Below are positions 1-64,000 of a stretch of DNA of 64,000 nt, one piece after another. Numbering within the stretch: the first letter of the stretch is position 1; each line of letters starts with the position of its first letter. Location of the stretch: positions 186,001-250,000 of the forward strand of contig JASEFH010000001.1 of the NCBI GenBank assembly GCA_030019205.1, in the 5' to 3' direction. Under the pieces are notes generated by a model. The model saw nothing but the letters and a program-made list of their open reading frames with translations. It made no database searches and was not told where the DNA came from. Source of the DNA: Methanomicrobiales archaeon (lineage in GTDB: Archaea; Halobacteriota; Methanomicrobia; Methanomicrobiales; JACTUA01). The position numbers were made by a program, and so were the translations under genes.

Positions 1-471
1 TCCCCGGTAGAAGGGGTCCGCCGGGTTCAACCCGTCAATGTTCACCCCTTCCCGCTCCCCGTCGTTCACGGGCGAGAGTGCGCCGAGCGCTCTTCGATAG
101 CCGCTCTCGAGATCGCCGGAGAAACCCGGACTGTCGATGATCAGAAGGCCGGGACGATCCAGCATGCCCCGAAGGTCTTCGCCAATCACGGCTGGCACGC
201 AGGTGTTCACAATGGCAACGCGCGCGTAGCGCGCACGGAGCTCATCCACGACTTCCTGCAGGCGATCACGGGAGCCGAAGATGATCTCGCTCTCCAGGAT
301 GCAGGTGCCGTAGATCGGAGGTTCGAGCAGCGATGCCGTATAGAAGTAGCATCCGCTGGATCCGTGGACGATCACGCCGAGATCCGCAAATCCCGAGAGG
401 CACGCCGCCGCACCGCTCATGCCGCAGGGCCAGAGAGGATTCTCGCAGGGACGCGGGGGGCGATCAGGCAT
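1..471 (-). CDS. Nitrogenase component-1-like protein, NifK/NifE-like (partial, 3' end beyond window)
   Basis: The minus-strand frame is open from an ATG at 471 to the window edge, giving the first 157 residues. It resembles the N-terminal part of nitrogenase component-1 proteins, with cysteines at residues 16 (WPCGMSG), 41 (HGSSGCYF) and 91 (VNTCVPAVIGEDL). Their spacing matches the three P-cluster cysteines of NifK (about 25 and 58 apart in NifK; 25 and 50 here). The start codon lies inside the end of the NifD-like gene (8-base overlap), so the two are probably translated together and form a heteromeric component 1. Substrate unknown. It could be a beta-type subunit or a NifE/N-type scaffold; the missing C-terminal part prevents a choice. 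Confidence 0.8.
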   Translation of the reverse strand, partial: MPDRPPRPCENPLWPCGMSGAAACLSGFADLGVIVHGSSGCYFYTASLLEPPIYGTCILESEIIFGSRDRLQEVVDELRARYARVAIVNTCVPAVIGEDLRGMLDRPGLLIIDSPGFSGDLESGYRRALGALSPVNDGEREGVNIDGLNPADPFYRG

Positions 472-1525
472 GCAGGGCGCGCCTCCAGCGGTGGAGCATG
501 CGGCGCACCCCGGCGGTTCCCACGGGGGCGCTCACCGGAAGGGGAACCGGTGTACCTTCATCGTCCAGATGCATCCCGAGGCGGGGGACGATCTCCTGCG
601 CGAGGGAGAGGCTTGCCGGCTCGATATCGATGGGAGAGCCCTTCTGCTGCAGGGAGATCCGTTCTCCTGCGAGGTCGGCGTACTCTTGGAGCATCTCCTC
701 CTGGTGTGCCCGCTCCTGTTCCTGCGGGAGAGTGCTGTCGATCCCGAGGATGTCGGCGGTGCTCGCGATAAACTCCAGAGTTCCCTGCAGTCCCACGGGA
801 AATGCAGGCAGGAACGGCGTTCCGAACCTGCTGGCAAGGGCTGATCCCAGCATTGCGATCCCCGGATCGCGCAGGATATTCAATGCACCGTTCCCGAGCT
901 GCGCGACCATGCGAGTGGAGATGTTCCGCACATAGCGTACCCGAACCTCCAGTCCGAGGGCGGAGAGAAGCCTCGCCACCTCCCGGTAGTTCTCCTCGAC
1001 CTCGTACTCCAGGTTCTTCTCCCCGATCAGGTTCACTGTCTTCTCCGTATCCGTGGACGCTTCCGTTCCCGAGAGCGCCAGGAGAGACAGGAGGGACTGC
1101 AGGAAACCATGGTGGAATGCACCTCCAAAAAAACCGGATGTGGGGATGTGGATCACGGGGACGCCCCAGTCCGCCGCACAGACACCGCCGACGTCATCGC
1201 CGATCGTATCGGCGATGCAGGTGCTCACCACAAAGATCGAGCGGGGATCCATGGCGAGCGCAGTGCGGATAGTATCTTCGAGCGCCTCCTCGCCGCCGAA
1301 GATGATGCTGCCTTCGTCGAGGTTGGTGGAGAGTATCCGCGGGAGGAAGGGATATTCGTTCTCCTGAAGGGTTGCATGCAGAAGGGAGAAGTTGTGGTGG
1401 GCACATCCGGCGGGACCGTGGACGATGGTCACTCCATCGATCACCTGCGTGGTGACCGAGAGGGCACCGCTGAGGGTGCAGCCGTCGTACCTATGCGTAC
1501 TCAAGGGCAAGGGTCTCAAGTTCAT
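464..1525 (-). CDS. Nitrogenase component-1-like protein, NifD-like, short form
   Basis: This 353-residue protein has the N-terminal signature of nitrogenase component 1: cysteines at residues 16 (YDGCTLSG), 41 (HGPAGCAHH) and 103 ([12 protein letters not shown]), matching the NifD P-cluster positions. The chain is much shorter than NifD (about 480-490 residues), and after a cysteine near residue 117 no further cysteine occurs, so the FeMo-cofactor cysteine ligand of NifD is absent. It is probably the catalytic partner of the upstream NifH-like reductase. I chose ATG 1525, which overlaps the NifH-like gene by 35 bases, because the longer frame adds a 32-residue Arg-rich head typical of antisense reading. 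TTG starts at 1519-1504 are possible. Group IV-type nitrogenase homologue of unknown reaction. Confidence 0.82.
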
Positions 1526-2303
1526 CCATCTCGAGCGGGGTCGGAATATCCAGTCTCTTGTTCTCCAGGAGCAACCGCGCCAGCTCGCGGTACGTGCCGG
1601 CCTGCGCGGATTCCGGCGCATACTCGACCACAGGCTGCTTGTGCAGTTCGGCGAGCTGGACGATGCGATCCCTCGGGATATGGGCGATCAGGCGGGAGCC
1701 GATGCGGCGGGCGAACGCGTCCACCAGTTCCTCTTCCCGGTGCAGGGGGGCGGCATTGCAGATCACTCCGCCGAGCTGGCAGCAGCTGCGCCCGCGCCCG
1801 GAGAGGCGCGCAATGGCTTTGGCGATGTTGTTCGCCGCGTAGAGGGACATGAGCGTTCCGGAGGTGACGAGGTAGACCTCCCGCGCGTAGCCCTCCCGCA
1901 TGGGCATCGCGAATCCCCCGCAGACCACGTCGCCGAGGACATCGTAGACGATGACGTCCCCATTGAGCGCACCGAGCCTCTCGAGCAGCTGGAACGTGGC
2001 GATGATGCCCCGTCCGGCACACCCGACCCCCGGCTCCGGCCCACCGGACTCCACGCAGCGGACTCCGTTGTAGCCCTTGAACACCACCTCCTCGGCCCGG
2101 ATGGCGGCGTCGCCGCGTTCGCGGATCAGGTCGAGCACGGTGGGGATTCTTGTGCCGTGCATGAGCATGCGTGTGCTGTCCCGCTTCGGATCGCATCCGA
2201 TCTGCAGCACATGCAGCCCCAGCTCGGAGAGGGCGGCAGAGACGTTTGCCGATGTCGTGGATTTCCCGATTCCGCCCTTGCCATAGAAGGCGATCTGTTT
2301 CAT
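1491..2303 (-). CDS. NifH-like iron protein (ATP-dependent reductase)
   Basis: A 270-residue homologue of nitrogenase reductase and CfbC/BchL proteins. Seen: P-loop GKGGIGKST at residues 8-16, switch segment GCDPK at 36-40, the [4Fe-4S] ligands Cys95 (GVGCAGRG) and Cys128 (DVVCGGF), and the Arg in CAGRG that is ADP-ribosylated in some NifH proteins. The family works as a homodimer that couples ATP hydrolysis to electron delivery into a component-1 partner; here the partner is presumably the product of the next two genes. An AGGGAG ribosome-binding site at 2312-2317 precedes ATG 2303, and a TATA box lies at 2401-2410. The motifs alone do not separate NifH from CfbC; the neighbouring pair of component-1 genes argues against CfbC. 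Confidence 0.9.
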
Positions 2304-2400
2304 GGTATGACTCCCTGTTGCATCTTGCAGGCCTGCGGATATCCCGATAGAGGGGTAGCATCTGCTGGAATTCCCTGTACAGAAATCAGAATGCCGGTGG

Positions 2401-2410
2401 ATTATATAAG
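2401..2410 (-). promoter_or_regulatory. TATA box for the nitrogenase-like cluster
   Basis: Read on the minus strand, CTTATATAAT sits about 100 bases upstream of the NifH-like ATG, predicting a transcript start near 2375 and a leader of about 70 bases. The surrounding stretch 2400-2435 is AT-rich in a GC-rich context. A second weaker TTTAAATAG-like element (minus strand AAATTAAATAG) lies just upstream. Confidence 0.6.
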
Positions 2411-2754
2411 ATTAGGTTGTTTTAACACTATTTAATTTGTCTCTTCCGGGGGCTCGTCCGGCTCCGGGATCCTCGTGTTTGCCGCGGGGTGCGGGAGGCG
2501 ATACGGCATCAAAAGAGCGAGCCGTGAATGCCGGCGTTTCCCTGCACCAGGAGTCGAATCCATCCGCCTGCCAGGTCCGTTCACCCCTGTCTGGAGACGG
2601 GGGCGGACGTGGCGAGCCGCCACCTGCTGTCCTGGAGGGCTGGGCACAGGCGGTCCGAGAGACACCCCGGGACGTTCTATGGGGCATCAATACGGAGAGG
2701 AACGGGGCTACGGGGTTGCGGGCAGCAACTCCGCAGGAACGGAAAGGGAAGGGA

Positions 2755-2766
2755 CTTTTTAATACG
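2755..2766 (+). promoter_or_regulatory. TATA-like promoter for the flavodiiron protein
   Basis: CTTTTTAATACG about 100 bases before ATG 2862 is the only AT-rich hexamer-scale element on the plus strand here. A transcript starting near 2790 would have a leader of about 70 bases ending in the GGTGAT ribosome-binding site. Confidence 0.5.
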
Positions 2767-2861
2767 TATCCTGTTCATAGTGTGGATACCGGCAGCGAAT
2801 GCGATGTTCTGAGCGGTGCAGTGTGCCGTCTGTCAGACAGCCCACGAAATCGGTGATAAAA

Positions 2862-4046
2862 ATGACCGTTCGAGAGATGAAACCCGGCGTGTACTCCGTT
2901 GGCGCCATCGACTGGGAGCGGAGAGTCTTTGACGCACTGGTGCCGCTGCCCCATGGCACGAGCTACAACGCGTACCTGGTGCAGGGAAGCAAGAAGACTG
3001 CCCTCATCGATACCGTTGACCCGTCCGGAGAGGAGGAGTTGATCCGGAATCTTGTGCGGCTCGACGTGGATGCGATCGACTATGTGGTGGTGAACCATGC
3101 CGAGCAGGATCACTCCGGGTCCCTTCCGATGATCCTGGAGCTCTTCCCCCGTGCGGAGGTGTGCAGCACCGCCAAAGGCAAGGAGTTGCTCGGATTCCTC
3201 CTGGACGTCCCCCCGGAACGGTGCAGGGTCGTGAAGGACGGGGATACCCTTCCTCTCGGGAGCAGGACGCTTCAGTTCCTGGAGACGCCGTGGGTCCACT
3301 GGCCGGACACCATGCTCACCTATCTGCAGGAGGAGAAGATCCTCTTCTCGGGAGATTTTCTCGGGTCGCACATGGCGACGAGCAGCCTCCACGCTCCGGA
3401 GCCGTCCGCGCTGTACGCTCTCGCAAAACTCTACTATGCCGAGATCATGATGCCCTTCCGAAGCAGCATCGGCACCTACCTCCAGAGGCTCGCAGGGCTG
3501 GAGATCGACTGTATCGCGCCAAGCCACGGTCCCATGCACGATCGCCCCTCGTTCATTCTGGACGCCTATGCGGACTGGGCCTCCGATCGTGTGGCGAACC
3601 GTGTGGTGATTCCCTACGTCTCCATGCACGGCACCACGCGCGACATGGTGCGATACCTCACGGATGCGCTCATACGCAGGGGGGTGGATGTCGAACCGGT
3701 AGATCTGGCCTCCGACGATACCGCCCGGCTGGCGACGGCGATCGTCGATCCGGCGACGATGGTGATCGCATCCCCGACGGTGCTCTTCGGACCGCACCCA
3801 AGGGTTGTCGCTGCGCTCTATCTCGTCAACCTCCTCCGCCCCAAGATTCGCTACATGGCCCTCATCGGATCGTTCGGGTGGGGCGGAGCCACACTGCAGC
3901 GGGTGACCGAGCTTCTCCAGTCGGTGAAACTCGAGCAGCTGGATCCGGTGCTGGTGAAGGGTTATCCGAGGGAGAAGGACTACCAGGCGCTGGATCGCCT
4001 GGCAGAGAATATCGCAGAGAAGCATGGAGCGCTCGGAATTGCCTGA
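2862..4046 (+). CDS. fprA: A-type flavodiiron protein, probable F420H2 oxidase
   Basis: A 394-residue protein with an N-terminal metallo-beta-lactamase-like di-iron domain (about 1-245) and a C-terminal flavodoxin domain (about 250-390). The di-iron ligand set is complete: H79-x-E81-x-D83-H84, H146, D165 and H222 or H226. The flavodoxin loop YVSMHGTT binds FMN in this family. In methanogens such proteins reduce O2 to water with F420H2 in the cytoplasm, protecting the oxygen-sensitive enzymes. I chose ATG 2862 because GGTGAT lies just upstream and the 21-residue extension is not family-like. Monocistronic by spacing. An NO-reducing role is possible, but methanogen homologues act mainly on O2. 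Confidence 0.92.
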   Translation: MTVREMKPGVYSVGAIDWERRVFDALVPLPHGTSYNAYLVQGSKKTALIDTVDPSGEEELIRNLVRLDVDAIDYVVVNHAEQDHSGSLPMILELFPRAEVCSTAKGKELLGFLLDVPPERCRVVKDGDTLPLGSRTLQFLETPWVHWPDTMLTYLQEEKILFSGDFLGSHMATSSLHAPEPSALYALAKLYYAEIMMPFRSSIGTYLQRLAGLEIDCIAPSHGPMHDRPSFILDAYADWASDRVANRVVIPYVSMHGTTRDMVRYLTDALIRRGVDVEPVDLASDDTARLATAIVDPATMVIASPTVLFGPHPRVVAALYLVNLLRPKIRYMALIGSFGWGGATLQRVTELLQSVKLEQLDPVLVKGYPREKDYQALDRLAENIAEKHGALGIA

Positions 4047-4084
4047 GGAGTTCCGTTCTTGTACGCTCCTCACACCGGGAGATC

Positions 4085-4094
4085 AGTATATATG
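4085..4094 (+). promoter_or_regulatory. TATA box for phosphoribulokinase
   Basis: AGTATATATG lies about 130 bases before the chosen start codon. It implies a transcript start near 4115 and a leader of about 100 bases without obvious coding content. Confidence 0.55.
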
Positions 4095-4220
4095 TGTGAA
4101 CCGGAAAAAGCCAGATCCATGCACCACACCGGTTCGAATGCGAGAGGCTTTCCAAGGTCGTGGAGCTTGCGGTCATTGAACAGGTTGCGTGCTCGCCCGC
4201 AATATCCATCCCCTGTGCCC

Positions 4221-5180
4221 ATGCCGCGCCTGAAAGACATCATCCTCCGATCCCCTACCATCTTCACGATCGGCGTGGCGGGCGACAGCGGATCCGGCAA
4301 GACTACGTTCACCAACGCAATCCGCGAGATCTTCGGCAAAGATCTGGTCTCGACCATCACCTTAGACGACTACCATACCCTGGACCGCGAACAGCGGCGG
4401 GAGAGAGGCGTCACGCCCCTTGCCCCTGAAGCCAACGACTTCCGGCGTCTCGAGGAGCATCTGAGGGATATCAAAGAGGGAAAGACCATCCAGAAGCCGG
4501 TGTACAACCATATCACCGGGACGATCGAGCCCCCGGTCAGCTTCACCCCCACCAAGATCGTGATCTTGGAAGGTCTGCACGCGTTCTTCACACCGACGCT
4601 GCGCGAACTGATGGATTTCAAGATCTTCGTCGATCCGGATGCGGATGTGAAGCGCTACTGGAAGATCCAGCGCGACATGGAGGTTCGGGGATACCGCCGG
4701 GAGGAGGTGGTGGAGGAGCTCGAGGCGCGGGCCCGCGATTACGAGAGATACGTCGCCCCCCAGTGCGAATACGCCGATGCCCTGATCAAGATCTCGTTCT
4801 CCAAGTATGGCGAGGATCTGGGGCCGATCCATAATATATACCGCGTCTCGATCTGCCAGAGCAGACTGGAGGAGGCGATTCAGGATATCGATCTCACTTT
4901 CGACCTCTTTGCCCTGCTCTCCCTCTCCGAGAACAGTTTTCTCCTGGAGTTCGGCCGCGAGGAGATGGCCGGAAGGGAGATGAGCGTGCTCACCTTCGAT
5001 GGCGAACTCCGCTACGATGTGATGGAGAAACTGGAGGAGAGCATCGAGCAGCATGTGCAGAGTCCGCCCCGGGCCATCTACAAACACCGCACCTACCTGA
5101 CCCCGACCGAGATCGGGCAGCTTCTCATCGCATGGCGGATCATAAACCGGCGGTACTTCATGGAGGAGCGCGAACCATAA
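4221..5180 (+). CDS. prk: Archaeal phosphoribulokinase
   Basis: A 319-residue P-loop kinase of the phosphoribulokinase/uridine kinase family. Walker A GDSGSGKTT is at residues 21-29, followed by TITLDDYH and the conserved NDF and YNH motifs (GTIEPP region) that characterise phosphoribulokinase. The enzyme phosphorylates ribulose 5-phosphate to ribulose 1,5-bisphosphate. In Methanospirillum-type methanogens an archaeal PRK works with form III RuBisCO in the reductive hexulose-phosphate pathway, but no RuBisCO gene is in this window. I preferred ATG 4221 over upstream starts because the extra 54 residues are Arg/Pro-rich and unlike the family. No strong ribosome-binding site is visible. A uridine-kinase role is less likely. 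Confidence 0.87.
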   Translation: MPRLKDIILRSPTIFTIGVAGDSGSGKTTFTNAIREIFGKDLVSTITLDDYHTLDREQRRERGVTPLAPEANDFRRLEEHLRDIKEGKTIQKPVYNHITGTIEPPVSFTPTKIVILEGLHAFFTPTLRELMDFKIFVDPDADVKRYWKIQRDMEVRGYRREEVVEELEARARDYERYVAPQCEYADALIKISFSKYGEDLGPIHNIYRVSICQSRLEEAIQDIDLTFDLFALLSLSENSFLLEFGREEMAGREMSVLTFDGELRYDVMEKLEESIEQHVQSPPRAIYKHRTYLTPTEIGQLLIAWRIINRRYFMEEREP

Positions 5181-5918
5181 GGCCGATACGGTTTTCTCAT
5201 CTCCATCCTGCATGCATCAGAAGGGATCGTGTCGCACCGCGAGAATGCGCGCCGTGTAGACCACCGCAGCCGTCACTCGGATGCCCGATCCCTCGCATTC
5301 GGGGTCAGCGGGAACGAGGATTATCGCACGCAGACGGCACTCCGGGTTCCGTTCGTCCCCGGTCTCCCCGCGATGCACTGCAACGCAGAACGCACAGGCA
5401 GACCCCCTCCCGCCGGTTCGAATAAGCCGCAACGGAAGGGGGTGGAGGCTGCCAGCCGAGAAGGGGAAGGATGCTATCCCCCGTCTCGGATCTCATCGCC
5501 GCACAGCATCCTGCCCTACCGCATCCGCAAAGACGATCGCTCCGGCGGAGAAAGAGATGGCACACCTGAGTGCGGCGCTCCCGTTCAGAATCCGCGATCC
5601 CCTGTAGTCCCTGCGGAAGTGCCTTGTCCGGCCGGGGTGAGTCCGATCGCTTCGCGTCCCCCTCCGAGCAGACCGCTCCCCATGCCTGCGGGAGAGACAC
5701 TCGAGCAGCGGCGATCATACCCCGTCCTCGGAGGGATCAGGTTCATGGCGGCCAATGCCACGGTTCTCCTCCGGCACAGGACGATTGCTGCCAACAGGCG
5801 GATGTCCGATAAGGAGGGGTCGCGGTGGAAGGCAGATTCCTGACCGTAGGAGCCAATACGCTTCCCGGCTGAGGGGAACGCCGCTGCATTGCGCATGGAG
5901 GCGAGGATGGACACTCGC
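5181..5918. other. Gene-free stretch between prk and tspO
   Basis: About 740 bases between convergent genes. All open frames here are Arg/Pro/Ser-rich on both strands and show no domain. I see no tRNA, TATA box or strong hairpin. Confidence 0.5.
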
Positions 5919-6401
5919 TCAGGGATTGAGAATCCAGATGGCGTACGTGAGAAAGGCCGCCAGGGTCACCCAGGCGATGTAGGGGACCAGGAGTATGGCA
6001 GCAGCGCGGGATACGCGGTAGAAGAGGGCGATCGTGGCAGCTATCGCGATCCACAGCAGCACGATCTCCACGAAACCCAGCAGGGGCGACTGCAGGCCGA
6101 AGAAGAGGTACGACCACAGGACGTTGAGCACCAGCTGGATGGAGAACACTCCGATCGCGGGGATCACGCCAGGATGGTCCAGCCCCCGCGCCCAGATCAG
6201 GTAGAGGGCGATCCCCATGAGAAGATAGAGCGTCGTCCATACAGGCGCAAAGACCCACGAGGGTGGTGTGAACCACGGCTTCTCCAGGGATGCATACCAG
6301 ACAGGTATGGAAGGGGCTGTGAATGCCGAACCAATCACCCCGGCGAGCTGGGTGACGATCACGGCCGTGACGAGCTTGCCGATGCCGGTGATTGCCCGCA
6401 T
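5919..6401 (-). CDS. tspO: TspO/MBR family (tryptophan-rich sensory protein)
   Basis: A 160-residue integral membrane protein with five hydrophobic segments, the TspO/peripheral benzodiazepine receptor fold. The family signature KPWFTPPSWVFAPVWTTLY spans about residues 41-59 and includes the conserved aromatic residues that line the ligand pocket. Family members bind porphyrins and related ligands; in methanogens the role is unknown, and a tetrapyrrole link is inference. A GGAGG ribosome-binding site directly precedes ATG 6401. It lies 226 bases downstream of fdhD on the same strand, so it may be a separate unit. Confidence 0.92.
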   Translation of the reverse strand: MRAITGIGKLVTAVIVTQLAGVIGSAFTAPSIPVWYASLEKPWFTPPSWVFAPVWTTLYLLMGIALYLIWARGLDHPGVIPAIGVFSIQLVLNVLWSYLFFGLQSPLLGFVEIVLLWIAIAATIALFYRVSRAAAILLVPYIAWVTLAAFLTYAIWILNP

Positions 6402-6627
6402 GCCCCCTCCGATGCTGACGTTTCAGCGCATCCTGCATTTGAAGCTTTGCCATGAGTCCGCCAATCGCCCGCACGGCGTGCTCCAGGGATCCTGCGTCGG
6501 GCCGGCCATTCCGCCCGGGGCATGGCGCCTCCGGGCAGCGATCCCGGGGATCGCCCTGCGTCGTGCGGGCGGGCGTCAGCCCGCCTGCCCCCGGACGCCT
6601 CAAACAGAGGATGCCGGCGGGGATCGG

Positions 6628-7350
6628 TTACAGCCCGATGATCCGCTCCGGATGCGTGTAGACGGTGAACCGCCCCTCCCGGGCGAAGCAGATCAGAGTG
6701 ACCCCCGTCTCTTCTGCGGTGCTGATCCCCCGATCCGTCGAGGCCGCCTTCGAGATGACGATGGGCACTCCGGCGTTCGCCGCCTTGGACACCATCCCCC
6801 GGGGCTGCCGCCCCGTGCACCCGATCACGCAGCGGGAGAGATCGATGCCGTTCAGAAGCGCGTGGCCGACAACTTTGTCGACGGTGTTGTGCCTCCCCAC
6901 ATCCGAGCTCGTGGCCACGAGTTCCCCTTCGGAGAAGAGGACGGATGTGTGGACACCGCCCGTCTCCCGCCATACATCGGAGACGATCGCCTCTGTCACG
7001 GCAAAGACCATCTCCGGATCTATCCGCAGGCTGGATGCAACCCTGCGGGGCTCCCGCAGGATGTCGATGCCCCCGGAGGATCCGATCCCCCTCTGCACGG
7101 CGTTCGGAATATCGGCGCGGATCCGCACCTCGGTTCCGCGGGCTTCAACGTGCTCGACCCGATCCGCCAGACCTTCACAGACCACGAATCCGGCTCCGAG
7201 CTCCCGCAGCTGATCGCGGCTCGCCACAAGCGTGGCGAACAGGCGATCGTTGACGTACAGGGAGACGGCATCCTCGCGGTTGACGGAATCGACGATGGCG
7301 CGGACTTCGCTGCCGCGAATCTGGACTGCCCGAACCGTGCAGGTGTTCAT
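6628..7350 (-). CDS. fdhD: Formate dehydrogenase accessory protein FdhD, Cys-less loop
   Basis: A 240-residue FdhD/NarQ-family protein, recognised by the SDVGRHNTVDKVVG segment and the C-terminal GCTGRQPRGMVSKAANAGVPIVISKAA region. FdhD binds the molybdenum or tungsten bis-MGD cofactor and transfers sulfur from a cysteine desulfurase to formate dehydrogenase. Oddity: the loop that carries the CxxC sulfur-relay cysteines in E. coli FdhD reads GIGSSGGID here, with no cysteine. ATG 7350 was chosen because GGAG lies just upstream; it overlaps the cutA stop as ATGA, implying translational coupling. No formate dehydrogenase genes are in the window. Confidence 0.9.
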   Translation of the reverse strand: MNTCTVRAVQIRGSEVRAIVDSVNREDAVSLYVNDRLFATLVASRDQLRELGAGFVVCEGLADRVEHVEARGTEVRIRADIPNAVQRGIGSSGGIDILREPRRVASSLRIDPEMVFAVTEAIVSDVWRETGGVHTSVLFSEGELVATSSDVGRHNTVDKVVGHALLNGIDLSRCVIGCTGRQPRGMVSKAANAGVPIVISKAASTDRGISTAEETGVTLICFAREGRFTVYTHPERIIGL

Positions 7351-7667
7351 ACTTCTCCGGCTCCGGCTACCCACTCCAGGTACTTCTCGAATCCCCCCAC
7401 GACCGGGAGAGCGACGATCTCCGGCAGGTCGTATGGGTGCAGTTCCCGGATGCGGGATGTCAGGGCATCCATATTCTCTCTCCGCGTCTTGATGACGAGG
7501 AGATCCTCGTGCTCGTACGAGAACTCGCCCTGCCAGCGGAAGAAGGAGCGGACGGCGACGATATTGACGCAGGCGGCAAGACCCTCCTCCACGAGACTGC
7601 GGGCGATCTTCGGAGAGTCCTCCGGCGGTGCAGTTGAGAGTACGACAACTATGTCATCAACTGTCAT
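7347..7667 (-). CDS. cutA: CutA1 divalent-cation tolerance protein
   Basis: A 106-residue CutA1 family protein. Seen: N-terminal beta strand IVVVLSTAP, the conserved CVNIV core, the FFRWQGEF strand, and LHPYDLPEIVALPVVGG near residue 80-95, all diagnostic. The family forms stable trimers related to PII proteins; the link to copper tolerance is genetic and its biochemical role is unclear. The frame extends far upstream without homology, so I placed the start at ATG 7667 (ATG 7673 is equally possible). It is the first gene of a short operon with fdhD, overlapping by 4 bases. Confidence 0.9.
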   Translation of the reverse strand: MTVDDIVVVLSTAPPEDSPKIARSLVEEGLAACVNIVAVRSFFRWQGEFSYEHEDLLVIKTRRENMDALTSRIRELHPYDLPEIVALPVVGGFEKYLEWVAGAGEV

Positions 7668-8193
7668 GTTCATCCCAACATCATTCTGCTGCGGATCCTT
7701 ATCACATTCACTTCCGCCCCGTGGGACAGGGGAGACCATCACTGGTGTGTCCCGTCTGCGATGTAGTAAGCGGAGACGGCTCATGCGAACCGGGCTTTCC
7801 CTTCCTCCCGGCCTGACGAAAGGCATACGGATCGGGTGCAATCCCGCCGTGCCCTGCTCGCGGATGGATATGCGCCCCCTCCTCTCCGAATGCTCGCCCC
7901 GGCAGCGAAGGGTGATGGTATCCTGCAGGCGGAGGAGACGGATGACGCCGCTCACCTCACGCCGCATCCCCTCACGCGTATACGGCGCAGCCCTGCTCGA
8001 AAGCGCAATTTCGGCATCGCTATCCATGAACATTGACGCCCGTATCTTCGCGCGAGGGGTGCAGCCCTGCCAGGGCTTCGGGCCCGGCCTTCAGGCTCCG
8101 TGCGGATCGTGTATCATCGCAGCAGGGCACCGATCGTTTCCGATGCTGTACCCGATAGTGCTTTTAATAGCCCGCACAACAAACAATTGATGG
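7668..8193. other. Intergenic region between divergent cutA and dapL
   Basis: 526 bases without a supported gene. It contains the dapL TATA box at 8161-8170 and a perfect short inverted repeat GCCCTG-C-CAGGGC at 8064-8076. The open frames across it continue the cutA frame or read antisense and have no recognisable content. Confidence 0.45.
8161..8170 (+). promoter_or_regulatory. TATA box for dapL-lysA
   Basis: CTTTTAATAG lies 24-33 bases before ATG 8194, so the transcript would begin at or within a few bases of the start codon (leaderless). Confidence 0.55.
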
Positions 8194-9342
8194 ATGTACT
8201 CGGAACGCATGGGCAATCTGCCCCCCTATCTGTTTGCACGTATCGATGAGATGAAGGCGGAGAAGCAGCGGAGCGGGGTGGACGTGATCGACCTCGGCGT
8301 GGGGGATCCGGATCTCCCGACGCCCGCTCACATCGTGGATGCCCTCTGCGCTGCAGCCCGCGATCCGGAGAATCATCACTACCCCTCCTACGTGGGCATG
8401 CAGGAGTTCCGCAATGCTGTCGCCTCCTGGTACGGGAGGCGGTTCTCCCTGACGCTGAACCCGGAGAACGAGGTGGTCGCCCTGATGGGATCGAAGGACG
8501 GCATCGCCCACATCCCCGAGGCGTTCGTGAATCCCGGCGACTACGTGCTGGTCCCGGATCCGGGCTATCCCGTGTACCGGACATCAACGCTCTTCGCCGA
8601 AGGAAGGGTGCACACGATGCCTCTCTCCGTCGAGAACGGATTCCTCCCCGATCTATCGGCGATACCCGACGCGGTCCTGAAGCGGGCGAAACTCATGTTC
8701 ATCAACTACCCCAACAATCCCACGGCAGCGGTGGCACCGCAGGGTTTCTTCCGGGAGGTGGTGGATCTCGCGCTGGATCGAGGGATCGTCGTGGTGCACG
8801 ACAACGCATACTCCGAGATTGCCTTCGACGGCTACCGTGCACCCTCTTTCCTGCAGACGAAGGGCGCGATGGAGTGTGCAGTGGAGATGCACTCCCTCTC
8901 CAAGACTTATAACATGACCGGCTGGCGCATCGGGATGGCCTGCGGGAATGCCAGCATCCTAGACGGCCTGAAAAGGGTGAAGACCAACGTGGACTCCGGT
9001 ATCTTCAACGCCGTACAGAGAGCAGCGATCGCGGCGCTATCCGGTCCGCAGGATTGTATCGCGCGATCGTGCGGCATCTACGCGGAGCGGCGGGATATGC
9101 TCGTCGATGGACTGAACGACATGGGTTTCGCCGTCGACTCCCCGAAAGCCACCTTCTACGTCTGGATGGAGGTTCCCGACGGGATGACGTTCGCGACCCG
9201 CCTCCTGCATGAAGCGGGCATCGTGGCGACGCCGGGAGTCGGTTTTGGGGAGTACGGCACGCGGTACGTGCGGTTTGCCGTCACCCGCTCCGTGGAGCGG
9301 ATACAGGAGGCTTTATCGCGGATCCGGAGGCTGAAACCGTGA
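8194..9342 (+). CDS. dapL: LL-diaminopimelate aminotransferase
   Basis: A 382-residue class I/II PLP aminotransferase. Seen: substrate and cofactor segments LGVGDPDLPTP (34-44), NYPNNPTAA (171-179), D203 in HDNAYSEIAF, and the PLP lysine K237 in SLSKTYNMTGWRIG. In the DapL pathway the enzyme converts tetrahydrodipicolinate to LL-diaminopimelate in one step. The adjacent lysA (GTGA overlap of 4 bases, translational coupling) strongly supports the lysine-pathway role over other class I aminotransferases. The start gives a near-leaderless transcript from the TATA box at 8161. Confidence 0.88.
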   Translation: MYSERMGNLPPYLFARIDEMKAEKQRSGVDVIDLGVGDPDLPTPAHIVDALCAAARDPENHHYPSYVGMQEFRNAVASWYGRRFSLTLNPENEVVALMGSKDGIAHIPEAFVNPGDYVLVPDPGYPVYRTSTLFAEGRVHTMPLSVENGFLPDLSAIPDAVLKRAKLMFINYPNNPTAAVAPQGFFREVVDLALDRGIVVVHDNAYSEIAFDGYRAPSFLQTKGAMECAVEMHSLSKTYNMTGWRIGMACGNASILDGLKRVKTNVDSGIFNAVQRAAIAALSGPQDCIARSCGIYAERRDMLVDGLNDMGFAVDSPKATFYVWMEVPDGMTFATRLLHEAGIVATPGVGFGEYGTRYVRFAVTRSVERIQEALSRIRRLKP

Positions 9343-10628
9343 GGCTGCCTCCCCATCTCTCGGTTCGGAACGGTCACCTCCACATGGGCGATCACGATCT
9401 CGCAACCTTGGCAGAACAGTTCGGGACTCCGCTCTACGTGACAAGCGAGGAGCGTATACGGGATAACTACCGCAGATTCCATACTGCGCTCTCCGATTAC
9501 TACCCGAACGTGCGGATCCTCTACGCAGCCAAGGCAAACGGCAACGTCACAATCCTGACCATACTGGCATCCGAGGGGGCCGGGGCTGATGTCTTCTCCT
9601 CGGGCGAACTCGCCCTCGCCCTGCAGGCCGGCATGCCGCCGGAGCATCTGCTCTTCAACGGCAGTTCCAAGAGCCCCGCGGATCTGGTCAGGGCGGTGGA
9701 GAGCGGCATTCGCGTCTCCGTCGACTCTTTCGACGAGCTGCACCAGCTGGATGCCGCCGCCGCTGCCGCGGGCAGGAGGGTGGAGATCGCGTTCCGCGTC
9801 AATCCAGCCCTGCAGGTCCCAACGCACCCGAAGATCGCCACCGGGCTCGCCAGCAGCAAGTTCGGAATCCCGCATGAGAGCATCCCCGACGCCTATGGGG
9901 AGGCGCTTGCCTGCGATTATATCGATCCGGTCGGGATACACTGCCATATCGGCTCCCAGATCCTGTCTGTCGAGCCTTTCACGCGTGCTACGGAGGTGAT
10001 GATGGAGATCGCTGTACGGCTTGTGGACGAGGGGGTGGATCTGAAGTTCATCGATCTCGGAGGCGGGCTCGGCATTCCCTACCACCGGGAGACGGATACG
10101 GCTCCCACGTACGAGGAGTACGCGTCCGGCGTGATGCCCGTCTTCCTGCAGGGCATCGTCGATGCGGGCATCCGACCGGAGCTCTGGGTCGAGCCCGGGC
10201 GGTCACTCGTCGCCGATTCGACTGTGCTGCTCGCCCGCGTGAACTCGGTCAAGAAGACGAGCCGACAGTTTGCCAATGTAGATGCCGGGTTCAACCTTCT
10301 CGTGCGGCCGGTGATGTACGATGCCTACCACGAGGTCGTTGCGGTAAACAAGGCGGATCAGCCCGCATCGGAGACGTATACCATTGCCGGCCCCATCTGC
10401 GAGAGCGGGGATCTCCTGGCTGTCGAGCGGAAGCTGCCGCCCCTGAAGGCCGGGGACATCGTTGCTCTCCTGGATACCGGCGCATACGGATTTGCCATGG
10501 CATCCCAGTACAACGCCCGCCCACGCTGCGCGGAGGTCATCGTCAGCCGGGATCGGGCTGCCTGCATGCGGCGCGAAGAGGGGATTGACGATATCGCAGC
10601 TGCCATGATCCGCCCGCCCTGGCTGTAG
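9339..10628 (+). CDS. lysA: Diaminopimelate decarboxylase
   Basis: A 429-residue alanine-racemase-fold PLP enzyme. Seen: PLP lysine K65 in YAAKANGN, the HCHIGSQ motif, a glycine-rich FIDLGGGLGIPY phosphate-binding loop, EPGRSLV, and the catalytic cysteine segment GPICESGD. It decarboxylates meso-diaminopimelate to lysine, the last step of the pathway. It starts at GTG 9339 inside the dapL stop and has a GGAGG ribosome-binding site at 9325-9329. Length is typical. A diaminopimelate epimerase (dapF) is expected elsewhere in the genome. Confidence 0.95.
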   Translation: MRLPPHLSVRNGHLHMGDHDLATLAEQFGTPLYVTSEERIRDNYRRFHTALSDYYPNVRILYAAKANGNVTILTILASEGAGADVFSSGELALALQAGMPPEHLLFNGSSKSPADLVRAVESGIRVSVDSFDELHQLDAAAAAAGRRVEIAFRVNPALQVPTHPKIATGLASSKFGIPHESIPDAYGEALACDYIDPVGIHCHIGSQILSVEPFTRATEVMMEIAVRLVDEGVDLKFIDLGGGLGIPYHRETDTAPTYEEYASGVMPVFLQGIVDAGIRPELWVEPGRSLVADSTVLLARVNSVKKTSRQFANVDAGFNLLVRPVMYDAYHEVVAVNKADQPASETYTIAGPICESGDLLAVERKLPPLKAGDIVALLDTGAYGFAMASQYNARPRCAEVIVSRDRAACMRREEGIDDIAAAMIRPPWL

Positions 10629-10638
10629 GGGTGCCCGT

Positions 10639-11934
10639 GTGAAGTTCCACTATGCCCTCGTGGACGATCTGCTCTCGCGGGAGGAGTTCGAGGAGAGAGT
10701 AGAGGCGAAGATCGAGGAGAGCGGAGACCTCCTGGACGAGGAGACTGCAGCCATGCTGGTCGTCAAGGAGTGCGGCCGCCACCACGTCAGGATTCGCGAT
10801 CTCACCGCCCGGGCATCTCTTCTCTCTTTTTTCGGGAAGATCCTGGAATGCTCCCCTCCCCGGGAGTTCGTCCGCTCGGATGGCAGCCACGGCATGGTGG
10901 CGAGCCTGCAGGTGGGGGATGAGAGCGGCCGCGTCCGGGTCGTCCTGTGGGATGAGAAGGCAGCCGCGATCGACGAGATCGATGTCGGGGAAGTGCTGGA
11001 GATCATCGGCCGCCCGCAGCAGGCTCATGCGAACGGCCCGATCGAGGTTCACGCCCTCGCTCTCCGCAAGGCCGTCTGCGAGATCCACCTCGACGGCGCC
11101 GCTGCCGCTGTAGCGGCAGCCGGCAACGGCATCGAGGATATCGAGGCGTACGTCCTATCGAAGGGGGAGATACGGGAGTTCTGCCGGCGGGACGGCAGCG
11201 CGGGCGAGATGCAGGAGGCGATTGTCGGGGGGGCTTTCGGAACCGTGCGCCTGGTCTGCTGGGCGCCGATGCTCCTGGCTACGGTCGAACCGGGAGGAAG
11301 TTACCGCATCCGGGGTGCAAAGAGGGTATCACGGGCGGAGAGGTTCGAGTACCATCTGGACGAGCTGGGGCGAATCGAGCCTCTGGCCGCGGATGTCGAG
11401 ATCCCGTTCGCACGGCCCGGCGAGATAGAGGAAGGGAGGACATACTCCGTCCGCGGGACGCTGAAGACCGTCGAGCCGATGCGAAGTTTCACCGATCGGC
11501 GGGGAGAGCAGTCCTTCGTCCGAAACGCTATCCTCGATTGCCAGGACGGGGAGGTGCGGCTTGTCTTCTGGGGCGACATGGCAAGGGATCTTCTGATGCC
11601 CGGGGAGAGCGTGGAAGTGCACGGGGCGCTTGCCCGCAAGAGCCGGCAGGGAGGTCTCGAGCTCTCCCTCCAGCGGGGCAGCGTTCTCGTCAGGTGCTGC
11701 CGGGAGGCGGAGGAGATCGTCTTTCAGGGAACCGTTCTGGCTACCCTGTACGGCACCGCGATAGACGATGGCAGGGAGTACTATATGCTGGAGGGGGAAC
11801 TCCCCCCTGGATCGGAGATGAGGGTTCGGGGGCTGGCATGCCAGAGGAGGCTGCAGGTCCTGTCGAGCGAGAGGATCGTTCTGGACAGGGCCCGACTCAT
11901 CGCCCGTACGCGATCGTTCCTGGACCGTCTCTGA
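10639..11934 (+). CDS. Replication protein A-like OB-fold ssDNA-binding protein
   Basis: A 431-residue protein of the archaeal RPA type. An acidic helical N-terminus (residues 1-50, ending LVVKECG) is followed by OB-fold segments, recognisable as repeated strands such as GRVRVVLWDEKA, GTVRLVCWAP and GEVRLVFWGDM, spaced at about 110-160 residues. These bind single-stranded DNA during replication and repair. No CxxC zinc finger is visible. It begins at GTG 10639 just after lysA with TAGGGGTG upstream, so it may be co-transcribed with dapL-lysA. The paralogue number (RPA1, 2 or 3) cannot be fixed from sequence reading alone. Confidence 0.82.
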   Translation: MKFHYALVDDLLSREEFEERVEAKIEESGDLLDEETAAMLVVKECGRHHVRIRDLTARASLLSFFGKILECSPPREFVRSDGSHGMVASLQVGDESGRVRVVLWDEKAAAIDEIDVGEVLEIIGRPQQAHANGPIEVHALALRKAVCEIHLDGAAAAVAAAGNGIEDIEAYVLSKGEIREFCRRDGSAGEMQEAIVGGAFGTVRLVCWAPMLLATVEPGGSYRIRGAKRVSRAERFEYHLDELGRIEPLAADVEIPFARPGEIEEGRTYSVRGTLKTVEPMRSFTDRRGEQSFVRNAILDCQDGEVRLVFWGDMARDLLMPGESVEVHGALARKSRQGGLELSLQRGSVLVRCCREAEEIVFQGTVLATLYGTAIDDGREYYMLEGELPPGSEMRVRGLACQRRLQVLSSERIVLDRARLIARTRSFLDRL

Positions 11935-12161
11935 TCCCCGTCCGGCTCACTTCTGTTCTTGCGGGAGGGGGCGTCGGAACGGCGGTTGCAGGCGCATGGG
12001 TGGAAAGATGTCCGAGAATCTCTGCCGCGGCGCATCGCTCAGGCCAGGACCGGTTTCGGGGAGGTTCGGTGCGGATGTCGTCCCCCCGACGGCTCGCTGC
12101 GGGGTGCACGTGCGGAGTGCGGACATTGCTGGGAGATATACGCACCACAGCGGGAACTGCC

Positions 12162-12176
12162 AGAGATCGGATCTCT
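12162..12176. repeat. Perfect 7-base inverted repeat, possible operator
   Basis: AGAGATC-G-GATCTCT abuts a TTTAAAT TATA-like element in the radA upstream region. Position next to a promoter-like element suggests a dimeric regulator site, but the repeat is short enough to arise by chance. Confidence 0.35.
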
Positions 12177-12259
12177 TTAAATCGCGGAATTTTTACGGGA
12201 CTGGCCATGCAGGCCCTTCACTTTCGCGCTGCACGGCTGAACACCTTTATGGGGTACTG

Positions 12260-12270
12260 CGTATATAAAG
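12260..12270 (+). promoter_or_regulatory. TATA box for radA
   Basis: CGTATATAAAG predicts a transcript start near 12293, giving a leader of about 30 bases before the radA start. Confidence 0.65.
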
Positions 12271-12322
12271 ATGGTATCTGAGCTGACCGCTCGAGATCGA
12301 GAATGCCAGGTAGATGATACGA

Positions 12323-13303
12323 ATGTCTGCAACCACGTATCTGGAAGATCTCCCCGGTGTTGGACCCACAACTGCGGATAAACTGCGGGATGCGGGTTTC
12401 AGCACCATCGAGAGCATTGCCACCGCCTCCCCTGCGGAGCTGGCCGAAGCCGCGGAGATCGGAGAGTCCACGGCGAAGAAGATCATCAAGGCTGCCCGCG
12501 AAGTGGCCGACATCGGCGGGTTCAAGACGGGTAAGGATGTGTTCGAGCAGAGGAAGAATGTGCGGAAACTGAAGACCCTGGTGCCGGACCTCGACAACCT
12601 GCTCGGCGGAGGGATGGAGACGCAGGCCATCACCGAGCTCTACGGGGAGTTCGGGTCCGGGAAGAGCCAGATCGTTCACCAGATGGCGGTGAACGTCCAG
12701 CTTCCCGAGGAAGTCGGCGGGCTCGCGGGAAGTGCGCTGTTCATCGACACCGAGAACACCTTCCGTCCCGAGAGGATCGAGCAGATGGTGAACGGCCTGA
12801 ACGGGCTCGGCATCGAGATCGGGAGTCCGGAGGAGTTCCTGAGCAATATCCAGGTGGCGCGGGCGCTCACGTCCGATCACCAGATGCTCCTCATCGAGAC
12901 CGCCCGTGAACTTGCTGCCGAATTGAAGGGTAGCGACAGGCCCATCCGCCTCTTCATCGTGGACTCGCTGACCTCGCACTTCCGGGCGGAGTATGCGGGG
13001 CGGGGAACTCTGGCGTCGCGGCAGCAGAAGCTGAACCGGCACATGCACGAGCTCTTCAAGCTGGTGGACGAACACAACGCCGTGGCACTGGTCACCAACC
13101 AGGTCATGTCCAACCCGGGTGTCTTCTTCGGGGATCCCACCAAGCCCATCGGAGGGAACATCGTGGGGCATACGGCGACGTTCCGTCTCTACCTGCGGAA
13201 GAGCAAAGGGGGGAAGCGGATCGCCAGGCTGGTGGACAGTCCCAACCTGCCGGAAGGCGAGGCGACATTCATGGTTGAGCAGTCAGGGCTCAAACCATGT
13301 TAA
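12323..13303 (+). CDS. radA: DNA repair and recombination protein RadA
   Basis: A 326-residue archaeal RecA/Rad51 recombinase. An N-terminal helix-hairpin-helix domain (about 1-65, [15 protein letters not shown]) is followed by the ATPase core with Walker [10 protein letters not shown] and Walker B LFIVDS, then the L1/L2 DNA-binding region and ATP-cap segment [16 protein letters not shown]. It polymerises on single-stranded DNA and performs strand exchange. ATG 12323 is favoured over 12314 because GGTAG sits at a suitable distance. It overlaps the next gene by 7 bases. Confidence 0.97.
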
Positions 13304-13998
13304 AAGCCATCATATGCGACATCGATGGTACATTGACTGATCGACGCCGCAGGATCAGTTCCGCTGCCATCGAGTGTCTCCGCAGTCTCCTCGACCAAGG
13401 CATCGAAGTGACGCTGGCAAGCGGCAACACCGCCTGCTTCATGGACGCCGTATCCAAGATGATCGGCACTTCAGGAACGTTCATTGCCGAAAATGGCGGC
13501 GTGTTCCGTGTCGGCTACGATGGAGACCTCCATATTTTTGGGGATCAGTCGCTGGCCTGGGATGCTTTTCGGAGGCTTGAGGCCCACTTTGGACCGCAGG
13601 GGAAGAGGCTGAACCTCTACAGCCCCAACTATCGGTTTTCCGACGTCGCATTCGGTCCGACGGTGGACGTGGGCGAGGTGCGCAGCGTCCTGTCCGATTT
13701 TCCCATACGCGTGGTGCATACCGGATTTGCCATACACCTGCTCTCTCCCGACCTCAACAAGGGGATCGCCCTGACCCGGCTTGCCCGCGCAATGGGGCTC
13801 GAGAGCCGTGAGTTCATGGCAATCGGGGATTCGGAGAACGACACCGAGATGCTGGCGGCAGCCGGAATCGGGATTGCCGTTGCGAACGCCCATCCCGAGG
13901 CGAAGGGTGCGGCGGCATGGGTGACATCAAAACCGTTCGGCGAGGGAGTGGTCGAGGCGATCGCGAAGTACCGGCATCTGTTCGCGATGGATCGCTGA
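13297..13998 (+). CDS. pgp: Phosphoglycolate phosphatase, archaeal HAD type
   Basis: A 233-residue HAD-superfamily Cof-type phosphatase. Motif I is CDIDGTLTD at residues 8-16, with catalytic Asp residues, motif II is LASGNT, and motif IV is [10 protein letters not shown]. Length and motif order fit the archaeal phosphoglycolate phosphatase family, which hydrolyses 2-phosphoglycolate and related sugar phosphates. The coding sequence starts within the last codons of radA, so it is translationally coupled to it. A T8 tract at 14046-14053 follows. Substrate is inferred from family. Confidence 0.85.
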
Positions 13999-14045
13999 CG
14001 ATCCGCATTGCCGATTCCGCTACCGTCGTCCTGTCGGGCGGAAAC

Positions 14046-14053
14046 TTTTTTTT
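14046..14053 (+). terminator. T-tract terminator after radA-pgp
   Basis: Eight consecutive T bases about 48 bases after the pgp stop, typical of archaeal poly-T termination. Confidence 0.55.
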
Positions 14054-14373
14054 ATGACGATTCCTGACGGAGGACGGAGTTCCTGCCGCCCGGATCGAAG
14101 GGCTGTCCTTTTTCCCGGGGCAAGAACCCTCTCCGGTGGCCGGGAGGCGCCCCCATCCGCGGGGCGGAGCGGTGCCCTCCTCTGCAGCAGCACCCGCCCG
14201 ACTGTACCGGTGCGCGGGCGAGCGGTCCATGCAGACTCTTTCGATCCGCATCCGACACCGTGGCCGGTTCTCCCTGCGATGGGAGAGCCGGAATCCCCTC
14301 CGCGAAAAATGCCGTGTCTCACCGGAGGGCTCGCCGGGGCGGTCTGGAAGCGGATGATAGGTTGAAGCAATGT

Positions 14374-14384
14374 TTTTTATATAA
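14374..14384 (+). promoter_or_regulatory. Strong TATA box for the small Cys-rich gene
   Basis: TTTTTATATAA in a run of AT-rich DNA predicts a transcript start near 14408 and a 45-base leader containing GGGGGTGG (14439-14446), a good ribosome-binding site 7 bases before ATG 14454. Confidence 0.6.
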
Positions 14385-14453
14385 CTAAGTACTATAACAT
14401 CGCGTTTATTTTACTGCAACACGCTCCACGCATCTAAAGGGGGTGGCGGGGGA

Positions 14454-14723
14454 ATGAAGAAACTCGTCCTGGAATCTCCGACCCAGACTCCGATTGAACC
14501 GATGTGCGATACCTGCCGGTGGAAGATCCACGTGGAAAAACCGATGCCTGTTCAGAGCCGCAGACATCATCGCACCCCGATCACCTGGATCTCTGCATGG
14601 TGCACCTGCCCTCACATCCTGCCGGATCGGATGCCGGCAAACCATAGCAAACCACTCCGCCTCGCATTCCGATTGTGCAGGAACCACAACTACGAGCCAC
14701 TGGGCGGGAATCCAGCCGACTGA
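14454..14723 (+). CDS. Small Cys-rich protein, unknown function
   Basis: An 89-residue frame with good expression signals: TATA box at 14374-14384 and a GGGGGTGG ribosome-binding site at 14439-14446. It carries a CDTCRW motif at residues 18-23, WCTCP near residue 49-53 and a later LCRNHNY segment, a Cys/His pattern that could bind zinc or an iron-sulfur cluster. It is less GC-rich than its neighbours. I recognise no family. The promoter and ribosome-binding site are the main support; the protein composition (Pro, Arg, His) leaves room for it being a non-coding RNA or spurious frame. Confidence 0.45.
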   Translation: MKKLVLESPTQTPIEPMCDTCRWKIHVEKPMPVQSRRHHRTPITWISAWCTCPHILPDRMPANHSKPLRLAFRLCRNHNYEPLGGNPAD

Positions 14724-14871
14724 GCTCCATTCGCAGGGGGAATAAAACGGAGCAGCCCCCTCCCCTCCGGAGGCGTGAGCGAGGAGTCGCAACAGATCTT
14801 CTTACACCATAACGCCGCATCCCGGAGGGATGCCGCCCGCCGTATCCCCGGACGTTGTGGAGGAATGGTCG

Positions 14872-14902
14872 AAAAAAGCGGCAAAATTAACCGTCCCGCC
14901 GC
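14872..14902 (-). terminator. Hairpin plus T6 terminator of the PRC-barrel gene
   Basis: On the minus strand GCGGC and GCCGC (14898-14902 and 14878-14882) can pair around a 15-base loop and are followed by six T bases (14877-14872), just downstream of the PRC-barrel stop codon. Confidence 0.55.
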
Positions 14903-14919
14903 AAAAAGCACATATCGGA

Positions 14920-15171
14920 TTATTTCTTGGATAGATAGCGGTCGACGACGATATAGTCCTTGATGTCCTTCACGGCTTCGAAGGGGATGAACATGCGGTC
15001 CCCATCCATGCGGTAGCCTTCCGTATTGAAAGACGGATCCGGCTTGACGATCAGGTCCACCACCTGCCCGGACTCCAGATCCACCATGATATTTTTCAGC
15101 GTGCCGATGACCATTCCGTCATTGCTCATAATTTTCTTTCTCGCAAGGGCGCGGGAGAAGGTTCTACTCAT
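14920..15171 (-). CDS. PRC-barrel domain protein
   Basis: An 83-residue single-domain protein. The PRC-barrel pattern is clear: a strand-rich start (ARKKIMSNDGMVIGTLKNIMVD), LESGQVVDLIVKPDP, and the end IPFEAVKDIKDYIVVD. Family members in photosynthetic reaction centres, RimM and archaeal CdpB proteins mediate protein-protein contacts; recent work places stand-alone archaeal PRC-barrel proteins in cell division. The exact role here is not evident. The TATA-like element at 15194-15204 gives a near-leaderless transcript. It is followed by a hairpin terminator. Confidence 0.9.
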   Translation of the reverse strand: MSRTFSRALARKKIMSNDGMVIGTLKNIMVDLESGQVVDLIVKPDPSFNTEGYRMDGDRMFIPFEAVKDIKDYIVVDRYLSKK

Positions 15172-15193
15172 ATACAGAAAAAGGGTACTTATT

Positions 15194-15204
15194 ACTATTT
15201 AAAT
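15194..15204 (-). promoter_or_regulatory. TATA box for the PRC-barrel gene
   Basis: Minus-strand AATTTAAATAG lies 23-33 bases upstream of ATG 15171, placing the transcript start at or next to the start codon. Confidence 0.5.
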
Positions 15205-15256
15205 TGTTGTGATTCGGTATTTTTTGGTGAAATCTGGTTGTATTTGCCCGAATTTT

Positions 15257-15466
15257 CTACCTTACAGTCTCCACAGCCATACGGATGTCGGGCGCTTTAA
15301 CAGTCTTCCTCCCTGCATGACTGGCCAGCTTGATCGCTTCTTTTGCAATCCTGTTCGCATACTCCTCCATGATCGAAGCAAGCTCCTCGGCTGCATCCGC
15401 ACTGACACGTTCCGCTCCCGCGTTTTTAATGATCCTGCCGACAGGCGCATGGGGTAACTCTGCCAT
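15257..15466 (-). CDS. Archaeal histone
   Basis: A 69-residue single histone fold of the HMf/HMt type: helix 1 [19 protein letters not shown], long central helix with [28 protein letters not shown], and a short C-terminal helix. It would dimerise and wrap DNA into nucleosome-like structures. I chose ATG 15466 rather than 15478 because archaeal histones begin close to MAELP; the AGGAGTG upstream is compatible. Own promoter at 15548-15558. Confidence 0.95.
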
Positions 15467-15547
15467 TGTTTCATCCACTCCTGGAATCCGGCAACCCTCT
15501 CATCCCGAACGGCTGCCAGAGGTCGTTGGACACAGAATAGAGATTCC

Positions 15548-15558
15548 AATATATATAC
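15548..15558 (-). promoter_or_regulatory. TATA box for the histone gene
   Basis: Minus-strand GTATATATATT predicts a transcript start near 15525 and a leader of about 60 bases. The element is one of the strongest TATA boxes in the window, in line with high histone expression. Confidence 0.6.
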
Positions 15559-15605
15559 TTAACTCCGTGAGCGGCATGGTACGCGTCCCCTGGAGGAGAA
15601 AAGAA

Positions 15606-16484
15606 TTACAGGGAGGGGAGTATCCGGATGATATCGGTCTGGGTGAGAATGCCTATTGGCTTGTCGTTCTCCGTTACGATCAGTCGACCGATCTCCCTCT
15701 CCTTGAACCTTTTTATCACTTCGAACAGGCGGGTACTGGAAGGAGCGCTGACCACGTCGGTCGTCATCACTTCGCGGATGGATGTGTCCATGGCTTTGCC
15801 CTGCCGAAGCGCATCGGCAACATCCGTCAGCGTGATGATCCCCTTGAGCGCATCCCCGTCCATGACAGGGGCTCCATGAACGCGATGAAGCGAAAAGAGG
15901 CGTATCGCATCCTCGAGTGTGGCGCCGATGGGAAGCGAGATGAGGGGGGAGCTCATGTAGTGCCGGATCGGTTTCTTGGGGAGCGACACCATCTCGGAGA
16001 TGGAGACGAGAAGAACCTGCTTCACCTCGTCCTTGCCGATGATCTCCCCTCGGATGAGGAGTTTGTTGACGGGGGTAGGGCCGATCGTTATCCGTTCTCC
16101 GATCTCCAGCGATCGGATGCTTCCGATGACCTTCACGTCGGCATGGCAGAGATCGGGGTGGCAGAGCGTGGTGAAGTCGATCTCGCTGACCCGAACCCCC
16201 TGCACCGGATTCCCGTTCCGCTGGATGGGAACGTTTGCCTCCTGCTCGTAGTTCGTGAGATTGAGTTCCCGATAGGCCAGACCTGTCGGGACATACCCCC
16301 CCTTGGGGCCCGGCACACCATCCACTAGACCAATCGCCTTCAGCGCCTGCATCTGGTTCCGGACCGTGCCCGGATTCCGCTTCAGCACCTCTGCTATCTC
16401 TTCCCCCTTGATCGCGTGAGAGTGATGGTGGTACAGGGTGATGAGCGTGATCAGGATCTCCCTCTGAATGAGCGATAAATCCAT
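15606..16484 (-). CDS. Transcriptional regulator with HTH and paired CBS domains
   Basis: A 292-residue protein. Residues 1-65 form a winged helix-turn-helix (IKGEEIAEVLKRNPGTVRNQMQALKAIGLVDG). A middle segment (about 70-165) carries two cysteines in FTTLCHPDLCH. Residues about 170-292 are two CBS domains (IRHYMSSPLISLPIGATLEDAI and IREVMTTDVVSAPSSTRLFEVI), which typically bind adenine nucleotides. Such proteins are presumed DNA-binding sensors of energy state. It is divergent from the NOG1-type GTPase with little intergenic space, so it may regulate its neighbour or itself. The middle-domain Cys/His pair could bind metal. Confidence 0.9.
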   Translation of the reverse strand: MDLSLIQREILITLITLYHHHSHAIKGEEIAEVLKRNPGTVRNQMQALKAIGLVDGVPGPKGGYVPTGLAYRELNLTNYEQEANVPIQRNGNPVQGVRVSEIDFTTLCHPDLCHADVKVIGSIRSLEIGERITIGPTPVNKLLIRGEIIGKDEVKQVLLVSISEMVSLPKKPIRHYMSSPLISLPIGATLEDAIRLFSLHRVHGAPVMDGDALKGIITLTDVADALRQGKAMDTSIREVMTTDVVSAPSSTRLFEVIKRFKEREIGRLIVTENDKPIGILTQTDIIRILPSL

Positions 16485-16530
16485 AATGATTGATCATCTT
16501 AGTTTGCCATACATAAATGGGTTGTGCCGC

Positions 16531-17475
16531 GTGGAATTCGAGAGTATACCAACCGTGCCGACCGCCGATGAAGTCCTCGACAGAAGTCTGCGGCGGGCGG
16601 CAAAGAAGATGAAGGATAAACGGAACAGGGACCGTGCGAACGAGGAGTTCGTTCGATCCATCGCACAGGCGGTGCACGACCGCCTCGACGACATCGTCCA
16701 CAGATTTCCATCCATCGATTCGGTCCCCCCCTTCTACCGAGATATGGTGGACATCCTGTTCGGTGTGGGCAGCGTGAAAAAGTCGCTCGGCGCCGTGAGC
16801 TGGGCAGCGAGAAGCGCAATGCAGGTCGGCATTGGCGAAGCCCGTCTGATGCGGCATGCCGAGGACACCCTCACTGTCCGCAGACGGGCGGTGGCACGGA
16901 TCGCGTCCATCGTGCACCAGGTGGATGGAGATCTCCGTTACCTCAACGATGTTCGGAACGCACTTCGGGAACTGCCCGACATCCGGGACGAGTTCACGAT
17001 CGTCGTGGCGGGATACCCGAACGTGGGCAAGTCCTCGTTCATCCGACGGGTGACCACTGCGGAGCCGGAGGTTGCGTCCTATCCCTTCACCACCAGAGGG
17101 ATTCTGCTGGGCCACCGTACTGTCGGACGGGAGCGCGTGCAGTTCGTGGATACGCCGGGGATTCTGGACCGCCCGATGCAGGAGCGGAACCCGATCGAGA
17201 GGCAGGCGCTCTCCGCCCTGATGAACGTGGCGCATGCGGTGCTCTTCATTCTGGATGCCAGCGAGACCTGCGGGTATACTCTCGAAGAGCAGCGCCGCCT
17301 GCTGGAGGAGGTGGAGGGCATGGTCGCCGTCCCCCTGATCGTTGCCGTGAACAAGGCGGATATCCGACCCCTGCCCGGCTTCCTGAACATGTCCACCGAG
17401 ACGGGGAGCGGGGTCGGTGAAGTCCTGGATGCGATCCTCACACAAAGGGAACCCAGCCCCACGCCCCCGCGATAG
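16531..17475 (+). CDS. NOG1-type Obg-family GTPase
   Basis: A 314-residue GTPase. The N-terminal helical NOG1 domain (starting FESIPTVPTADEVLDRSLRRA) precedes the G domain with G1 AGYPNVGKSS, the switch region YPFTTRGILLGH, G3 VDTPGILDRP and G4 NKAD. NOG1 proteins act in large ribosomal subunit assembly. I favour GTG 16531 because family members begin near FEKIPTVPTA; ATG 16486 is possible but overlaps the divergent regulator's upstream edge. The 3' end overlaps the convergent presenilin gene by 38 bases. Confidence 0.9.
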   Translation: MEFESIPTVPTADEVLDRSLRRAAKKMKDKRNRDRANEEFVRSIAQAVHDRLDDIVHRFPSIDSVPPFYRDMVDILFGVGSVKKSLGAVSWAARSAMQVGIGEARLMRHAEDTLTVRRRAVARIASIVHQVDGDLRYLNDVRNALRELPDIRDEFTIVVAGYPNVGKSSFIRRVTTAEPEVASYPFTTRGILLGHRTVGRERVQFVDTPGILDRPMQERNPIERQALSALMNVAHAVLFILDASETCGYTLEEQRRLLEEVEGMVAVPLIVAVNKADIRPLPGFLNMSTETGSGVGEVLDAILTQREPSPTPPR

Positions 17476-18340
17476 CGCAACCCAGGAGGAACCCCCCGAT
17501 GGTTCCGGCGTTGAGCGGCGGGAGTCCGGCCTGGGGACGCCCCCGACTGACGAAGTGCATCAGCACGGCAAGCCCGACGAACGAGCCGGCCATCGCCCCG
17601 AGGGCGGGAATAGTCAGGATCACCGTTGTCTCCCCGCGCAGGAAGACGTTAGCCGAGACGACGAGGATGGTGGGCATGATCAGGTCACCCATCCCCATGA
17701 TGAACGCCCCGCGCTCCCCCTTCTGCATGGATACTCCCTCCCGCACAAACGAATAATCGGCTTTCTTCGGGATTACAAAGAGTATAGGGGCTTTCGTCTC
17801 CAGCACGCCTTCCGCAAGGGTGATCATGTGCCTCGTTCTGTACACCGAGATGGCATCGTAGACGGCGAGGAGGACGAGAAGGATCAGGACGGGGAGGATG
17901 GCAAGGGAGATGCCGAATATGGACGCAACCCCGGCAGCGATCAGGATCCCGAACGCATCGATGACATACCATTCCGGATACTTGTAAAGAATGACAGTTG
18001 CAATAATCGCAAACATTATAGAGAGTACGAAGCCCCAGAAGGTACCACCGGTAAGAATCGTGGCAATTGCAAGGAACACATAAAATAAGCTGGTTGCGAT
18101 AGCAAATGCGATAAAGTACTTGATGAACCATTTCACTCGGACTCTGATTAAAATGAGCATTATCGCAGTCATCACCAGTAAAAAAAAGATAAATATTAAA
18201 GAATTTTCAACAGCCGAAGGATCCTCAAATGCCATCGCCCCGCTCTCCTGTAGGGGTGAAGAGAGTAGAAGCGCCAAAATCTCGACCGCAATCAGCAGGG
18301 CGGGCATGCCGAGGAACGGTAACAATTTCTGTATGTCCAT
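17438..18340 (-). CDS. Presenilin-type intramembrane aspartyl protease (PSH)
   Basis: A 300-residue polytopic membrane protein with about nine hydrophobic segments, matching the archaeal presenilin/signal-peptide-peptidase homologue family (DUF1119). The catalytic pair is visible: D162 in the YD motif (AVYDAISVY) and D219 in the GxGD motif (GMGDLIMP). The PAL motif region reads GLPPLNAG (PPL at about 274-276). These proteases cleave transmembrane helices. The well-known crystal structure of this family comes from a Methanoculleus protein with catalytic aspartates at 162 and 220, so the match in position is close. ATG 18340 preferred; TTG 18352 is an alternative. Confidence 0.93.
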   Translation of the reverse strand: MDIQKLLPFLGMPALLIAVEILALLLSSPLQESGAMAFEDPSAVENSLIFIFFLLVMTAIMLILIRVRVKWFIKYFIAFAIATSLFYVFLAIATILTGGTFWGFVLSIMFAIIATVILYKYPEWYVIDAFGILIAAGVASIFGISLAILPVLILLVLLAVYDAISVYRTRHMITLAEGVLETKAPILFVIPKKADYSFVREGVSMQKGERGAFIMGMGDLIMPTILVVSANVFLRGETTVILTIPALGAMAGSFVGLAVLMHFVSRGRPQAGLPPLNAGTIGGFLLGCAIAGAWGWVPFV

Positions 18341-18397
18341 GTCTTCTACCAATCCATTATAGTTAGCTTAATTAATGAATCCTTGTTATCTAAATTC

Positions 18398-18712
18398 ATG
18401 GAGATTCGCGAATTCGTTGGAGACATCGTGCTGACCCTGATAATGGTCATCTCCACCCTGGCACTCGTCTGGCGTGTCTGGCAGGATCTGATCATCGCTC
18501 TATCCGCCACCTTTTTAATGCTCTCGCTCGGTGGACTGTTCCTCTCCCTGGGCATGAAGATCCACCACCTCGATAACAACGTCATCGCGCGGGAGAGAAC
18601 CATGCGGGTCAATCTCGAGGAGATATCGGATATGATGGGCAGGAAGTACGAGAACACCGTCAGCCACATCGACAGCATCGTGCAGGACCTGTCGAAGAGG
18701 ATGTATCGGTGA
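18398..18712 (+). CDS. Small membrane protein with coiled-coil tail
   Basis: A 104-residue protein with two transmembrane segments in residues about 8-28 and 31-52, followed by a charged helical tail (HHLDNNVIARERTMRVNLEEISDMMG) that looks coiled-coil-forming. No family recognised. It sits between the divergent presenilin gene and fen on the fen strand, 28 bases before fen, so the two may be co-transcribed. ATG 18398 chosen; ATG 18383 gives five extra residues. Confidence 0.7.
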   Translation: MEIREFVGDIVLTLIMVISTLALVWRVWQDLIIALSATFLMLSLGGLFLSLGMKIHHLDNNVIARERTMRVNLEEISDMMGRKYENTVSHIDSIVQDLSKRMYR

Positions 18713-18740
18713 TCGTGCACAAACCTGCAGTATCCGTGTC

Positions 18741-19742
18741 ATGGGCGTCGCTATCCGGGATATCCTGATCGAGTACAAGAAGACGGTGGGGTGGGAGACC
18801 CTCTCGGGCGTTGCCGCCATCGATGCGAACAACGCCCTCTACCAGTTTCTCTCGATCATCCGACAGCCCGACGGAACGCCCCTGATGGACAGTAAAGGGC
18901 GTGTCACATCCCACCTCTCCGGCATATTTTTCCGGACCCTCAACTTCATGGAGAAGGGGATAAACCCGGTCTACATCTTCGACGGCACGCCTCCCCGTTT
19001 CAAGGCGGAGACGATCGAACAGCGCAGGGAGATCCGGAGGGCGGCTGGAGAGCGCTGGAGGGAAGCGCTCTCGCTCGGGGACATGGACGAAGCCTACCGG
19101 CAGGCCCGTTCTTCGTCGCGCGTCGACGATCTCGTTCTGGAGAGTGCCAAAGAGCTTCTCACCCTGATGGGAATCCCCTGGATCCAGGCGCCGAGCGAGG
19201 GTGAGGCTCAGGCTGCCTGGATGGTGGAGCAGGGTGCAGCCAGTTATGCCGTCTCGCAGGACAACGACGCCCTCCTCTTCGGCGCGCCGGTGCTTGTTCG
19301 GAACCTGACCATCAGCGGGCGGAGAAAGGTGCGGGGCCGATCGGTCGTTGTCTCCCCGGAACGCATCGTTCTGGCCGATGTGCTGAAAGGACTCTCGATC
19401 ACCCGCGAGCAGCTGATCGACATCGGCATCCTCGTAGGAACGGATTTCAATCCCGGGGTTCGCGGGATCGGGCCGAAGACCGCCCTCAAGCTGGTGCTGA
19501 AAGGGGAGGCTGATGCAGCGCTGAAGGAGCACCTTCCCGATCTCGATCCCGGCCCGATCCGTGCATTCTTCATTCACCCGCCGGTGGAGAGTCGGTACGA
19601 CCTGGCGTGGAATCCGCCGGATGCGGAGGGGGTCCTCTCCATGCTGGTGGACCGTTACGACTTCACCGAGGGGCGCGTGCAGGCCGCTCTCGCGAAACTC
19701 CGCGAGAGCAGCGGCCAGAAGACACTCGACCGCTGGTTCTGA
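18741..19742 (+). CDS. fen: Flap endonuclease 1
   Basis: A 333-residue FEN-1/XPG nuclease. The N block begins MGVAIRDIL and includes AIDANNALYQFLS and VYIFDGTPPRFK; the I block has APSEGEAQAAWM and VSQDNDALLFGAP, with acidic metal ligands; the helix-hairpin-helix segment is ILVGTDFNPGVRGIGPKTALK. The C-terminus ends in a PCNA-interacting motif QKTLDRWF. It removes 5' flaps during Okazaki fragment maturation and repair. Length and architecture are typical of archaeal FEN-1. Confidence 0.97.
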   Translation: MGVAIRDILIEYKKTVGWETLSGVAAIDANNALYQFLSIIRQPDGTPLMDSKGRVTSHLSGIFFRTLNFMEKGINPVYIFDGTPPRFKAETIEQRREIRRAAGERWREALSLGDMDEAYRQARSSSRVDDLVLESAKELLTLMGIPWIQAPSEGEAQAAWMVEQGAASYAVSQDNDALLFGAPVLVRNLTISGRRKVRGRSVVVSPERIVLADVLKGLSITREQLIDIGILVGTDFNPGVRGIGPKTALKLVLKGEADAALKEHLPDLDPGPIRAFFIHPPVESRYDLAWNPPDAEGVLSMLVDRYDFTEGRVQAALAKLRESSGQKTLDRWF

Positions 19743-19858
19743 CCGATCGACGAATCCTGTTCCAATGGTACAGTGGCAAGGAATCGTCACGTTTTGGGTA
19801 TGTTATTCATTTTATTTGCAAAATTCTATCGAAATTTCAGAATTAAAGATTATACAAA

Positions 19859-19867
19859 CTATATATA
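19859..19867 (+). promoter_or_regulatory. TATA box for the 134-residue membrane protein
   Basis: CTATATATA lies 26-34 bases before ATG 19893 and predicts a leaderless transcript. Confidence 0.6.
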
Positions 19868-19892
19868 CAACCTGTTACAACCAATTCCATGC

Positions 19893-20297
19893 ATGAGACT
19901 GCTGGATCGGCTGATGAAACTGTTCATCGCCTCGATGTTCGCTGGAGCCCTGATGCGATGCGCCGTCCCCCTGGACCTCGATCTCTTCGGCATCGGTCTG
20001 GACTTCATGTACAACGTCATATGCCTGCAGCATGCCGGATTGTCCCCGGAGACTGCGGTAGCGGGGGACTACACGATCTCACTGATGATCCTTCCCATCG
20101 CCCTGATCCCCTTCCTGTATGCGGCGCTCAACGGCAGGTGGAGCGTCGCATCCTACCTGACAGGCTTCTTCGCCGGTTACTCCGTCACGGACTACCTGCG
20201 ATTGGGCTCCCCCCTGGCTCTGATCACGGGGCTCGCCTTCTTCGGGATGGGCGTGTTCCTGGTGCTATTTTCACGCTCGCTGAAAATTCGAGGTTAG
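19893..20297 (+). CDS. Membrane protein, unknown function
   Basis: A 134-residue hydrophobic protein with three or four transmembrane segments (about 8-24, 60-82, 88-104, 108-127). I recognise no family. The start is fixed by the TATA box at 19859-19867, which leaves ATG 19893 at the predicted transcript start; the longer upstream frame includes the promoter itself and is therefore not translated. No operon partner: the next gene has its own ribosome-binding site 225 bases on. Confidence 0.7.
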   Translation: MRLLDRLMKLFIASMFAGALMRCAVPLDLDLFGIGLDFMYNVICLQHAGLSPETAVAGDYTISLMILPIALIPFLYAALNGRWSVASYLTGFFAGYSVTDYLRLGSPLALITGLAFFGMGVFLVLFSRSLKIRG

Positions 20298-20522
20298 AGA
20301 GACCATCACGGTAACCGCCATCGCACCGGGCCCTCTCGATGGATCCCGGGGCAGAGACACGGGGTTGCTGGAGCGAGAGAGAGCGGGAGGGCAGAGCGCA
20401 GGACTCGCTGCATTCTCCCCCCATTCCGTCCGTATCGTGGATATGCTTATCTCTCACCTCCCCCAAATGGTACGGAGAGGCTGCTGCCTGAGTCGATCGC
20501 ACCCCGATCGAGGAGAAGCACG

Positions 20523-21086
20523 ATGGTGCAGGAAAAGCCATCCATTGCCTGGATCATTCTGTCGAAAACGATCGGAATCATTCTCTTCCTGGTCGTCCTT
20601 GCGATCATAACACTCCTTGCCGGCCATGTGAACGCGCCGCTTTTCAGTGCCATCGTGGGGTTTCTATGGCTGAATGCGGGGCTTCTCGTCTTTATTGCCG
20701 TCATGTTCCTGATCGCCGAGGTTTTTTCCGCATTTGCTTTTCCGCTGAATCTGCCGGCGCCTTTCTTCTCTGCCACCGCAAGCATTTTCCTGGTCGCGTT
20801 TCTCTTCCGCATCTTCCGCTTCGTGGACGAGCTCTACAATCTCGACGTATTCCGGGTGCTGGAGTTCGTAGAACCCCTGGTCTATCCGTTCCTCTTCCTG
20901 GGTGTGCTGATCTTCGGGTACATCGATATCTTCTCCCGTCTCTCCGGAGATCGATCGGACGAGGGGAGGAGGCAGCCGGAGAGGGCTCCGGCGGAGGGTA
21001 AGACCTGGGAGGAGATAGGCAGGGAGTTCCGCGGGGCGATCTACGATGCCATTCATCGGGTGCGGGAAGAGATCAACCGCAGATGA
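20523..21086 (+). CDS. Membrane protein, unknown function
   Basis: A 187-residue protein with about four transmembrane segments in residues 10-135 and a charged soluble C-terminal tail of about 50 residues (after FGYIDIFSR). A GGAG ribosome-binding site precedes ATG 20523. No family recognised. It ends 15 bases before the convergent CDP-alcohol phosphotransferase gene. Confidence 0.72.
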   Translation: MVQEKPSIAWIILSKTIGIILFLVVLAIITLLAGHVNAPLFSAIVGFLWLNAGLLVFIAVMFLIAEVFSAFAFPLNLPAPFFSATASIFLVAFLFRIFRFVDELYNLDVFRVLEFVEPLVYPFLFLGVLIFGYIDIFSRLSGDRSDEGRRQPERAPAEGKTWEEIGREFRGAIYDAIHRVREEINRR

Positions 21087-21101
21087 TCTCCCGTCTCCCT
21101 T

Positions 21102-21695
21102 CTAGATCCTCCGGATGACGTAGATGAATCTCTGGGCTGCGGTGGCGTGACCCAGGATGCCGAAGAATATGAGCAGCCACCCCAGGTAGGGCAACCCGAA
21201 TACCCCCGCGGGGATGAGGACATCCAGCACGCCGGCGATGAGGATCAGAACCAGCCGATCCGCCCTTCCGAGAATCCCGCCGTAGTAGCGGCCGACACCC
21301 ACCGCCTGCGCCTGCGTGCCCAGATAGGATGCCATCAGCACACCGGTGAGGGCGAATATGCCTATCTCCCAGGGAGCGGCGCCTCCCGCAAATATGCCGG
21401 TGATGATGAAGATGTCCGCGTAGCGATCGATGACATGATCCAGGAAGTCACCCTTCTTCCCGTCCACCATCAGAGCTCGCGCGAGCGCTCCGTCGAGCGC
21501 ATCGAAGAGGGCATTCACGCCCACGAGCGCCACCGCGAGGGGGATCTGCTGTGCGTAGAAGGCGAAACCGGCCAGGAAGGCGGCAAGGAACGATGCGACG
21601 CTGAAGGCATTGGGGGTGATGCCTGCCCACCGGCAGGCCGCGATCAGCGGTCGCAGCATCACCCCCGTATACGGCCGCAGGCGATCCAGCGTCAT
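21102..21695 (-). CDS. CDP-alcohol phosphatidyltransferase, archaetidylinositol phosphate synthase-like
   Basis: A 197-residue integral membrane enzyme. The CDP-alcohol motif D-x2-DG-x2-AR-x8-G-x3-D-x3-D is complete in the segments DALDGALARA and GDFLDHVIDRYAD. About six hydrophobic segments surround it. The length and motif context fit the archaeal enzyme that joins CDP-archaeol to inositol-1-phosphate, an early step of polar lipid synthesis; glycerol or serine as acceptor cannot be excluded. The start overlaps the end of the AK6 gene by 4 bases (coupled translation). Confidence 0.85.
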   Translation of the reverse strand: MTLDRLRPYTGVMLRPLIAACRWAGITPNAFSVASFLAAFLAGFAFYAQQIPLAVALVGVNALFDALDGALARALMVDGKKGDFLDHVIDRYADIFIITGIFAGGAAPWEIGIFALTGVLMASYLGTQAQAVGVGRYYGGILGRADRLVLILIAGVLDVLIPAGVFGLPYLGWLLIFFGILGHATAAQRFIYVIRRI

Positions 21696-22201
21696 CGTCG
21701 CATCACGTACTCCGACCAGTCGAGCGTTCCGCAGGATGGAGCAACCCTTCCCGCGAGGAACCCCTCGATCCTGTCCGCGGCATCCGCCGGCGAGAGCATC
21801 GTGGTGTCGATCTCGAGGATATGCTCCGGGGGATGGCGCTCGACCGTCTCGATCAGGATCACGTCGAGCGCCTCTGCCTCGACGTTCTCGTCGATCTTCG
21901 CCTTCGGATAGCCCCGCTTCTCCAGACGCTCCCGCAGCACATCGGGTCGGCAGCGGAGCACCACCACCCGGTCGCAGGGGAGAAAGTGCGCGAGGAGCCC
22001 CTCCACGAACCCCTCCACCGGAGGAAACTCTTCCGCAAAACGCTCCTCATCGACGACCGCGGTCATCCGATCGATATCCTCTTCGCAGACATAACTCCCG
22101 ATTTCATCCACTAGGCGGACGACACGATGCCCCCTGTCCTCCAGCTCCCGAGCGACACTGGATTTCCCGGTCCCGGGAACGCCGGTAATGCCCACCATCA
22201 T
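21692..22201 (-). CDS. AK6/Fap7-type adenylate kinase family protein
   Basis: A 169-residue small P-loop kinase with Walker A GVPGTGKSS near the N-terminus and the family pattern of AK6/Fap7 (CINAP): VVVLRCRPDVLRERLEKRGYPKAKIDENVEAEALDVI, in which RGY and KxxEN-type residues follow. Fap7 proteins have adenylate kinase/ATPase activity and help 30S ribosome maturation in archaea through uS11. ATG 22201 overlaps the hisC stop as ATGA; the longer upstream start has no family support. It is embedded in a biosynthetic operon. Confidence 0.88.
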   Translation of the reverse strand: MMVGITGVPGTGKSSVARELEDRGHRVVRLVDEIGSYVCEEDIDRMTAVVDEERFAEEFPPVEGFVEGLLAHFLPCDRVVVLRCRPDVLRERLEKRGYPKAKIDENVEAEALDVILIETVERHPPEHILEIDTTMLSPADAADRIEGFLAGRVAPSCGTLDWSEYVMRR

Positions 22202-23253
22202 AGCCGATTCATCTCTTCCAGGAACCGTTCGTTCTCCCATGCATCGCCGATGCTCACGCGGATATAGTGATCACCGAGCATGGGAAAACTGGTGCAGGAG
22301 CGCACGAGCACCCCCCTGGCTGCCAGCCTCTCCATCACCGCATCCCCCGTGTGCGGGCGCACGTCCACCAGGACGAAATTGGCCTCCGAGGGGAAGGTGG
22401 GGAAGTTCACGCGGTCCCGAACGATCTCCCTCCATGCCCTCACATGAGCCCGCGTCCGCTCTACGAGATCCCGATCGGCAAGGGCCCCCTCGGCGGCTGC
22501 CGCGGTCACCGCGTTCACGGCAAACGGGGTCGCCGCTTTGCGGTAGTACGGCAGGAGCCAGGCAGGCATGAACGCATACCCCAGGCGGAGGCCGGCGAGG
22601 GCGTAAATCTTCGACATCGTGCGGCCGATCACAAGATTGTCATGGTCCTTCAGGAGCGGCAGATAATCGGTCTCCGAGAACTCGACGTATGCATTGTCAA
22701 GGAAGAGCAGTCCGTCGATGCTCTTCAGGATCTCCTCTACCGCCTCGACGGGGGTGAGGGTTCCCGTGGGATTGTTGGGAGTGCAGAGAAAGGCGATCTT
22801 TGCCCCCCGGCAGGCATCGACGAACGCCGCAACGTCCACCGAGAAGTCCTTACGGCGGGGTACTGTGCGGATGGACGCCCCCTGCGCTGTAGCGGCAACG
22901 CCGTAGAAGGAGAAGGTCGGTGTTGCGATGACGACCGTGTCGCCGGGGTCCACGAGCGTTCTCATCAGCGTCTCGATGACACCGTCCATACCGTTCCCGA
23001 TCGCTACCGGATAGTCCCCATGCAATCTTTTGAGAGCGCGGCAGAGCGATTCGGGCACCTCCGGCGGATACCGGTTTGCCCGGCGCATCGCCTGCACCGC
23101 ACGCTCGATGGCGAGGGGGGAGGGCGGGAACGGGCTCTCGTTCGATGCCAGGCGCGCACAGCGGGTGTGACCGGCTGCACGCGCTATCTCTTCGGCCCGG
23201 GTCGCGTAGACGTAGCCGCCTCCCGTAAAGCACGACCTAACCAGTCGCCGCAT
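22198..23253 (-). CDS. hisC: Histidinol-phosphate aminotransferase
   Basis: A 351-residue class II PLP aminotransferase. Seen: ARLASNESPFPPSP near the N-terminus, GNGMDGVIETLMR, CTPNNPTGTL, FLDNAYVEF, and the PLP lysine in RTMSKIYALAGLRLGY. It transaminates imidazole-acetol phosphate to histidinol phosphate. ATG 23253 overlaps the end of argD by 17 bases; the longer frame reads antisense-like residues inside argD. hisD is present at 36-37 kb, so histidine genes are scattered. Confidence 0.9.
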   Translation of the reverse strand: MRRLVRSCFTGGGYVYATRAEEIARAAGHTRCARLASNESPFPPSPLAIERAVQAMRRANRYPPEVPESLCRALKRLHGDYPVAIGNGMDGVIETLMRTLVDPGDTVVIATPTFSFYGVAATAQGASIRTVPRRKDFSVDVAAFVDACRGAKIAFLCTPNNPTGTLTPVEAVEEILKSIDGLLFLDNAYVEFSETDYLPLLKDHDNLVIGRTMSKIYALAGLRLGYAFMPAWLLPYYRKAATPFAVNAVTAAAAEGALADRDLVERTRAHVRAWREIVRDRVNFPTFPSEANFVLVDVRPHTGDAVMERLAARGVLVRSCTSFPMLGDHYIRVSIGDAWENERFLEEMNRL

Positions 23254-24373
23254 GGATGACCTCGATCGCCCTGTCGATCTCCTCGTTCTGGATGACCAGT
23301 GGAGGTACAAGGCGGAGATTGCCGTCGGCGGCGCAGTTGACGAGAAGTCCGGCATCCATACAGCGCTGCTGCACCTCGGGGCAGCGCTCCCCGATCGAGA
23401 TGCCGATCATCAGGCCCCGCACGCGCGGACGGCAGGCGGCAAGACCCCGGCGGAACCGTTCGCCTTTTGCTGGAATCTCCGGGAGGAGATCCTCGATCAC
23501 GCCGATGGTGGCGAGCGCAGCCGCACATGCGATCGGCCCGCCGGCAAAGGTGCTTCCATGGTCGCCCTTCTTGAAGAGGAGCCCCTCCCTGGCGACCATG
23601 GCACCGATGGGAAATCCGCTGGCAAGCCCTTTTGCCAGCGTCACGATGTCCGGTTCCACCCGCTCCTGCTGGATGGCGAGCCAGCTCCCTGTCCGACCCA
23701 TCCCGCTCTGCACCTCGTCGACGATCAGGAGGGCTCCGGTATCGTCGCAGATCTCCCGCAGGCCGGCGATGAAGCCCTCCGGCGGGAGGATGACGCCCGC
23801 CTCCCCCTGGACGGGCTCCACGAAGATGCCGGCGGTATCGGCATCCACGGCCTTTCGCACGGCCTCCAGATCCCCGTACGGCAGGAAGGTGCAGCGGGGC
23901 TCGAGCGGCTCGAACGGCTCCCGGATCGCAGGCTTATGGGTGACAGCAAGCCCGCCGAGGGTTCTGCCGTGGAAACCGTGGTCGAATGCAACGAACTTCT
24001 TCCTCTTCGTGGCGATCCGCGCGAGCTTGATCGCTGCCTCTGTCGCCTCCGTACCGGAGTTGGTCAGGAAGACACGAGAGAGGGCGGTGATCTCCGCCAG
24101 TTTCCGCGCCAGCTCCCCCTGATGCGGCACGTAGTACAGATTGGAGCAGTGGATCAGCTCCCGCGCCTGATCGCAGATCGCCTTCACCACTGCCGGATGA
24201 CAGTGTCCCGTGCTGCAGACCGCTATTCCGGCGACGCAGTCGATGTACTCCCTTCCTTCCGAATCCCAGACGCGGGAGCCCCGCCCGCGCACGATCTGGA
24301 TCGCCCGCGAGAACGTGGGCTGGTAGTAGCGGGACTCGAGCTCCGTAAAAGAGTGAACCGGATAATCTGCCAT
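23237..24373 (-). CDS. argD: Acetylornithine aminotransferase
   Basis: A 378-residue class III PLP aminotransferase. Seen: CVAGIAVCSTGHCHP, LTNSGTEATEAAIKLAR, the aspartate motif LLIVDEVQSGMGRTG, and the PLP lysine in IVTLAKGLASGFPIGAM. It converts N-acetylglutamate semialdehyde to N-acetylornithine in arginine synthesis. The homologous use in lysine synthesis (succinyl-DAP) is unlikely given dapL. ATG 24373 chosen for MADYPVHSF; upstream residues are Arg/Ser-rich shadow. It follows guaAb by 16 bases. Confidence 0.92.
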   Translation of the reverse strand: MADYPVHSFTELESRYYQPTFSRAIQIVRGRGSRVWDSEGREYIDCVAGIAVCSTGHCHPAVVKAICDQARELIHCSNLYYVPHQGELARKLAEITALSRVFLTNSGTEATEAAIKLARIATKRKKFVAFDHGFHGRTLGGLAVTHKPAIREPFEPLEPRCTFLPYGDLEAVRKAVDADTAGIFVEPVQGEAGVILPPEGFIAGLREICDDTGALLIVDEVQSGMGRTGSWLAIQQERVEPDIVTLAKGLASGFPIGAMVAREGLLFKKGDHGSTFAGGPIACAAALATIGVIEDLLPEIPAKGERFRRGLAACRPRVRGLMIGISIGERCPEVQQRCMDAGLLVNCAADGNLRLVPPLVIQNEEIDRAIEVIHAATG

Positions 24374-24389
24374 GATAACCTCTTCCTCC

Positions 24390-25310
24390 TCATTCGTACT
24401 CGATCGTCGCCGGGGGTTTGGGGGTGACGTCGTAGACCACCCGCGCGACCTCCGGAATCTCCGAGGCGATGCGGGAGCCGATCCGAACCAGCTCCGCAAA
24501 AGGCACGTCCAGCGGATCGGCGGTCATGCCATCCCTCGAGTTCACCGCGCGGATGGCCACGATCCAGCCGTGGCAGCGGATGTCGCCCTTGACGCCGGTG
24601 CCGCGTCCGAGAAGCGCGGCAAAGCACTGCCAGGGCCGATACGTCTCAACGAGCTCCTCCTCGGCGATCGCGTTCGCCTCCCGAACGACGGCGATCTTCT
24701 CCGGCGTCACCTCGCCGATCACGCGCACAGCCAGACCCGGTCCCGGGAACGGCATCCTGTGCCGGATCTCCGCCGGCAGTCCTAGGGCGCCCGCGATCTC
24801 CCGCACCTCGTCCTTGTAGAGATCGCGGAGCGGCTCGATGATTCTCTCGAACTCGATGCGGAGCGGCATCCCCCCGACGTTGTGGTGGCTCTTGATGCCT
24901 CCCTCGCTCTCGATCCGATCCGGATAGATGGTGCCCTGCAGGAGGTGCCGTGCTCCGCTTCGTTTCGCCTCGCGCTCGAATATGCGGATGAATCTCTCCC
25001 CGATCACCTTCCGTTTCTCCTCGGGATCGGTCACCCCGCGGAGGGCGGAGAAGAACTCGCCCCCCGCATCCACGACGACCGGATTGAGCTCTTGGAAGGT
25101 CTCCCGAATCCTATCGGTCTCACCCTTCCGCATGAGGCCGGTATCCACGTAGATCGGGATCAGCCGATCGCCGATCGCCCGGGCGCCGAGACTGGCGCAG
25201 ACGGAGCTGTCGACTCCCCCGGAGAGGGCCATCACGACCTTTTCGCCGGCGGAGGCGTTCCGGATCTCTTCAACTGCCCTGTCGATGAACTTCTCTGCAT
25301 TCACGGGCAT
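24390..25310 (-). CDS. guaAb: GMP synthase subunit B (ATP pyrophosphatase)
   Basis: A 306-residue protein holding the PP-loop motif [10 protein letters not shown] at about residues 28-37, the GMP-synthetase segments KSHHNVGG and [12 protein letters not shown], and the dimerisation domain ending [16 protein letters not shown]. It amidates XMP using ammonia from a separate glutaminase subunit, as in most archaea; that subunit is not in the window. It sits 4 bases after the pyrG stop, so co-transcription with pyrG is very likely. Confidence 0.95.
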
Positions 25311-25314
25311 CACC

Positions 25315-26910
25315 TCACCGCTGGTACCCCCGCTGCCTATCCAGGCAGGCCCTCACAAAACCCAGGAAGGGGGGCGAGGGGGTGGTCGGCCGCGAACGGA
25401 ACTCGGGGTGGAACTGCGTCGCCAGGAAGAACGGATGATCCGGAATCTCGCAGATCTCCACCCGATCGCCGTTCGATCCGGAGAATACCAGCCCGCCCTC
25501 CTCCATGTCGTCGATGTGGACCGGGTTCACCTCGTAACGGTGGCGATGCCGCTCCACGATCTCCGCCTTCCCGTACAGGTGCATCGCGAGCGTGCCTTCC
25601 TTCAGGCGGACGGGGTAGTCCCCCAGGCGCATGGTGCCGCCGAGATCGTTCACTCCCTCCTGCTCCGGCAGGAGGGCGACGACGTGCCGCCCGTCGCCGA
25701 GCTCCTGGCTGGTCGCATCCCCCCAGCCGAGCGCGCCGCGTGCGTACTCCACCACCGCCAGCTGGAATCCGAAGCAGAGACCCAGGTAGGGCACCTTCTC
25801 ACGGCGCGCATAGCCGATCGCCTGCAGTTTCCCTTCCATACCGCGGGTGCCGAATCCGCCGGGCACGAGAATGCCGTCCACATCGGAGAGATGGGCGGTA
25901 TCGTAACTCTCCGCGTCCAGCCAGCGTATCTTGACCTCCGTCGACAGTGCGCGGCCGGCGTGCTTGAGCGCCTCCTTGACGCTGATGTAGACATCCTCGA
26001 TGCCGTATTTGCTCACGATCGCGACCGTGATGCGGTTTGTGTACTCCCTCATTACCAGGCGGTACCACTCCGTGTCGGGTACTCTCTTCTCCAGGTTCAG
26101 GAGATCGGTGAGAACGTCGGCCAGCCCCTCCTTCTCCATCTCCATGGGGACCTGGTAAATATCCGGCACTGTGGTCGCGCTGATGACGCCTTTCTGGGGG
26201 ACGTCGCAGAAGGCGGAGATCTTCTTCTTGGTTGCCAGACCGATCACGCGATCGCTGCGGGCAACGATGATATCCGGGGAGAGCCCCAGTTCCCGGAGCG
26301 CTTTCACCGAGTGCTGCGTCGGCTTGGTCTTGAGATCGCCCATCGTATCCACGGGGACGAGGGTTACGTGGATGAGAACGAGGTCGGCATCGGGGAGTTC
26401 TCCGCGCATCTGGCGGATCGCTTCCAGGAATGGCATACTCTCGATATCGCCCACGGTGCCGCCCACCTCGACGATGCAGATATCCGCGGTCTTGCCGTGA
26501 TCCACTTCCTGCAGCGCCGCCCTCTGGATGCAGGAGCGGATCTCGTCGGTGATGTGAGGGATGATCTGAACGGTGCTCCCGAGGAAATCCCCTCTCCGTT
26601 CTTTTTCGATGACCGTGCGGTAGACCTTCCCCGTGGTGATGTTGTGGGAGGCGTTCAGGTTGATATCAAGGAACCTCTCGTAGTTGCCGAGATCGAGGTC
26701 GACCTCGCTGCCGTCGGAGAGGACGAAGACCTCTCCGTGCTGCGCAGGATTCATGGTGCCTGCATCGATATTGAGATAGGGGTCGATCTTCACCGCGGTC
26801 ACTTCGTAACCGCGGTTTTTCAGGATTCGGCCAACCGATGCAGACGTGATGCCTTTTCCCAGGCCGCTCATCACGCCGCCGGTTACGACGATATACTTCA
26901 ATTCCCTCAC
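25315..26910 (-). CDS. pyrG: CTP synthase
   Basis: A 531-residue enzyme with an N-terminal synthetase domain ([13 protein letters not shown]-loop-like start, [12 protein letters not shown]) and a C-terminal class I glutaminase domain ([11 protein letters not shown], catalytic Cys in [19 protein letters not shown]). It forms CTP from UTP, ATP and glutamine. Length is normal. The TATA box at 26937-26946 gives a very short leader, making pyrG the first gene of the pyrG-guaAb-argD-hisC-AK6-AIPS series, whose spacings are short or overlapping. Confidence 0.97.
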
Positions 26911-26936
26911 CTATACTTATTTATTCGCGGCGCTTC

Positions 26937-26946
26937 GGTATATATG
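26937..26946 (-). promoter_or_regulatory. TATA box for the pyrG operon
   Basis: Minus-strand GCATATATAC lies 27-36 bases upstream of ATG 26910, giving a start site at or next to the start codon. Confidence 0.55.
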
Positions 26947-27016
26947 CACGCCTTCCTGCAACTCCTATTCTCCAACCCCCGCCCGAAACGGCCGATGCGC
27001 GGGCAGCGTGCCCCTC

Positions 27017-27466
27017 TCACCCTCGTTCCGGTTCCTGCAGGATTGCAAACGATGCCGTGGTTCTCGCGAGGAGTTCCGCATCCCCGCCCTCGCGCCGCAC
27101 CTCGCCCTCGGCAAATGCCACGCGCCGCCCTCTCCTCACCACCCTGCCGCGGGCGATCAGCCCCCCTTCCCGTGCACCGCGGATGAAGCTGGTGCTCTCG
27201 GAGATCGTCGCTACGCCCTCGCCGGGACCGAGTACGCTGTAGAGGGCCAGCGCCATCGCCTCGTCGGTGAGGGAGAGGTAGATACCGCCCTGCAGCCACC
27301 CCGCCCCGTTTGCCATATCGGGGCGTATCCGCATCGTCAGCTCGGCTTCGCCGCTACCGATCCGGCTGATCTCGATGCCCATCAGGCGGAAGAAGGGGTT
27401 TGCATCTCTTCCCCTTCTTCGGATCAACTCCAGATAGGAATCTTTTGCTGGTTCTGACGGTTCCAT
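27017..27466 (-). CDS. PaaI-type hotdog-fold thioesterase
   Basis: A 149-residue single hotdog domain. Seen: NPFFRLMGIEISRIGSGEAEL, NGAGWLQGGIYLSLTDEAMA (helix with the GG and acidic residue typical of the family), and strands through GGLIARGRVVRRGRRVAFAEGEV. Family members hydrolyse acyl- or aryl-CoA thioesters; the substrate is unknown. It is transcribed toward pyrG but about 107 bases away from it and probably separate. Confidence 0.85.
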   Translation of the reverse strand: MEPSEPAKDSYLELIRRRGRDANPFFRLMGIEISRIGSGEAELTMRIRPDMANGAGWLQGGIYLSLTDEAMALALYSVLGPGEGVATISESTSFIRGAREGGLIARGRVVRRGRRVAFAEGEVRREGGDAELLARTTASFAILQEPERG

Positions 27467-27633
27467 GCTCTCCTCCTGTACTCTGTCGCAGGATCCTATT
27501 AACTTCCCTCGATCGATGGCGGCAGCCTTTCTGGATGGGACAACCGCCAGGTATTTATGGGACCGGTGCCCAGCAGACTTCCGGGGCTGTTGGCAGCGCC
27601 CTCCGGCAGGGGGGAGCCGCTGACGGAGGCTGT

Positions 27634-28047
27634 ATGGCGGGGAGATCCGAATACATAGCCGCGATTGTCGTCAACGTCGTCATCCTGTACATAGCGAACA
27701 ATCTCCTCTTCTGGGGCATCCCGTTCGTGACCGATGCCTGGAACCAGGTGCTCCCTGTCCTTGACCTCGCGCTCGTTGCCGCGATCGTCGCTAACCTCAT
27801 CTTCCTGGCGTACGATCCCTTCCTCCTCCGGGAGACTGCGAAGATCCTCCTGGATATATTCGGTATCGCCGTCCTCTATACCGTGTACCGGGTATTCCCC
27901 TTCGATTTCTCTTCGCTGGCGGGTGCCGGTATCGTCACGCTTGCGGTTCGGATCGCCCTGATCCTGGGCGTTGCCGCGACCGTTGTCGCAATACTCGTGC
28001 GGGTCGTTCGCATCCTCTTCCGGCGTCCGCCGGGTGCCGCACGATAG
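27634..28047 (+). CDS. Membrane protein with four predicted helices, unknown function
   Basis: A 137-residue hydrophobic protein with about four transmembrane segments (8-30, 38-58, 64-86, 95-120) and a short basic C-terminus (LFRRPPGAAR). I chose ATG 27634 because GGAGG lies just upstream and the long upstream frame has no hydrophobic or family content. I recognise no family. No operon partner. Confidence 0.7.
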   Translation: MAGRSEYIAAIVVNVVILYIANNLLFWGIPFVTDAWNQVLPVLDLALVAAIVANLIFLAYDPFLLRETAKILLDIFGIAVLYTVYRVFPFDFSSLAGAGIVTLAVRIALILGVAATVVAILVRVVRILFRRPPGAAR

Positions 28048-28664
28048 CGGCATCGATACCATAGGACCATCGTTTCCCGTGGGATCCCGCACATACGATC
28101 TCACGGTCGCATGGGGGTCGTGTACCCCCCGGGGAATGGAGAAGGAGATCGCATCGTTCGGAGGCCCCGCACCTATCGTGCCCCGGGATGGGGGGCACGG
28201 ACATTCCTGCGTGACTTCTTCAGCAAGCAGTCCTGCAACATCTTCCCGGCGAGGCATGCACGCAAATCGACCCCCTGTTCCGGGGAGGTCCGACCGCGCA
28301 GCGGGACGGGGATATCGCCCGCATCCGCTCCTGAAACGACCCGAATGCTCCTCCCGGTACACGAAGGATCCGGCACCCGCTGCTCGGGGCGCAATCTAGA
28401 GGGATCGGCGTCGATTCCTCTTCACTATCGGATGGTTCACTATCGGATGGACGTCAGCGGGAGCCCGCCCCCTGTCGTTATTCCCGCGGCCGGACGCCAC
28501 CCGCTGGAGAGAGGTTGCCTGCCTTCCCGCCCATGCAGTCCTTTCCGGCTCGAGCCTGCTGCCGACGCGACCGTCCGAAGGGGGATGCGCGGGCGGTCCT
28601 GGACAGGACGAAGATCTCTGCCATCGGTGACCATTAATTGATCGCGCGTCGTTCTGTAGTACAT
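28048..28664. other. Gene-free stretch before a small gene and glycosyltransferase
   Basis: 617 bases. Open frames on both strands are Arg/Pro/Ser-rich and lack domains. The direct repeat TATCGGATGG (28426-28450 region) is short. A TTAATTG element near 28634 may be the TATA box of the gene at 28665. Confidence 0.45.
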
Positions 28665-28895
28665 ATGGAGAGCGGTACTATCGAGGAGATGCTCTCGGAT
28701 CTCCTCTGGCTGAACGCCCTCATCGCCACGGAGCTGATCCAGATCACCGAGAACACGTCCGCGCTGCTCAGAAAGGCGCCGCCACCGGCACGGTGCCTGG
28801 AGGAGCACCTTGCGTTGCGGAGGCAGGCGCTCGCGATTGCCGAGAAGTACGGAGGGAGTGCAGCCCTGCGGCAGCACCTGGAGGGTCACCGCTAG
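28665..28895 (+). CDS. Small helical protein, unknown function
   Basis: A 76-residue soluble, Leu/Ala/Glu-rich, probably all-helical protein (segments EEMLSDLLWLNALIATEL and EEHLALRRQALAIAEKYGG). No family recognised. A TTAATTG element about 30 bases upstream would give a leaderless transcript. It ends 19 bases before the glycosyltransferase start, so the two are probably one transcript. Confidence 0.6.
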   Translation: MESGTIEEMLSDLLWLNALIATELIQITENTSALLRKAPPPARCLEEHLALRRQALAIAEKYGGSAALRQHLEGHR

Positions 28896-28914
28896 CACCA
28901 TCCCGCGGGAGAAC

Positions 28915-29613
28915 ATGACCGTCAGGGAGACCGACTGCACTCTGGTGGTTCCGGCGTACAACGAGGAGAGGCGAATCCACCACCTTCTCAGCGAAGAACT
29001 GGTAAGGTTCACAGGTGAGATTATCCTCGTCTGCGACGGTACGGACGATACGGCGGCAGTTGCAGAGGAGTTCGCGCGATCGCAACCCGCGCTGCACCTG
29101 CGATGTCTCTCGTTCCGCGAACGGCAGGGAAAGGGGGGAGCCGTGATCGCCGGCCTGCGGGAGGCGGAGAGGCCGTATGTCGGATTCATGGATGCAGACG
29201 GTTCTACGTCCCTTCGCGAGATGAAACGGCTCTTCGCGGGTCTGGAGAAGTATGACGGCCTGATCGGTTCCCGATGGCTGCCGGAGTCCGTCATCCCCGA
29301 ACCGCAGCCCCTGACCCGCAGGCTGCAGAGCCGCCTCTTCAACCTCCTGGTGAGAGTCATCTTCTCGTTGCCTTACAGCGATACGCAGTGCGGAGCGAAG
29401 GCCTTCAGGATGACCGCGCTGCGGGATATTCTCCCCGCAGTGCGGTCACGGGGATTCACGTTCGATGTGGAACTCCTCTGGAGGATGCGACAGAAGGGGT
29501 GCAGAGTCGGAGAACTGGCAATCGAGTGGAGCAATCGCGGGGAATCCAAGGTGGGGGGATCCGATGGGATCCGCATGTTCAAGGAGCTGCTTGAGATCCG
29601 GTTCGGACGGTGA
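28915..29613 (+). CDS. Family 2 glycosyltransferase, dolichyl-phosphate-sugar synthase-like
   Basis: A 232-residue GT-A glycosyltransferase. Seen: TLVVPAYNEE, IILVCDGTDDT, RQGKGGAVIAGL, the metal-binding YVGFMDADGST, and the acceptor region GAKAFRMTALRDILP. The organisation matches dolichyl-phosphate glucose/mannose synthases that load sugars onto a lipid carrier for protein N-glycosylation. It lacks C-terminal membrane helices, so it is probably peripheral. GGGAG precedes ATG 28915; the upstream frame overlaps the previous gene antisense-like. Confidence 0.88.
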   Translation: MTVRETDCTLVVPAYNEERRIHHLLSEELVRFTGEIILVCDGTDDTAAVAEEFARSQPALHLRCLSFRERQGKGGAVIAGLREAERPYVGFMDADGSTSLREMKRLFAGLEKYDGLIGSRWLPESVIPEPQPLTRRLQSRLFNLLVRVIFSLPYSDTQCGAKAFRMTALRDILPAVRSRGFTFDVELLWRMRQKGCRVGELAIEWSNRGESKVGGSDGIRMFKELLEIRFGR

Positions 29614-29888
29614 TAGCGCTTTGACCCGCGGTCTCCGTTTCGGGACGGGCGCACGGGAGGGCGGGAGACCCATATGCCGGTCCTGCGTTCAGGCCCGCCC
29701 CGCACGGCAGTCCTGGCCAGATCCGAAGAGGGAACTGGAGGGAGGGGATCGGGGCATGGCGGAGGCTGGCCGCGGGGATGTGCGGAGGATTCCGCGAACA
29801 CGGGGAGTCGTACCGGCAGCGGTAGGGGATCACTATTTTACTTCGCAGTACCATTAAATCATGAACCCAGGAAATCGGGAGTGTGACG

Positions 29889-30359
29889 GTGAAACCTATC
29901 GAGATTCTCCTCATCGAGGATAACCCGGCAGATGTCCGCCTCACCATCGAGGCGCTCCGGGATGCACGTATCCCCAACAATCTGAACATCGTCGGGGATG
30001 GGGTGGAGGCGATGGCATACCTGCACAGGGAGGGGAGGTACGCCCGGGTTCCGACGCCGGACCTGATCCTTCTCGACCTGAACCTCCCCCGGAAGGACGG
30101 CAGAGAGGTGCTTGCGGAGATCAAGTCCGACGAGTATCTGCGGCATATTCCGGTGGTGGCACTCACGACATCGCAGGCGGAAGAGGATGTTATCCGCGCC
30201 TACGACCTGCACGTCAACTGCTTCATCACCAAACCCCCGGACCTGGATCAGTTCTTTCGCGTCGTCCGATCGATAGAGGAGTTCTGGCTGACCGTTGTTC
30301 GGCTGCCGAGAAAGGAGAGGTATGCCAATGAGAGGAAGAACGAGGGTGCTTCTGGTTGA
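29889..30359 (+). CDS. Single-domain response regulator (Rcp1-like)
   Basis: A 156-residue receiver domain. Acidic pocket ED ([10 protein letters not shown]), the phospho-acceptor D in [13 protein letters not shown], the TTS switch threonine, and the K-P of [11 protein letters not shown] are present, all phosphorylation residues. The sequence resembles the Rcp1 type that pairs with PAS/GAF histidine kinases; no output domain. I chose GTG 29889 because GGGAG (29877-29881) lies 7 bases before it. It overlaps the next gene by 38 bases. Confidence 0.9.
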
Positions 30360-32541
30360 GGACGACCGTGCGAACGCGCGGTTGATCATGGAGATGCTCA
30401 AGGAGGTGCCGGAATCGCCCTTTGTCCTGCAGCATGCAGAATGCCTCGCCGATGGGCTGGCACTCCTGGATACCGGAGAGATCGATGTCGTGCTCCTGGA
30501 CCTGATGCTTCCCGACAGCATGCGGCTCGACACGGTCCGGCGGATGATCGAGCACGCGCCGGAGGTCCCCATCGTCGTGCTCACGACGCTCCACGACGTG
30601 GAGACGGGCATCGAGGCCGTTCAGGCCGGTGCCCAGGACTACCTCTTCAAAGGCGAGGTGGACAGTGCGCTCCTGGCACGCTCCCTGAAGTATGCGATGG
30701 AGAGGAAACGGATCCTGGAGGCCCTGAAGGACTCGGAGGCCCGATACCGCACCATCTTCGAGACCACGGGCACGGCAACCATCATCCTCGAGCCGGATCT
30801 GACCATTGCGATGGTGAACCGTGAGTTCGAGGTGATCATGGGTTACACCAAGGAGGAGGTGCAGGGCAGGAAGACGTGGAAGCAGTTGATCCCGAAAGGG
30901 CATTCGGATCGGCTCTCGGAGCACTATGAAGCGCTCCTGAAGGATCCGGCCTCCGGCATGCTCCCCCCCTGCGAATGCAAAGCGGTCGACCGGAACGGAT
31001 TCGTCCACGACTTCATCATCACTCTCTCCCTCATTCCCGGAACGGAGCGGTGCGTGGTATCGCTCCTGGATATCACCGAGAGGAAGAGGCTGGAAGAGAA
31101 GGAGAAGGAGTATATACGCGATAGGACGTTCCTGTCGCGATCCGCCCTGAAGTTCGTGACACTCTCCTCCGCGGAACAGATCTTCCGCCACTTCGGCGAG
31201 CAGCTGCAGCGGCGGATCCGGAACTCTGTCGTTCTGGTGGGCAGTTACAGTCCGGAGCATCGGCGGCTGCAGATCCTCGCCGTTTCGGGGATGAAAAAGC
31301 ACGACAATCCCCGCCTGCAGGCGATGGAGAAGGTCTTCGAGGGTCTGTCGTTCCAGCTCTCGGACCTGGCAAGACGCAAGAGCATGAAAGGCACGCTCAC
31401 GAAGATGCGGGGCGGGTTCCAGAAGCTCGCCGCCAACAGCGTGCCGCCCGGTGTCCTCTCGCTCATAGAGACGTATCTCAAGAATAGAACCCTCTACCTC
31501 GTCGGATTCACGGCGGGAGAGGAGCTTCTGGGGGTCACCATCATCATGGTGGAGAAAGGGTCCAACCTGGGAGACAAGTCCGTCATCGAGACGTTCATCA
31601 ACCAGGCTTCCGTGGCACTCCAGCGCAAGCTCGCTGAAGAGGAGCTGGAATCCACGAAGTCACGTCTGCAGCGGCTGCTGGTGGCGAGTCCGGCTGCCAT
31701 CTACAGCGCAGACATCCAGGATCAGGGCCACTTTGTCTATACCTACATGAGCGACAACATCAAGCAGGTGATCGGTTACGAGCCCCAGGAGATCATCGGG
31801 AGCCAGAAGTTCTGGCAGCAGCAGATCTTCCCGGAGGATAAAAAACAGTTCCTGGCGGAGGACCTCCCCCGCCTCTATCGGGAGGGCTCCATCAACACAG
31901 AGTACAGGTTCAAGGGCAAAGACGGATCGTTCCGCTGGATTCAGGACGAGATGCGTCTGGTGTGCGATTCCGATGGAAACCCGTGCGAGGTGGTCGGTTA
32001 TCTGATCGACATCACCGAGCGGAAGCAGATCGAAGAGGCTCTGATGATCAAGCACAGCGCAATGGCCTCGGCCATGGAGCCGATGATCCTCCTCGATCAC
32101 GAGATGTGCCTGGTGTACGTGAACGATGCCACCGTCTCTCTGTGGGGGTGCTCCGACATGGACGAGGTGATCGGCAGGCAGCTCGAGGAGTTCGTGGGGC
32201 CCCGGGCGAAGTACCAGCGGATGGTGAAGACCGTCATCGAGGAGGGAAGCTATCGGGGAGAGTTCACGGGCTACAAGAATGACGGTTCGCAGTTCGATGC
32301 CCGCGTGGCCATCAACACCGTCCGGGACGATCTGGGCATCACCTGCTATGTCGCCACCATCGAGGACATCACCGAGCAGAAGGAGGTGGAGCGGGAGTCA
32401 AAGAAGTACCGGTCCATGCTGGAGAAGATGGTGGTGAAGCGCAGCACCGAGCTGACTGAAGCCCAGAAGCGGCTGAAAGAAGAGATCAGCCGCCGGAAAC
32501 AGCTCGAAAAAGCGCTGAAAAAAGAGAAAGAGGCTGTGTGA
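30322..32541 (+). CDS. REC-PAS-GAF-PAS-PAS signalling protein without kinase domain
   Basis: A 739-residue cytoplasmic protein. In order: receiver domain (about 1-125, [13 protein letters not shown], phospho-acceptor in [11 protein letters not shown]), PAS (about 140-250, ending [17 protein letters not shown]), a GAF-like segment (about 265-440, after [10 protein letters not shown]), PAS (about 455-570), PAS (about 580-690) and a C-terminal coiled coil ([32 protein letters not shown]). No histidine-kinase HATPase domain follows, so it is a phospho-relay sensor or adaptor, not a kinase. The phosphodonor kinase is not in the window. Starts 30322 or 30328 are both possible. Confidence 0.88.
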
Positions 32542-33386
32542 GGGATCGGCCGATCGATTCCCGTACGCCGTTACACCCTCCCGGCCGATCCCGAAGAGGA
32601 CCTTCGAGGCCGCCTTCACACCATTTTCAGAACCGCTGCCTGTCACCATCGGGGTTCAGGCGGAGCGGCATCCGGCGCGATGCCGCCGCGGGGGAGGCGG
32701 CACTCTTCCGGTCTCCGCTGCCGGAGAGTATTCGACCGGAAAGGCCTGCAGATAACCGGGCACACCTCCGGGCACGAAGGCGACGTGGGAGAGCGCCGTC
32801 ACGCACCCTGGAAAGCGATCTCTGTGGCGCGTACGGGAGAGAGTGAATCGGCACGGATCGATCTCTCGTCCCTCTCTCCGCACATGCGCTCCATCCCGCA
32901 CCGTCCCGGGAGTCCGGAAGGGTACACAGGGAGAGCGGGGGAGAGCAGCTGAGCGGCGGAGATGAGCGGAGGTACGCCTCTTCTCTTCGGCACAGGCAGG
33001 AACGATGCAGGGATCGCAGCCGCCAGCAGAGATCAGCAGGGATCCTGTCCGGACCACCGTTCGCTTTGGGGGGGAGGCGCAGGGTGATGCGCGCTCCCTC
33101 TCCCGGGTATTACGATGCGCCTGGGACGAAAAGTGCGGAGGTCGAGCGCATGAATCCATCTCCCACGCCGGCCGGGCGTTTACGGAGGGGGCAGGGTCCT
33201 GGGGATGGGATTTCAGGATACCCGTAGGGGTGGTCACTCCGCACCCGTGCCCGTGCGTCAGGATGACGGGCGAACCGGCGTGACCGCCTCCGCCGATCAC
33301 CGCATCGCGCCTCGGCTGCACCGTCGAAACGATGCCGGCTCTTTGAACCAACGAAGGAGACCCGCGATCGTCCCGGGATCCGGCTT
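32542..33386. other. Gene-free stretch between signalling gene and YHS/copA operon
   Basis: 845 bases, the longest GC-rich gap in the window. The frames on both strands are low-complexity and antisense to one another. I see no tRNA, TATA box or clear repeat. Confidence 0.45.
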
Positions 33387-33530
33387 TCACTTCAGGTAGG
33401 CTTCAGGGTCGCCATCGAACCTCTTCTTGCACCCCGGCGCGCAGAAATAGTAGGTCTTCCCCCTGTACTCGCTCCTGTAACGGGCTGTCGCCTCGTCCAC
33501 CTGCATCTTGCATACGGGATCTACTGCCAT
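33387..33530 (-). CDS. Stand-alone YHS domain protein (47 residues)
   Basis: A complete 47-residue YHS (TRASH-like) domain: [13 protein letters not shown] at residues 4-16, [12 protein letters not shown] at 27-38, and DPEAYLK at the end, matching the metal-binding Cys pattern DPVC...FC..C. YHS domains are often found at the N-terminus or C-terminus of copper-transporting P-type ATPases; here it is a separate gene. It starts at ATG 33530, 10 bases before the end of copA, so it is translationally coupled. It probably acts as a copper-binding partner of CopA. Confidence 0.85.
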
Positions 33531-35983
33531 GACTGCTCCGCAGCTACACCCTTCTTCGCAGGTGGTATATATCCTTTGAGCATCAGGGAGAGGGAGACGA
33601 CGGTGGCCGAGGAGAGGGCCATGGCGAAGGCGGCATACTCCGGACGGAAGGTGATGCCGAAGAAGGGGTAGAGCAGACCTGCAGCCAGGGGTATTAGGGC
33701 CGTGTTGTACGCGAACGCCCAGAACAGGTTCTGGCGGATCCGCGACATGACCTTCCGGGAGAGCTGGATTGCGGCCACCACGTCCATGAGATCGTCTTTG
33801 ATGAGCACGATATCCCCGCTCTCGATCGCGACATCCGTGCCGCTCCCGATAGCGATGCCCACATCGGCCTGAGCCAGGGCGGGAGCATCGTTGATCCCGT
33901 CCCCGACGAATGCGACGATCTCCCCTTTGGCCTGCAGCTTCTGCACCACCCCCGCCTTGTCCTGGGGGAGAACCTCTGCAAGCACCTCGTCGATTCCGAT
34001 CTCTCGCGCAATCGCGGCCGCGGTTCGGGAGTTGTCGCCGGTGATCATGACGACAGAGAGCCCCATCCGCTTCAGTTCTCGGATCGCCGCGTGCGCCGTC
34101 GGTTTCAGCGTATCGGCGACGGCGATCATACCGCCCAATTGCCCATCGATCGCGACGAGCATCGCCGTTTTGCCCTGCGTCTCCCGCTCCAGCAACTGCT
34201 TCTCCGCCTCGGGTGAGATCGGAATCGATCGCTCCGCGAAGAGCGCACGGTTCCCGATCAGGATCGTCTCCCCGCCGACGCTGGCGGTCGCGCCTTTCCC
34301 TCCGAACGTGTCGAAACTTTCGCTCTCCGGGACAGCGAGCCCCCGCGCCTCCGCTGCCCGCACGATCGCCTCGGCGAGGGGATGGCTGGAGTTTCTCTCC
34401 ACGCCGGCCGCACGGGCGAGGAGCCCCTCTTCCGAGACCGTTACGCTCACAACATCGGTCACCTCCGCCTTTCCGCGTGTCAGCGTTCCGGTCTTGTCGA
34501 AGAGCACCGCGGTCAGACGATCGGGTATCTCCAGCGCTTCACCCTGCTTGATGAGCACGCCGAGCTCCGCCCCCCGCCCGAGCCCCACGGTCACCGCCGT
34601 CGGGGAGGCGAGACCGAGCGCGCAGGGGCAGGCGATGACCAGCACCGCGATGAAGGCGGTGAGAGCGAAGAGGAGCGTGCTCCCGAGAACGAGGTACCAG
34701 ACGACGAAGGTGGCGACGGCGATGGCGAGGACGGCAGGGATGAAGTAGCTCACCGCCGTATCGGCAATCCGCTGCACCGGCGGCTTGGAGCCCTGCGCGT
34801 TCTCCACGAGACGGATGATCTGGGAGAGCACGGTGTCTCTCCCCACCTTCGTCGCGCGGAAGGTGAGTACGCCGTTCCCGTTCAGTGTCCCGCCGATCAG
34901 GTCGTCCCCTTCCCTCTTCGCGACAGGTATAGGCTCCCCGCTGATCATCGACTCGTCCACGAAACTCCCCCCCCCGACGACGATGCCGTCGACCGGCACC
35001 TTCTCTCCCGGCCGCACCAGGAGGATATCCCCCACCTGCACGCCATCGATCGGGACCTCATCCTCATGCCCGTCGCGGATCACCGTCGCGGTGCGGGGGC
35101 GAAGCCCGATCAGCTTCCTGATCGCATCCGACGTCCTTCCCTTCGCCCGGGTCTCCAGATACCTCCCGAGCGTGAGGAACGCAGCGAGCATGACCGTCGT
35201 CTCGTAGAAGAGGAAGTCGCGGTTGAGCACCACCTGGAACGTCCCGAGCACGCTCGCGGTGTAGGCGACCCCGATGCCGAGCGAGTACATGACGTCCATG
35301 TTCAGCACGCCGTTTCGAAGAGCGCGGGAGGCCGCGAGGAAGATGGGATACGCGAGGTAGAGGAAGGGCGGGGTGGCAACAAGGAAGAGGATATAGGGCA
35401 TGCTGTCCATGAACGGTGTCGGGACGAACATCAGCGCCATCAGCAGGGCCGCGACAACGAATCCCACGATCGTGCGGTTTCGCAGTCTGCGAAGCGCCGT
35501 CTCCCGCGCCTCACGCTCCAGATCGCGCGTCTCCTCCTCCTCCCGTCCCAGGTACTGGTAGCCGCTCTCCTCGATGGTCCTGCGGATATCGGCGAGTGTC
35601 ACCATGCGGGGGTTGTAGGTGACGTATGCCCGTTCGGTTCCCAGGTTCACCTGGGCGGCAGCCACCCCCTCGAGCCCCAGGAGGGCCTGCTCGATCGTCT
35701 CGGCGCAGACGGCGCACATCATGCCGCCGACCCGGATCGCGACCCGCTCGTTCTCGACACCGTAGCCGGCGTTTATCACCGCCCTCTCCAGAACGGGAAA
35801 CCGCACCTGCGACGGATCGTACTCCACGACCGCGGTCTCCGTTCCCGGGTTCACGCGGGCGCTCGAGACGCCCTCCACCCGCGAGAGCGCCTCCTCGACG
35901 ATCACCGAGCAGGTGGCGCAGGTCATGCCGGAGATCTTCAGTTCCGCCTTCTTCAGATTCTCATCCAAGGAGTCCCTCACCAT
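33521..35983 (-). CDS. copA: Copper-translocating P-type ATPase
   Basis: An 820-residue P1B ATPase. Two N-terminal heavy-metal-associated domains (GMTCATC and GMMCAVC) are followed by eight expected membrane helices, the TGE-type motif SGEP, the membrane metal site CPC (VIACPCALG), the phosphorylation motif DKTGT, the SSHPLAEA motif and the hinge [10 protein letters not shown]. It exports Cu(+) from the cytosol at the expense of ATP. Length is normal. It forms an operon with the tiny downstream YHS gene. No CopY/CsoR-type regulator seen nearby. Confidence 0.96.
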
Positions 35984-36081
35984 GGGTTCTATGCCTTCTG
36001 AAGTATATTACGGTACTTCCTCCGAAGATGCCCGGAACGCAGCCCGGTGGTCGGGCTGCAGGTGAGACGGATTCGGAGTGA

Positions 36082-37371
36082 TTACGGGTTCTGCTTCGGG
36101 CGTCTCCGGATGCGCACCGAATCGGCGTGGGCAAAGAGACCCTCCGCATCGGCGATCCTCTCCACCACGTCGCCCAGGGATTCGATGCCAAGGCGGTCGA
36201 CGATCTGGACGCTGCTCGTCTTGCAGAAGTGCATCACGTCCAGGCCGGAGTAGGTGCGTGCGTATCCGGCTGTGGGGAGCACATGGTTGGGCCCCGCCGC
36301 ATAGTCGCCGCATGCGACTGCGGCATACGGCCCCACGAATATGGCGCCGGCGTTCCGCACCCTGTTCAGCACCGACAGGGGGTCCGCGACCTGGATGGAG
36401 AGATGTTCGGGCGCGACCTGATCGGATGCGTCCGCCGCTTCCGACAGATCGCGGACGAGGAGATACCCGGAGTTCGAGAGCGCCTGGCGCATGATATCCC
36501 TCCTCCCTGACGCTTCCAGCAGCCGCTCGATATGGGCTCCAACCTTCGCGGCAAGCTCGCCCGACGGTGTGATGAGGATGCAGGCGGCCTGAGGGTCGTG
36601 CTCCGCCTGGGCCAGGATATCGATGGCGATGAATTCCGCATTCGCCGTGTCGTCTGCGACGATTCCGATCTCGCTGGGACCGGCGGGAAAGTCGATCTCT
36701 GCATGGTCGCGGAGCAGCATCTTCGCCGCTGTCACGTAGACATTGCCCGGGCCCACGATCTTCTGCACGGGGCGGATACTCTCGGTCCCGAGCGCCATCG
36801 CAGCGATCGCCTGCGCTCCGCCGACGCGGTAGATCTCGTCGGCGCCGGCGACGTCCAGCGCCACCAGGGTCGCGGGATGGATGGGATGGGGCGAGCAGCA
36901 GCAGACCTCGGAGACGCCGGCGATGCGCGCCGGTACCACGCACATCAGGGCGGTGGACGGGTACGCGGCCCTTCCGCCGGGCACATAAGCACCCACGCGT
37001 TCGAGCGGTGTGGTCTTCACACCCAGGATCACGCCCGGCTCCACCTGCTTCAGCCAGAGATCCCGGGGGCGCTGGAGTGCATGGAACTCGGCGATGCGGG
37101 CCTCCGCCTCCACGATCGCCTCCAGGAGTGCACTGTCAATCCGGTCATAGGCGTCATCGATCTCCTCGTCGCAGACAGCGATGCTCTCGATCGGTGCCCG
37201 CCCGTGGCGGGCGGAGAGCTCTATTAGGGCTGCATCTCCGCCGTTTTTCACCTCGGCGATGATCGCCTCCACCTGGCCCTTCACCTCTGCAAGACCTGAC
37301 TTCCTGCCCTTCATCCAGCGTTCGATGTCGATCGGCCCGAACATACGGAGATAGGTCGACGGCGAGCTCAT
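36082..37371 (-). CDS. hisD: Histidinol dehydrogenase
   Basis: A 429-residue enzyme of the HisD family. Seen: [39 protein letters not shown], the [14 protein letters not shown] segment, [13 protein letters not shown] and [11 protein letters not shown] with a catalytic His, and a C-terminal [17 protein letters not shown] region. It oxidises L-histidinol to L-histidine with NAD and zinc. ATG 37371 chosen because the extension is antisense-like; ATG 37344 is possible. It has no close partner and lies divergent from tupA. Confidence 0.93.
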
Positions 37372-37493
37372 TGAAGGTTTCGCAGGATCCTGCACGAGAC
37401 GGGGGTGCGGACACCGCAGCGATCCCGTCCTCACCCGCAGCTGCGGAAGACCCGATGTGTCCGGCCCGTGAAATCCGAGAGAGGATTCATGGT

Positions 37494-37507
37494 TAAATAT
37501 ATATAAT
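37494..37507 (+). promoter_or_regulatory. TATA box for tupA
   Basis: TAAATATATATAAT predicts a transcript start near 37530, 30 bases before ATG 37562. This excludes the longer frame beginning at 37517. Confidence 0.6.
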
Positions 37508-37561
37508 TAACAACACATGCAAAATAGAAACATATTATTAATCTCATCGCCATCTTTAGCT

Positions 37562-38536
37562 ATGGATGAGCGGCATACGATCATTCCCCTTCTCTTGGTA
37601 GCGGCAATCGCAGTCCTCACCCTGCTCTGTGCGGGGTGTACAGCGCAACGTCCCCCCCTGGAGGATCAGGCATCGACAGCATCCGCGGGACCGGTCAGAG
37701 CGCTCCTGATCGCGACCACGACCAGCCTGGACGACACCGGTCTCTGGGACGCGATCGAGGACTTCTACGAGAAGAAGTACGGCGTGGATCTTCGAATCAC
37801 GTCGCAGGGCACGGGAAAGGCCCTCGAGCTCGGAAAGAGCGGCGACGTGGATCTCGAGGTCGTGCACTCTCCCTCCCAGGAGAAGGCGTTCCTCGACGAG
37901 GGGTGGGGGGTCAACCACCGCTGCTTCGCCTACAATTACTTCCTGATTGTCGGGCCCGAGACCGATCCGGCGGGCATCCGCGGCCTGACGCCGGAAGAGG
38001 GATTCGCCCGGCTCATGGCCCTGGGGAAGAACGGAACAGCCGGGGTTCAGTTCGTCTCCCGCGGCGACAATTCCGGAACCCACGGCACCGAGAAGACGAT
38101 CTGGAAGAATGCCAAGTACAACTATACCCGGGACGTCCAGGGATCCGGTGCATGGTATCTCGAAGCCGGCAAGGGCATGGGAGACACGCTTGTCATGGCC
38201 AGCGAGAAGGGTGCCTACACCCTGACGGACGAAGGTACGTACCTCGCATTCAAGGGGCAGCTGGCCCTCACGCCGATCATCTCCGAGGGCACCAGTCTCC
38301 TGAACCGCTACAGTGTCATGGCCATCAACCCGACCAAACACCCGAATGCGAATATTGCAGAGGCAAACCGGTTCATCGACTGGATCCTCTCGGAAGAGGG
38401 ACGAGAGATCGTCGGCAGCTATGGGACCGAGAAGTACGGCAAACCGCTCTTCACCTCGATCCCGGCCGATGCATGCTCTGCGGCACCCTTCAATTGTGTC
38501 TGCTCAGGGAATGTGACGACCGGCGCATCCGGATGA
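37562..38536 (+). CDS. tupA: Tungstate ABC transporter substrate-binding lipoprotein
   Basis: A 324-residue secreted binding protein. A signal segment ends in the lipobox LLCAGC (about residues 20-25), predicting a lipid-anchored protein outside the membrane. The mature part starts with the TupA signature TTTSLDDTGLWDA and includes the oxyanion-binding segments SGDVDLEVVHSP and RGDNSGTHGTE. It captures tungstate with high affinity for tungsten enzymes. A T6 tract at 38551-38556 separates it from tupBC, which would let TupA be made in excess of the permease. Confidence 0.93.
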   Translation: MDERHTIIPLLLVAAIAVLTLLCAGCTAQRPPLEDQASTASAGPVRALLIATTTSLDDTGLWDAIEDFYEKKYGVDLRITSQGTGKALELGKSGDVDLEVVHSPSQEKAFLDEGWGVNHRCFAYNYFLIVGPETDPAGIRGLTPEEGFARLMALGKNGTAGVQFVSRGDNSGTHGTEKTIWKNAKYNYTRDVQGSGAWYLEAGKGMGDTLVMASEKGAYTLTDEGTYLAFKGQLALTPIISEGTSLLNRYSVMAINPTKHPNANIAEANRFIDWILSEEGREIVGSYGTEKYGKPLFTSIPADACSAAPFNCVCSGNVTTGASG

Positions 38537-38550
38537 GAAACCCTTCCCTC

Positions 38551-38556
38551 TTTTTT
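38551..38556 (+). terminator. T-tract between tupA and tupB
   Basis: Six T bases 15 bases after the tupA stop suggest partial or full termination before tupBC. Confidence 0.4.
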
Positions 38557-38732
38557 GTAAATCCTGGGAAAGCCCGGAAAATCAGGCGAATGGCCGCCTG
38601 TTGGGAGCAGATGTTTTCTCTCCATGCAATCCGGATCGCTCCAGCTCCCCTGCTCTGATCGGGATGGGGGGAGAGTATAATGCAACAGCATGACAGATAC
38701 AATATGAATCTCCGGGTGCTGCCGGGACAGGG

Positions 38733-39458
38733 ATGACCATGGTCGATGCGATAATGCAAGGGTTTTCACGGGCGATTGAACTAATCGTCACGTTAGATCC
38801 AGAAGTCATCGAGATTACCATTCTGTCGCTCACAGTATCCCTCACCGCCACGCTGCTGGCATCCGCCCTGTGCATACCGCTCGGAGCCCTCATCCACTCC
38901 ATCGAGTTCCGCGGGAAGCGGGCCCTGATCAATGCCATCCAGACCCTCTACGCGATGCCGACGGTGCTGGCGGGCCTGCTCCTCCTGCTCCTCATCTCCA
39001 ACGCGGGGCCGCTGGGCTTCCTGGGCCTTCTGTTCACCCCGGCGGGAATGGTTCTGGCGCAGATGATCCTCATCATGCCCCTCATTACCGGCCTGACCAT
39101 CTCCGCAATGAGCGGCATCGGCGAGGAGATGCGGCAGCATATCGTATCTCTGGGGGCGACGAAGGCGCAGTCCATCCTGATCCTTGCCCGAGAGGCGCGG
39201 TTCGCGATCCTGGCAGCGGTCATACTCGGGTTCGGACGAGCGATCGCGGAGGTCGGCGCGGCGATGATGATCGGGGGGAACATCCGCCACAGCACCCGGG
39301 TGCTCACCACCGCGATCGCTCTCGAGTCGACGAAGGGCGAGTGGGGCTTCTCCATCGCGCTCGGGATCATTCTCCTCGGTGTCGCGGTCGTCGTGAACCT
39401 GGCTCTGAATCTTGCACAGTACGGATCCTTCTTCCGGGGAGGGTACCGGAACTCCTGA
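38733..39458 (+). CDS. tupB: Tungstate ABC transporter permease
   Basis: A 241-residue permease with six membrane segments and the cytoplasmic EAA-like loop (SLGATKAQSILILAREARFAI) that contacts the ATPase. The segment FGRAIAEVGAAMMIGGNIRHSTRVLTTAIALE is characteristic of the TupB/ModB family. A TATA-like AGTATAATG near 38673-38681 could drive tupBC separately from tupA. ATG 38733 and 38739 are both possible starts. Confidence 0.94.
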   Translation: MTMVDAIMQGFSRAIELIVTLDPEVIEITILSLTVSLTATLLASALCIPLGALIHSIEFRGKRALINAIQTLYAMPTVLAGLLLLLLISNAGPLGFLGLLFTPAGMVLAQMILIMPLITGLTISAMSGIGEEMRQHIVSLGATKAQSILILAREARFAILAAVILGFGRAIAEVGAAMMIGGNIRHSTRVLTTAIALESTKGEWGFSIALGIILLGVAVVVNLALNLAQYGSFFRGGYRNS

Positions 39459-39475
39459 AGGGGGTGGGATGCGTC

Positions 39476-40549
39476 ATGATCCATACAGAAGCGCTGTCCA
39501 AACAGTATGGCAGGAGAATGGTCCTCTCCGGCATCGACCTCGAGGTGAAGGAGGGGGAGTTCTTCGGGCTGATCGGCCCGAGCGGTGCTGGGAAGAGCAC
39601 TCTCCTGCGGATCCTGGATCTGATCGAGCCTCCTTCGGGTGGGCGCCTCCATCTATTCGGGGACGACGTATACCGGCGTGGCACCGTATTCGAGGTCCGG
39701 CGGCGCATGGCCATGCTCTTCCAGAAACCCGTCATATTCAACGCCAGCGTCTACGAGAATATCGCCATCGGACTGAAGGTGCGGAGGCGAAACGGCGCGG
39801 AGGTGGAGAGACGGGTGAGGGAGGCCCTTCGTGCAATCGGCCTTCCGGACTACGCTGACCGCTCCGCACTCACACTCTCCGGGGGTGAGGCTCAGCGGGT
39901 CGCCCTTGCCCGGGCGCTGGTGACAGACCCCGAGATCCTGTTCCTGGACGAGCCCACGGCAAACCTGGACCCCCCCTCGGTGGAGAAGATCGAGGAGCTT
40001 GTGCAGCGGCTGAACCGGGAATCCGGCACAACGGTGGTACTCAGCACCCACGATATGCGCCAGGGGCAGCGCCTCGCCGACCGGATCGGGGTGATGATGC
40101 AGGGAACGATCCCCCAGGTCGGGACGACCCTCGAGATCTTCCACAGGCCGCGGGCGACGAGCATCGCCCGCTTCGTGGGGGTGGAGAATATACTGCCGGG
40201 CACGGTGACCTCGAACCGCAACGGCGAGGTCGATGTGGATGTAGGCGGGACCATCGTCCACGGCATTTCAGCCGCACTGCCGGGGCAGAGGGTGAGCGTC
40301 CTGTTCCGTGCCGAAGACGTAACACTCGATCTGCGAGAGCGGGGGAAGACGAGTGCGCGGAACCTCTACCGGGGAACCATCGTGCGCACCGTCCCCTCCG
40401 GGCCGTTCGCGCACGTGGTCGTCGACTGCGGCGTCCCGATCACTGCCCTGGTCACGATCCGCTCCGCCGAGGATCTGGATCTCCGGATCGGGCGGGAGGT
40501 CTATGCATCCTTCAAGGCGTCGACCGTCCACGTCATTCCCGAGAACTGA
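39476..40549 (+). CDS. tupC: Tungstate ABC transporter ATPase
   Basis: A 357-residue ATPase. Walker A GPSGAGKST, the signature LSGGEAQRVALARAL, Walker B LFLDEPTANLD, and the H-loop STHD are present in the first 230 residues; the last 120 residues look like a TOBE oxyanion-binding domain (IVHGISAALPGQRVSVLFRAEDVTL), which may sense tungstate or molybdate. The frame extends far upstream over tupB but the real start is ATG 39476, preceded by GGGGGTGGG. It ends 17 bases into the convergent neighbour. Confidence 0.94.
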   Translation: MIHTEALSKQYGRRMVLSGIDLEVKEGEFFGLIGPSGAGKSTLLRILDLIEPPSGGRLHLFGDDVYRRGTVFEVRRRMAMLFQKPVIFNASVYENIAIGLKVRRRNGAEVERRVREALRAIGLPDYADRSALTLSGGEAQRVALARALVTDPEILFLDEPTANLDPPSVEKIEELVQRLNRESGTTVVLSTHDMRQGQRLADRIGVMMQGTIPQVGTTLEIFHRPRATSIARFVGVENILPGTVTSNRNGEVDVDVGGTIVHGISAALPGQRVSVLFRAEDVTLDLRERGKTSARNLYRGTIVRTVPSGPFAHVVVDCGVPITALVTIRSAEDLDLRIGREVYASFKASTVHVIPEN

Positions 40550-42026
40550 GGCGCTGCACCCGCAGCGTGCCGGATCGCTGCAGACCGGAGAGAGGGTTGC
40601 CTCCATCCCGTTCCTCTTCCTGTCCGCTCTCCGCAGCGCCGCGGAACGGGGTTTCCCGCAGCCGCTCCAGCGTCTGCTCCAGGTGGATGCAGACCATCCT
40701 CCGGAACACGCTCCTGTCCACCGCTCTCGCCGCGTGCCGCTCCAGGAGGAGGATACGGTCGGCCTCCGCGGTGAGGATGTCCATGCTGCAGGCGGCGAAG
40801 AGGAGAGCGGTCTCCCCGAGAGCCCCGCGATTCTCGGACAGGATCGCGGAGAGGGGGGTGATATCTTCGCTCTGGAGGCAGCTCCGCACCAGGAGGTTCG
40901 TGGCCGCCTGATCCTCGTCGATGATCAGCAGGGGCGCCTTCTCCTCCACCGCCTTCTGCACCTGCTCTGCCATCACCATCGAGCCGCTTCCCTGGCCGTG
41001 GACAGACGACGGGGTTCCCTGCAGACCGGGGGGCAGCGTGCGGAAGAACATGTCGATGCGCTCTCCGCGGAACTCCCGGCAGCCGGCACAGGCCTGCCGC
41101 AGACCCCATACCGTTACCACGCGCTCCCGGCCGTCCCCGATCGCGTGATCGTCCTCGCCGGCAATCACAGCCTGCAGGAACGTGCTCTTCCCTTCGGCGT
41201 TGGAGCCGGTGACTGCAAAGACCTCTCTCCTGCGGATGCCGAGGCCGGTCGCGGTCTCTCCGCTCGCAGAGAGCTCCACCTCAACGGGGGCGAGATCGCT
41301 CGGGCAGATAAAGGGGACATGGATCCCCTCCTTGGGACCTGCGACGCGGTAGTAGCAGCGGTGCTCCGTGTACTGGCGCGCCGGCAGCGTCCCGTCGCCG
41401 ACGAAGCTCACGAGACCGAGTTCGGGCAGGCGCAGCCGCAGCCCCTTCTGGTCGAGCGATGCGATCCAGCCCCGTTCGAGGCGATCTTTCGGCACCCTCC
41501 GGACGGCAGCTCCGACGGCATCCAGGACCGCCCTCAACTCTTCGACGACCGCACGGACTGCCGCGGCATCGGGCGGTCCGGGGTACGGCAGCGCTCCGGG
41601 AACTGTCAGGTGGATACCCCGGGTATCGGCGTAGTTCCCGTGATCCGGTTTCCAGAGCGCCGTTGCAACGGCCTGGACCGAATGCACCAGGGTGAAGGGC
41701 TCCGTGTGAACGGCATACTTCTGCGGGTACCGCGTGAACCTCCCCCCGATCGGGCCGAGTTCCCGGGCCGTGCGGGCTTGACGCTTGATCTCTTCGAGAA
41801 TGACACCCACGGCGCCGTCGGCTCCGGCGGGATCCATCGGGATTTCGGAGAGCAGATCTCTCCGCACCGTGATGGGCATGCTGAACTGCAGCGAATGGCC
41901 GTCGAGGGATCGCACCAGGTAGGTGTTCACGTAGTGCCTCACCCTCGGCATATCGATGCGCACGTCACGGCTCCCGAGCGTGCCGAGCGCCGTCTTGAGG
42001 ATATCGCTCCAGTTCTCCGTCTGCAT
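40533..42026 (-). CDS. Predicted ATPase of the ABC class (PF09818-like)
   Basis: A 497-residue protein with Walker A GSNAEGKST at about residues 274-282 and a Walker B-like PLLIIDEDQAATNLLVRS that matches the IDED-SATN signature of the uncharacterised ABC-class ATPase family. The N-terminal half (about 1-260) has no recognised domain. Proposed function unknown; the family is soluble and lacks membrane partners. It has its own promoter element (TATA-like GTATATAC near 42046) and converges on tupC with a 17-base overlap. A relation to tungstate transport is not supported. Confidence 0.8.
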   Translation of the reverse strand: MQTENWSDILKTALGTLGSRDVRIDMPRVRHYVNTYLVRSLDGHSLQFSMPITVRRDLLSEIPMDPAGADGAVGVILEEIKRQARTARELGPIGGRFTRYPQKYAVHTEPFTLVHSVQAVATALWKPDHGNYADTRGIHLTVPGALPYPGPPDAAAVRAVVEELRAVLDAVGAAVRRVPKDRLERGWIASLDQKGLRLRLPELGLVSFVGDGTLPARQYTEHRCYYRVAGPKEGIHVPFICPSDLAPVEVELSASGETATGLGIRRREVFAVTGSNAEGKSTFLQAVIAGEDDHAIGDGRERVVTVWGLRQACAGCREFRGERIDMFFRTLPPGLQGTPSSVHGQGSGSMVMAEQVQKAVEEKAPLLIIDEDQAATNLLVRSCLQSEDITPLSAILSENRGALGETALLFAACSMDILTAEADRILLLERHAARAVDRSVFRRMVCIHLEQTLERLRETPFRGAAESGQEEERDGGNPLSGLQRSGTLRVQRLSSRE

Positions 42027-42338
42027 TGCTGCACTCCCGGGGACGCCGTATATACCGTTTCTCCCCCTCCCTTAAAAATCGAATCCCGTTCGACTATCTG
42101 ACGGCGGCACCTGCGGGATCATGGTGATGGCCCGTGGTGCCGACCTCATCGCCCGGGTGTTCGGGAGCCTCCCGAGGATGCACTCCCTCAAAAGAGCCTG
42201 CCTGGTGCCGTTGACGTTTGTATTTCCCGTTATTTACCTTGAAATCTGCACTATGATGATTAATTCAAATCGAATAAAATAGCAAAGTTTATGCTAAAAA
42301 CCTATAAATGGAAAACTACCATGTATGCCTCTGTAGAG
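42027..42338. other. Intergenic region with divergent promoters
   Basis: 312 bases. The left edge holds the promoter of the ABC-class ATPase (GTATATAC near 42046; TTTTTAAG near 42070). The right part is AT-rich (42230-42320) with two candidate TATA elements for the tandem small membrane proteins: AATAAAATAG (about 42274-42283) and CCTATAAATGG (about 42301-42311). Confidence 0.5.
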
Positions 42339-42515
42339 ATGAGCGATCCCTTCGTGTATATCGGGATCGGAATCCTCACCTTCATCATCGGGTTTCTGCT
42401 GGGCAACCTGGCAACGGATGCCTATTACCGCAGGAGGTTCATCGCCGTGGCGGAAGACTGTTCGAAGGAAGACTCTCTGGTGCCTCTCATCGCGGAGCTG
42501 GAGAGGGAGTCGTAG
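42339..42515 (+). CDS. Small single-span membrane protein, first of a tandem pair
   Basis: A 58-residue protein with one transmembrane helix (IGIGILTFIIGFLLGNLA, about residues 7-24), a basic YRRRF juxtamembrane segment and a short acidic tail ending VPLIAELERES. It resembles the next gene in order: helix, RR, ALA/AED plus Cys, then P-(L/I)-x-L. I recognise no family. Starts at 42291, 42321 and 42339 are all possible; 42339 was chosen because the TATAAAT element at 42301-42311 would place transcription just before it. Confidence 0.6.
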   Translation: MSDPFVYIGIGILTFIIGFLLGNLATDAYYRRRFIAVAEDCSKEDSLVPLIAELERES

Positions 42516-42533
42516 CGCTGGCAGAGGTGACTT

Positions 42534-42722
42534 ATGGTCGATCCGATCAACTATCTCTTCATCAGCATCACCTGCTTCTGCTTCGGCCTCCTGGTGAGTT
42601 TCCAGATATCCCATATTCACCACGTGCGGAGACTGACACAGCTCGCGAGACGGTGCCTTGATACCGGCACCATCGCTCCGATTCTGGTTGCCCTGAAGAG
42701 CGAGACAGAGTCGGGCGGATAG
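42534..42722 (+). CDS. Small single-span membrane protein, second of a tandem pair
   Basis: A 62-residue protein with one hydrophobic helix (YLFISITCFCFGLLVSFQI, about residues 7-25), a basic VRRLTQLARRC segment and a tail containing APILVALKSETES. A GAGGTGA ribosome-binding site precedes ATG 42534, 19 bases after the previous gene. Pattern similarity to that gene (RR, then Cys about seven residues later, then P-[LI]-x-x-L-x-x-E) suggests paralogy and joint action. Unknown family. Confidence 0.65.
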   Translation: MVDPINYLFISITCFCFGLLVSFQISHIHHVRRLTQLARRCLDTGTIAPILVALKSETESGG

Positions 42723-43322
42723 TGCTGCCTGCTGGCATCCGGGGTGGCAGCGTTGTATCCCGTCGTCCTTCCACGACGGTCCGGCTCCGTGGACAGCTCT
42801 GCGCCCATGGCTCCCCTGTTCCGTGTCGTCCACCGGGGCCAGGATCCTCCCCGTGGAGGGGAAGGGGAATCGCGCAATGGGACTGGCGGGGTCGAGCCAT
42901 CCCGGGCAGCCAGCCTCTCATTCTCCGTGGGATCGCACGCGGCTGTGGTGAGGCGCGCCCCCTCGTACGACGGATACGTTGTTCTGGATATTGTGGCCGA
43001 GTTCGACCGTGATTTCCCGTCCGGGGACCCATTGCATGCCGTTCCCCGTCGATCGGACTCTGCCCGCCCGTCTCCGCTCCCGGTTGCCCCGGTGCCCGGG
43101 GTGCAATCAGGCTCTCTCCGCAGATAGAGGCCGATCTCGGGATCCTGCAGAAGACTCCCGATTCGTGTACGGCGTCCACGCGGGCTCACCCCCCACCGCG
43201 GGGCTTCCCCGCGAGAATGCATCGGACGTTCCCCGGTATTTGCCCCCCTCCGGGGATTGCAGGGGAGCCGAATGCCGGGATGATCCGGTGTTATATGGGA
43301 GAGAAGGCCAATATATGTGGGA
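42723..43322. other. Gene-free stretch before the MBL-fold gene
   Basis: 600 bases. Frames on both strands are Arg/Pro/Ser-rich. TTATATGG at about 43291-43298 is the likely TATA box for the MBL-fold gene at 43323. Confidence 0.45.
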
Positions 43323-44111
43323 ATGAGGTTCGCCGTCCTCGCCAGCGGGAGCAAAGCCAACTGCATCTACATCCGGGGAGCGAACGACGCTCTTATCCTG
43401 GACGCCGGACTCGCGTTGCGCGAGACGATGCGGAGGCTTGCGCTCGCGGGCGGGGACCCGTCAGTTCTGCAGGGGATTCTTCTGACGCACGAGCATGCCG
43501 ACCACATACGGGGCAGCGCCGCTCTCTCCCGCAGGTTCGACGTACCCATCTTCGGAACCCAAGGCACGCTGGAGTGGTTCCTCCAGGACCGATGCGCATC
43601 GGGTGTTCCCGACCTCCGGGGATGCCGCATCGGCGAACGGTTTACGGTGGGTGATTTTACCGTCGAACCCTTCGCGACGTCCCACGACGCACGCGAGCCC
43701 TGCGGCTACCGCATCACCGAGGGCGGGGCGACACTCAGTTACTGCACCGACACGGGCAGGATATCCCCCTCGATCCTGGAGAGGATCCGGGACAGCGACG
43801 CGCTCGTACTGGAGAGCAACCACTGCCCCCATATGCTTAGGAACGGCCCCTACCCCGAGATGCTGAAGCGGCGGATCCGCTCCTCCCGGGGGCACCTCTC
43901 CAACCAAGACGCCCGGGAATGCATTCGCGCAGTCGGCGCAGACATGCAGGCGATCGTCCTCGCTCACCTGAGCGAGGTGAACAACACAGCAGAGAAGGCG
44001 GTGAACAGCGCTCTCGAAGGTCTGGGTCTGGGGCGCTTCAACAGCCGTGATCTCTACGCCATCCCCGGCGGGGATCGCTGCGACTGCTGGATGCGCTGGG
44101 TGGAGATCTGA
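43323..44111 (+). CDS. Metallo-beta-lactamase-fold hydrolase (YycJ/WalJ-like)
   Basis: A 262-residue MBL-fold protein. Seen: [15 protein letters not shown] at the N-terminus, the metal motif [11 protein letters not shown] (HxHxDH), [13 protein letters not shown] with a later His, CTDTGRI with Asp, and ESNHCPHML with a C-terminal His. The arrangement matches the YycJ/WalJ group, a presumed DNA- or RNA-acting phosphodiesterase of unknown substrate. The start near the predicted transcript start (TATA at about 43291) suggests a leaderless message. ATG 43323 was preferred over the codon two residues upstream. Confidence 0.9.
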
Positions 44112-44173
44112 CCTGTTCATCTCGAAGGGATTCCACATGCTTTATCGACATCCGGGGTGAATACAGGAATACC

Positions 44174-45817
44174 ATGCTCTTTGCCGATTTCGCCCACCTC
44201 TGCGAACGCCTGGAGGCCATCCCCGGGCGGCTCGATACGATCGACGAGGTCGCCGGGGTGCTCCCGAGGCTCGAATCACAGGAGCTCCCCATATTTGTGC
44301 GTTTCGTGATGGGCAGGATCTTCCCCGACTGGAGCTCCCTGAACCTGGGGATCGGTCCGAACCTGCTCTATGAAGGGGTCGGCTACGTCGTCGGGAAGAA
44401 GAAGGCGGATGTGGTGGCAACGGTCAACCGCACCGGGGATGTAGGGCTGGCCGTGGAGCAACTCCTGTCGAACAAATCCCAGATGAGTTTCGGGCGGGAT
44501 CAGCTAGCGCTTCAGGATGTGTACCGGGAGTTCGAACGGATCGCCCGGGCGGAAGGAAAGAAGTCGCAGCGGGAGAAGCTCCTGGCCATCCGCCGGCTCT
44601 TCTCCAGCACCGAACCGCTCGAGGGGCGATATCTGGCCCGGCTCATGATGGGGGAGCTGCGGATCGGCATCGGCGAGGGGAACGTGCGGGATGCCATAGC
44701 AAAGGCGTTCGGCGTGGATGCGGGGCTCGTGGAGCACGCCTTCCAGGCGCTGAACGACCTCGGGGAGGTGGCCCTCCGGGCCAGGGAGGGGGCCGCTGCG
44801 CTGGAGGACGTGCACATCGAGATCTTCCGCCCCGTCCGTATGATGCTCGCTCAGCAGGGGACCATCGAGCAGATGGTGGCGGAGCACGGAATGGTCGCCG
44901 CCGAGTACAAGTACGACGGCACGCGGTTTCAGCTGCACAAACGGGGGGACGCTGTCAGAATCTACTCCAGGAAACTGGAGGACGTCACGAACGCCCTTCC
45001 CGACGTCATCCGCATCCTGAAGGATGCGGCCCCCCGCGAGGTGATCCTCGATGGGGAGATCATCGCCTACAAGAACGGAAGACCGATGCCGTTCCAGTTC
45101 GTGCTGCGGAGATTCCGGCGGAAGTACGAGGTCGACACCTTCGTGGAGCGGATCGAACTGGTGCCCTACGTGTTCGACATCCTCTACCTCGACGGGGAGA
45201 CCCTGATCGATCTCCCGTTGCTCGAGCGGAGGCGACTGCTCGAGGGGGCGATGTCGTCTCACGTCGCTCCCCAGTACCGGAGCGGCGACATCGCCGAACT
45301 CGAGGGGATCTACGGCGAGGCCCTCGCTGCCGGGCACGAGGGTATCATGATAAAGGATCCGGCGTCGCGATATCTGCCCGGCGTCCGGGGAAAGCACTGG
45401 ATCAAGGTGAAACCGGGAGTGGATACGCTCGATCTCGCCGTCATTGGCGCGGAGTGGGGGGAAGGACGGAGGGCCGGGGTCTTTGGCTCTTTCCTTCTCG
45501 CCTGCCTGGACAACGGAGAACTGCTTTCCGTGGGGAAGGTGGCGACCGGTTTCTCGGACGAGATGCTCGCGGAGATGTACGGGATTCTGAAGGACTCCGT
45601 CATCGCCCAGTCCGGAAAAGAGGTCACATTCGAGCCGAGCGTGGTGTTCGAGGTGGGTTACGCGGAGATTCAGAGAAGCCCGAACTACGAGAGCGGGTAT
45701 GCCCTGCGGTTCCCGCGGTTCATCCGCCTGCGCGACGACAAGAGCGTGGATGAGATCGATACCCTGGATACGATCAGCGATCGGAGTCAGAGGAGATTCG
45801 ACTTCGATACACCCTGA
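44174..45817 (+). CDS. lig: ATP-dependent DNA ligase
   Basis: A 547-residue ligase of the archaeal/eukaryotic type I family. An N-terminal DNA-binding domain (about 1-215) precedes the nucleotidyltransferase core with the catalytic lysine K246 in EYKYDGTR, motif III-like [10 protein letters not shown], motif [10 protein letters not shown] and motif V HWIKVKPG. The C-terminal OB fold follows ([19 protein letters not shown] region). It seals nicks during replication and repair. It overlaps the 3' end of the convergent membrane-protein gene by 44 bases. Confidence 0.96.
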
Positions 45818-46547
45818 ATTTTGCCCGGCTCTCGTCCCCTTCCACGTGGGCGTAGTAGTCGGAGGCGAATCCGGCGATGTTCTGGAACGTGACCTCTCCG
45901 TTGAAATCGGTGTACTTCTCGTAGATGCGGGAACCCTCCCGCTCCTGGAGAATCAGCTTCACGTCGATGCCCGGCTCCCCCGTGTCGCGGGACACCACCC
46001 GGAAGGTTACGTTCGGGTTGATCGGTTCGTCCTCCCCTCCAACGAGCACCGAGGGAGCGTTCCCGCTGTGGTCCGGCATGCCCTGGCGGACGGAGAGAGG
46101 ATTTCCCCGGAGCATCACGAGGATGTAGAGTCCGACCAGCAGGGAGAGGAATCCTAAAGCCCCGAGAACCACAACTCCCATGGTGATCGAGCCGAAGTAG
46201 TACACCGTGAGGTACGATGTCCACGCAAACATGGGCATCCCGGTCACGATGGAGGCAATGACAAGACCGGAGAAGATGATCTGGATGTAGCCGAGGGAGA
46301 TCAGGAGAAAGGCAAAAGCCATTCCGAACAGGTTGACGACGATGAACTTGCTCCTCCTCTCCCCTGTCGTCTTGAATATCTTGTAGAGCAGGACCAGAAA
46401 GAGATTCACGTATATGATGGCTGCCAAGAAGATGATGAAGTAGTCCTGCACCTGGAGGCTGCCAGCGGTATTCTCCTCCTGGGTGAGAGCGGATCCCAGC
46501 CGAACCACGAGAGGAAGGAGGGAGAGGGCCAGAGCATGCCTGCGCAT
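45774..46547 (-). CDS. Membrane protein with soluble beta-domain
   Basis: A 257-residue protein: an N-terminal signal-like segment (1-22), four transmembrane helices between about 34 and 148, and a soluble C-terminal domain of about 100 residues whose ending ([21 protein letters not shown]) resembles Ig-like or carboxypeptidase-regulatory folds with the TDxNG-x-V-x-F pattern. That pattern is also used in the giant surface protein of this window. Function unknown. The TATA box at 46564-46572 makes the transcript nearly leaderless. Its 3' end overlaps the ligase gene. Confidence 0.75.
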
Positions 46548-46563
46548 AGTGTTAAATTTATTT

Positions 46564-46572
46564 TTATATACA
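46564..46572 (-). promoter_or_regulatory. TATA box for the membrane protein gene
   Basis: Minus-strand TTGTATATA is about 20-25 bases upstream of ATG 46547 and is embedded in AT-rich DNA, matching an archaeal TATA element. Confidence 0.5.
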
Positions 46573-46761
46573 AAAACATATCGAATTGTTCTGCTCTGTT
46601 AAAAGCACATATAGGGTTTTCTAAACTGTTGTTTCGGGAATTGAACGGCTGTACGGCGTTCACGATCCGGCAGATGGGGGAGGGAGCAGCTGAGGGCGGA
46701 TTTCCGAGCCCATCCCTCTCCGGGCGCGGTACGCGTCTGCAGCACCCTTCTACTGGCCCGG

Positions 46762-47811
46762 CTAGGGACTGAGGACGACCTGAACCGTATCCCCCAGATG
46801 GGCGAGCATCCGCCTCACCCACTCCTCCCACGTCGCCTCGCCCTGCCCGACCACGCGGGAGAGGTCGCGCCCGACCTCGTCGTCCCGCCCCTGCAGCACC
46901 CGGACCACCACCGAACCCGGAGCGTAGCCCTCCTTCACGATCCGATCCCCGTCTCCATCCACGACCCCGAAGACGGGAAGACCGAGGTGAGCGCAGATGT
47001 GACCGCATACCGCCGTGGTGTCGTCGCCGATGGACAGGATGCCGCAGATCCCCGGGCTCAACCCCTGGTAGAGCGCATGACCGCAGTGGTCGATGACGAG
47101 AACTCTCCCGCATATCGGCGGATGTTCGCGACCGCGGGGAGGGCATGAACGGATGGCACCGCTCTTGCACCATGCGGTGTCGAGATCGACCGCTCCCCCC
47201 CTCTCGAGCTTCTCGATGCCGTGCGATTTCGGGTCCAGGCCGGAGACGGCCCGGATATGCCCGTCGACCGTACGCAGGACGACCGTATCGCCGGTGGCGG
47301 TACCGATGACGATTCCGTTCACGAAGACCGCTTCCCCGGGGATACAGCCGCGAATCTCCCGTTCCCCGCCTGCCGATCGCCTCGTGCTCTTCAGCCGCTG
47401 CACGGGAAACCCCGTGGCGCGGCCAAGCTCCCGCGCGAGCTCGCGATCGCCCCCGTCCCAGAGGTAGATCCTGCCATCCGAGAACTCTACCTGGGCCATC
47501 CCATGGGGCAGCCTTGATGCGACGATCTCGCCGAAGATCCTCCCGGATTCGGGCGTTTTTCCGCGATTTGCCAGAAACCATCTATCTTCGAGCCTCCGGA
47601 TCACGTACGACGGGGGTGCATCGCAGAATTCGACAGGGAGCCCCGACTCCTCGGCGGCCGTGCGTCCCATAACACCGGCCACCAGGATGCGGCGGGGACG
47701 GACTCTCTCCTGCAGCCATGCCGCGTCCCCCCGGTCGAATACTTCCGGACCATGGGCGACCATGACCGAATCTACGATCGGATCTCCGTTAGCTTCGGCA
47801 GCGTTCACCAT
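46762..47811 (-). CDS. DUF2117 family protein
   Basis: A 349-residue protein matching the DUF2117 family found in methanogens and related archaea: an N-terminal MVAHGPEVFDRG motif, a Cys-containing central region, and a C-terminal domain with VLVIDHCGHALYQG and FGVVDGDGDRIV. The function is unknown; the combination of DGDGD and HCGH motifs suggests metal or nucleotide binding, but I can only infer this. ATG 47811 or ATG 47763 may be the start; homologues begin near VVHGPE, so the first 16 residues are uncertain. Confidence 0.8.
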   Translation of the reverse strand: MVNAAEANGDPIVDSVMVAHGPEVFDRGDAAWLQERVRPRRILVAGVMGRTAAEESGLPVEFCDAPPSYVIRRLEDRWFLANRGKTPESGRIFGEIVASRLPHGMAQVEFSDGRIYLWDGGDRELARELGRATGFPVQRLKSTRRSAGGEREIRGCIPGEAVFVNGIVIGTATGDTVVLRTVDGHIRAVSGLDPKSHGIEKLERGGAVDLDTAWCKSGAIRSCPPRGREHPPICGRVLVIDHCGHALYQGLSPGICGILSIGDDTTAVCGHICAHLGLPVFGVVDGDGDRIVKEGYAPGSVVVRVLQGRDDEVGRDLSRVVGQGEATWEEWVRRMLAHLGDTVQVVLSP

Positions 47812-47964
47812 AACCCGTCACGGATCCCTCTATCTTCATGAAGGTGCCCGCTCTTCGCCGAAGCGTTCGCCGTGTCCGGAGACAGGGACCATCGGAGGCG
47901 GTGAGCCCGGAGAACGGGTGCATTCGGCATGCGCTCCCCGCTGCTGCAGTGCGGCCCCCTGCAA

Positions 47965-49800
47965 TCATGAATGACTCTCCTCCCCGCTCTTCCGGGGTGA
48001 TCCACAGCCCCCGTCTCCCGGGACGAGGCATGTCCACGCACTCCCGATCAGGTCGCTCCTTCCTGCTTGTCGGAGCCCTTCCATGACGAGGCTACGGTTT
48101 CTCCGATCCCGGTACTGGAGGAGCGCACGCTGGATGCGCTTCTCTCTCCCCCGCGGGACGTGCACGGGCTCCCCGCTGAACGGGTCGATGCCCGTGCAGT
48201 ACATGCAGGTGGACGCCGTCATCGGGGTGGGGGTGAAGTCCTGCACCTGCTCCGTATAGAGGCGGCGATCCCGGATATATTCCGCCAAGTCCACCATGTC
48301 GGATATGCGGCACCCGGGGTGACCGGAGAGGAAATAGGGTAGAATATACTGTTCCCTGCCGATCTTTTCGCTCTCTTCCTGGAAACGCCTCCGGAACTCC
48401 TCGAATACCTCTATTCCGGGCTTGTGCATCAGTCTCGTGACCGCGGGTGAGATGTGCTCCGGGGCGACCTTGAGGTGGCCGGAGACGTGGTATCGGCAGA
48501 TCTCCGCAAGGTACGGCGCCTGGTCCGCGAGCACCAGATCGTGGCGGATCCCCGAGCCGATGAAGACATGTCTCACGCCCGGAATCTGCCGAAGGCGGCG
48601 GAGCAGTTCGATCTGGCGGGCATGGTCGAGCTGGAGGGACGGGCACTCCGCACCGCACGTCCTCTCCCGGCAGGCGCCTTCCCCGCACCACCGCCTGCAG
48701 CGGGCGCCGAACATGTTGGCGGTGGGCCCGCCGACATCCTGGACGGTGCCGCGGAACTCTGGCATCCCCGTCATCCTCTCCACCTCGCGGACGATTGACT
48801 CGATGCTGCGGCTCTGGATGATCCTTCCCTGGTGGTGGGCGATCGCGCAGAACGAGCAGCATCCGAAACACCCCCGGTGGCTGGTGACGGAGAACTGCAC
48901 GGTCTCGAGCGCCGGAACGGGCTCCCGGTACGACGGATGGGCGAGCCGGCGGTAGGGAAGTTCGTATATACGGTCGAGTTCCGCCGTCGAGAGCGGCTTC
49001 GCGGGCGGATTCTGGACGACGACGATCTTCCGCTGCACCTGGGCAACGGGCCGTCCGCGGAATGGGTCCTGCTCCCGTGCGTGGAGGGCGAATGCCCGGG
49101 CAAAGGCTTTCCTGTCCCCTGCCACCTCGGTATAGGAGGGGAGCACGACGAAGCCTTCATGGGGCATTGAGCGCCAGCGGGCCAGATCCAGCTTCATGAC
49201 CGTCCCCGGTACGTCCCTGATCTCCTGGATGCCCTCTCCGTTCGCGAGCCGCGCCGCGATGGCGGTTACCTGCCGCTCTCCCATTCCGAAGACGAGGAGG
49301 TCTCCCGGGGCGTCTGCCAGGATTGACTGGCGAACGCTGTCCGACCAGTAGTCGTAGTGGGCGAACCTGCGCAGGCTGGCTTCGATGCCGCCGAGGACGA
49401 TCGGGGTTCCGGGGAAGAGTGCGCGCAGCCTGTTCGCGTATACGATCACGGCCCTGTCGGGGCGCTTCAGCGCTCCTCCGGGGGAGTAAGCGTCCCCGCT
49501 CCGCCGCCTGAGGCGGGCAGTGTAGTGGTTCACCATGGAGTCCACGGCGCCGGAGCTGACGCTGAAGAAGAGGCGGGGTCTCCCCAGTCCCGTGAAATCC
49601 GCATCGCTCCGCCAGTCCGGCTGGGCGATCACGCCTGTGGTGTAGCCGGCATCCCAGAGCACTCTCCCGATGATGGCGGCGCCAAAGGAGGGGTGGTCCA
49701 CGTAGGCGTCCCCGCTGACCAGGATGACGTCGAACCGGTCAATCCCGAGCGATTCGGCCTCCCTCCGGGACATCGGCAGGAAATGGGGATGGTCGATCAT
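47965..49800 (-). CDS. YgiQ-type radical SAM protein
   Basis: A 611-residue radical SAM enzyme. The iron-sulfur motif Cx3Cx2C is in HRGCFGCCSFCAIA in the middle of the chain, preceded by a vitamin-B12-like N-terminal segment (DVILVSGDAYVDHPSFGAAIIGR, GIEASLRRFAHYDYW) and followed by HVSGHLKVAPEHIS and YFLSGHPGC. This order is typical of the YgiQ/UPF0313 family. Substrate unknown. ATG 49800 was chosen because the 44 upstream residues are antisense-like and homologues begin near HPHFLPMSRREA. Confidence 0.93.
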   Translation of the reverse strand: MIDHPHFLPMSRREAESLGIDRFDVILVSGDAYVDHPSFGAAIIGRVLWDAGYTTGVIAQPDWRSDADFTGLGRPRLFFSVSSGAVDSMVNHYTARLRRRSGDAYSPGGALKRPDRAVIVYANRLRALFPGTPIVLGGIEASLRRFAHYDYWSDSVRQSILADAPGDLLVFGMGERQVTAIAARLANGEGIQEIRDVPGTVMKLDLARWRSMPHEGFVVLPSYTEVAGDRKAFARAFALHAREQDPFRGRPVAQVQRKIVVVQNPPAKPLSTAELDRIYELPYRRLAHPSYREPVPALETVQFSVTSHRGCFGCCSFCAIAHHQGRIIQSRSIESIVREVERMTGMPEFRGTVQDVGGPTANMFGARCRRWCGEGACRERTCGAECPSLQLDHARQIELLRRLRQIPGVRHVFIGSGIRHDLVLADQAPYLAEICRYHVSGHLKVAPEHISPAVTRLMHKPGIEVFEEFRRRFQEESEKIGREQYILPYFLSGHPGCRISDMVDLAEYIRDRRLYTEQVQDFTPTPMTASTCMYCTGIDPFSGEPVHVPRGREKRIQRALLQYRDRRNRSLVMEGLRQAGRSDLIGSAWTCLVPGDGGCGSPRKSGEESHS

Positions 49801-50380
49801 CCGCTGCACTGAGACTGTTCGGTCCCGGATCCCAATATGGTTTCTGTACCCGGAGGCGGTCCGGGGAGTGGATTGGAGCGCATGGGCAGGGGAACTATTC
49901 CTGTCCAAACCGGTTCGTGGATGGTTCGACATTCGCTGCAGTCCCGGAACTTTTCCGAACCTCCTCGCCGCGATCCCGGTCGCGCCCTCGGAGTCTCCTG
50001 CCCTGGCGGGAAGGAAGTTCGATAGCCCCCGCGATGATCCCGCACGCGGCTGCTACTGCAGGAGCTCCGGCCGGGACTGCCGATCCACAGGCAGGCGTGT
50101 CGGATGCGTCCCTGGGCGGCGACCCGACAGTCCTCCGTGTCGCCACCCTCTGCGGTTCTCCGCGGGAGCCTGAGTAAAGGACCGCGAGCGCCCCCGTACC
50201 ACGGATGTATGCATCATCTCGAACCGATCATCCGCCCCTCTTCACCTGGGGTTTCATCTTCCGATCCTCCTTACCTTCCGTGCGCCTCCCCCTCTTATTC
50301 TATCGTGCAGGCAGAGCGCCGCATCCCGGCGGCATCGCCCCTGCCGGTTCCCGGCAGGGGAGCAGCCCGACCGATGCCGT
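49801..50380. other. Gene-free stretch
   Basis: 580 bases between the radical SAM gene and the dehydrogenase-like gene. Frames are Arg/Pro/Ser-rich on both strands; no tRNA or promoter is clear. Confidence 0.45.
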
Positions 50381-51517
50381 CTAGTCTCCGTACCGGATCC
50401 GATAGACAGCCCCCGCATGATCGTCCGATACCAGCAGGGCTCCATCCGGCATGACGAGCACGTCCACTGGCCGCCCCCAGGCGGCGGAGTTCTGGAGCCA
50501 GCCCTCCGCGAAGCCCTCGTAGCTCACGGGTGCGCCGTTCTCCAGGCGCACCAGGCTGATCCGATAACCAATCGGCACGATCCGGTTCCAGGAACCGTGC
50601 TCGGCGATGAAGATCTGCCCCCTGTACTCCTCCGGGAACATGCTGCCCGTGTAGAACCGCATGCCGAGCGCGGCCACATGCGGTCCCAGTTCCTGGGCCG
50701 GAGGCGTGAACTCCGCGCAGGAGCGGCTCTGGCCGAAATCCGGATCGGAGATGTTCCTCCCGTGGCAGTAGGGGAATCCGAAGTGCAGCCCCGCCTCCGG
50801 CGCACGGTTCAGCTCGTCGGGGGGGACGTTCTCGCCGAGCCAGTCCCTTCCGTTGTCCGTGAACCAGAGAACGCCCGTATCCGGCTGCCAGTCGAACCCG
50901 ACGGAGTTCCGGATCCCCCGGGCGAAAATCTCCATACCCGTGCCGTCGGGGTTCATCCGCAGGATCGTCCCGAACCGTTCGTCCTCGGGATCGCAGACGT
51001 TGCAGGGCATGCCAACCGGCACGTACAGCATGCCGTCCGGACCGAACGCGAGGAACTTCCAGCCGTGGCTCTCCCGATCGGGCAGATCGGTCGTGACAAC
51101 GGCCGCATCCGGTGGCGATTCAAGCCGATCCTCGATCCCGTCGAAGCGCAGGATCCTGCTCACTTCGGCGACGTACAGGGATCCGTTCCGGAACGCCACG
51201 CCGTTCGGCATGTGCAGGCCTTCCGCCAGCACGATGACGGAATCCGCCCGGTTGTCGCGATCGCGGTCGGGAATCGCATAGACCCGCCCGATGGAACGGG
51301 TGCCAATGAACAGGGTCCCGTTCGAGCCCAGGGTCATCGAGCGGGCTCCAGGGACGTTGTCTGCATAAACATCGATATGGAACCCTTCGGGAAGTCGGAC
51401 GGCATCCACCCGCACCGCATCGCCGGTGGCGATCTGGAGGCATCCCGAAGCCACCACGGCGACGAGCATTGCCAGGGATAGTGCGCCCGCGAGAAGAACA
51501 GGGGTGGTGCTTCGCAT
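50381..51517 (-). CDS. Sorbosone dehydrogenase-like (PQQ-type) beta-propeller lipoprotein
   Basis: A 378-residue secreted protein. A signal peptide ends in a lipobox-like VVASGC (about residues 21-26), predicting a lipid-anchored extracellular protein. The beta-propeller repeats match the PQQ-dependent sugar dehydrogenase/L-sorbosone dehydrogenase family: GSNGTLFIGTR, GLHMPNGVAFRNGSLYVAE, MPCNVCDPEDERFGTILRM, WFTDNGRDWLGENVPPDELN, FIAEHGSWNR, DVLVMPDGALLVSDD. Cysteine pairs (CNVC and C...C) fit disulfide-rich external proteins. PQQ synthesis genes are not present, so an alternative substrate or cofactor is possible. Confidence 0.88.
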   Translation of the reverse strand: MRSTTPVLLAGALSLAMLVAVVASGCLQIATGDAVRVDAVRLPEGFHIDVYADNVPGARSMTLGSNGTLFIGTRSIGRVYAIPDRDRDNRADSVIVLAEGLHMPNGVAFRNGSLYVAEVSRILRFDGIEDRLESPPDAAVVTTDLPDRESHGWKFLAFGPDGMLYVPVGMPCNVCDPEDERFGTILRMNPDGTGMEIFARGIRNSVGFDWQPDTGVLWFTDNGRDWLGENVPPDELNRAPEAGLHFGFPYCHGRNISDPDFGQSRSCAEFTPPAQELGPHVAALGMRFYTGSMFPEEYRGQIFIAEHGSWNRIVPIGYRISLVRLENGAPVSYEGFAEGWLQNSAAWGRPVDVLVMPDGALLVSDDHAGAVYRIRYGD

Positions 51518-51543
51518 GGCAATCTCCGATGACGGAGCGCGCC

Positions 51544-51553
51544 TTATATATTT
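51544..51553 (-). promoter_or_regulatory. TATA box for the dehydrogenase-like gene
   Basis: Minus-strand AAATATATAA lies 27-36 bases upstream of ATG 51517, which has GGAG before it. Confidence 0.55.
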
Positions 51554-51586
51554 ATGGGTGGCTCCTCGGCCGAAGCGGACATCTTC

Positions 51587-52705
51587 TCACAGAGGTGAGT
51601 GGAGCCCGATGTTGTCCTGCAGGATCTCAATCGTCTCGCGGTCCAGGAGGAAGGGGAGATCGGGTACGATAAGAAAGACCGGAAGGTATCCGAAGAGGGT
51701 ATGGCGCCCCCGCGTGTACGTCTTCACGGCGAGATAGTTGAGATGCCGTCTTGAGTAATCGTCTGCATACGCTTCGGACGGGAGGTCCGCCTCCTGGATC
51801 TCCGGGGGCGAGATCACGAGCTGCTGCAGGATGCTCTCCTTTCGCCGGCTCCAGGAGAGGAGCATCATGCGGCTGTGGATGCCCTGCAGGAACCGCAACA
51901 GGATGAACTGGGTGGCGAAAATGGCGGCAATCGGCAGGATGCTCTCGTTGCCCAGGTAGTGCGGTGCGGTGACAAAACCGAGGGTGAGGCCCGGCAGCAG
52001 CATCGCGGTGATCACCAGGGTCCCGAGGAGGGCAGAGAGGGCGGCGATCACGATGACGACCTGCCAGGTCTTCTTGACGGCGCTGCGAATCCTGCGGTTC
52101 ATGCTCCGCAGCGAATGGAAGAAATCGATCTTGTAGGGTTTCAGCACGACGATTCCGGCATAAAAGACGATGATCGCGATCGACTGATAGATCACCCAGC
52201 AGGCATCGAAGGGTGAGAGAACGTTCCGCTGGAATCCCAGGCTGATGGCGAAGAGTACGTCGAGAACGAATATGACAGACAGGCCGATCGCGAGGGATCT
52301 GGAGTTGACGAAGAAGGTATTCCAGAATATATGCCCGAGCGCCCGTTTGTGCTCCCGCACCCCGGTGCTCCATGCGCGGTCGAGGAACTCCATGATCTCC
52401 TCCCGCATCCCCTTTGCACGGGCGGGAGTACCGTTCTCCGCGGACGGCACGAGGAGCAGGAACGGATAGATCACCACCAGGTAGAAGCTTGCGGCAATCC
52501 AGTGGAGCATGTAGATGCCCGACGGCTCCAGAAAATAGAGGATCGCGTTGATGAGGAGGCTGGCTACAACCATCGCCACGGTATGAGGCGCGGTCCGCTC
52601 TCCCCTGAGCAGCTCCCGCTGGAACTCCCTCTCCTGCTCGATCTCGGCAGACGCCCGCGCTTTCAGGCTCTGCAGCTCATTCCGATACCGCTGGCAACCT
52701 TCCAC
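51587..52705 (-). CDS. Multispanning membrane protein with N-terminal coiled coil, unknown function
   Basis: A 372-residue protein. An N-terminal charged helix (RNELQSLKARASAEIEQEREFQREL) is followed by about six transmembrane segments (about 45-95, 128-190, 215-275), and a soluble C-terminal portion. I recognise no family. GTG 52705 was chosen because GGAGG sits just before it; the 44-residue extension to 52837 is Arg/Pro-rich. No close neighbours. Confidence 0.7.
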   Translation of the reverse strand: MEGCQRYRNELQSLKARASAEIEQEREFQRELLRGERTAPHTVAMVVASLLINAILYFLEPSGIYMLHWIAASFYLVVIYPFLLLVPSAENGTPARAKGMREEIMEFLDRAWSTGVREHKRALGHIFWNTFFVNSRSLAIGLSVIFVLDVLFAISLGFQRNVLSPFDACWVIYQSIAIIVFYAGIVVLKPYKIDFFHSLRSMNRRIRSAVKKTWQVVIVIAALSALLGTLVITAMLLPGLTLGFVTAPHYLGNESILPIAAIFATQFILLRFLQGIHSRMMLLSWSRRKESILQQLVISPPEIQEADLPSEAYADDYSRRHLNYLAVKTYTRGRHTLFGYLPVFLIVPDLPFLLDRETIEILQDNIGLHSPL

Positions 52706-52890
52706 CGATTCCGCTCCTCCGCCCCGAAACCGATTCTCGATACCGGTTTGGCGGTATCCGAACTTAAGCGCTTGGCACCGCGGAGGTGGCAGCGTCCGCA
52801 GTGACGGGGCTCTGCCCTCACTTCGGATCGCGGTCACTTTCCCTCCGCATCCCCTATTCCTTTATGCAGGAGCGTTGAACACTCTTCCGG

Positions 52891-54060
52891 ATGCCGATCT
52901 CCAAGGGGGCCTACCTGAAGAGGCTGACATCGCATTCGCACCTGATGCGGTCGGTGGACGTGGGGAGACAGCTGGAGGGGAGCTCTCCCCCCTCCGTCTT
53001 CATCGGCAGCTGGAACTATCCGAAGGTGTTCGCCGGTCCGATGATCGCCCCCTTCCGCGGCGATACCCGTATCCTCGACACTCCCGAAGCCTGGATCCCG
53101 CGCAGGAAGACCCAGGAGGAGATCATCGGGTTCCGCCTGGATCTCGTCCGCGGGAAACGCCCCGTGGACGTCTCGGACCTCCGCAACCCCTTCGTCGGGA
53201 AGCTGCAGGAGATCTCGCTCTCAAGTGCATCGATCGAGAGCGAGGTGGAGTTCTTGCGTGCGCCCGGCAGAGCGACCTTCAGCGAGGAGCACACTCCGTA
53301 CGGCGCCAGCGCTGCGATCGAGCGTCTGGATATCGACTGCGTGGGCTGGGATGGGGATCTCGAGAGGGTCTACTACGATACGGATCTCCGCGCGGCGGAT
53401 GCCATCGTCGCCCTGCACCGCGAGGGGATTCCCTTCTCGGCGATCCAGAAGGCATTTTCGGTGGGGGCGATGGGGGTTGGACGGGATCGGAGGCTCGTTC
53501 CCACCCGCTGGTCCATCACTGCGTGCGACACCGCCATCGCGGATGCCTACCGGGAGGAGATCCGCACCTGCAGCGTCCTGGACACCTGGCGGGTGCACAC
53601 CTTTGACAGCCTCAACAACCACTATGCCGTGCTCCTGATGCCCACGGGCTGGCAGTACGAGTGGATCGAGGCCTTCCACCACATCCTGGGGAGGGAGGAG
53701 CTGGTCTTCGCCGATCACGAGGGGCACCTGCCGAAGACTGCCTACTCGTCTGTAGGGGGCTGCTACTACTCGTGCAGGATGGCGATCCTGGAGGCGCTGG
53801 CCCGAGAGAGGAGGCAGGGCGGTGCGATCGTCCTCCGGGAAGCGCGCAAGGGATACGTTCCCCTCGGCGTCTTCAACGTGCGCGAGAACGTGCGGCATGC
53901 GATGCTCCGGCCGGGGATCGAGTTCGAGGACGCGGAGTCTGCGCTCCGGCACATATCGAAGGAGTTCTCCCTGCCTCTCGAACGGTTCATGGATGCGGGT
54001 CACATCCTGAAAGGGATCACGCGGCAGCGCCAGACCACGCTGCGGGATTTCATCGCGTAG
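52891..54060 (+). CDS. nreA: DNA repair protein NreA
   Basis: A 389-residue member of the archaeal Nre family. Conserved segments seen: PPSVFIGSWNYPKVFAGPM at about 32-50, the WIPRRKTQEEIIGFRLDLVRGKRP region, and GVGRDRRLVPTRWSITACD at about 193-211. The C-terminus QRQTTLRDFIA is a PCNA-interacting (PIP) motif, known for NreA. It is implicated in tolerance of DNA-damaging agents such as mitomycin C. Exact biochemistry unknown. Monocistronic. Confidence 0.93.
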   Translation: MPISKGAYLKRLTSHSHLMRSVDVGRQLEGSSPPSVFIGSWNYPKVFAGPMIAPFRGDTRILDTPEAWIPRRKTQEEIIGFRLDLVRGKRPVDVSDLRNPFVGKLQEISLSSASIESEVEFLRAPGRATFSEEHTPYGASAAIERLDIDCVGWDGDLERVYYDTDLRAADAIVALHREGIPFSAIQKAFSVGAMGVGRDRRLVPTRWSITACDTAIADAYREEIRTCSVLDTWRVHTFDSLNNHYAVLLMPTGWQYEWIEAFHHILGREELVFADHEGHLPKTAYSSVGGCYYSCRMAILEALARERRQGGAIVLREARKGYVPLGVFNVRENVRHAMLRPGIEFEDAESALRHISKEFSLPLERFMDAGHILKGITRQRQTTLRDFIA

Positions 54061-54528
54061 GGAATACGCCGGCCCAATTCCGCTGCCACGCCCTGCCGCC
54101 TTCGGGCGGAGCAGAGGATCGGGGTCCCCGGGATGCCCTTCCGCACCGCCACGGATGGGGAGATCGACGCCGGTGCCAGCCCGCCGCTGCATGCACGGGA
54201 ATAGGAAGAGGGATATATGGCTGCAGAACCTCCAATGCAATTACTTTCTTTTCGAGAGCGAGCGGGATACCAAGCCCGGGATCAAAAAACAAGTTTTTTA
54301 TATCATGCAGAAATTTATCAAGATACCGAAACCGTGAACAAATTTCCTTCGGATTCCTATTACAGTTGGTTTATATATTGAAATAATTTAGAAACATATT
54401 TAAGCACAATTGCGTAATAAAATCACATTAAAATACTTCTCTATCCCACCGATCCTTTCTACAGATGTCGGTTTCTGCACCGGGAAGGTCGGTGAGAGCA
54501 ATGGGTGAAACATGGGTTGAGGTGTACG
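54061..54528. other. AT-rich promoter region of the giant surface protein
   Basis: 468 bases. The left part is ordinary GC-rich spacer; from about 54220 to 54450 the DNA is AT-rich with several TATA-like elements (54371-54380, 54394-54405, 54424-54435), pointing to a strong or regulated promoter. A 12-codon frame from ATG 54501, preceded by GGTGAGAG, ends at 54539 after overlapping the giant gene's start codon. Confidence 0.55.
54371..54380 (+). promoter_or_regulatory. TATA box for the giant surface protein
   Basis: TTATATATTG is the best TATA match in an AT-rich stretch. It implies a leader of about 125 bases, longer than usual in this window; the elements at 54394-54405 and 54424-54435 would give shorter leaders. 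Confidence 0.45.
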
Positions 54529-57500
54529 ATGGATGCTGATGCGACTGGATCGGTCAAGGGCAGCAGTGGACGGTCGCTGCTCGCCCTGATCGCGGCAGGT
54601 ATCCTTCTGACGACGTGCCTAGTGGCGCCGCTGGTGGCGGGCGCCCTGGATGTGTCGGGTTTGGATGCCAGTATCGCGATCGTGAAATACACAAATGGTA
54701 ATCTGTCAGAGCAGGGGCCGGGGCCGCTTATCCCTGTAGGATCGCCCGTCAACTGGACCTACACCGTGACCAACACCGGGAATGTCACCCTGACTGGCAT
54801 CCGGGTGGTCGATGACAGGGAAGGGGAGATCTGCGTTGTCGAGAGCCTCTCCCCGGGCGCGTCGTTCACCTGCAATAAGAGCGGTTCTGCGAAGCTCGGT
54901 CAGTACAAGAATGTCGGGACGGTGATGGCTACGGTCTCCGCTGAGCAGAAGAACTACATCCTCATCTCTCTCACGGAGATCGCTGCCGGTACAGTCACCG
55001 ACTCCTGCACCAGCTACTACAGGGGCGTACACAGCGGACCGGCCATCGATGTCGAGAAACAGGTCTCGGTGGACGGGGGGAGCACGTTCTACGATGCGGA
55101 TGATCCCTGGGGACCTGTGGTACAGCCGGGGTCCCCGGTCCAGTGGCGTTTTCTGGTAAACAACACCGGCGAGTTCCTCCTCCAGAATGTTACGGTGGTG
55201 GATACAGATGCTGATCTGAACATCACGTGCCCGGAGTCGAAGCTCTGGAAGTTCGGGCCCGGCGAAGACATGGTCTGTTTCGCGAACGGGACGGCGGTTA
55301 AAGGCCCGCACAAGAACGTTGTCAATGCATCGGGCAGTCACGGGAATATATGGGTCTATGCCGAGGATCCCGCCCACTACTTCGGCACATACAGTCCGGA
55401 GCCGTCCATCGCTGACCTGATCGTCACCAAGTCTGCCAACGTCTCGACCGTGTACGAAGGGGACCCCGTCGAGTGGACGATTCTCGTAACGAACAGCGGT
55501 TCCGATACGGCGACCAACATCAGCGTGGAGGATGACATCGCACTTCTCACGAACTATACCCTTCTTGACGCCACGCCGGAGTTCACCTCCGGCACCGTCT
55601 GGAGCCTCCCCTCCCTGGAGCCTAATAGTAGCACCATTTTCAGATTGGTCACCGCATTCGATACCGTCGGAACCCGAACGAATGCGGTGACAGTCATGTC
55701 CGATGCCTGGGACCTCAATACCTCGGACAACTCTGCGACGGCGCAAATTCAAGTGATCGAGAGGGTGGCAGGGCTGACCGCCGTGGAGATCGAGAAGGCG
55801 ACGGAATGGGGCGGGCAGTTCGGCGATGGCCTGATCGTCCCCGTCGGCGAATCCATCCGATGGAACTACACGGTGACCAATACCGGCAATACGGTCCTGA
55901 AGGATATATCGGTAACCGACGACCGCTCGATCACCGTGAGTTGCCCACAAACCTGCCTTGCGCCCGGCGAGACGATGCACTGCACCGCCAGCGGCACCGC
56001 TACGGCAGGATACTATGAGAACACCGGTACCGTCACGGCGCACGCCGATGGCGTCTGCGGCGCCATCACCGATCAGGATGCCAGCCACTACTACGGCTGG
56101 ATGCCGGGAACTGCGCTCGTCCAGGGGACGGCGTTCGACGATACCGATGGGGACGGCATCCTGGACGACGGCGAGGAGGGCATCCCGGGAGTCGAGGTGA
56201 CCTACCGGAACGCCAGCGGATCATCGGTGCAGACAACGGACGCCGACGGGCGGTATGTGTTCGTCAACCTTCTCCCCGGCGAAGCCTTCGAGGTCTCGGC
56301 ATCCCTCCCCGCCGGATACTTCCGGACCACGCCCGGCAGCACCTTCAGCACTACGTCGGCCGAAGGGCAGGTGATCGACTTCGGATACGCGACTGCTGAT
56401 TCGAACTATGCCGTGGTCTTCGGTACGGTCTTTGAGGATGCCGATCACGACGGCGAGCGGGACCTGGGCGAAAGCGGGCTCTCCAGCGTTGTGGTGAACC
56501 TCACCGATAGCAGTGAGGTGGCGAGTGCCCTGACCGACGGGTACGGGCGGTACACGCTTCGCACCTGCGCGAATGGGACGTACGCCGTCCATGAGGCCAA
56601 TCCCCCCGGCTACGTCAGCACAACGCCGGATACCGTGAGCGTGAACCTCGTCGTCGGGACATCCGGACCGAGCCCCGTCGACTTCGGGGACTTTTCCGGT
56701 GCAAAGATCACGGGCAAGGTCTTCAACGACACGAACCTGAACGGGATCGACGACGGAGAGCCCGGCCTTGCCGGTGCCGTCGTATCGGGAGGCGGTGATG
56801 CCAGCACGACGGAATCTGACGGCCTCTTCACGCTGTACGTATCCGCATCCGGCGAGATGACCGTAACCGAGACGAATCCCGCGGGGTATGTATCGACCAA
56901 TGCAATCCCCGGTGCCGGGGCGTTGAAATGGGATAACGACAACCTGAATATCACCATCGCTGCTCCAGGGACGGAGTATGGCGGGAACCTCTTCGGGGAT
57001 GCGGCAGCTGCTGGCGTCGCTCTCATCTGCGGAACGGTCTTTGACGATGCCAACGGCAACGGCGTTCAGGATCCCGGAGAGTCGGGACTGGCCGGAGCGA
57101 CGGTGACGCTGAATGGACAAGATCCGCGGACCACCGGTCCCGGCGGAACCTTCGCCTTCGCCGTCCAGGATACCGGGATATATATCGTTGAAGAGGAGAA
57201 TCCGACAGGATATCGCTCCACGACACCGGATACCATCCATGTGAACGTAAGTGCGCTCGGACAGAGCCATTACATCGGTTTTGGGGATACGTGTGCCACC
57301 TCCTTCAGTTCCGTTATCGGGATCGTCTTTGACGACGGGAATCTCAACGGCGTGATGGATCTGGATGAAACAGGCATTCCTGACGTCGTCATCTCTCTCT
57401 CGGACGGACGGGAGACGAAGACGGGCGTGTATGGGCAGTACTCCTTCGCGATTGATCGAATAGGGAGCGTCACCGTAGCAGAGGAGGATCCGGCGGGATA

Positions 57501-60500
57501 CATCTCCACCACGCCGAATACCGTCGATGTGCATATCGGAGCCCTTGGGGAGAAGTACCCCGTCTGCTTTGGCGATGCCCTGCAGGCGAGCATCGTCACG
57601 ATCACGGGCCAGGTCGTGAACGACACCAACGGCAACGGGCGGAAGGACGACGGCGAGGCGGGGCTTGCGGGTGCGACCGTCGCCCTCTCATCCGGCATGT
57701 CGCAGACGACGGGTTCGGACGGCTGCTTCCAGCTCTACGGGCCTCCCGGCGCCGTGATCACCGTCACCGAGACCAACCCGCAGGGATACCGCTCCACGAA
57801 CGCCATCCCAGGTGGATCGGGTGATAAGATCGGCAACGACACCGTGCGGGTGGCAGCTCTGGAAGCAGGCGCCCGGTCAGAAGGCACGTTATTCCTCGAC
57901 ACCCTCGAAGGTGGGGAGGACCTCGGCATCGACGTGGAGAAGAACGTCCTGGTGAACCAGTCCGGATCCTGGGTGAGATACGAGGGCGAGGTGGATGCCG
58001 CCAATTCGAGCGTGCAGATCCCCGTCCTCCAGAGCGGGACGCCGTTCAGGTGGGAGATTCGGGTGAAGAACACCGGCACGGTGCCCGTGGACCTCACCTG
58101 GTATGACATCAATAACGACGAAACGCCTCGCAACCTGAGCGACGAGTGCCCCGGCCTGCCGGCATCGCTCGATGTCGGAGGGGAGTATACCTGCACCATC
58201 GATGACACCGCACAGGCCTTGGCAGAGTATACCATTGGGGATTACATATCTTCGCGTTCTTCGCTCCAGACAAACCAGGTCTTTGTGGATGCCTCGTACG
58301 GCTACTGGCACACATTCGACGAGGACAGCGCCGCGTATCTCGGCGTGGAAAACCCCTTCGGAGTGAAGAAGCTGGTTTGTGGAGTGGAAAACGGTTCTCC
58401 TGGCCTCTTCGATGCGAATGCTCCCCCCGGTCCCACCGTGTACACGTCGATACCGACGCCGGTCTGGGTGGTGCTCGTCTGGAACTTCTACAACGAACCT
58501 GCAAACCTCACCTGGACCGACGTGCAGAACGGGATAGCGGTGAATATGAGCGATGAGGAGATGTTCTACGGTGAGGTCCCGAAAACGATCGATGCCTGCA
58601 ACTTCTCGCTCTTCGGGTTCGGTGAACCGAATCTGGGCCTGAACTACAACAACGTGACGGTCGCGGCAACCTACGATACTCTTCCGCCAGCAACCGCGAG
58701 CGATATTGCGTACTATACAGGCATCACCGAGCACGACGAATCCGGCGTTGTGGAGGTTCTGGTGTTCGAAGATGAGAACGGCAACACGGCATGGGACGAA
58801 GCGGCTGAACCGGGCATACCGGGAGTCACGGTCCGTCTGTACGACTCGAGCGGTCCTGTGACGACGGCATACACCGACGCCGAAGGGAGGACTGCGTTCC
58901 GGGGTCTCGCGCCCGGAGCATACACGGTCGTCGAGACGGACCCCGCCGGCTATGCGAGCACGACGGCGAACATCCGCCATGTGTCGGTGCGTGCAGGGGA
59001 GACGCTCGAGGTAAGGTTCGGCGATCGGCTTCTGCCGTCAAACAGTATCGGCGGTACCGTCTTCCACGACCTGGACGGCAGCGCCGACTGGAACGATGAC
59101 GAGCCCGGGATCGGCGGTGTGACCGTTAGCATCTCCCGGACCGAATGGTCGGGGAGGCAGACCACGACGGACGAGTACGGCCAGTTCACATTCGACGACC
59201 TGGGGTCGGGATCGTATGTGGTGATCGAGACCGATCTCCCCGGCTACGCGAGCACCACGCCGAATATCCAGACTGCGATCATCTATGAGGGCAGCGTCGC
59301 GGTCTACTTCGGCGACCGCTACGTTGGACCGGAACCCCCGGACACGGCGACGATTCTCGCAACCGTCTTTGATGACCTGAATAACAACACTATCTGGGAC
59401 GATGGCGAGCCGGGCATCGGCGGCGTGAGGGTGAACGCCACCAACGGGAGCGTCACGCTCCAGTGCACCACCAATGCCCTGGGCCAGTGCCCGTTCCTCG
59501 ACCTTGCTCCGGATACGTACACCCTGATGGAGACCGATCCCGAGGGTTACGTGAGCATCACGCCGAACATCCTGACGGTCACCGTGGCAGCAGACGATGT
59601 GCGGCAGGTATACTTCGGAGACCTGTACGTCGAGCCCGAACCCCCGCAGGCCGCGGCGATCTGGGCAACGGTCTTCGACGATCGCGACGCGAACGGGCTA
59701 TGGAACGATAACGAGCCCGGCATCAGCGGGATTCAGATCCATCTGGAGAACGCCAGCGGCACAGTCTCACAGCAGTCCACCGGCGAGTTCGGGCACACGG
59801 CGTTCATGGGACTGGCGCCCGGGATGTACGGCGTGATCGAGACCGATCCGGCGAACTACGTCAGCACCACGCCGAATACCGTGAACGTCAGCGTGGAGGC
59901 GGCGGAGATCGTGCAGGTGTTCTTCGGAGACAGGGAGCAGAAGGTCGTGCCGCCCACGCCCGAACCCACACCGAAGCCCCGGCCGGGGCCCTACTACGGC
60001 TCTCGGGCATTCGGCTCCGGCGGCCATCGGTGCGACTTCATCGAGAACGGAACGCTCTCACCATCGGCGGAAGGCATCGTTCCCCGGGAGATCACCATCT
60101 GCGCCGTGGATGGCATCGGCGAGCTGATCGTCGGCAGAGGGACGCTGGCCCTGGCCGCCGGTGCCAGCCCGCTCCCGTATGCGGTCATCAAACCCCTGCA
60201 GGCCCTCCCATCCGGGAGCGGACCCGGGTATGCCGCCACGGGCTTCGCCTACGATCTGGCCCCGCTGGACGCCACGTTCCAGCCTCCGGCCACGCTCCGC
60301 ATGGAGTTTACACCGGAGGAGTGGGCCGTCCTCGAGGGCAGATCCCTCGTCCTCCGCCGGTGGGACGGTGCAGCAGGAGTGTGGGCAGACATGCCTGCGG
60401 ATATCGACACCGCCGGACGTGTGGTGACCGCCGAGGTCGGAGAGCTGGGCGTCGTCGGGCTCTTCGAGCAGGTGCCGCTGCCGCCGGTGGCCGGTGGACC

Positions 60501-61029
60501 CGCCGAACCGGCGCCGTCGGGAACCCCCGCTCCGGGATTCGACTGGTTCCCCTACCTGATGGCCTTCCTGCTGGCCCTGCTCGCGCTCCTGCTGGCCGTC
60601 TGGTGGAGCCGCAGGCCTGAGCGGGAGGAGGAGCTGCCGCCCCTGCCGGAGAGGCCGCTGCCCGGCGGCACGTATGCGGCGAAGCCCGTCCTCGTTGCAG
60701 GCATGGAGTCGGCCTACGGCGCCATCATAGGGGTGATCAACGATATCGAGGCGCAGCTGCAGGATCTGGAGGCGATGGTGCAGGGCCCCGCCCGCCACGT
60801 ATTCACTCCGCAGGATGCGGCTGCCGTCGCGGACCGCTTCTTCTACACGGCGCAGGTTGCCGAGGAGCGGATGAAGGATCCGGACATCCGACAGTTCCTG
60901 ACCGCCGAGCAGATCGAGCAGCTCAACGCCCAGTTGAGGGAGGCGGTGGCGAAGATGGTTCTGCTCTCGCAGACCTCCGAACCCCTGCGGCTGGCCGTGG
61001 ACGCGAGGATCGGCGAGGCGGGACGATAG
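54529..61029 (+). CDS. Giant surface protein with DUF11-like and SdrD-B-type repeats, C-terminal membrane anchor
   Basis: A 2,166-residue protein. Signal or anchor helix at residues 16-38. Residues 60-530 hold four DUF11-like modules (for example VNWTYTVTNTGNVTLTG). Residues about 530-1120 carry six SdrD-B/Cna-B-like repeats (GTVFDDANGNGVQDPGESG...FGD), residues 1120-1410 two further modules (RWEIRVKNTGT), and residues 1410-1800 four more SdrD-B repeats. A Pro-rich linker (VPPTPEPTPKPRPGP) leads to a beta-domain, a transmembrane helix at about 2004-2027 and a soluble cytoplasmic tail of about 140 residues. It is probably a cell-surface adhesin or envelope protein. GAGGTG precedes ATG 54529; the longer frame from 54505 is less likely. 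Confidence 0.88.
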   Translation: MDADATGSVKGSSGRSLLALIAAGILLTTCLVAPLVAGALDVSGLDASIAIVKYTNGNLSEQGPGPLIPVGSPVNWTYTVTNTGNVTLTGIRVVDDREGEICVVESLSPGASFTCNKSGSAKLGQYKNVGTVMATVSAEQKNYILISLTEIAAGTVTDSCTSYYRGVHSGPAIDVEKQVSVDGGSTFYDADDPWGPVVQPGSPVQWRFLVNNTGEFLLQNVTVVDTDADLNITCPESKLWKFGPGEDMVCFANGTAVKGPHKNVVNASGSHGNIWVYAEDPAHYFGTYSPEPSIADLIVTKSANVSTVYEGDPVEWTILVTNSGSDTATNISVEDDIALLTNYTLLDATPEFTSGTVWSLPSLEPNSSTIFRLVTAFDTVGTRTNAVTVMSDAWDLNTSDNSATAQIQVIERVAGLTAVEIEKATEWGGQFGDGLIVPVGESIRWNYTVTNTGNTVLKDISVTDDRSITVSCPQTCLAPGETMHCTASGTATAGYYENTGTVTAHADGVCGAITDQDASHYYGWMPGTALVQGTAFDDTDGDGILDDGEEGIPGVEVTYRNASGSSVQTTDADGRYVFVNLLPGEAFEVSASLPAGYFRTTPGSTFSTTSAEGQVIDFGYATADSNYAVVFGTVFEDADHDGERDLGESGLSSVVVNLTDSSEVASALTDGYGRYTLRTCANGTYAVHEANPPGYVSTTPDTVSVNLVVGTSGPSPVDFGDFSGAKITGKVFNDTNLNGIDDGEPGLAGAVVSGGGDASTTESDGLFTLYVSASGEMTVTETNPAGYVSTNAIPGAGALKWDNDNLNITIAAPGTEYGGNLFGDAAAAGVALICGTVFDDANGNGVQDPGESGLAGATVTLNGQDPRTTGPGGTFAFAVQDTGIYIVEEENPTGYRSTTPDTIHVNVSALGQSHYIGFGDTCATSFSSVIGIVFDDGNLNGVMDLDETGIPDVVISLSDGRETKTGVYGQYSFAIDRIGSVTVAEEDPAGYISTTPNTVDVHIGALGEKYPVCFGDALQASIVTITGQVVNDTNGNGRKDDGEAGLAGATVALSSGMSQTTGSDGCFQLYGPPGAVITVTETNPQGYRSTNAIPGGSGDKIGNDTVRVAALEAGARSEGTLFLDTLEGGEDLGIDVEKNVLVNQSGSWVRYEGEVDAANSSVQIPVLQSGTPFRWEIRVKNTGTVPVDLTWYDINNDETPRNLSDECPGLPASLDVGGEYTCTIDDTAQALAEYTIGDYISSRSSLQTNQVFVDASYGYWHTFDEDSAAYLGVENPFGVKKLVCGVENGSPGLFDANAPPGPTVYTSIPTPVWVVLVWNFYNEPANLTWTDVQNGIAVNMSDEEMFYGEVPKTIDACNFSLFGFGEPNLGLNYNNVTVAATYDTLPPATASDIAYYTGITEHDESGVVEVLVFEDENGNTAWDEAAEPGIPGVTVRLYDSSGPVTTAYTDAEGRTAFRGLAPGAYTVVETDPAGYASTTANIRHVSVRAGETLEVRFGDRLLPSNSIGGTVFHDLDGSADWNDDEPGIGGVTVSISRTEWSGRQTTTDEYGQFTFDDLGSGSYVVIETDLPGYASTTPNIQTAIIYEGSVAVYFGDRYVGPEPPDTATILATVFDDLNNNTIWDDGEPGIGGVRVNATNGSVTLQCTTNALGQCPFLDLAPDTYTLMETDPEGYVSITPNILTVTVAADDVRQVYFGDLYVEPEPPQAAAIWATVFDDRDANGLWNDNEPGISGIQIHLENASGTVSQQSTGEFGHTAFMGLAPGMYGVIETDPANYVSTTPNTVNVSVEAAEIVQVFFGDREQKVVPPTPEPTPKPRPGPYYGSRAFGSGGHRCDFIENGTLSPSAEGIVPREITICAVDGIGELIVGRGTLALAAGASPLPYAVIKPLQALPSGSGPGYAATGFAYDLAPLDATFQPPATLRMEFTPEEWAVLEGRSLVLRRWDGAAGVWADMPADIDTAGRVVTAEVGELGVVGLFEQVPLPPVAGGPAEPAPSGTPAPGFDWFPYLMAFLLALLALLLAVWWSRRPEREEELPPLPERPLPGGTYAAKPVLVAGMESAYGAIIGVINDIEAQLQDLEAMVQGPARHVFTPQDAAAVADRFFYTAQVAEERMKDPDIRQFLTAEQIEQLNAQLREAVAKMVLLSQTSEPLRLAVDARIGEAGR
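56100..57900 (+). repeat. Six tandem SdrD-B-type repeats (protein and DNA level)
   Basis: Each unit is about 290 bases, coding for a pattern of V-F-D-D-x-N-x-N-G-x-x-D-x-G-E-x-G-[IL]-x-x-V, a strand-rich middle, then ENPxGYxSTTPxT and FGD. Unit starts are near 56130, 56420, 56710, 57030, 57320 and 57605. DNA of the units is similar but not identical, so recombination may add or remove units. Confidence 0.7.
58740..59930 (+). repeat. Four tandem SdrD-B-type repeats (second block)
   Basis: Units start near 58760, 59055, 59360 and 59670 and share E-P-G-I-x-G-V and ETDPxGYxSTTPNT signatures. They are more alike than those of the first block, suggesting later duplication. Confidence 0.7.
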
Positions 61030-61429
61030 GGTCCCGCACGGCACCTCCTCCCTTCTTCTATCCGCATTCTTGCAATCCCATGCCGTGCTGGGGCACTACG
61101 GTGCAGTTCATCCCGCACTGCAGACGGGTCTAGAAAATCGCTCTGTTATGCGCTCTGTCGAAGCGACCAAGGGTGCGTTCAAGCATACAGGAGGAAACCC
61201 GCGGGTTCTCATAGAAGCCTTCCGGCGTGTTGCACCTGTCCCATCGATGGCTGGATCCTAGTCTCCCCGCGGCCTTTATCAGGCCCGCCCGCCCCCTCGG
61301 TGAGAAAGGACTCGTGCGATAGGCCTGTACGATTCCGGGAATTCGGAACCATCGCTATCGCACGAGAGCGTGGGGGAATCTCGCCCCTTCCCGGAGCATA
61401 CCGGAAATCCGTCGGTATCTTCTCGATGA
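61030..61429. other. Gene-free stretch between convergent genes
   Basis: 400 bases between the giant protein and queC. T-rich and pyrimidine-rich patches near 61045-61070 may help end the giant transcript; otherwise no feature. Confidence 0.4.
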
Positions 61430-62104
61430 CTATCTCGACGGAGCCCTATTCTGCGCGCACTCGAGGGGATCTTTCATACCGGCCCGCTCGAACGCGCTCC
61501 GCCGTGCGAGGCAAGACGCGCACCGCCCGCACGGCCGATCTTCTCCCGAGTAGCAGGACCACGTGAGCGAGTAGTCGACGCCGAGAGTCTGCCCGATCCG
61601 CAGGATGTCGAGTTTGTCCTGCTGCAGGTAGGGTGCCCGCAGCGTGATGGGATAGTGGTCGCAGGCCTCCAGGGCCTTCTTCATGGCATCGATGACGGCC
61701 GGGCTGCAGTCCGGGGAGAGGGCGGCGTCCTCCCTGTTTACAGCGGTGAAGAGAGTCCGCACGCCCCAGGCGAGGCAGTAGGAGGCCGCGACGGAGATGA
61801 AGATCATGTTCCGGTTGGGAACGATCACCGACCGCCCGAGATCGTCCTCCGGGATCCCCTCCGGGATGGGTATCTCGGGATCGGTGAGGGCGCACCCCCG
61901 CGCCATCTCCCCGAGCGCGGGGAAGTGGATGACGATATGCTGGATCTCCAGTTTCCGAACGAGCGCCTTGGCGAACTCGAGTTCTTTGATGGATTTCTGA
62001 CCGTACGTGAAGGTGATGGCCACGGGGCGGAGCCCCATGTGGATCACCTCGTAGAGGAGCGTGGTGGAGTCCATACCTCCCGAGAAGAGAACGGCAGCTT
62101 TCAT
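61430..62104 (-). CDS. queC: 7-cyano-7-deazaguanine synthase
   Basis: A 224-residue PP-loop enzyme. Motif AVLFSGGMDSTTLLYE is at residues 4-19, and the zinc site near the C-terminus reads SCYSGEDRPCGRCASC. QueC converts 7-carboxy-7-deazaguanine to preQ0, the precursor of archaeosine at position 15 of archaeal tRNA. ATG 62104 was chosen because homologues start at KAAVLFSGG; the 26-residue extension has no family support. Isolated here, as the other archaeosine genes are not in the window. Confidence 0.95.
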   Translation of the reverse strand: MKAAVLFSGGMDSTTLLYEVIHMGLRPVAITFTYGQKSIKELEFAKALVRKLEIQHIVIHFPALGEMARGCALTDPEIPIPEGIPEDDLGRSVIVPNRNMIFISVAASYCLAWGVRTLFTAVNREDAALSPDCSPAVIDAMKKALEACDHYPITLRAPYLQQDKLDILRIGQTLGVDYSLTWSCYSGEDRPCGRCASCLARRSAFERAGMKDPLECAQNRAPSR

Positions 62105-63305
62105 GGGAATCGTTTTGTCTCCAGGGGGATGGTTGAATCGGATAGATCTCGCAATCACTCCAGAATTCGGCAGCGGGCTCATATCAATGTGGAAACGAGC
62201 CGGTCATTTCAGGTTTCTGCCGGGCACGTATGTGGGAAAACCCGGGGCTGTTACCGTGCCTTCGGCGTGCACTCCGGTTCGCCGCGGAAAGCCGGCGTGA
62301 TCCGTTATCTCCAACCATCTCGATTGTTCGCGTGTCTTTTATGCACCGTGCCTGTACGTAGTGGGGGAGGAGATCCTAAAAAGTACACTCCGGCGCGACC
62401 TCAACCCTTCTTCTAGAGGGGTGTATGGAGCATCTTCGAGCACCAGACCGATAGGGAGCGCGCTATGCTACGACTCGAAGAGGCATGCGAAGTTCCCTCC
62501 GATTCTCCGGAGGATAAACAGTCCATGAACCCGCACGCATGGCTATCTTGGCATCCCTCATCTGGGCGGAAGATGATGACTTGTGCTGTATCAAGGTGCG
62601 TATCGTTTTGTCCCGGGCAACCACCCCTCGCACGTGCGACGGGATGGGAGCGCCAAACAATTGAGGAAGGTATAACGGGGGAGACCCTGAAACACAACTG
62701 CCAACCCAACGAGAGATGGGTGCGACCCCGATGGGGCATAATGGAACAGAAGTACAATTCTTGGGAGACTTCGGTGGAGGACAGCCCCCTGGATGTACGG
62801 TGTAAAGGACATAGAGGTCTCCCTAAAACTATTTTCAGCCTGATAAATGCGAGTAAAAAGCATGGCCATCGATCATCTGCTCGACTCTGCAGAATGTTGG
62901 GATGTCCGCAGTATTACGACCCGCAGAGCAATGGTATGATATGGCCTATGAGAGCGGCGAACGGATAAATAATCGGTAACATCAATTCTCGATCCCTCGA
63001 TCCGTGATTCCTTCGATCACAAATAATCTCATGCACAGGTGTGCCGGGATCGCACCAGAGGGTTGGCCCTCTGCCCCAGAAATGATGGATAGCCGGATAG
63101 CCGCACCAATTGATACATTTCCCGAAAGTGTGCGAACCTGTAGAAGGGAGAAGATATCCATTGTTAAAAGGAGAACAATATTCGCAGAATTCGCAGAAAC
63201 GGAAGTGGTATGCGTTCACGCTGTCGGATGGGACGCAAGAATTTCTTATGAATCAGGCGGTCGGTACATCTAGACTCATCAATCGTGACGGTCTCCCGAT
63301 CGGAA
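62105..63305. other. 1.2 kb stretch without a recognised gene, upstream of queC and downstream of tRNA-Val
   Basis: Composition is less GC-rich than the surrounding genes, especially 62420-63290. Several frames up to 167 codons are open on either strand but are unlike known proteins. Local hairpins are visible: CCTCCG-CGGAGG (62496-62514 region), ACCCA...TGGGT and CCCC-GAT-GGGG (62703-62737 region), and the palindrome CGCACGTGCG near 62629. The clustering of hairpins suggests a structured RNA or a decayed mobile element. A short direct repeat TTCGCAGAA occurs twice near 63180-63197. Confidence 0.4.
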
Positions 63306-63379
63306 TGGGCTCGCTGAGATTCGAACTCAGGACCTCCGCCATGTCAAGGCGACGTCATAACCGGCTAGACCACGAGCCC
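63306..63379 (-). tRNA. tRNA-Val (anticodon GAC)
   Basis: A 74-base tRNA on the minus strand. The acceptor stem GGGCTCG pairs with CGAGCCC, the discriminator is A at 63306, the T arm contains GAGTTCGAATCTC, and the anticodon stem-loop CGCCTTGACATGGCG presents GAC, which reads the valine codon GUC. No intron and no encoded CCA. It lies about 90 bases upstream... of the serA 3' end on the same strand side, in a gap with low GC. Confidence 0.93.
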
Positions 63380-63470
63380 GTCTGAGATTGCAGCCTTAAA
63401 TATTAGGTTACTGGATCATAAAATGGTTTTGCCATCCTCCCGAGAAGGGTGAGGACAGGGCGGGGTTGGA

Positions 63471-64000
63471 TCAGATCTTCGCAAACTTCGCCGAGAAGAT
63501 CCCCTCCTTGCTGCGGATCTGTTCCATCACCTCGGGCGGGACCGGCGAATCCACGTTCAGGACCATGATCGCCTCCTCGCCGGGCTTGATCCGCCCCACC
63601 TGCATGCCGGCGATATTGATTTTGTTTGCGCCCAGGATCGTGGACGCCCTGCCGATCACGCCCGGCTGGTCCAGGTGGCGCGAGACGACGACGTAGCCTT
63701 CCGGAATCATGTCCATCGTATACCCCCCGATCGCCACGATCCGGCTGCGGCCTTTCATGAAGATCGTACCGCTCATCGTCTCCTCCATCGCATCGGTCTT
63801 CACGCGGATGGTGATCAGGTTCTTGAACCCGAGGGACTCTTCCGTGACCGCCTCCTTGATGGCGATCCCGCGTTCTTTGGCAATGTACTCGGCGTTGATG
63901 ATATTGGAGGGCGACTGGAGGATGGGATCCATGAGCCCCTTCAGCGCGCGCCGCGTGATATACCGGGTGTTCACCGAGGGCTGGGAGAGTTCTCCGCCGA
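63471..64000 (-). CDS. serA: D-3-phosphoglycerate dehydrogenase, C-terminal part (partial, 5' end beyond window)
   Basis: The minus-strand frame is open to the window edge and gives the last 175 residues or so. They contain the allosteric substrate-binding-like region (VNTRYITRRALKGLMDP...TEESLGFKNLITIRVKT) and a C-terminal ACT domain (GYVVVSRHLDQPGVIGRASTILGANKINIAGMQVGR, ending RSKEGIFSAKFAKI), as in long SerA proteins. SerA oxidises 3-phosphoglycerate in serine synthesis; the ACT domain commonly mediates serine feedback. The catalytic domains lie outside the window. Confidence 0.92.
   Translation of the reverse strand, partial: GGELSQPSVNTRYITRRALKGLMDPILQSPSNIINAEYIAKERGIAIKEAVTEESLGFKNLITIRVKTDAMEETMSGTIFMKGRSRIVAIGGYTMDMIPEGYVVVSRHLDQPGVIGRASTILGANKINIAGMQVGRIKPGEEAIMVLNVDSPVPPEVMEQIRSKEGIFSAKFAKI

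Follow-up and report, generated by a model that had tools for sequence, protein, structure and literature searches.

Archaeal MITEs (miniature inverted-repeat transposable elements) usually have little beyond their ends in common with their partner elements, and on the 3' side there is often virtually no similarity, as reported in PMC3852290. That paper also lists an ISMma12-related MITE in Methanosarcina acetivorans that is 140 bp long and present in 24 copies, with 16-bp inverted repeats and 3-bp direct repeats (PMC3852290). The repeat reported here resembles that element, as it is described there, in being short and non-coding, with inverted ends of about 16 bp, several intergenic copies, 3-bp duplications at some of them, and an IS5-family partner in the host genome. 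It is unlike the M. acetivorans element in its length (93–96 bp), in the five copies found, and in being old and diverged, and the two are likened by description only. A literature search limited to archaeal and Methanomicrobiales MITEs, judged by title, returned nothing on MITEs in the Methanomicrobiales. The data presented below consist of five copies, ends in common with a full-length IS5-family element, and 3-bp duplications in some of the copies. The repeat is very probably a decayed copy of a MITE family that is related to an IS5-family element but short and non-autonomous; the copies would have been inserted, with a 3-bp duplication, by the transposase of that element acting in trans.

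The host genome is 2.73 Mb in 73 contigs and is 99.6% complete. Methyl-coenzyme M reductase is present, and the host is therefore a methanogenic archaeon; among 14 control genomes in the same search, only the two methanogens were positive. The host genus is represented in the comparison set by one genome, the host's own. The window, the whole 64-kb stretch of DNA that was analyzed, lies within contig C1. The order along it is queC, the stretch at 62105–63305, tRNA-Val(gac), and then serA (Table 1). An earlier ATG would lengthen the queC ORF upstream to 62182 (250 aa), and the start at 62104 agrees with the Pfam match. Just beyond queC is a 2174-aa ORF (54505–61029) with a membrane stretch at its C terminus and repeated units that we take to be SdrD-like or Cna-B-like. 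An earlier note on this DNA described the stretch as lower in GC than the window, devoid of recognizable proteins, and adjoining tRNA-Val on its 3' side, and each of these descriptions is accurate. The GC content is 52.5% compared to 61.9% for the window. This low value is not unique because the gaps at 54061–54504 (0.491) and 15172–15605 (0.486) are lower still. The longest gap in a rough codon-usage gene map of the window is 62183–63470 (1288 bp, with the tRNA inside), and the next longest is 979 bp. The coding scores are negative for all eight ORFs of at least 60 aa that were scored across the stretch, including those overlapping the repeat, and none of the eight region ORFs tested reached a Pfam family cut-off.

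Table 1. Features of the stretch between queC and serA, with window coordinates.
Feature	Position	Strand	Evidence or remark
queC	61430–62104	-	Flanking gene; Pfam QueC, E 6.9e-56
Spacer, no signal found	62105–62813	.	Genome search, family genomes, Pfam, hairpins, folding, coding scores
Left flank of window copy, ATA; expected 3-bp duplication degenerate	62811–62813	.	1 of 3 bp agrees with right flank
MITE-like repeat, 96 bp, one of five genome copies	62814–62909	+	Genome search, models R1 (E 1.7e-26) and R2; boundaries from IS ends
Left inverted end GAGGTCTCCCTAAAAC	62814–62829	+	3 mismatches to IS end
Internal part of repeat, including best-conserved block 62838–62904	62830–62893	+	78–85% identical in three further copies
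Right inverted end GCGGACATCCCAACAT, read on minus strand	62894–62909	-	3 mismatches to IS end
Right flank of window copy, AGT; expected 3-bp duplication degenerate	62910–62912	.	1 of 3 bp agrees with left flank
Spacer, repeat to tRNA, no signal found	62910–63305	.	Genome search, family genomes, Pfam, hairpins, folding, coding scores
tRNA-Val(gac)	63306–63379	-	Flanking gene
serA, C-terminal part	63471–64000	-	Cut by window end; Pfam PGDH_inter and ACT over 63471–63998

The stretch contains a dispersed repeat with inverted ends that the earlier note overlooked. A search of its own genome with the stretch identified three further places with 78–85% identity (E 6e-12 to 6e-15), all of which align to 62810–62907. 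A sequence-only model of four copies (R1) found a fifth copy on contig C8 (E 2.7e-6) that played no part in building the model. A model of all five copies (R2) recovers the same five copies in the host genome. Outside the host, the best R2 match within the family (10 genomes) had an E value of 0.31. The best R1 match in the 198 other genomes of the order (E 0.0021; at most 20 candidates scored per genome, stricter filters) was taken as chance. The length of the four copies with definable ends is 93–96 bp. All five copies are located outside the neighboring genes with Pfam matches. They are found between a DUF7289 gene and eIF-1A, between thioredoxin and a DUF2795 gene, 3' of a ferredoxin-domain gene, between a DNA methylase and a nitrogenase-like gene, and between queC and tRNA-Val(gac). 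Conservation in the middle block of the repeat is no lower than in the inverted ends, an unusual pattern for a MITE.

Another reading takes the repeat as a piece of a protein-coding gene family that has decayed, visible in the 167-aa ORF at 62465–62968. A single codon position in the frame of the long ORF accounts for 32 of the 62 pairwise differences among the window copy, L002, and L004. These counts are not independent, and the third-position bias is unexplained. However, the ORF scores −0.15 per codon compared to a mean of +0.20 for the training ORFs, it did not reach a Pfam cut-off, and the repeat copies carry stops and indels. In a protein search of 61 genomes, the only matches within the host genome were two of the repeat copies; the matches in three others were weak, with internal stops and E values of 9.6e-4 or worse. 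A decayed protein gene was rejected based on the coding score, Pfam, and the protein search, and we give this origin next to no probability.

The window copy taken alone is poor evidence for a mobile element. Each end has three mismatches, its arms share 9 of 16 positions when compared by eye, and there is no clean duplication. The arms are clearest in L002 (14 nt, 86% complementary) and L139 (23 nt, 74% complementary). In an automated repeat search, such arms were not listed for L003, L004, or the window copy, and the left end of L003 is disrupted. The 16-mer GAGGWCATCCCAAAAC was originally read off the consensus of the small copies; the independent part of the evidence is its exact matches at the ends of full-length elements. 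Allowing at most one mismatch, GAGGWCATCCCAAAAC occurs 23 times (9 + 14) in the host genome compared to zero for the reversed pattern. A contig end is less than 200 bp away at 9 of the 20 places listed from this total of 23, as expected because repeats break assemblies. Seventeen stretches around such places were read, and five complete elements of 837–846 bp with the 16-bp ends GAGGWCATCCCAAAAC were identified in the host genome. The full-length elements code for parts of an IS5-family transposase, and the longest open stretch in each is 122–235 aa. The stop-free stretches of two of them match DDE_Tnp_1 (E 3e-20) and DUF4096 (E 8.6e-19). The C7 fragment scores 117.3 bits against NCBIfam NF033580 (IS5 family transposase; cut-off 110), and the C51 fragment scores 73.1 bits, which is below the cut-off. 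Judged by these protein matches, the full-length partner of the repeat is an IS5-family insertion sequence (IS). The same 16-bp end occurs with a different interior (CGCCAATGCGACC...) on the G000 contigs C6 (L233, near 1470) and C49 (L235, near 2227), so the 16-bp ends seem to belong to another type of element as well.

Within the window, four matches to GAGGWCATCCCAAAAC with at most three mismatches were found compared to a shuffled mean of 0.89, and none of 100 shuffles reached four. Two of the four are the facing ends of the repeat. A lone match with three mismatches at 62367–62382 (+) has no facing partner, and the chance expectation for the window is 0.89. Matches with at most one mismatch are present in 71 of the 199 genomes of the order, with 117 in G066 and 80 in G027. 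Five genomes (G066, G027, G047, G107, and G037) have 65–117 of these 16-bp ends each, and elements related by this end seem, from the match counts, to be strongly expanded in some lineages of the order. A strict paired-end pattern gave no such element in the host genome and one match (G057) in the 199 genomes; the small copies escape this pattern because their ends are decayed. In a wider contig collection, the 16-base pattern is too unspecific, with at least 119 stretches and matches listed from unrelated organisms. The 16-mer is also found in four viral contigs.

Target-site duplication was assessed by comparing the three bases on each side of nine elements, four small copies and five full-length, with the boundaries placed at the IS ends; L003 was left out. 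An exact 3-bp duplication is found in four of the nine elements, namely, two of the four small copies scored (L002 and L004) and the IS copies on C21 and C51. The duplicated sequences are CAA, ATG, CAT, and TAT. Overall, 19 of the 27 flanking bases agree. When one boundary is shifted by −6 to +6, only 3–12 of the 27 bases agree, with at most one exact duplication. The flanks of L139 agree at 2 of 3 bp and those of the IS copy on C5 at 0 of 3. The window copy does not have a clean duplication (1 of 3 bp), and it thus reads as old and decayed.

The interiors of the small copies were compared to those of the full-length elements. The left interior of the window copy (bases 17–60) resembles the IS left ends with equal spacing, and its score was reached by 37 of 5000 shuffles. 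This likeness is weaker in the other copies, where 143 (L002), 286 (L004), and 316 (L139) of 5000 shuffles reached the score. We did not detect similarity between the right interior and the IS right end in the four copies tested, with 943–1929 of 2000 shuffles reaching the observed scores (945, 1929, 943, and 1290). The family fits the kind of MITE described in PMC3852290. The repeat shares terminal inverted repeats, 3-bp duplications at some copies, and some left-interior similarity with the full-length IS5-family element (837–846 bp, NF033580), but it is without a transposase and its right interior is dissimilar. We infer that the MITE family was derived by internal deletion from an IS5-family insertion sequence with the ends GAGGWCATCCCAAAAC. 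The IS transposase would act in trans on the shared ends to mobilize the small copies, whose insertion between genes would have duplicated 3 bp of the target. The window copy is presumably now immobile.

Inverted ends could also form the closing stem of a structured RNA, and the five intergenic loci would then encode a non-coding RNA family or RNA hairpins. The alignment of five copies shows two-sided changes in 4 of 15 end pairs compared to a shuffled mean of 1.4, a count reached by 13 of 500 shuffles. Each of these changes is confined to one copy, which is L139 for three of the four, and an element with inverted ends would be expected to show them as well. Conservation of the middle block also counts in favor of an RNA, and L003 folds better than its shuffles (z −2.67, 4 of 200), as does L002 to some extent (z −1.63, 15 of 200). 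In contrast, the window copy folds worse than shuffles (z +0.88 on the plus strand and +0.52 on the minus strand), L004 is also worse (z +0.20), and L139 has a z-score of −0.21. The paired cells amount to 69.3% compared to 68.2% in shuffles, a value reached by 198 of 500. An alignment of four copies has two-sided changes in none of the 16 predicted pairs, and there is no Rfam match. An RNA family also leaves unexplained both the ends in common with a transposase-coding IS and the 3-bp duplications, and we consider it very unlikely. Conservation of the middle block and the better-than-shuffle folding of L003 and L002 would be explained if the copies had been retained for a function at the DNA or RNA level, such as that of a small RNA or 3'-end element, but the chance of this is very small indeed.

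The position of the stretch on the 3' side of a tRNA gene raised the idea that an element once integrated at the 3' end of tRNA-Val and left it as a relic. The sequence beyond the tRNA varies among the relatives viewed, which fits this idea. The first 60 bases after the tRNA (63246–63305) also lack a three-T run, whereas 17 of 19 compared loci, the host's among the 19, have one, and the usual 3' flank of tRNA-Val may have been replaced here. On the other hand, the earlier note saw no copy of the tRNA 3' end that would mark an attachment site, and our search of the host genome confirms this, with matches only in the tRNA-Val(cac) and tRNA-Pro genes. The eight region ORFs gave no integrase and no other match above a Pfam cut-off, there is no phage match, and the stretch is only 1.2 kb. 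The repeat resembles mobile elements integrated at tRNA genes in lying 3' of a tRNA gene, but it is without an integrase or a tRNA-end copy and was inserted 396 bp from the tRNA 3' end. We rejected a tRNA-targeted element because there is no tRNA-end copy, integrase, or phage match, and such a relic is extremely unlikely. The earlier suggestion that the stretch holds the remains of an integrated element is thus correct for one decayed 96-bp transposon-like copy, but not for an element targeted to the tRNA, given the 396-bp distance and the missing integrase and second end.

Gene order was compared among relatives at the queC–serA junction, a check that the earlier note had proposed. A search with serA gave matches in 76 of 80 genomes of the order, and 30 loci (own included) were compared. 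tRNA-Val(gac) is beside serA in 23 of the 30, own locus included, and this arrangement is therefore kept, but queC was found at the own locus only. The DNA beyond the tRNA extends for 574–1353 bp in the 19 of 23 loci viewed, so a more distant queC would escape. Because the relatives keep serA beside tRNA-Val without a queC found there, the spacer may mark a gene-order breakpoint; the queC–tRNA junction may be a rearrangement at which the spacer was formed.

The element accounts for 96 bp of the 1201-bp stretch. The earlier note had called the stretch hairpin-rich and a possible long non-coding RNA. There are four perfect stems of at least 6 bp in the whole stretch compared to a shuffled mean of 2.20, and four were reached by 52 of 300 shuffles, which is near chance. 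A mild excess is found at 62490–62740, a sub-region chosen by eye beforehand, where there are two stems compared to 0.44 in shuffles (two reached by 24 of 300). The folding energies of 120-nt windows are ordinary on both strands, with mean z-scores of +0.22 (plus) and +0.04 (minus). At gathering scores, Rfam identified the tRNA alone, and the single sub-threshold match at a lax threshold is outside the stretch. A DNA-level comparison with the family's 10 other genomes showed no conservation of the stretch. A long structured RNA was rejected based on the hairpin counts, folding z-scores, and Rfam, and neither the hairpin description nor the RNA proposal of the earlier note finds support. The remaining ~1.1 kb is spacer in which all the searches run here detected no gene, RNA, or other function.

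Low-GC, gene-free DNA beside a tRNA should not be taken for an integrated island or an RNA gene unless checks of this kind are made. The repeat belongs to a new, small MITE family of a well-known kind in a methanogen genome. Its value is mainly for annotation, where it accounts for an apparently mysterious stretch, and it illustrates that a decayed copy is traceable to its partner insertion sequence through the ends alone.
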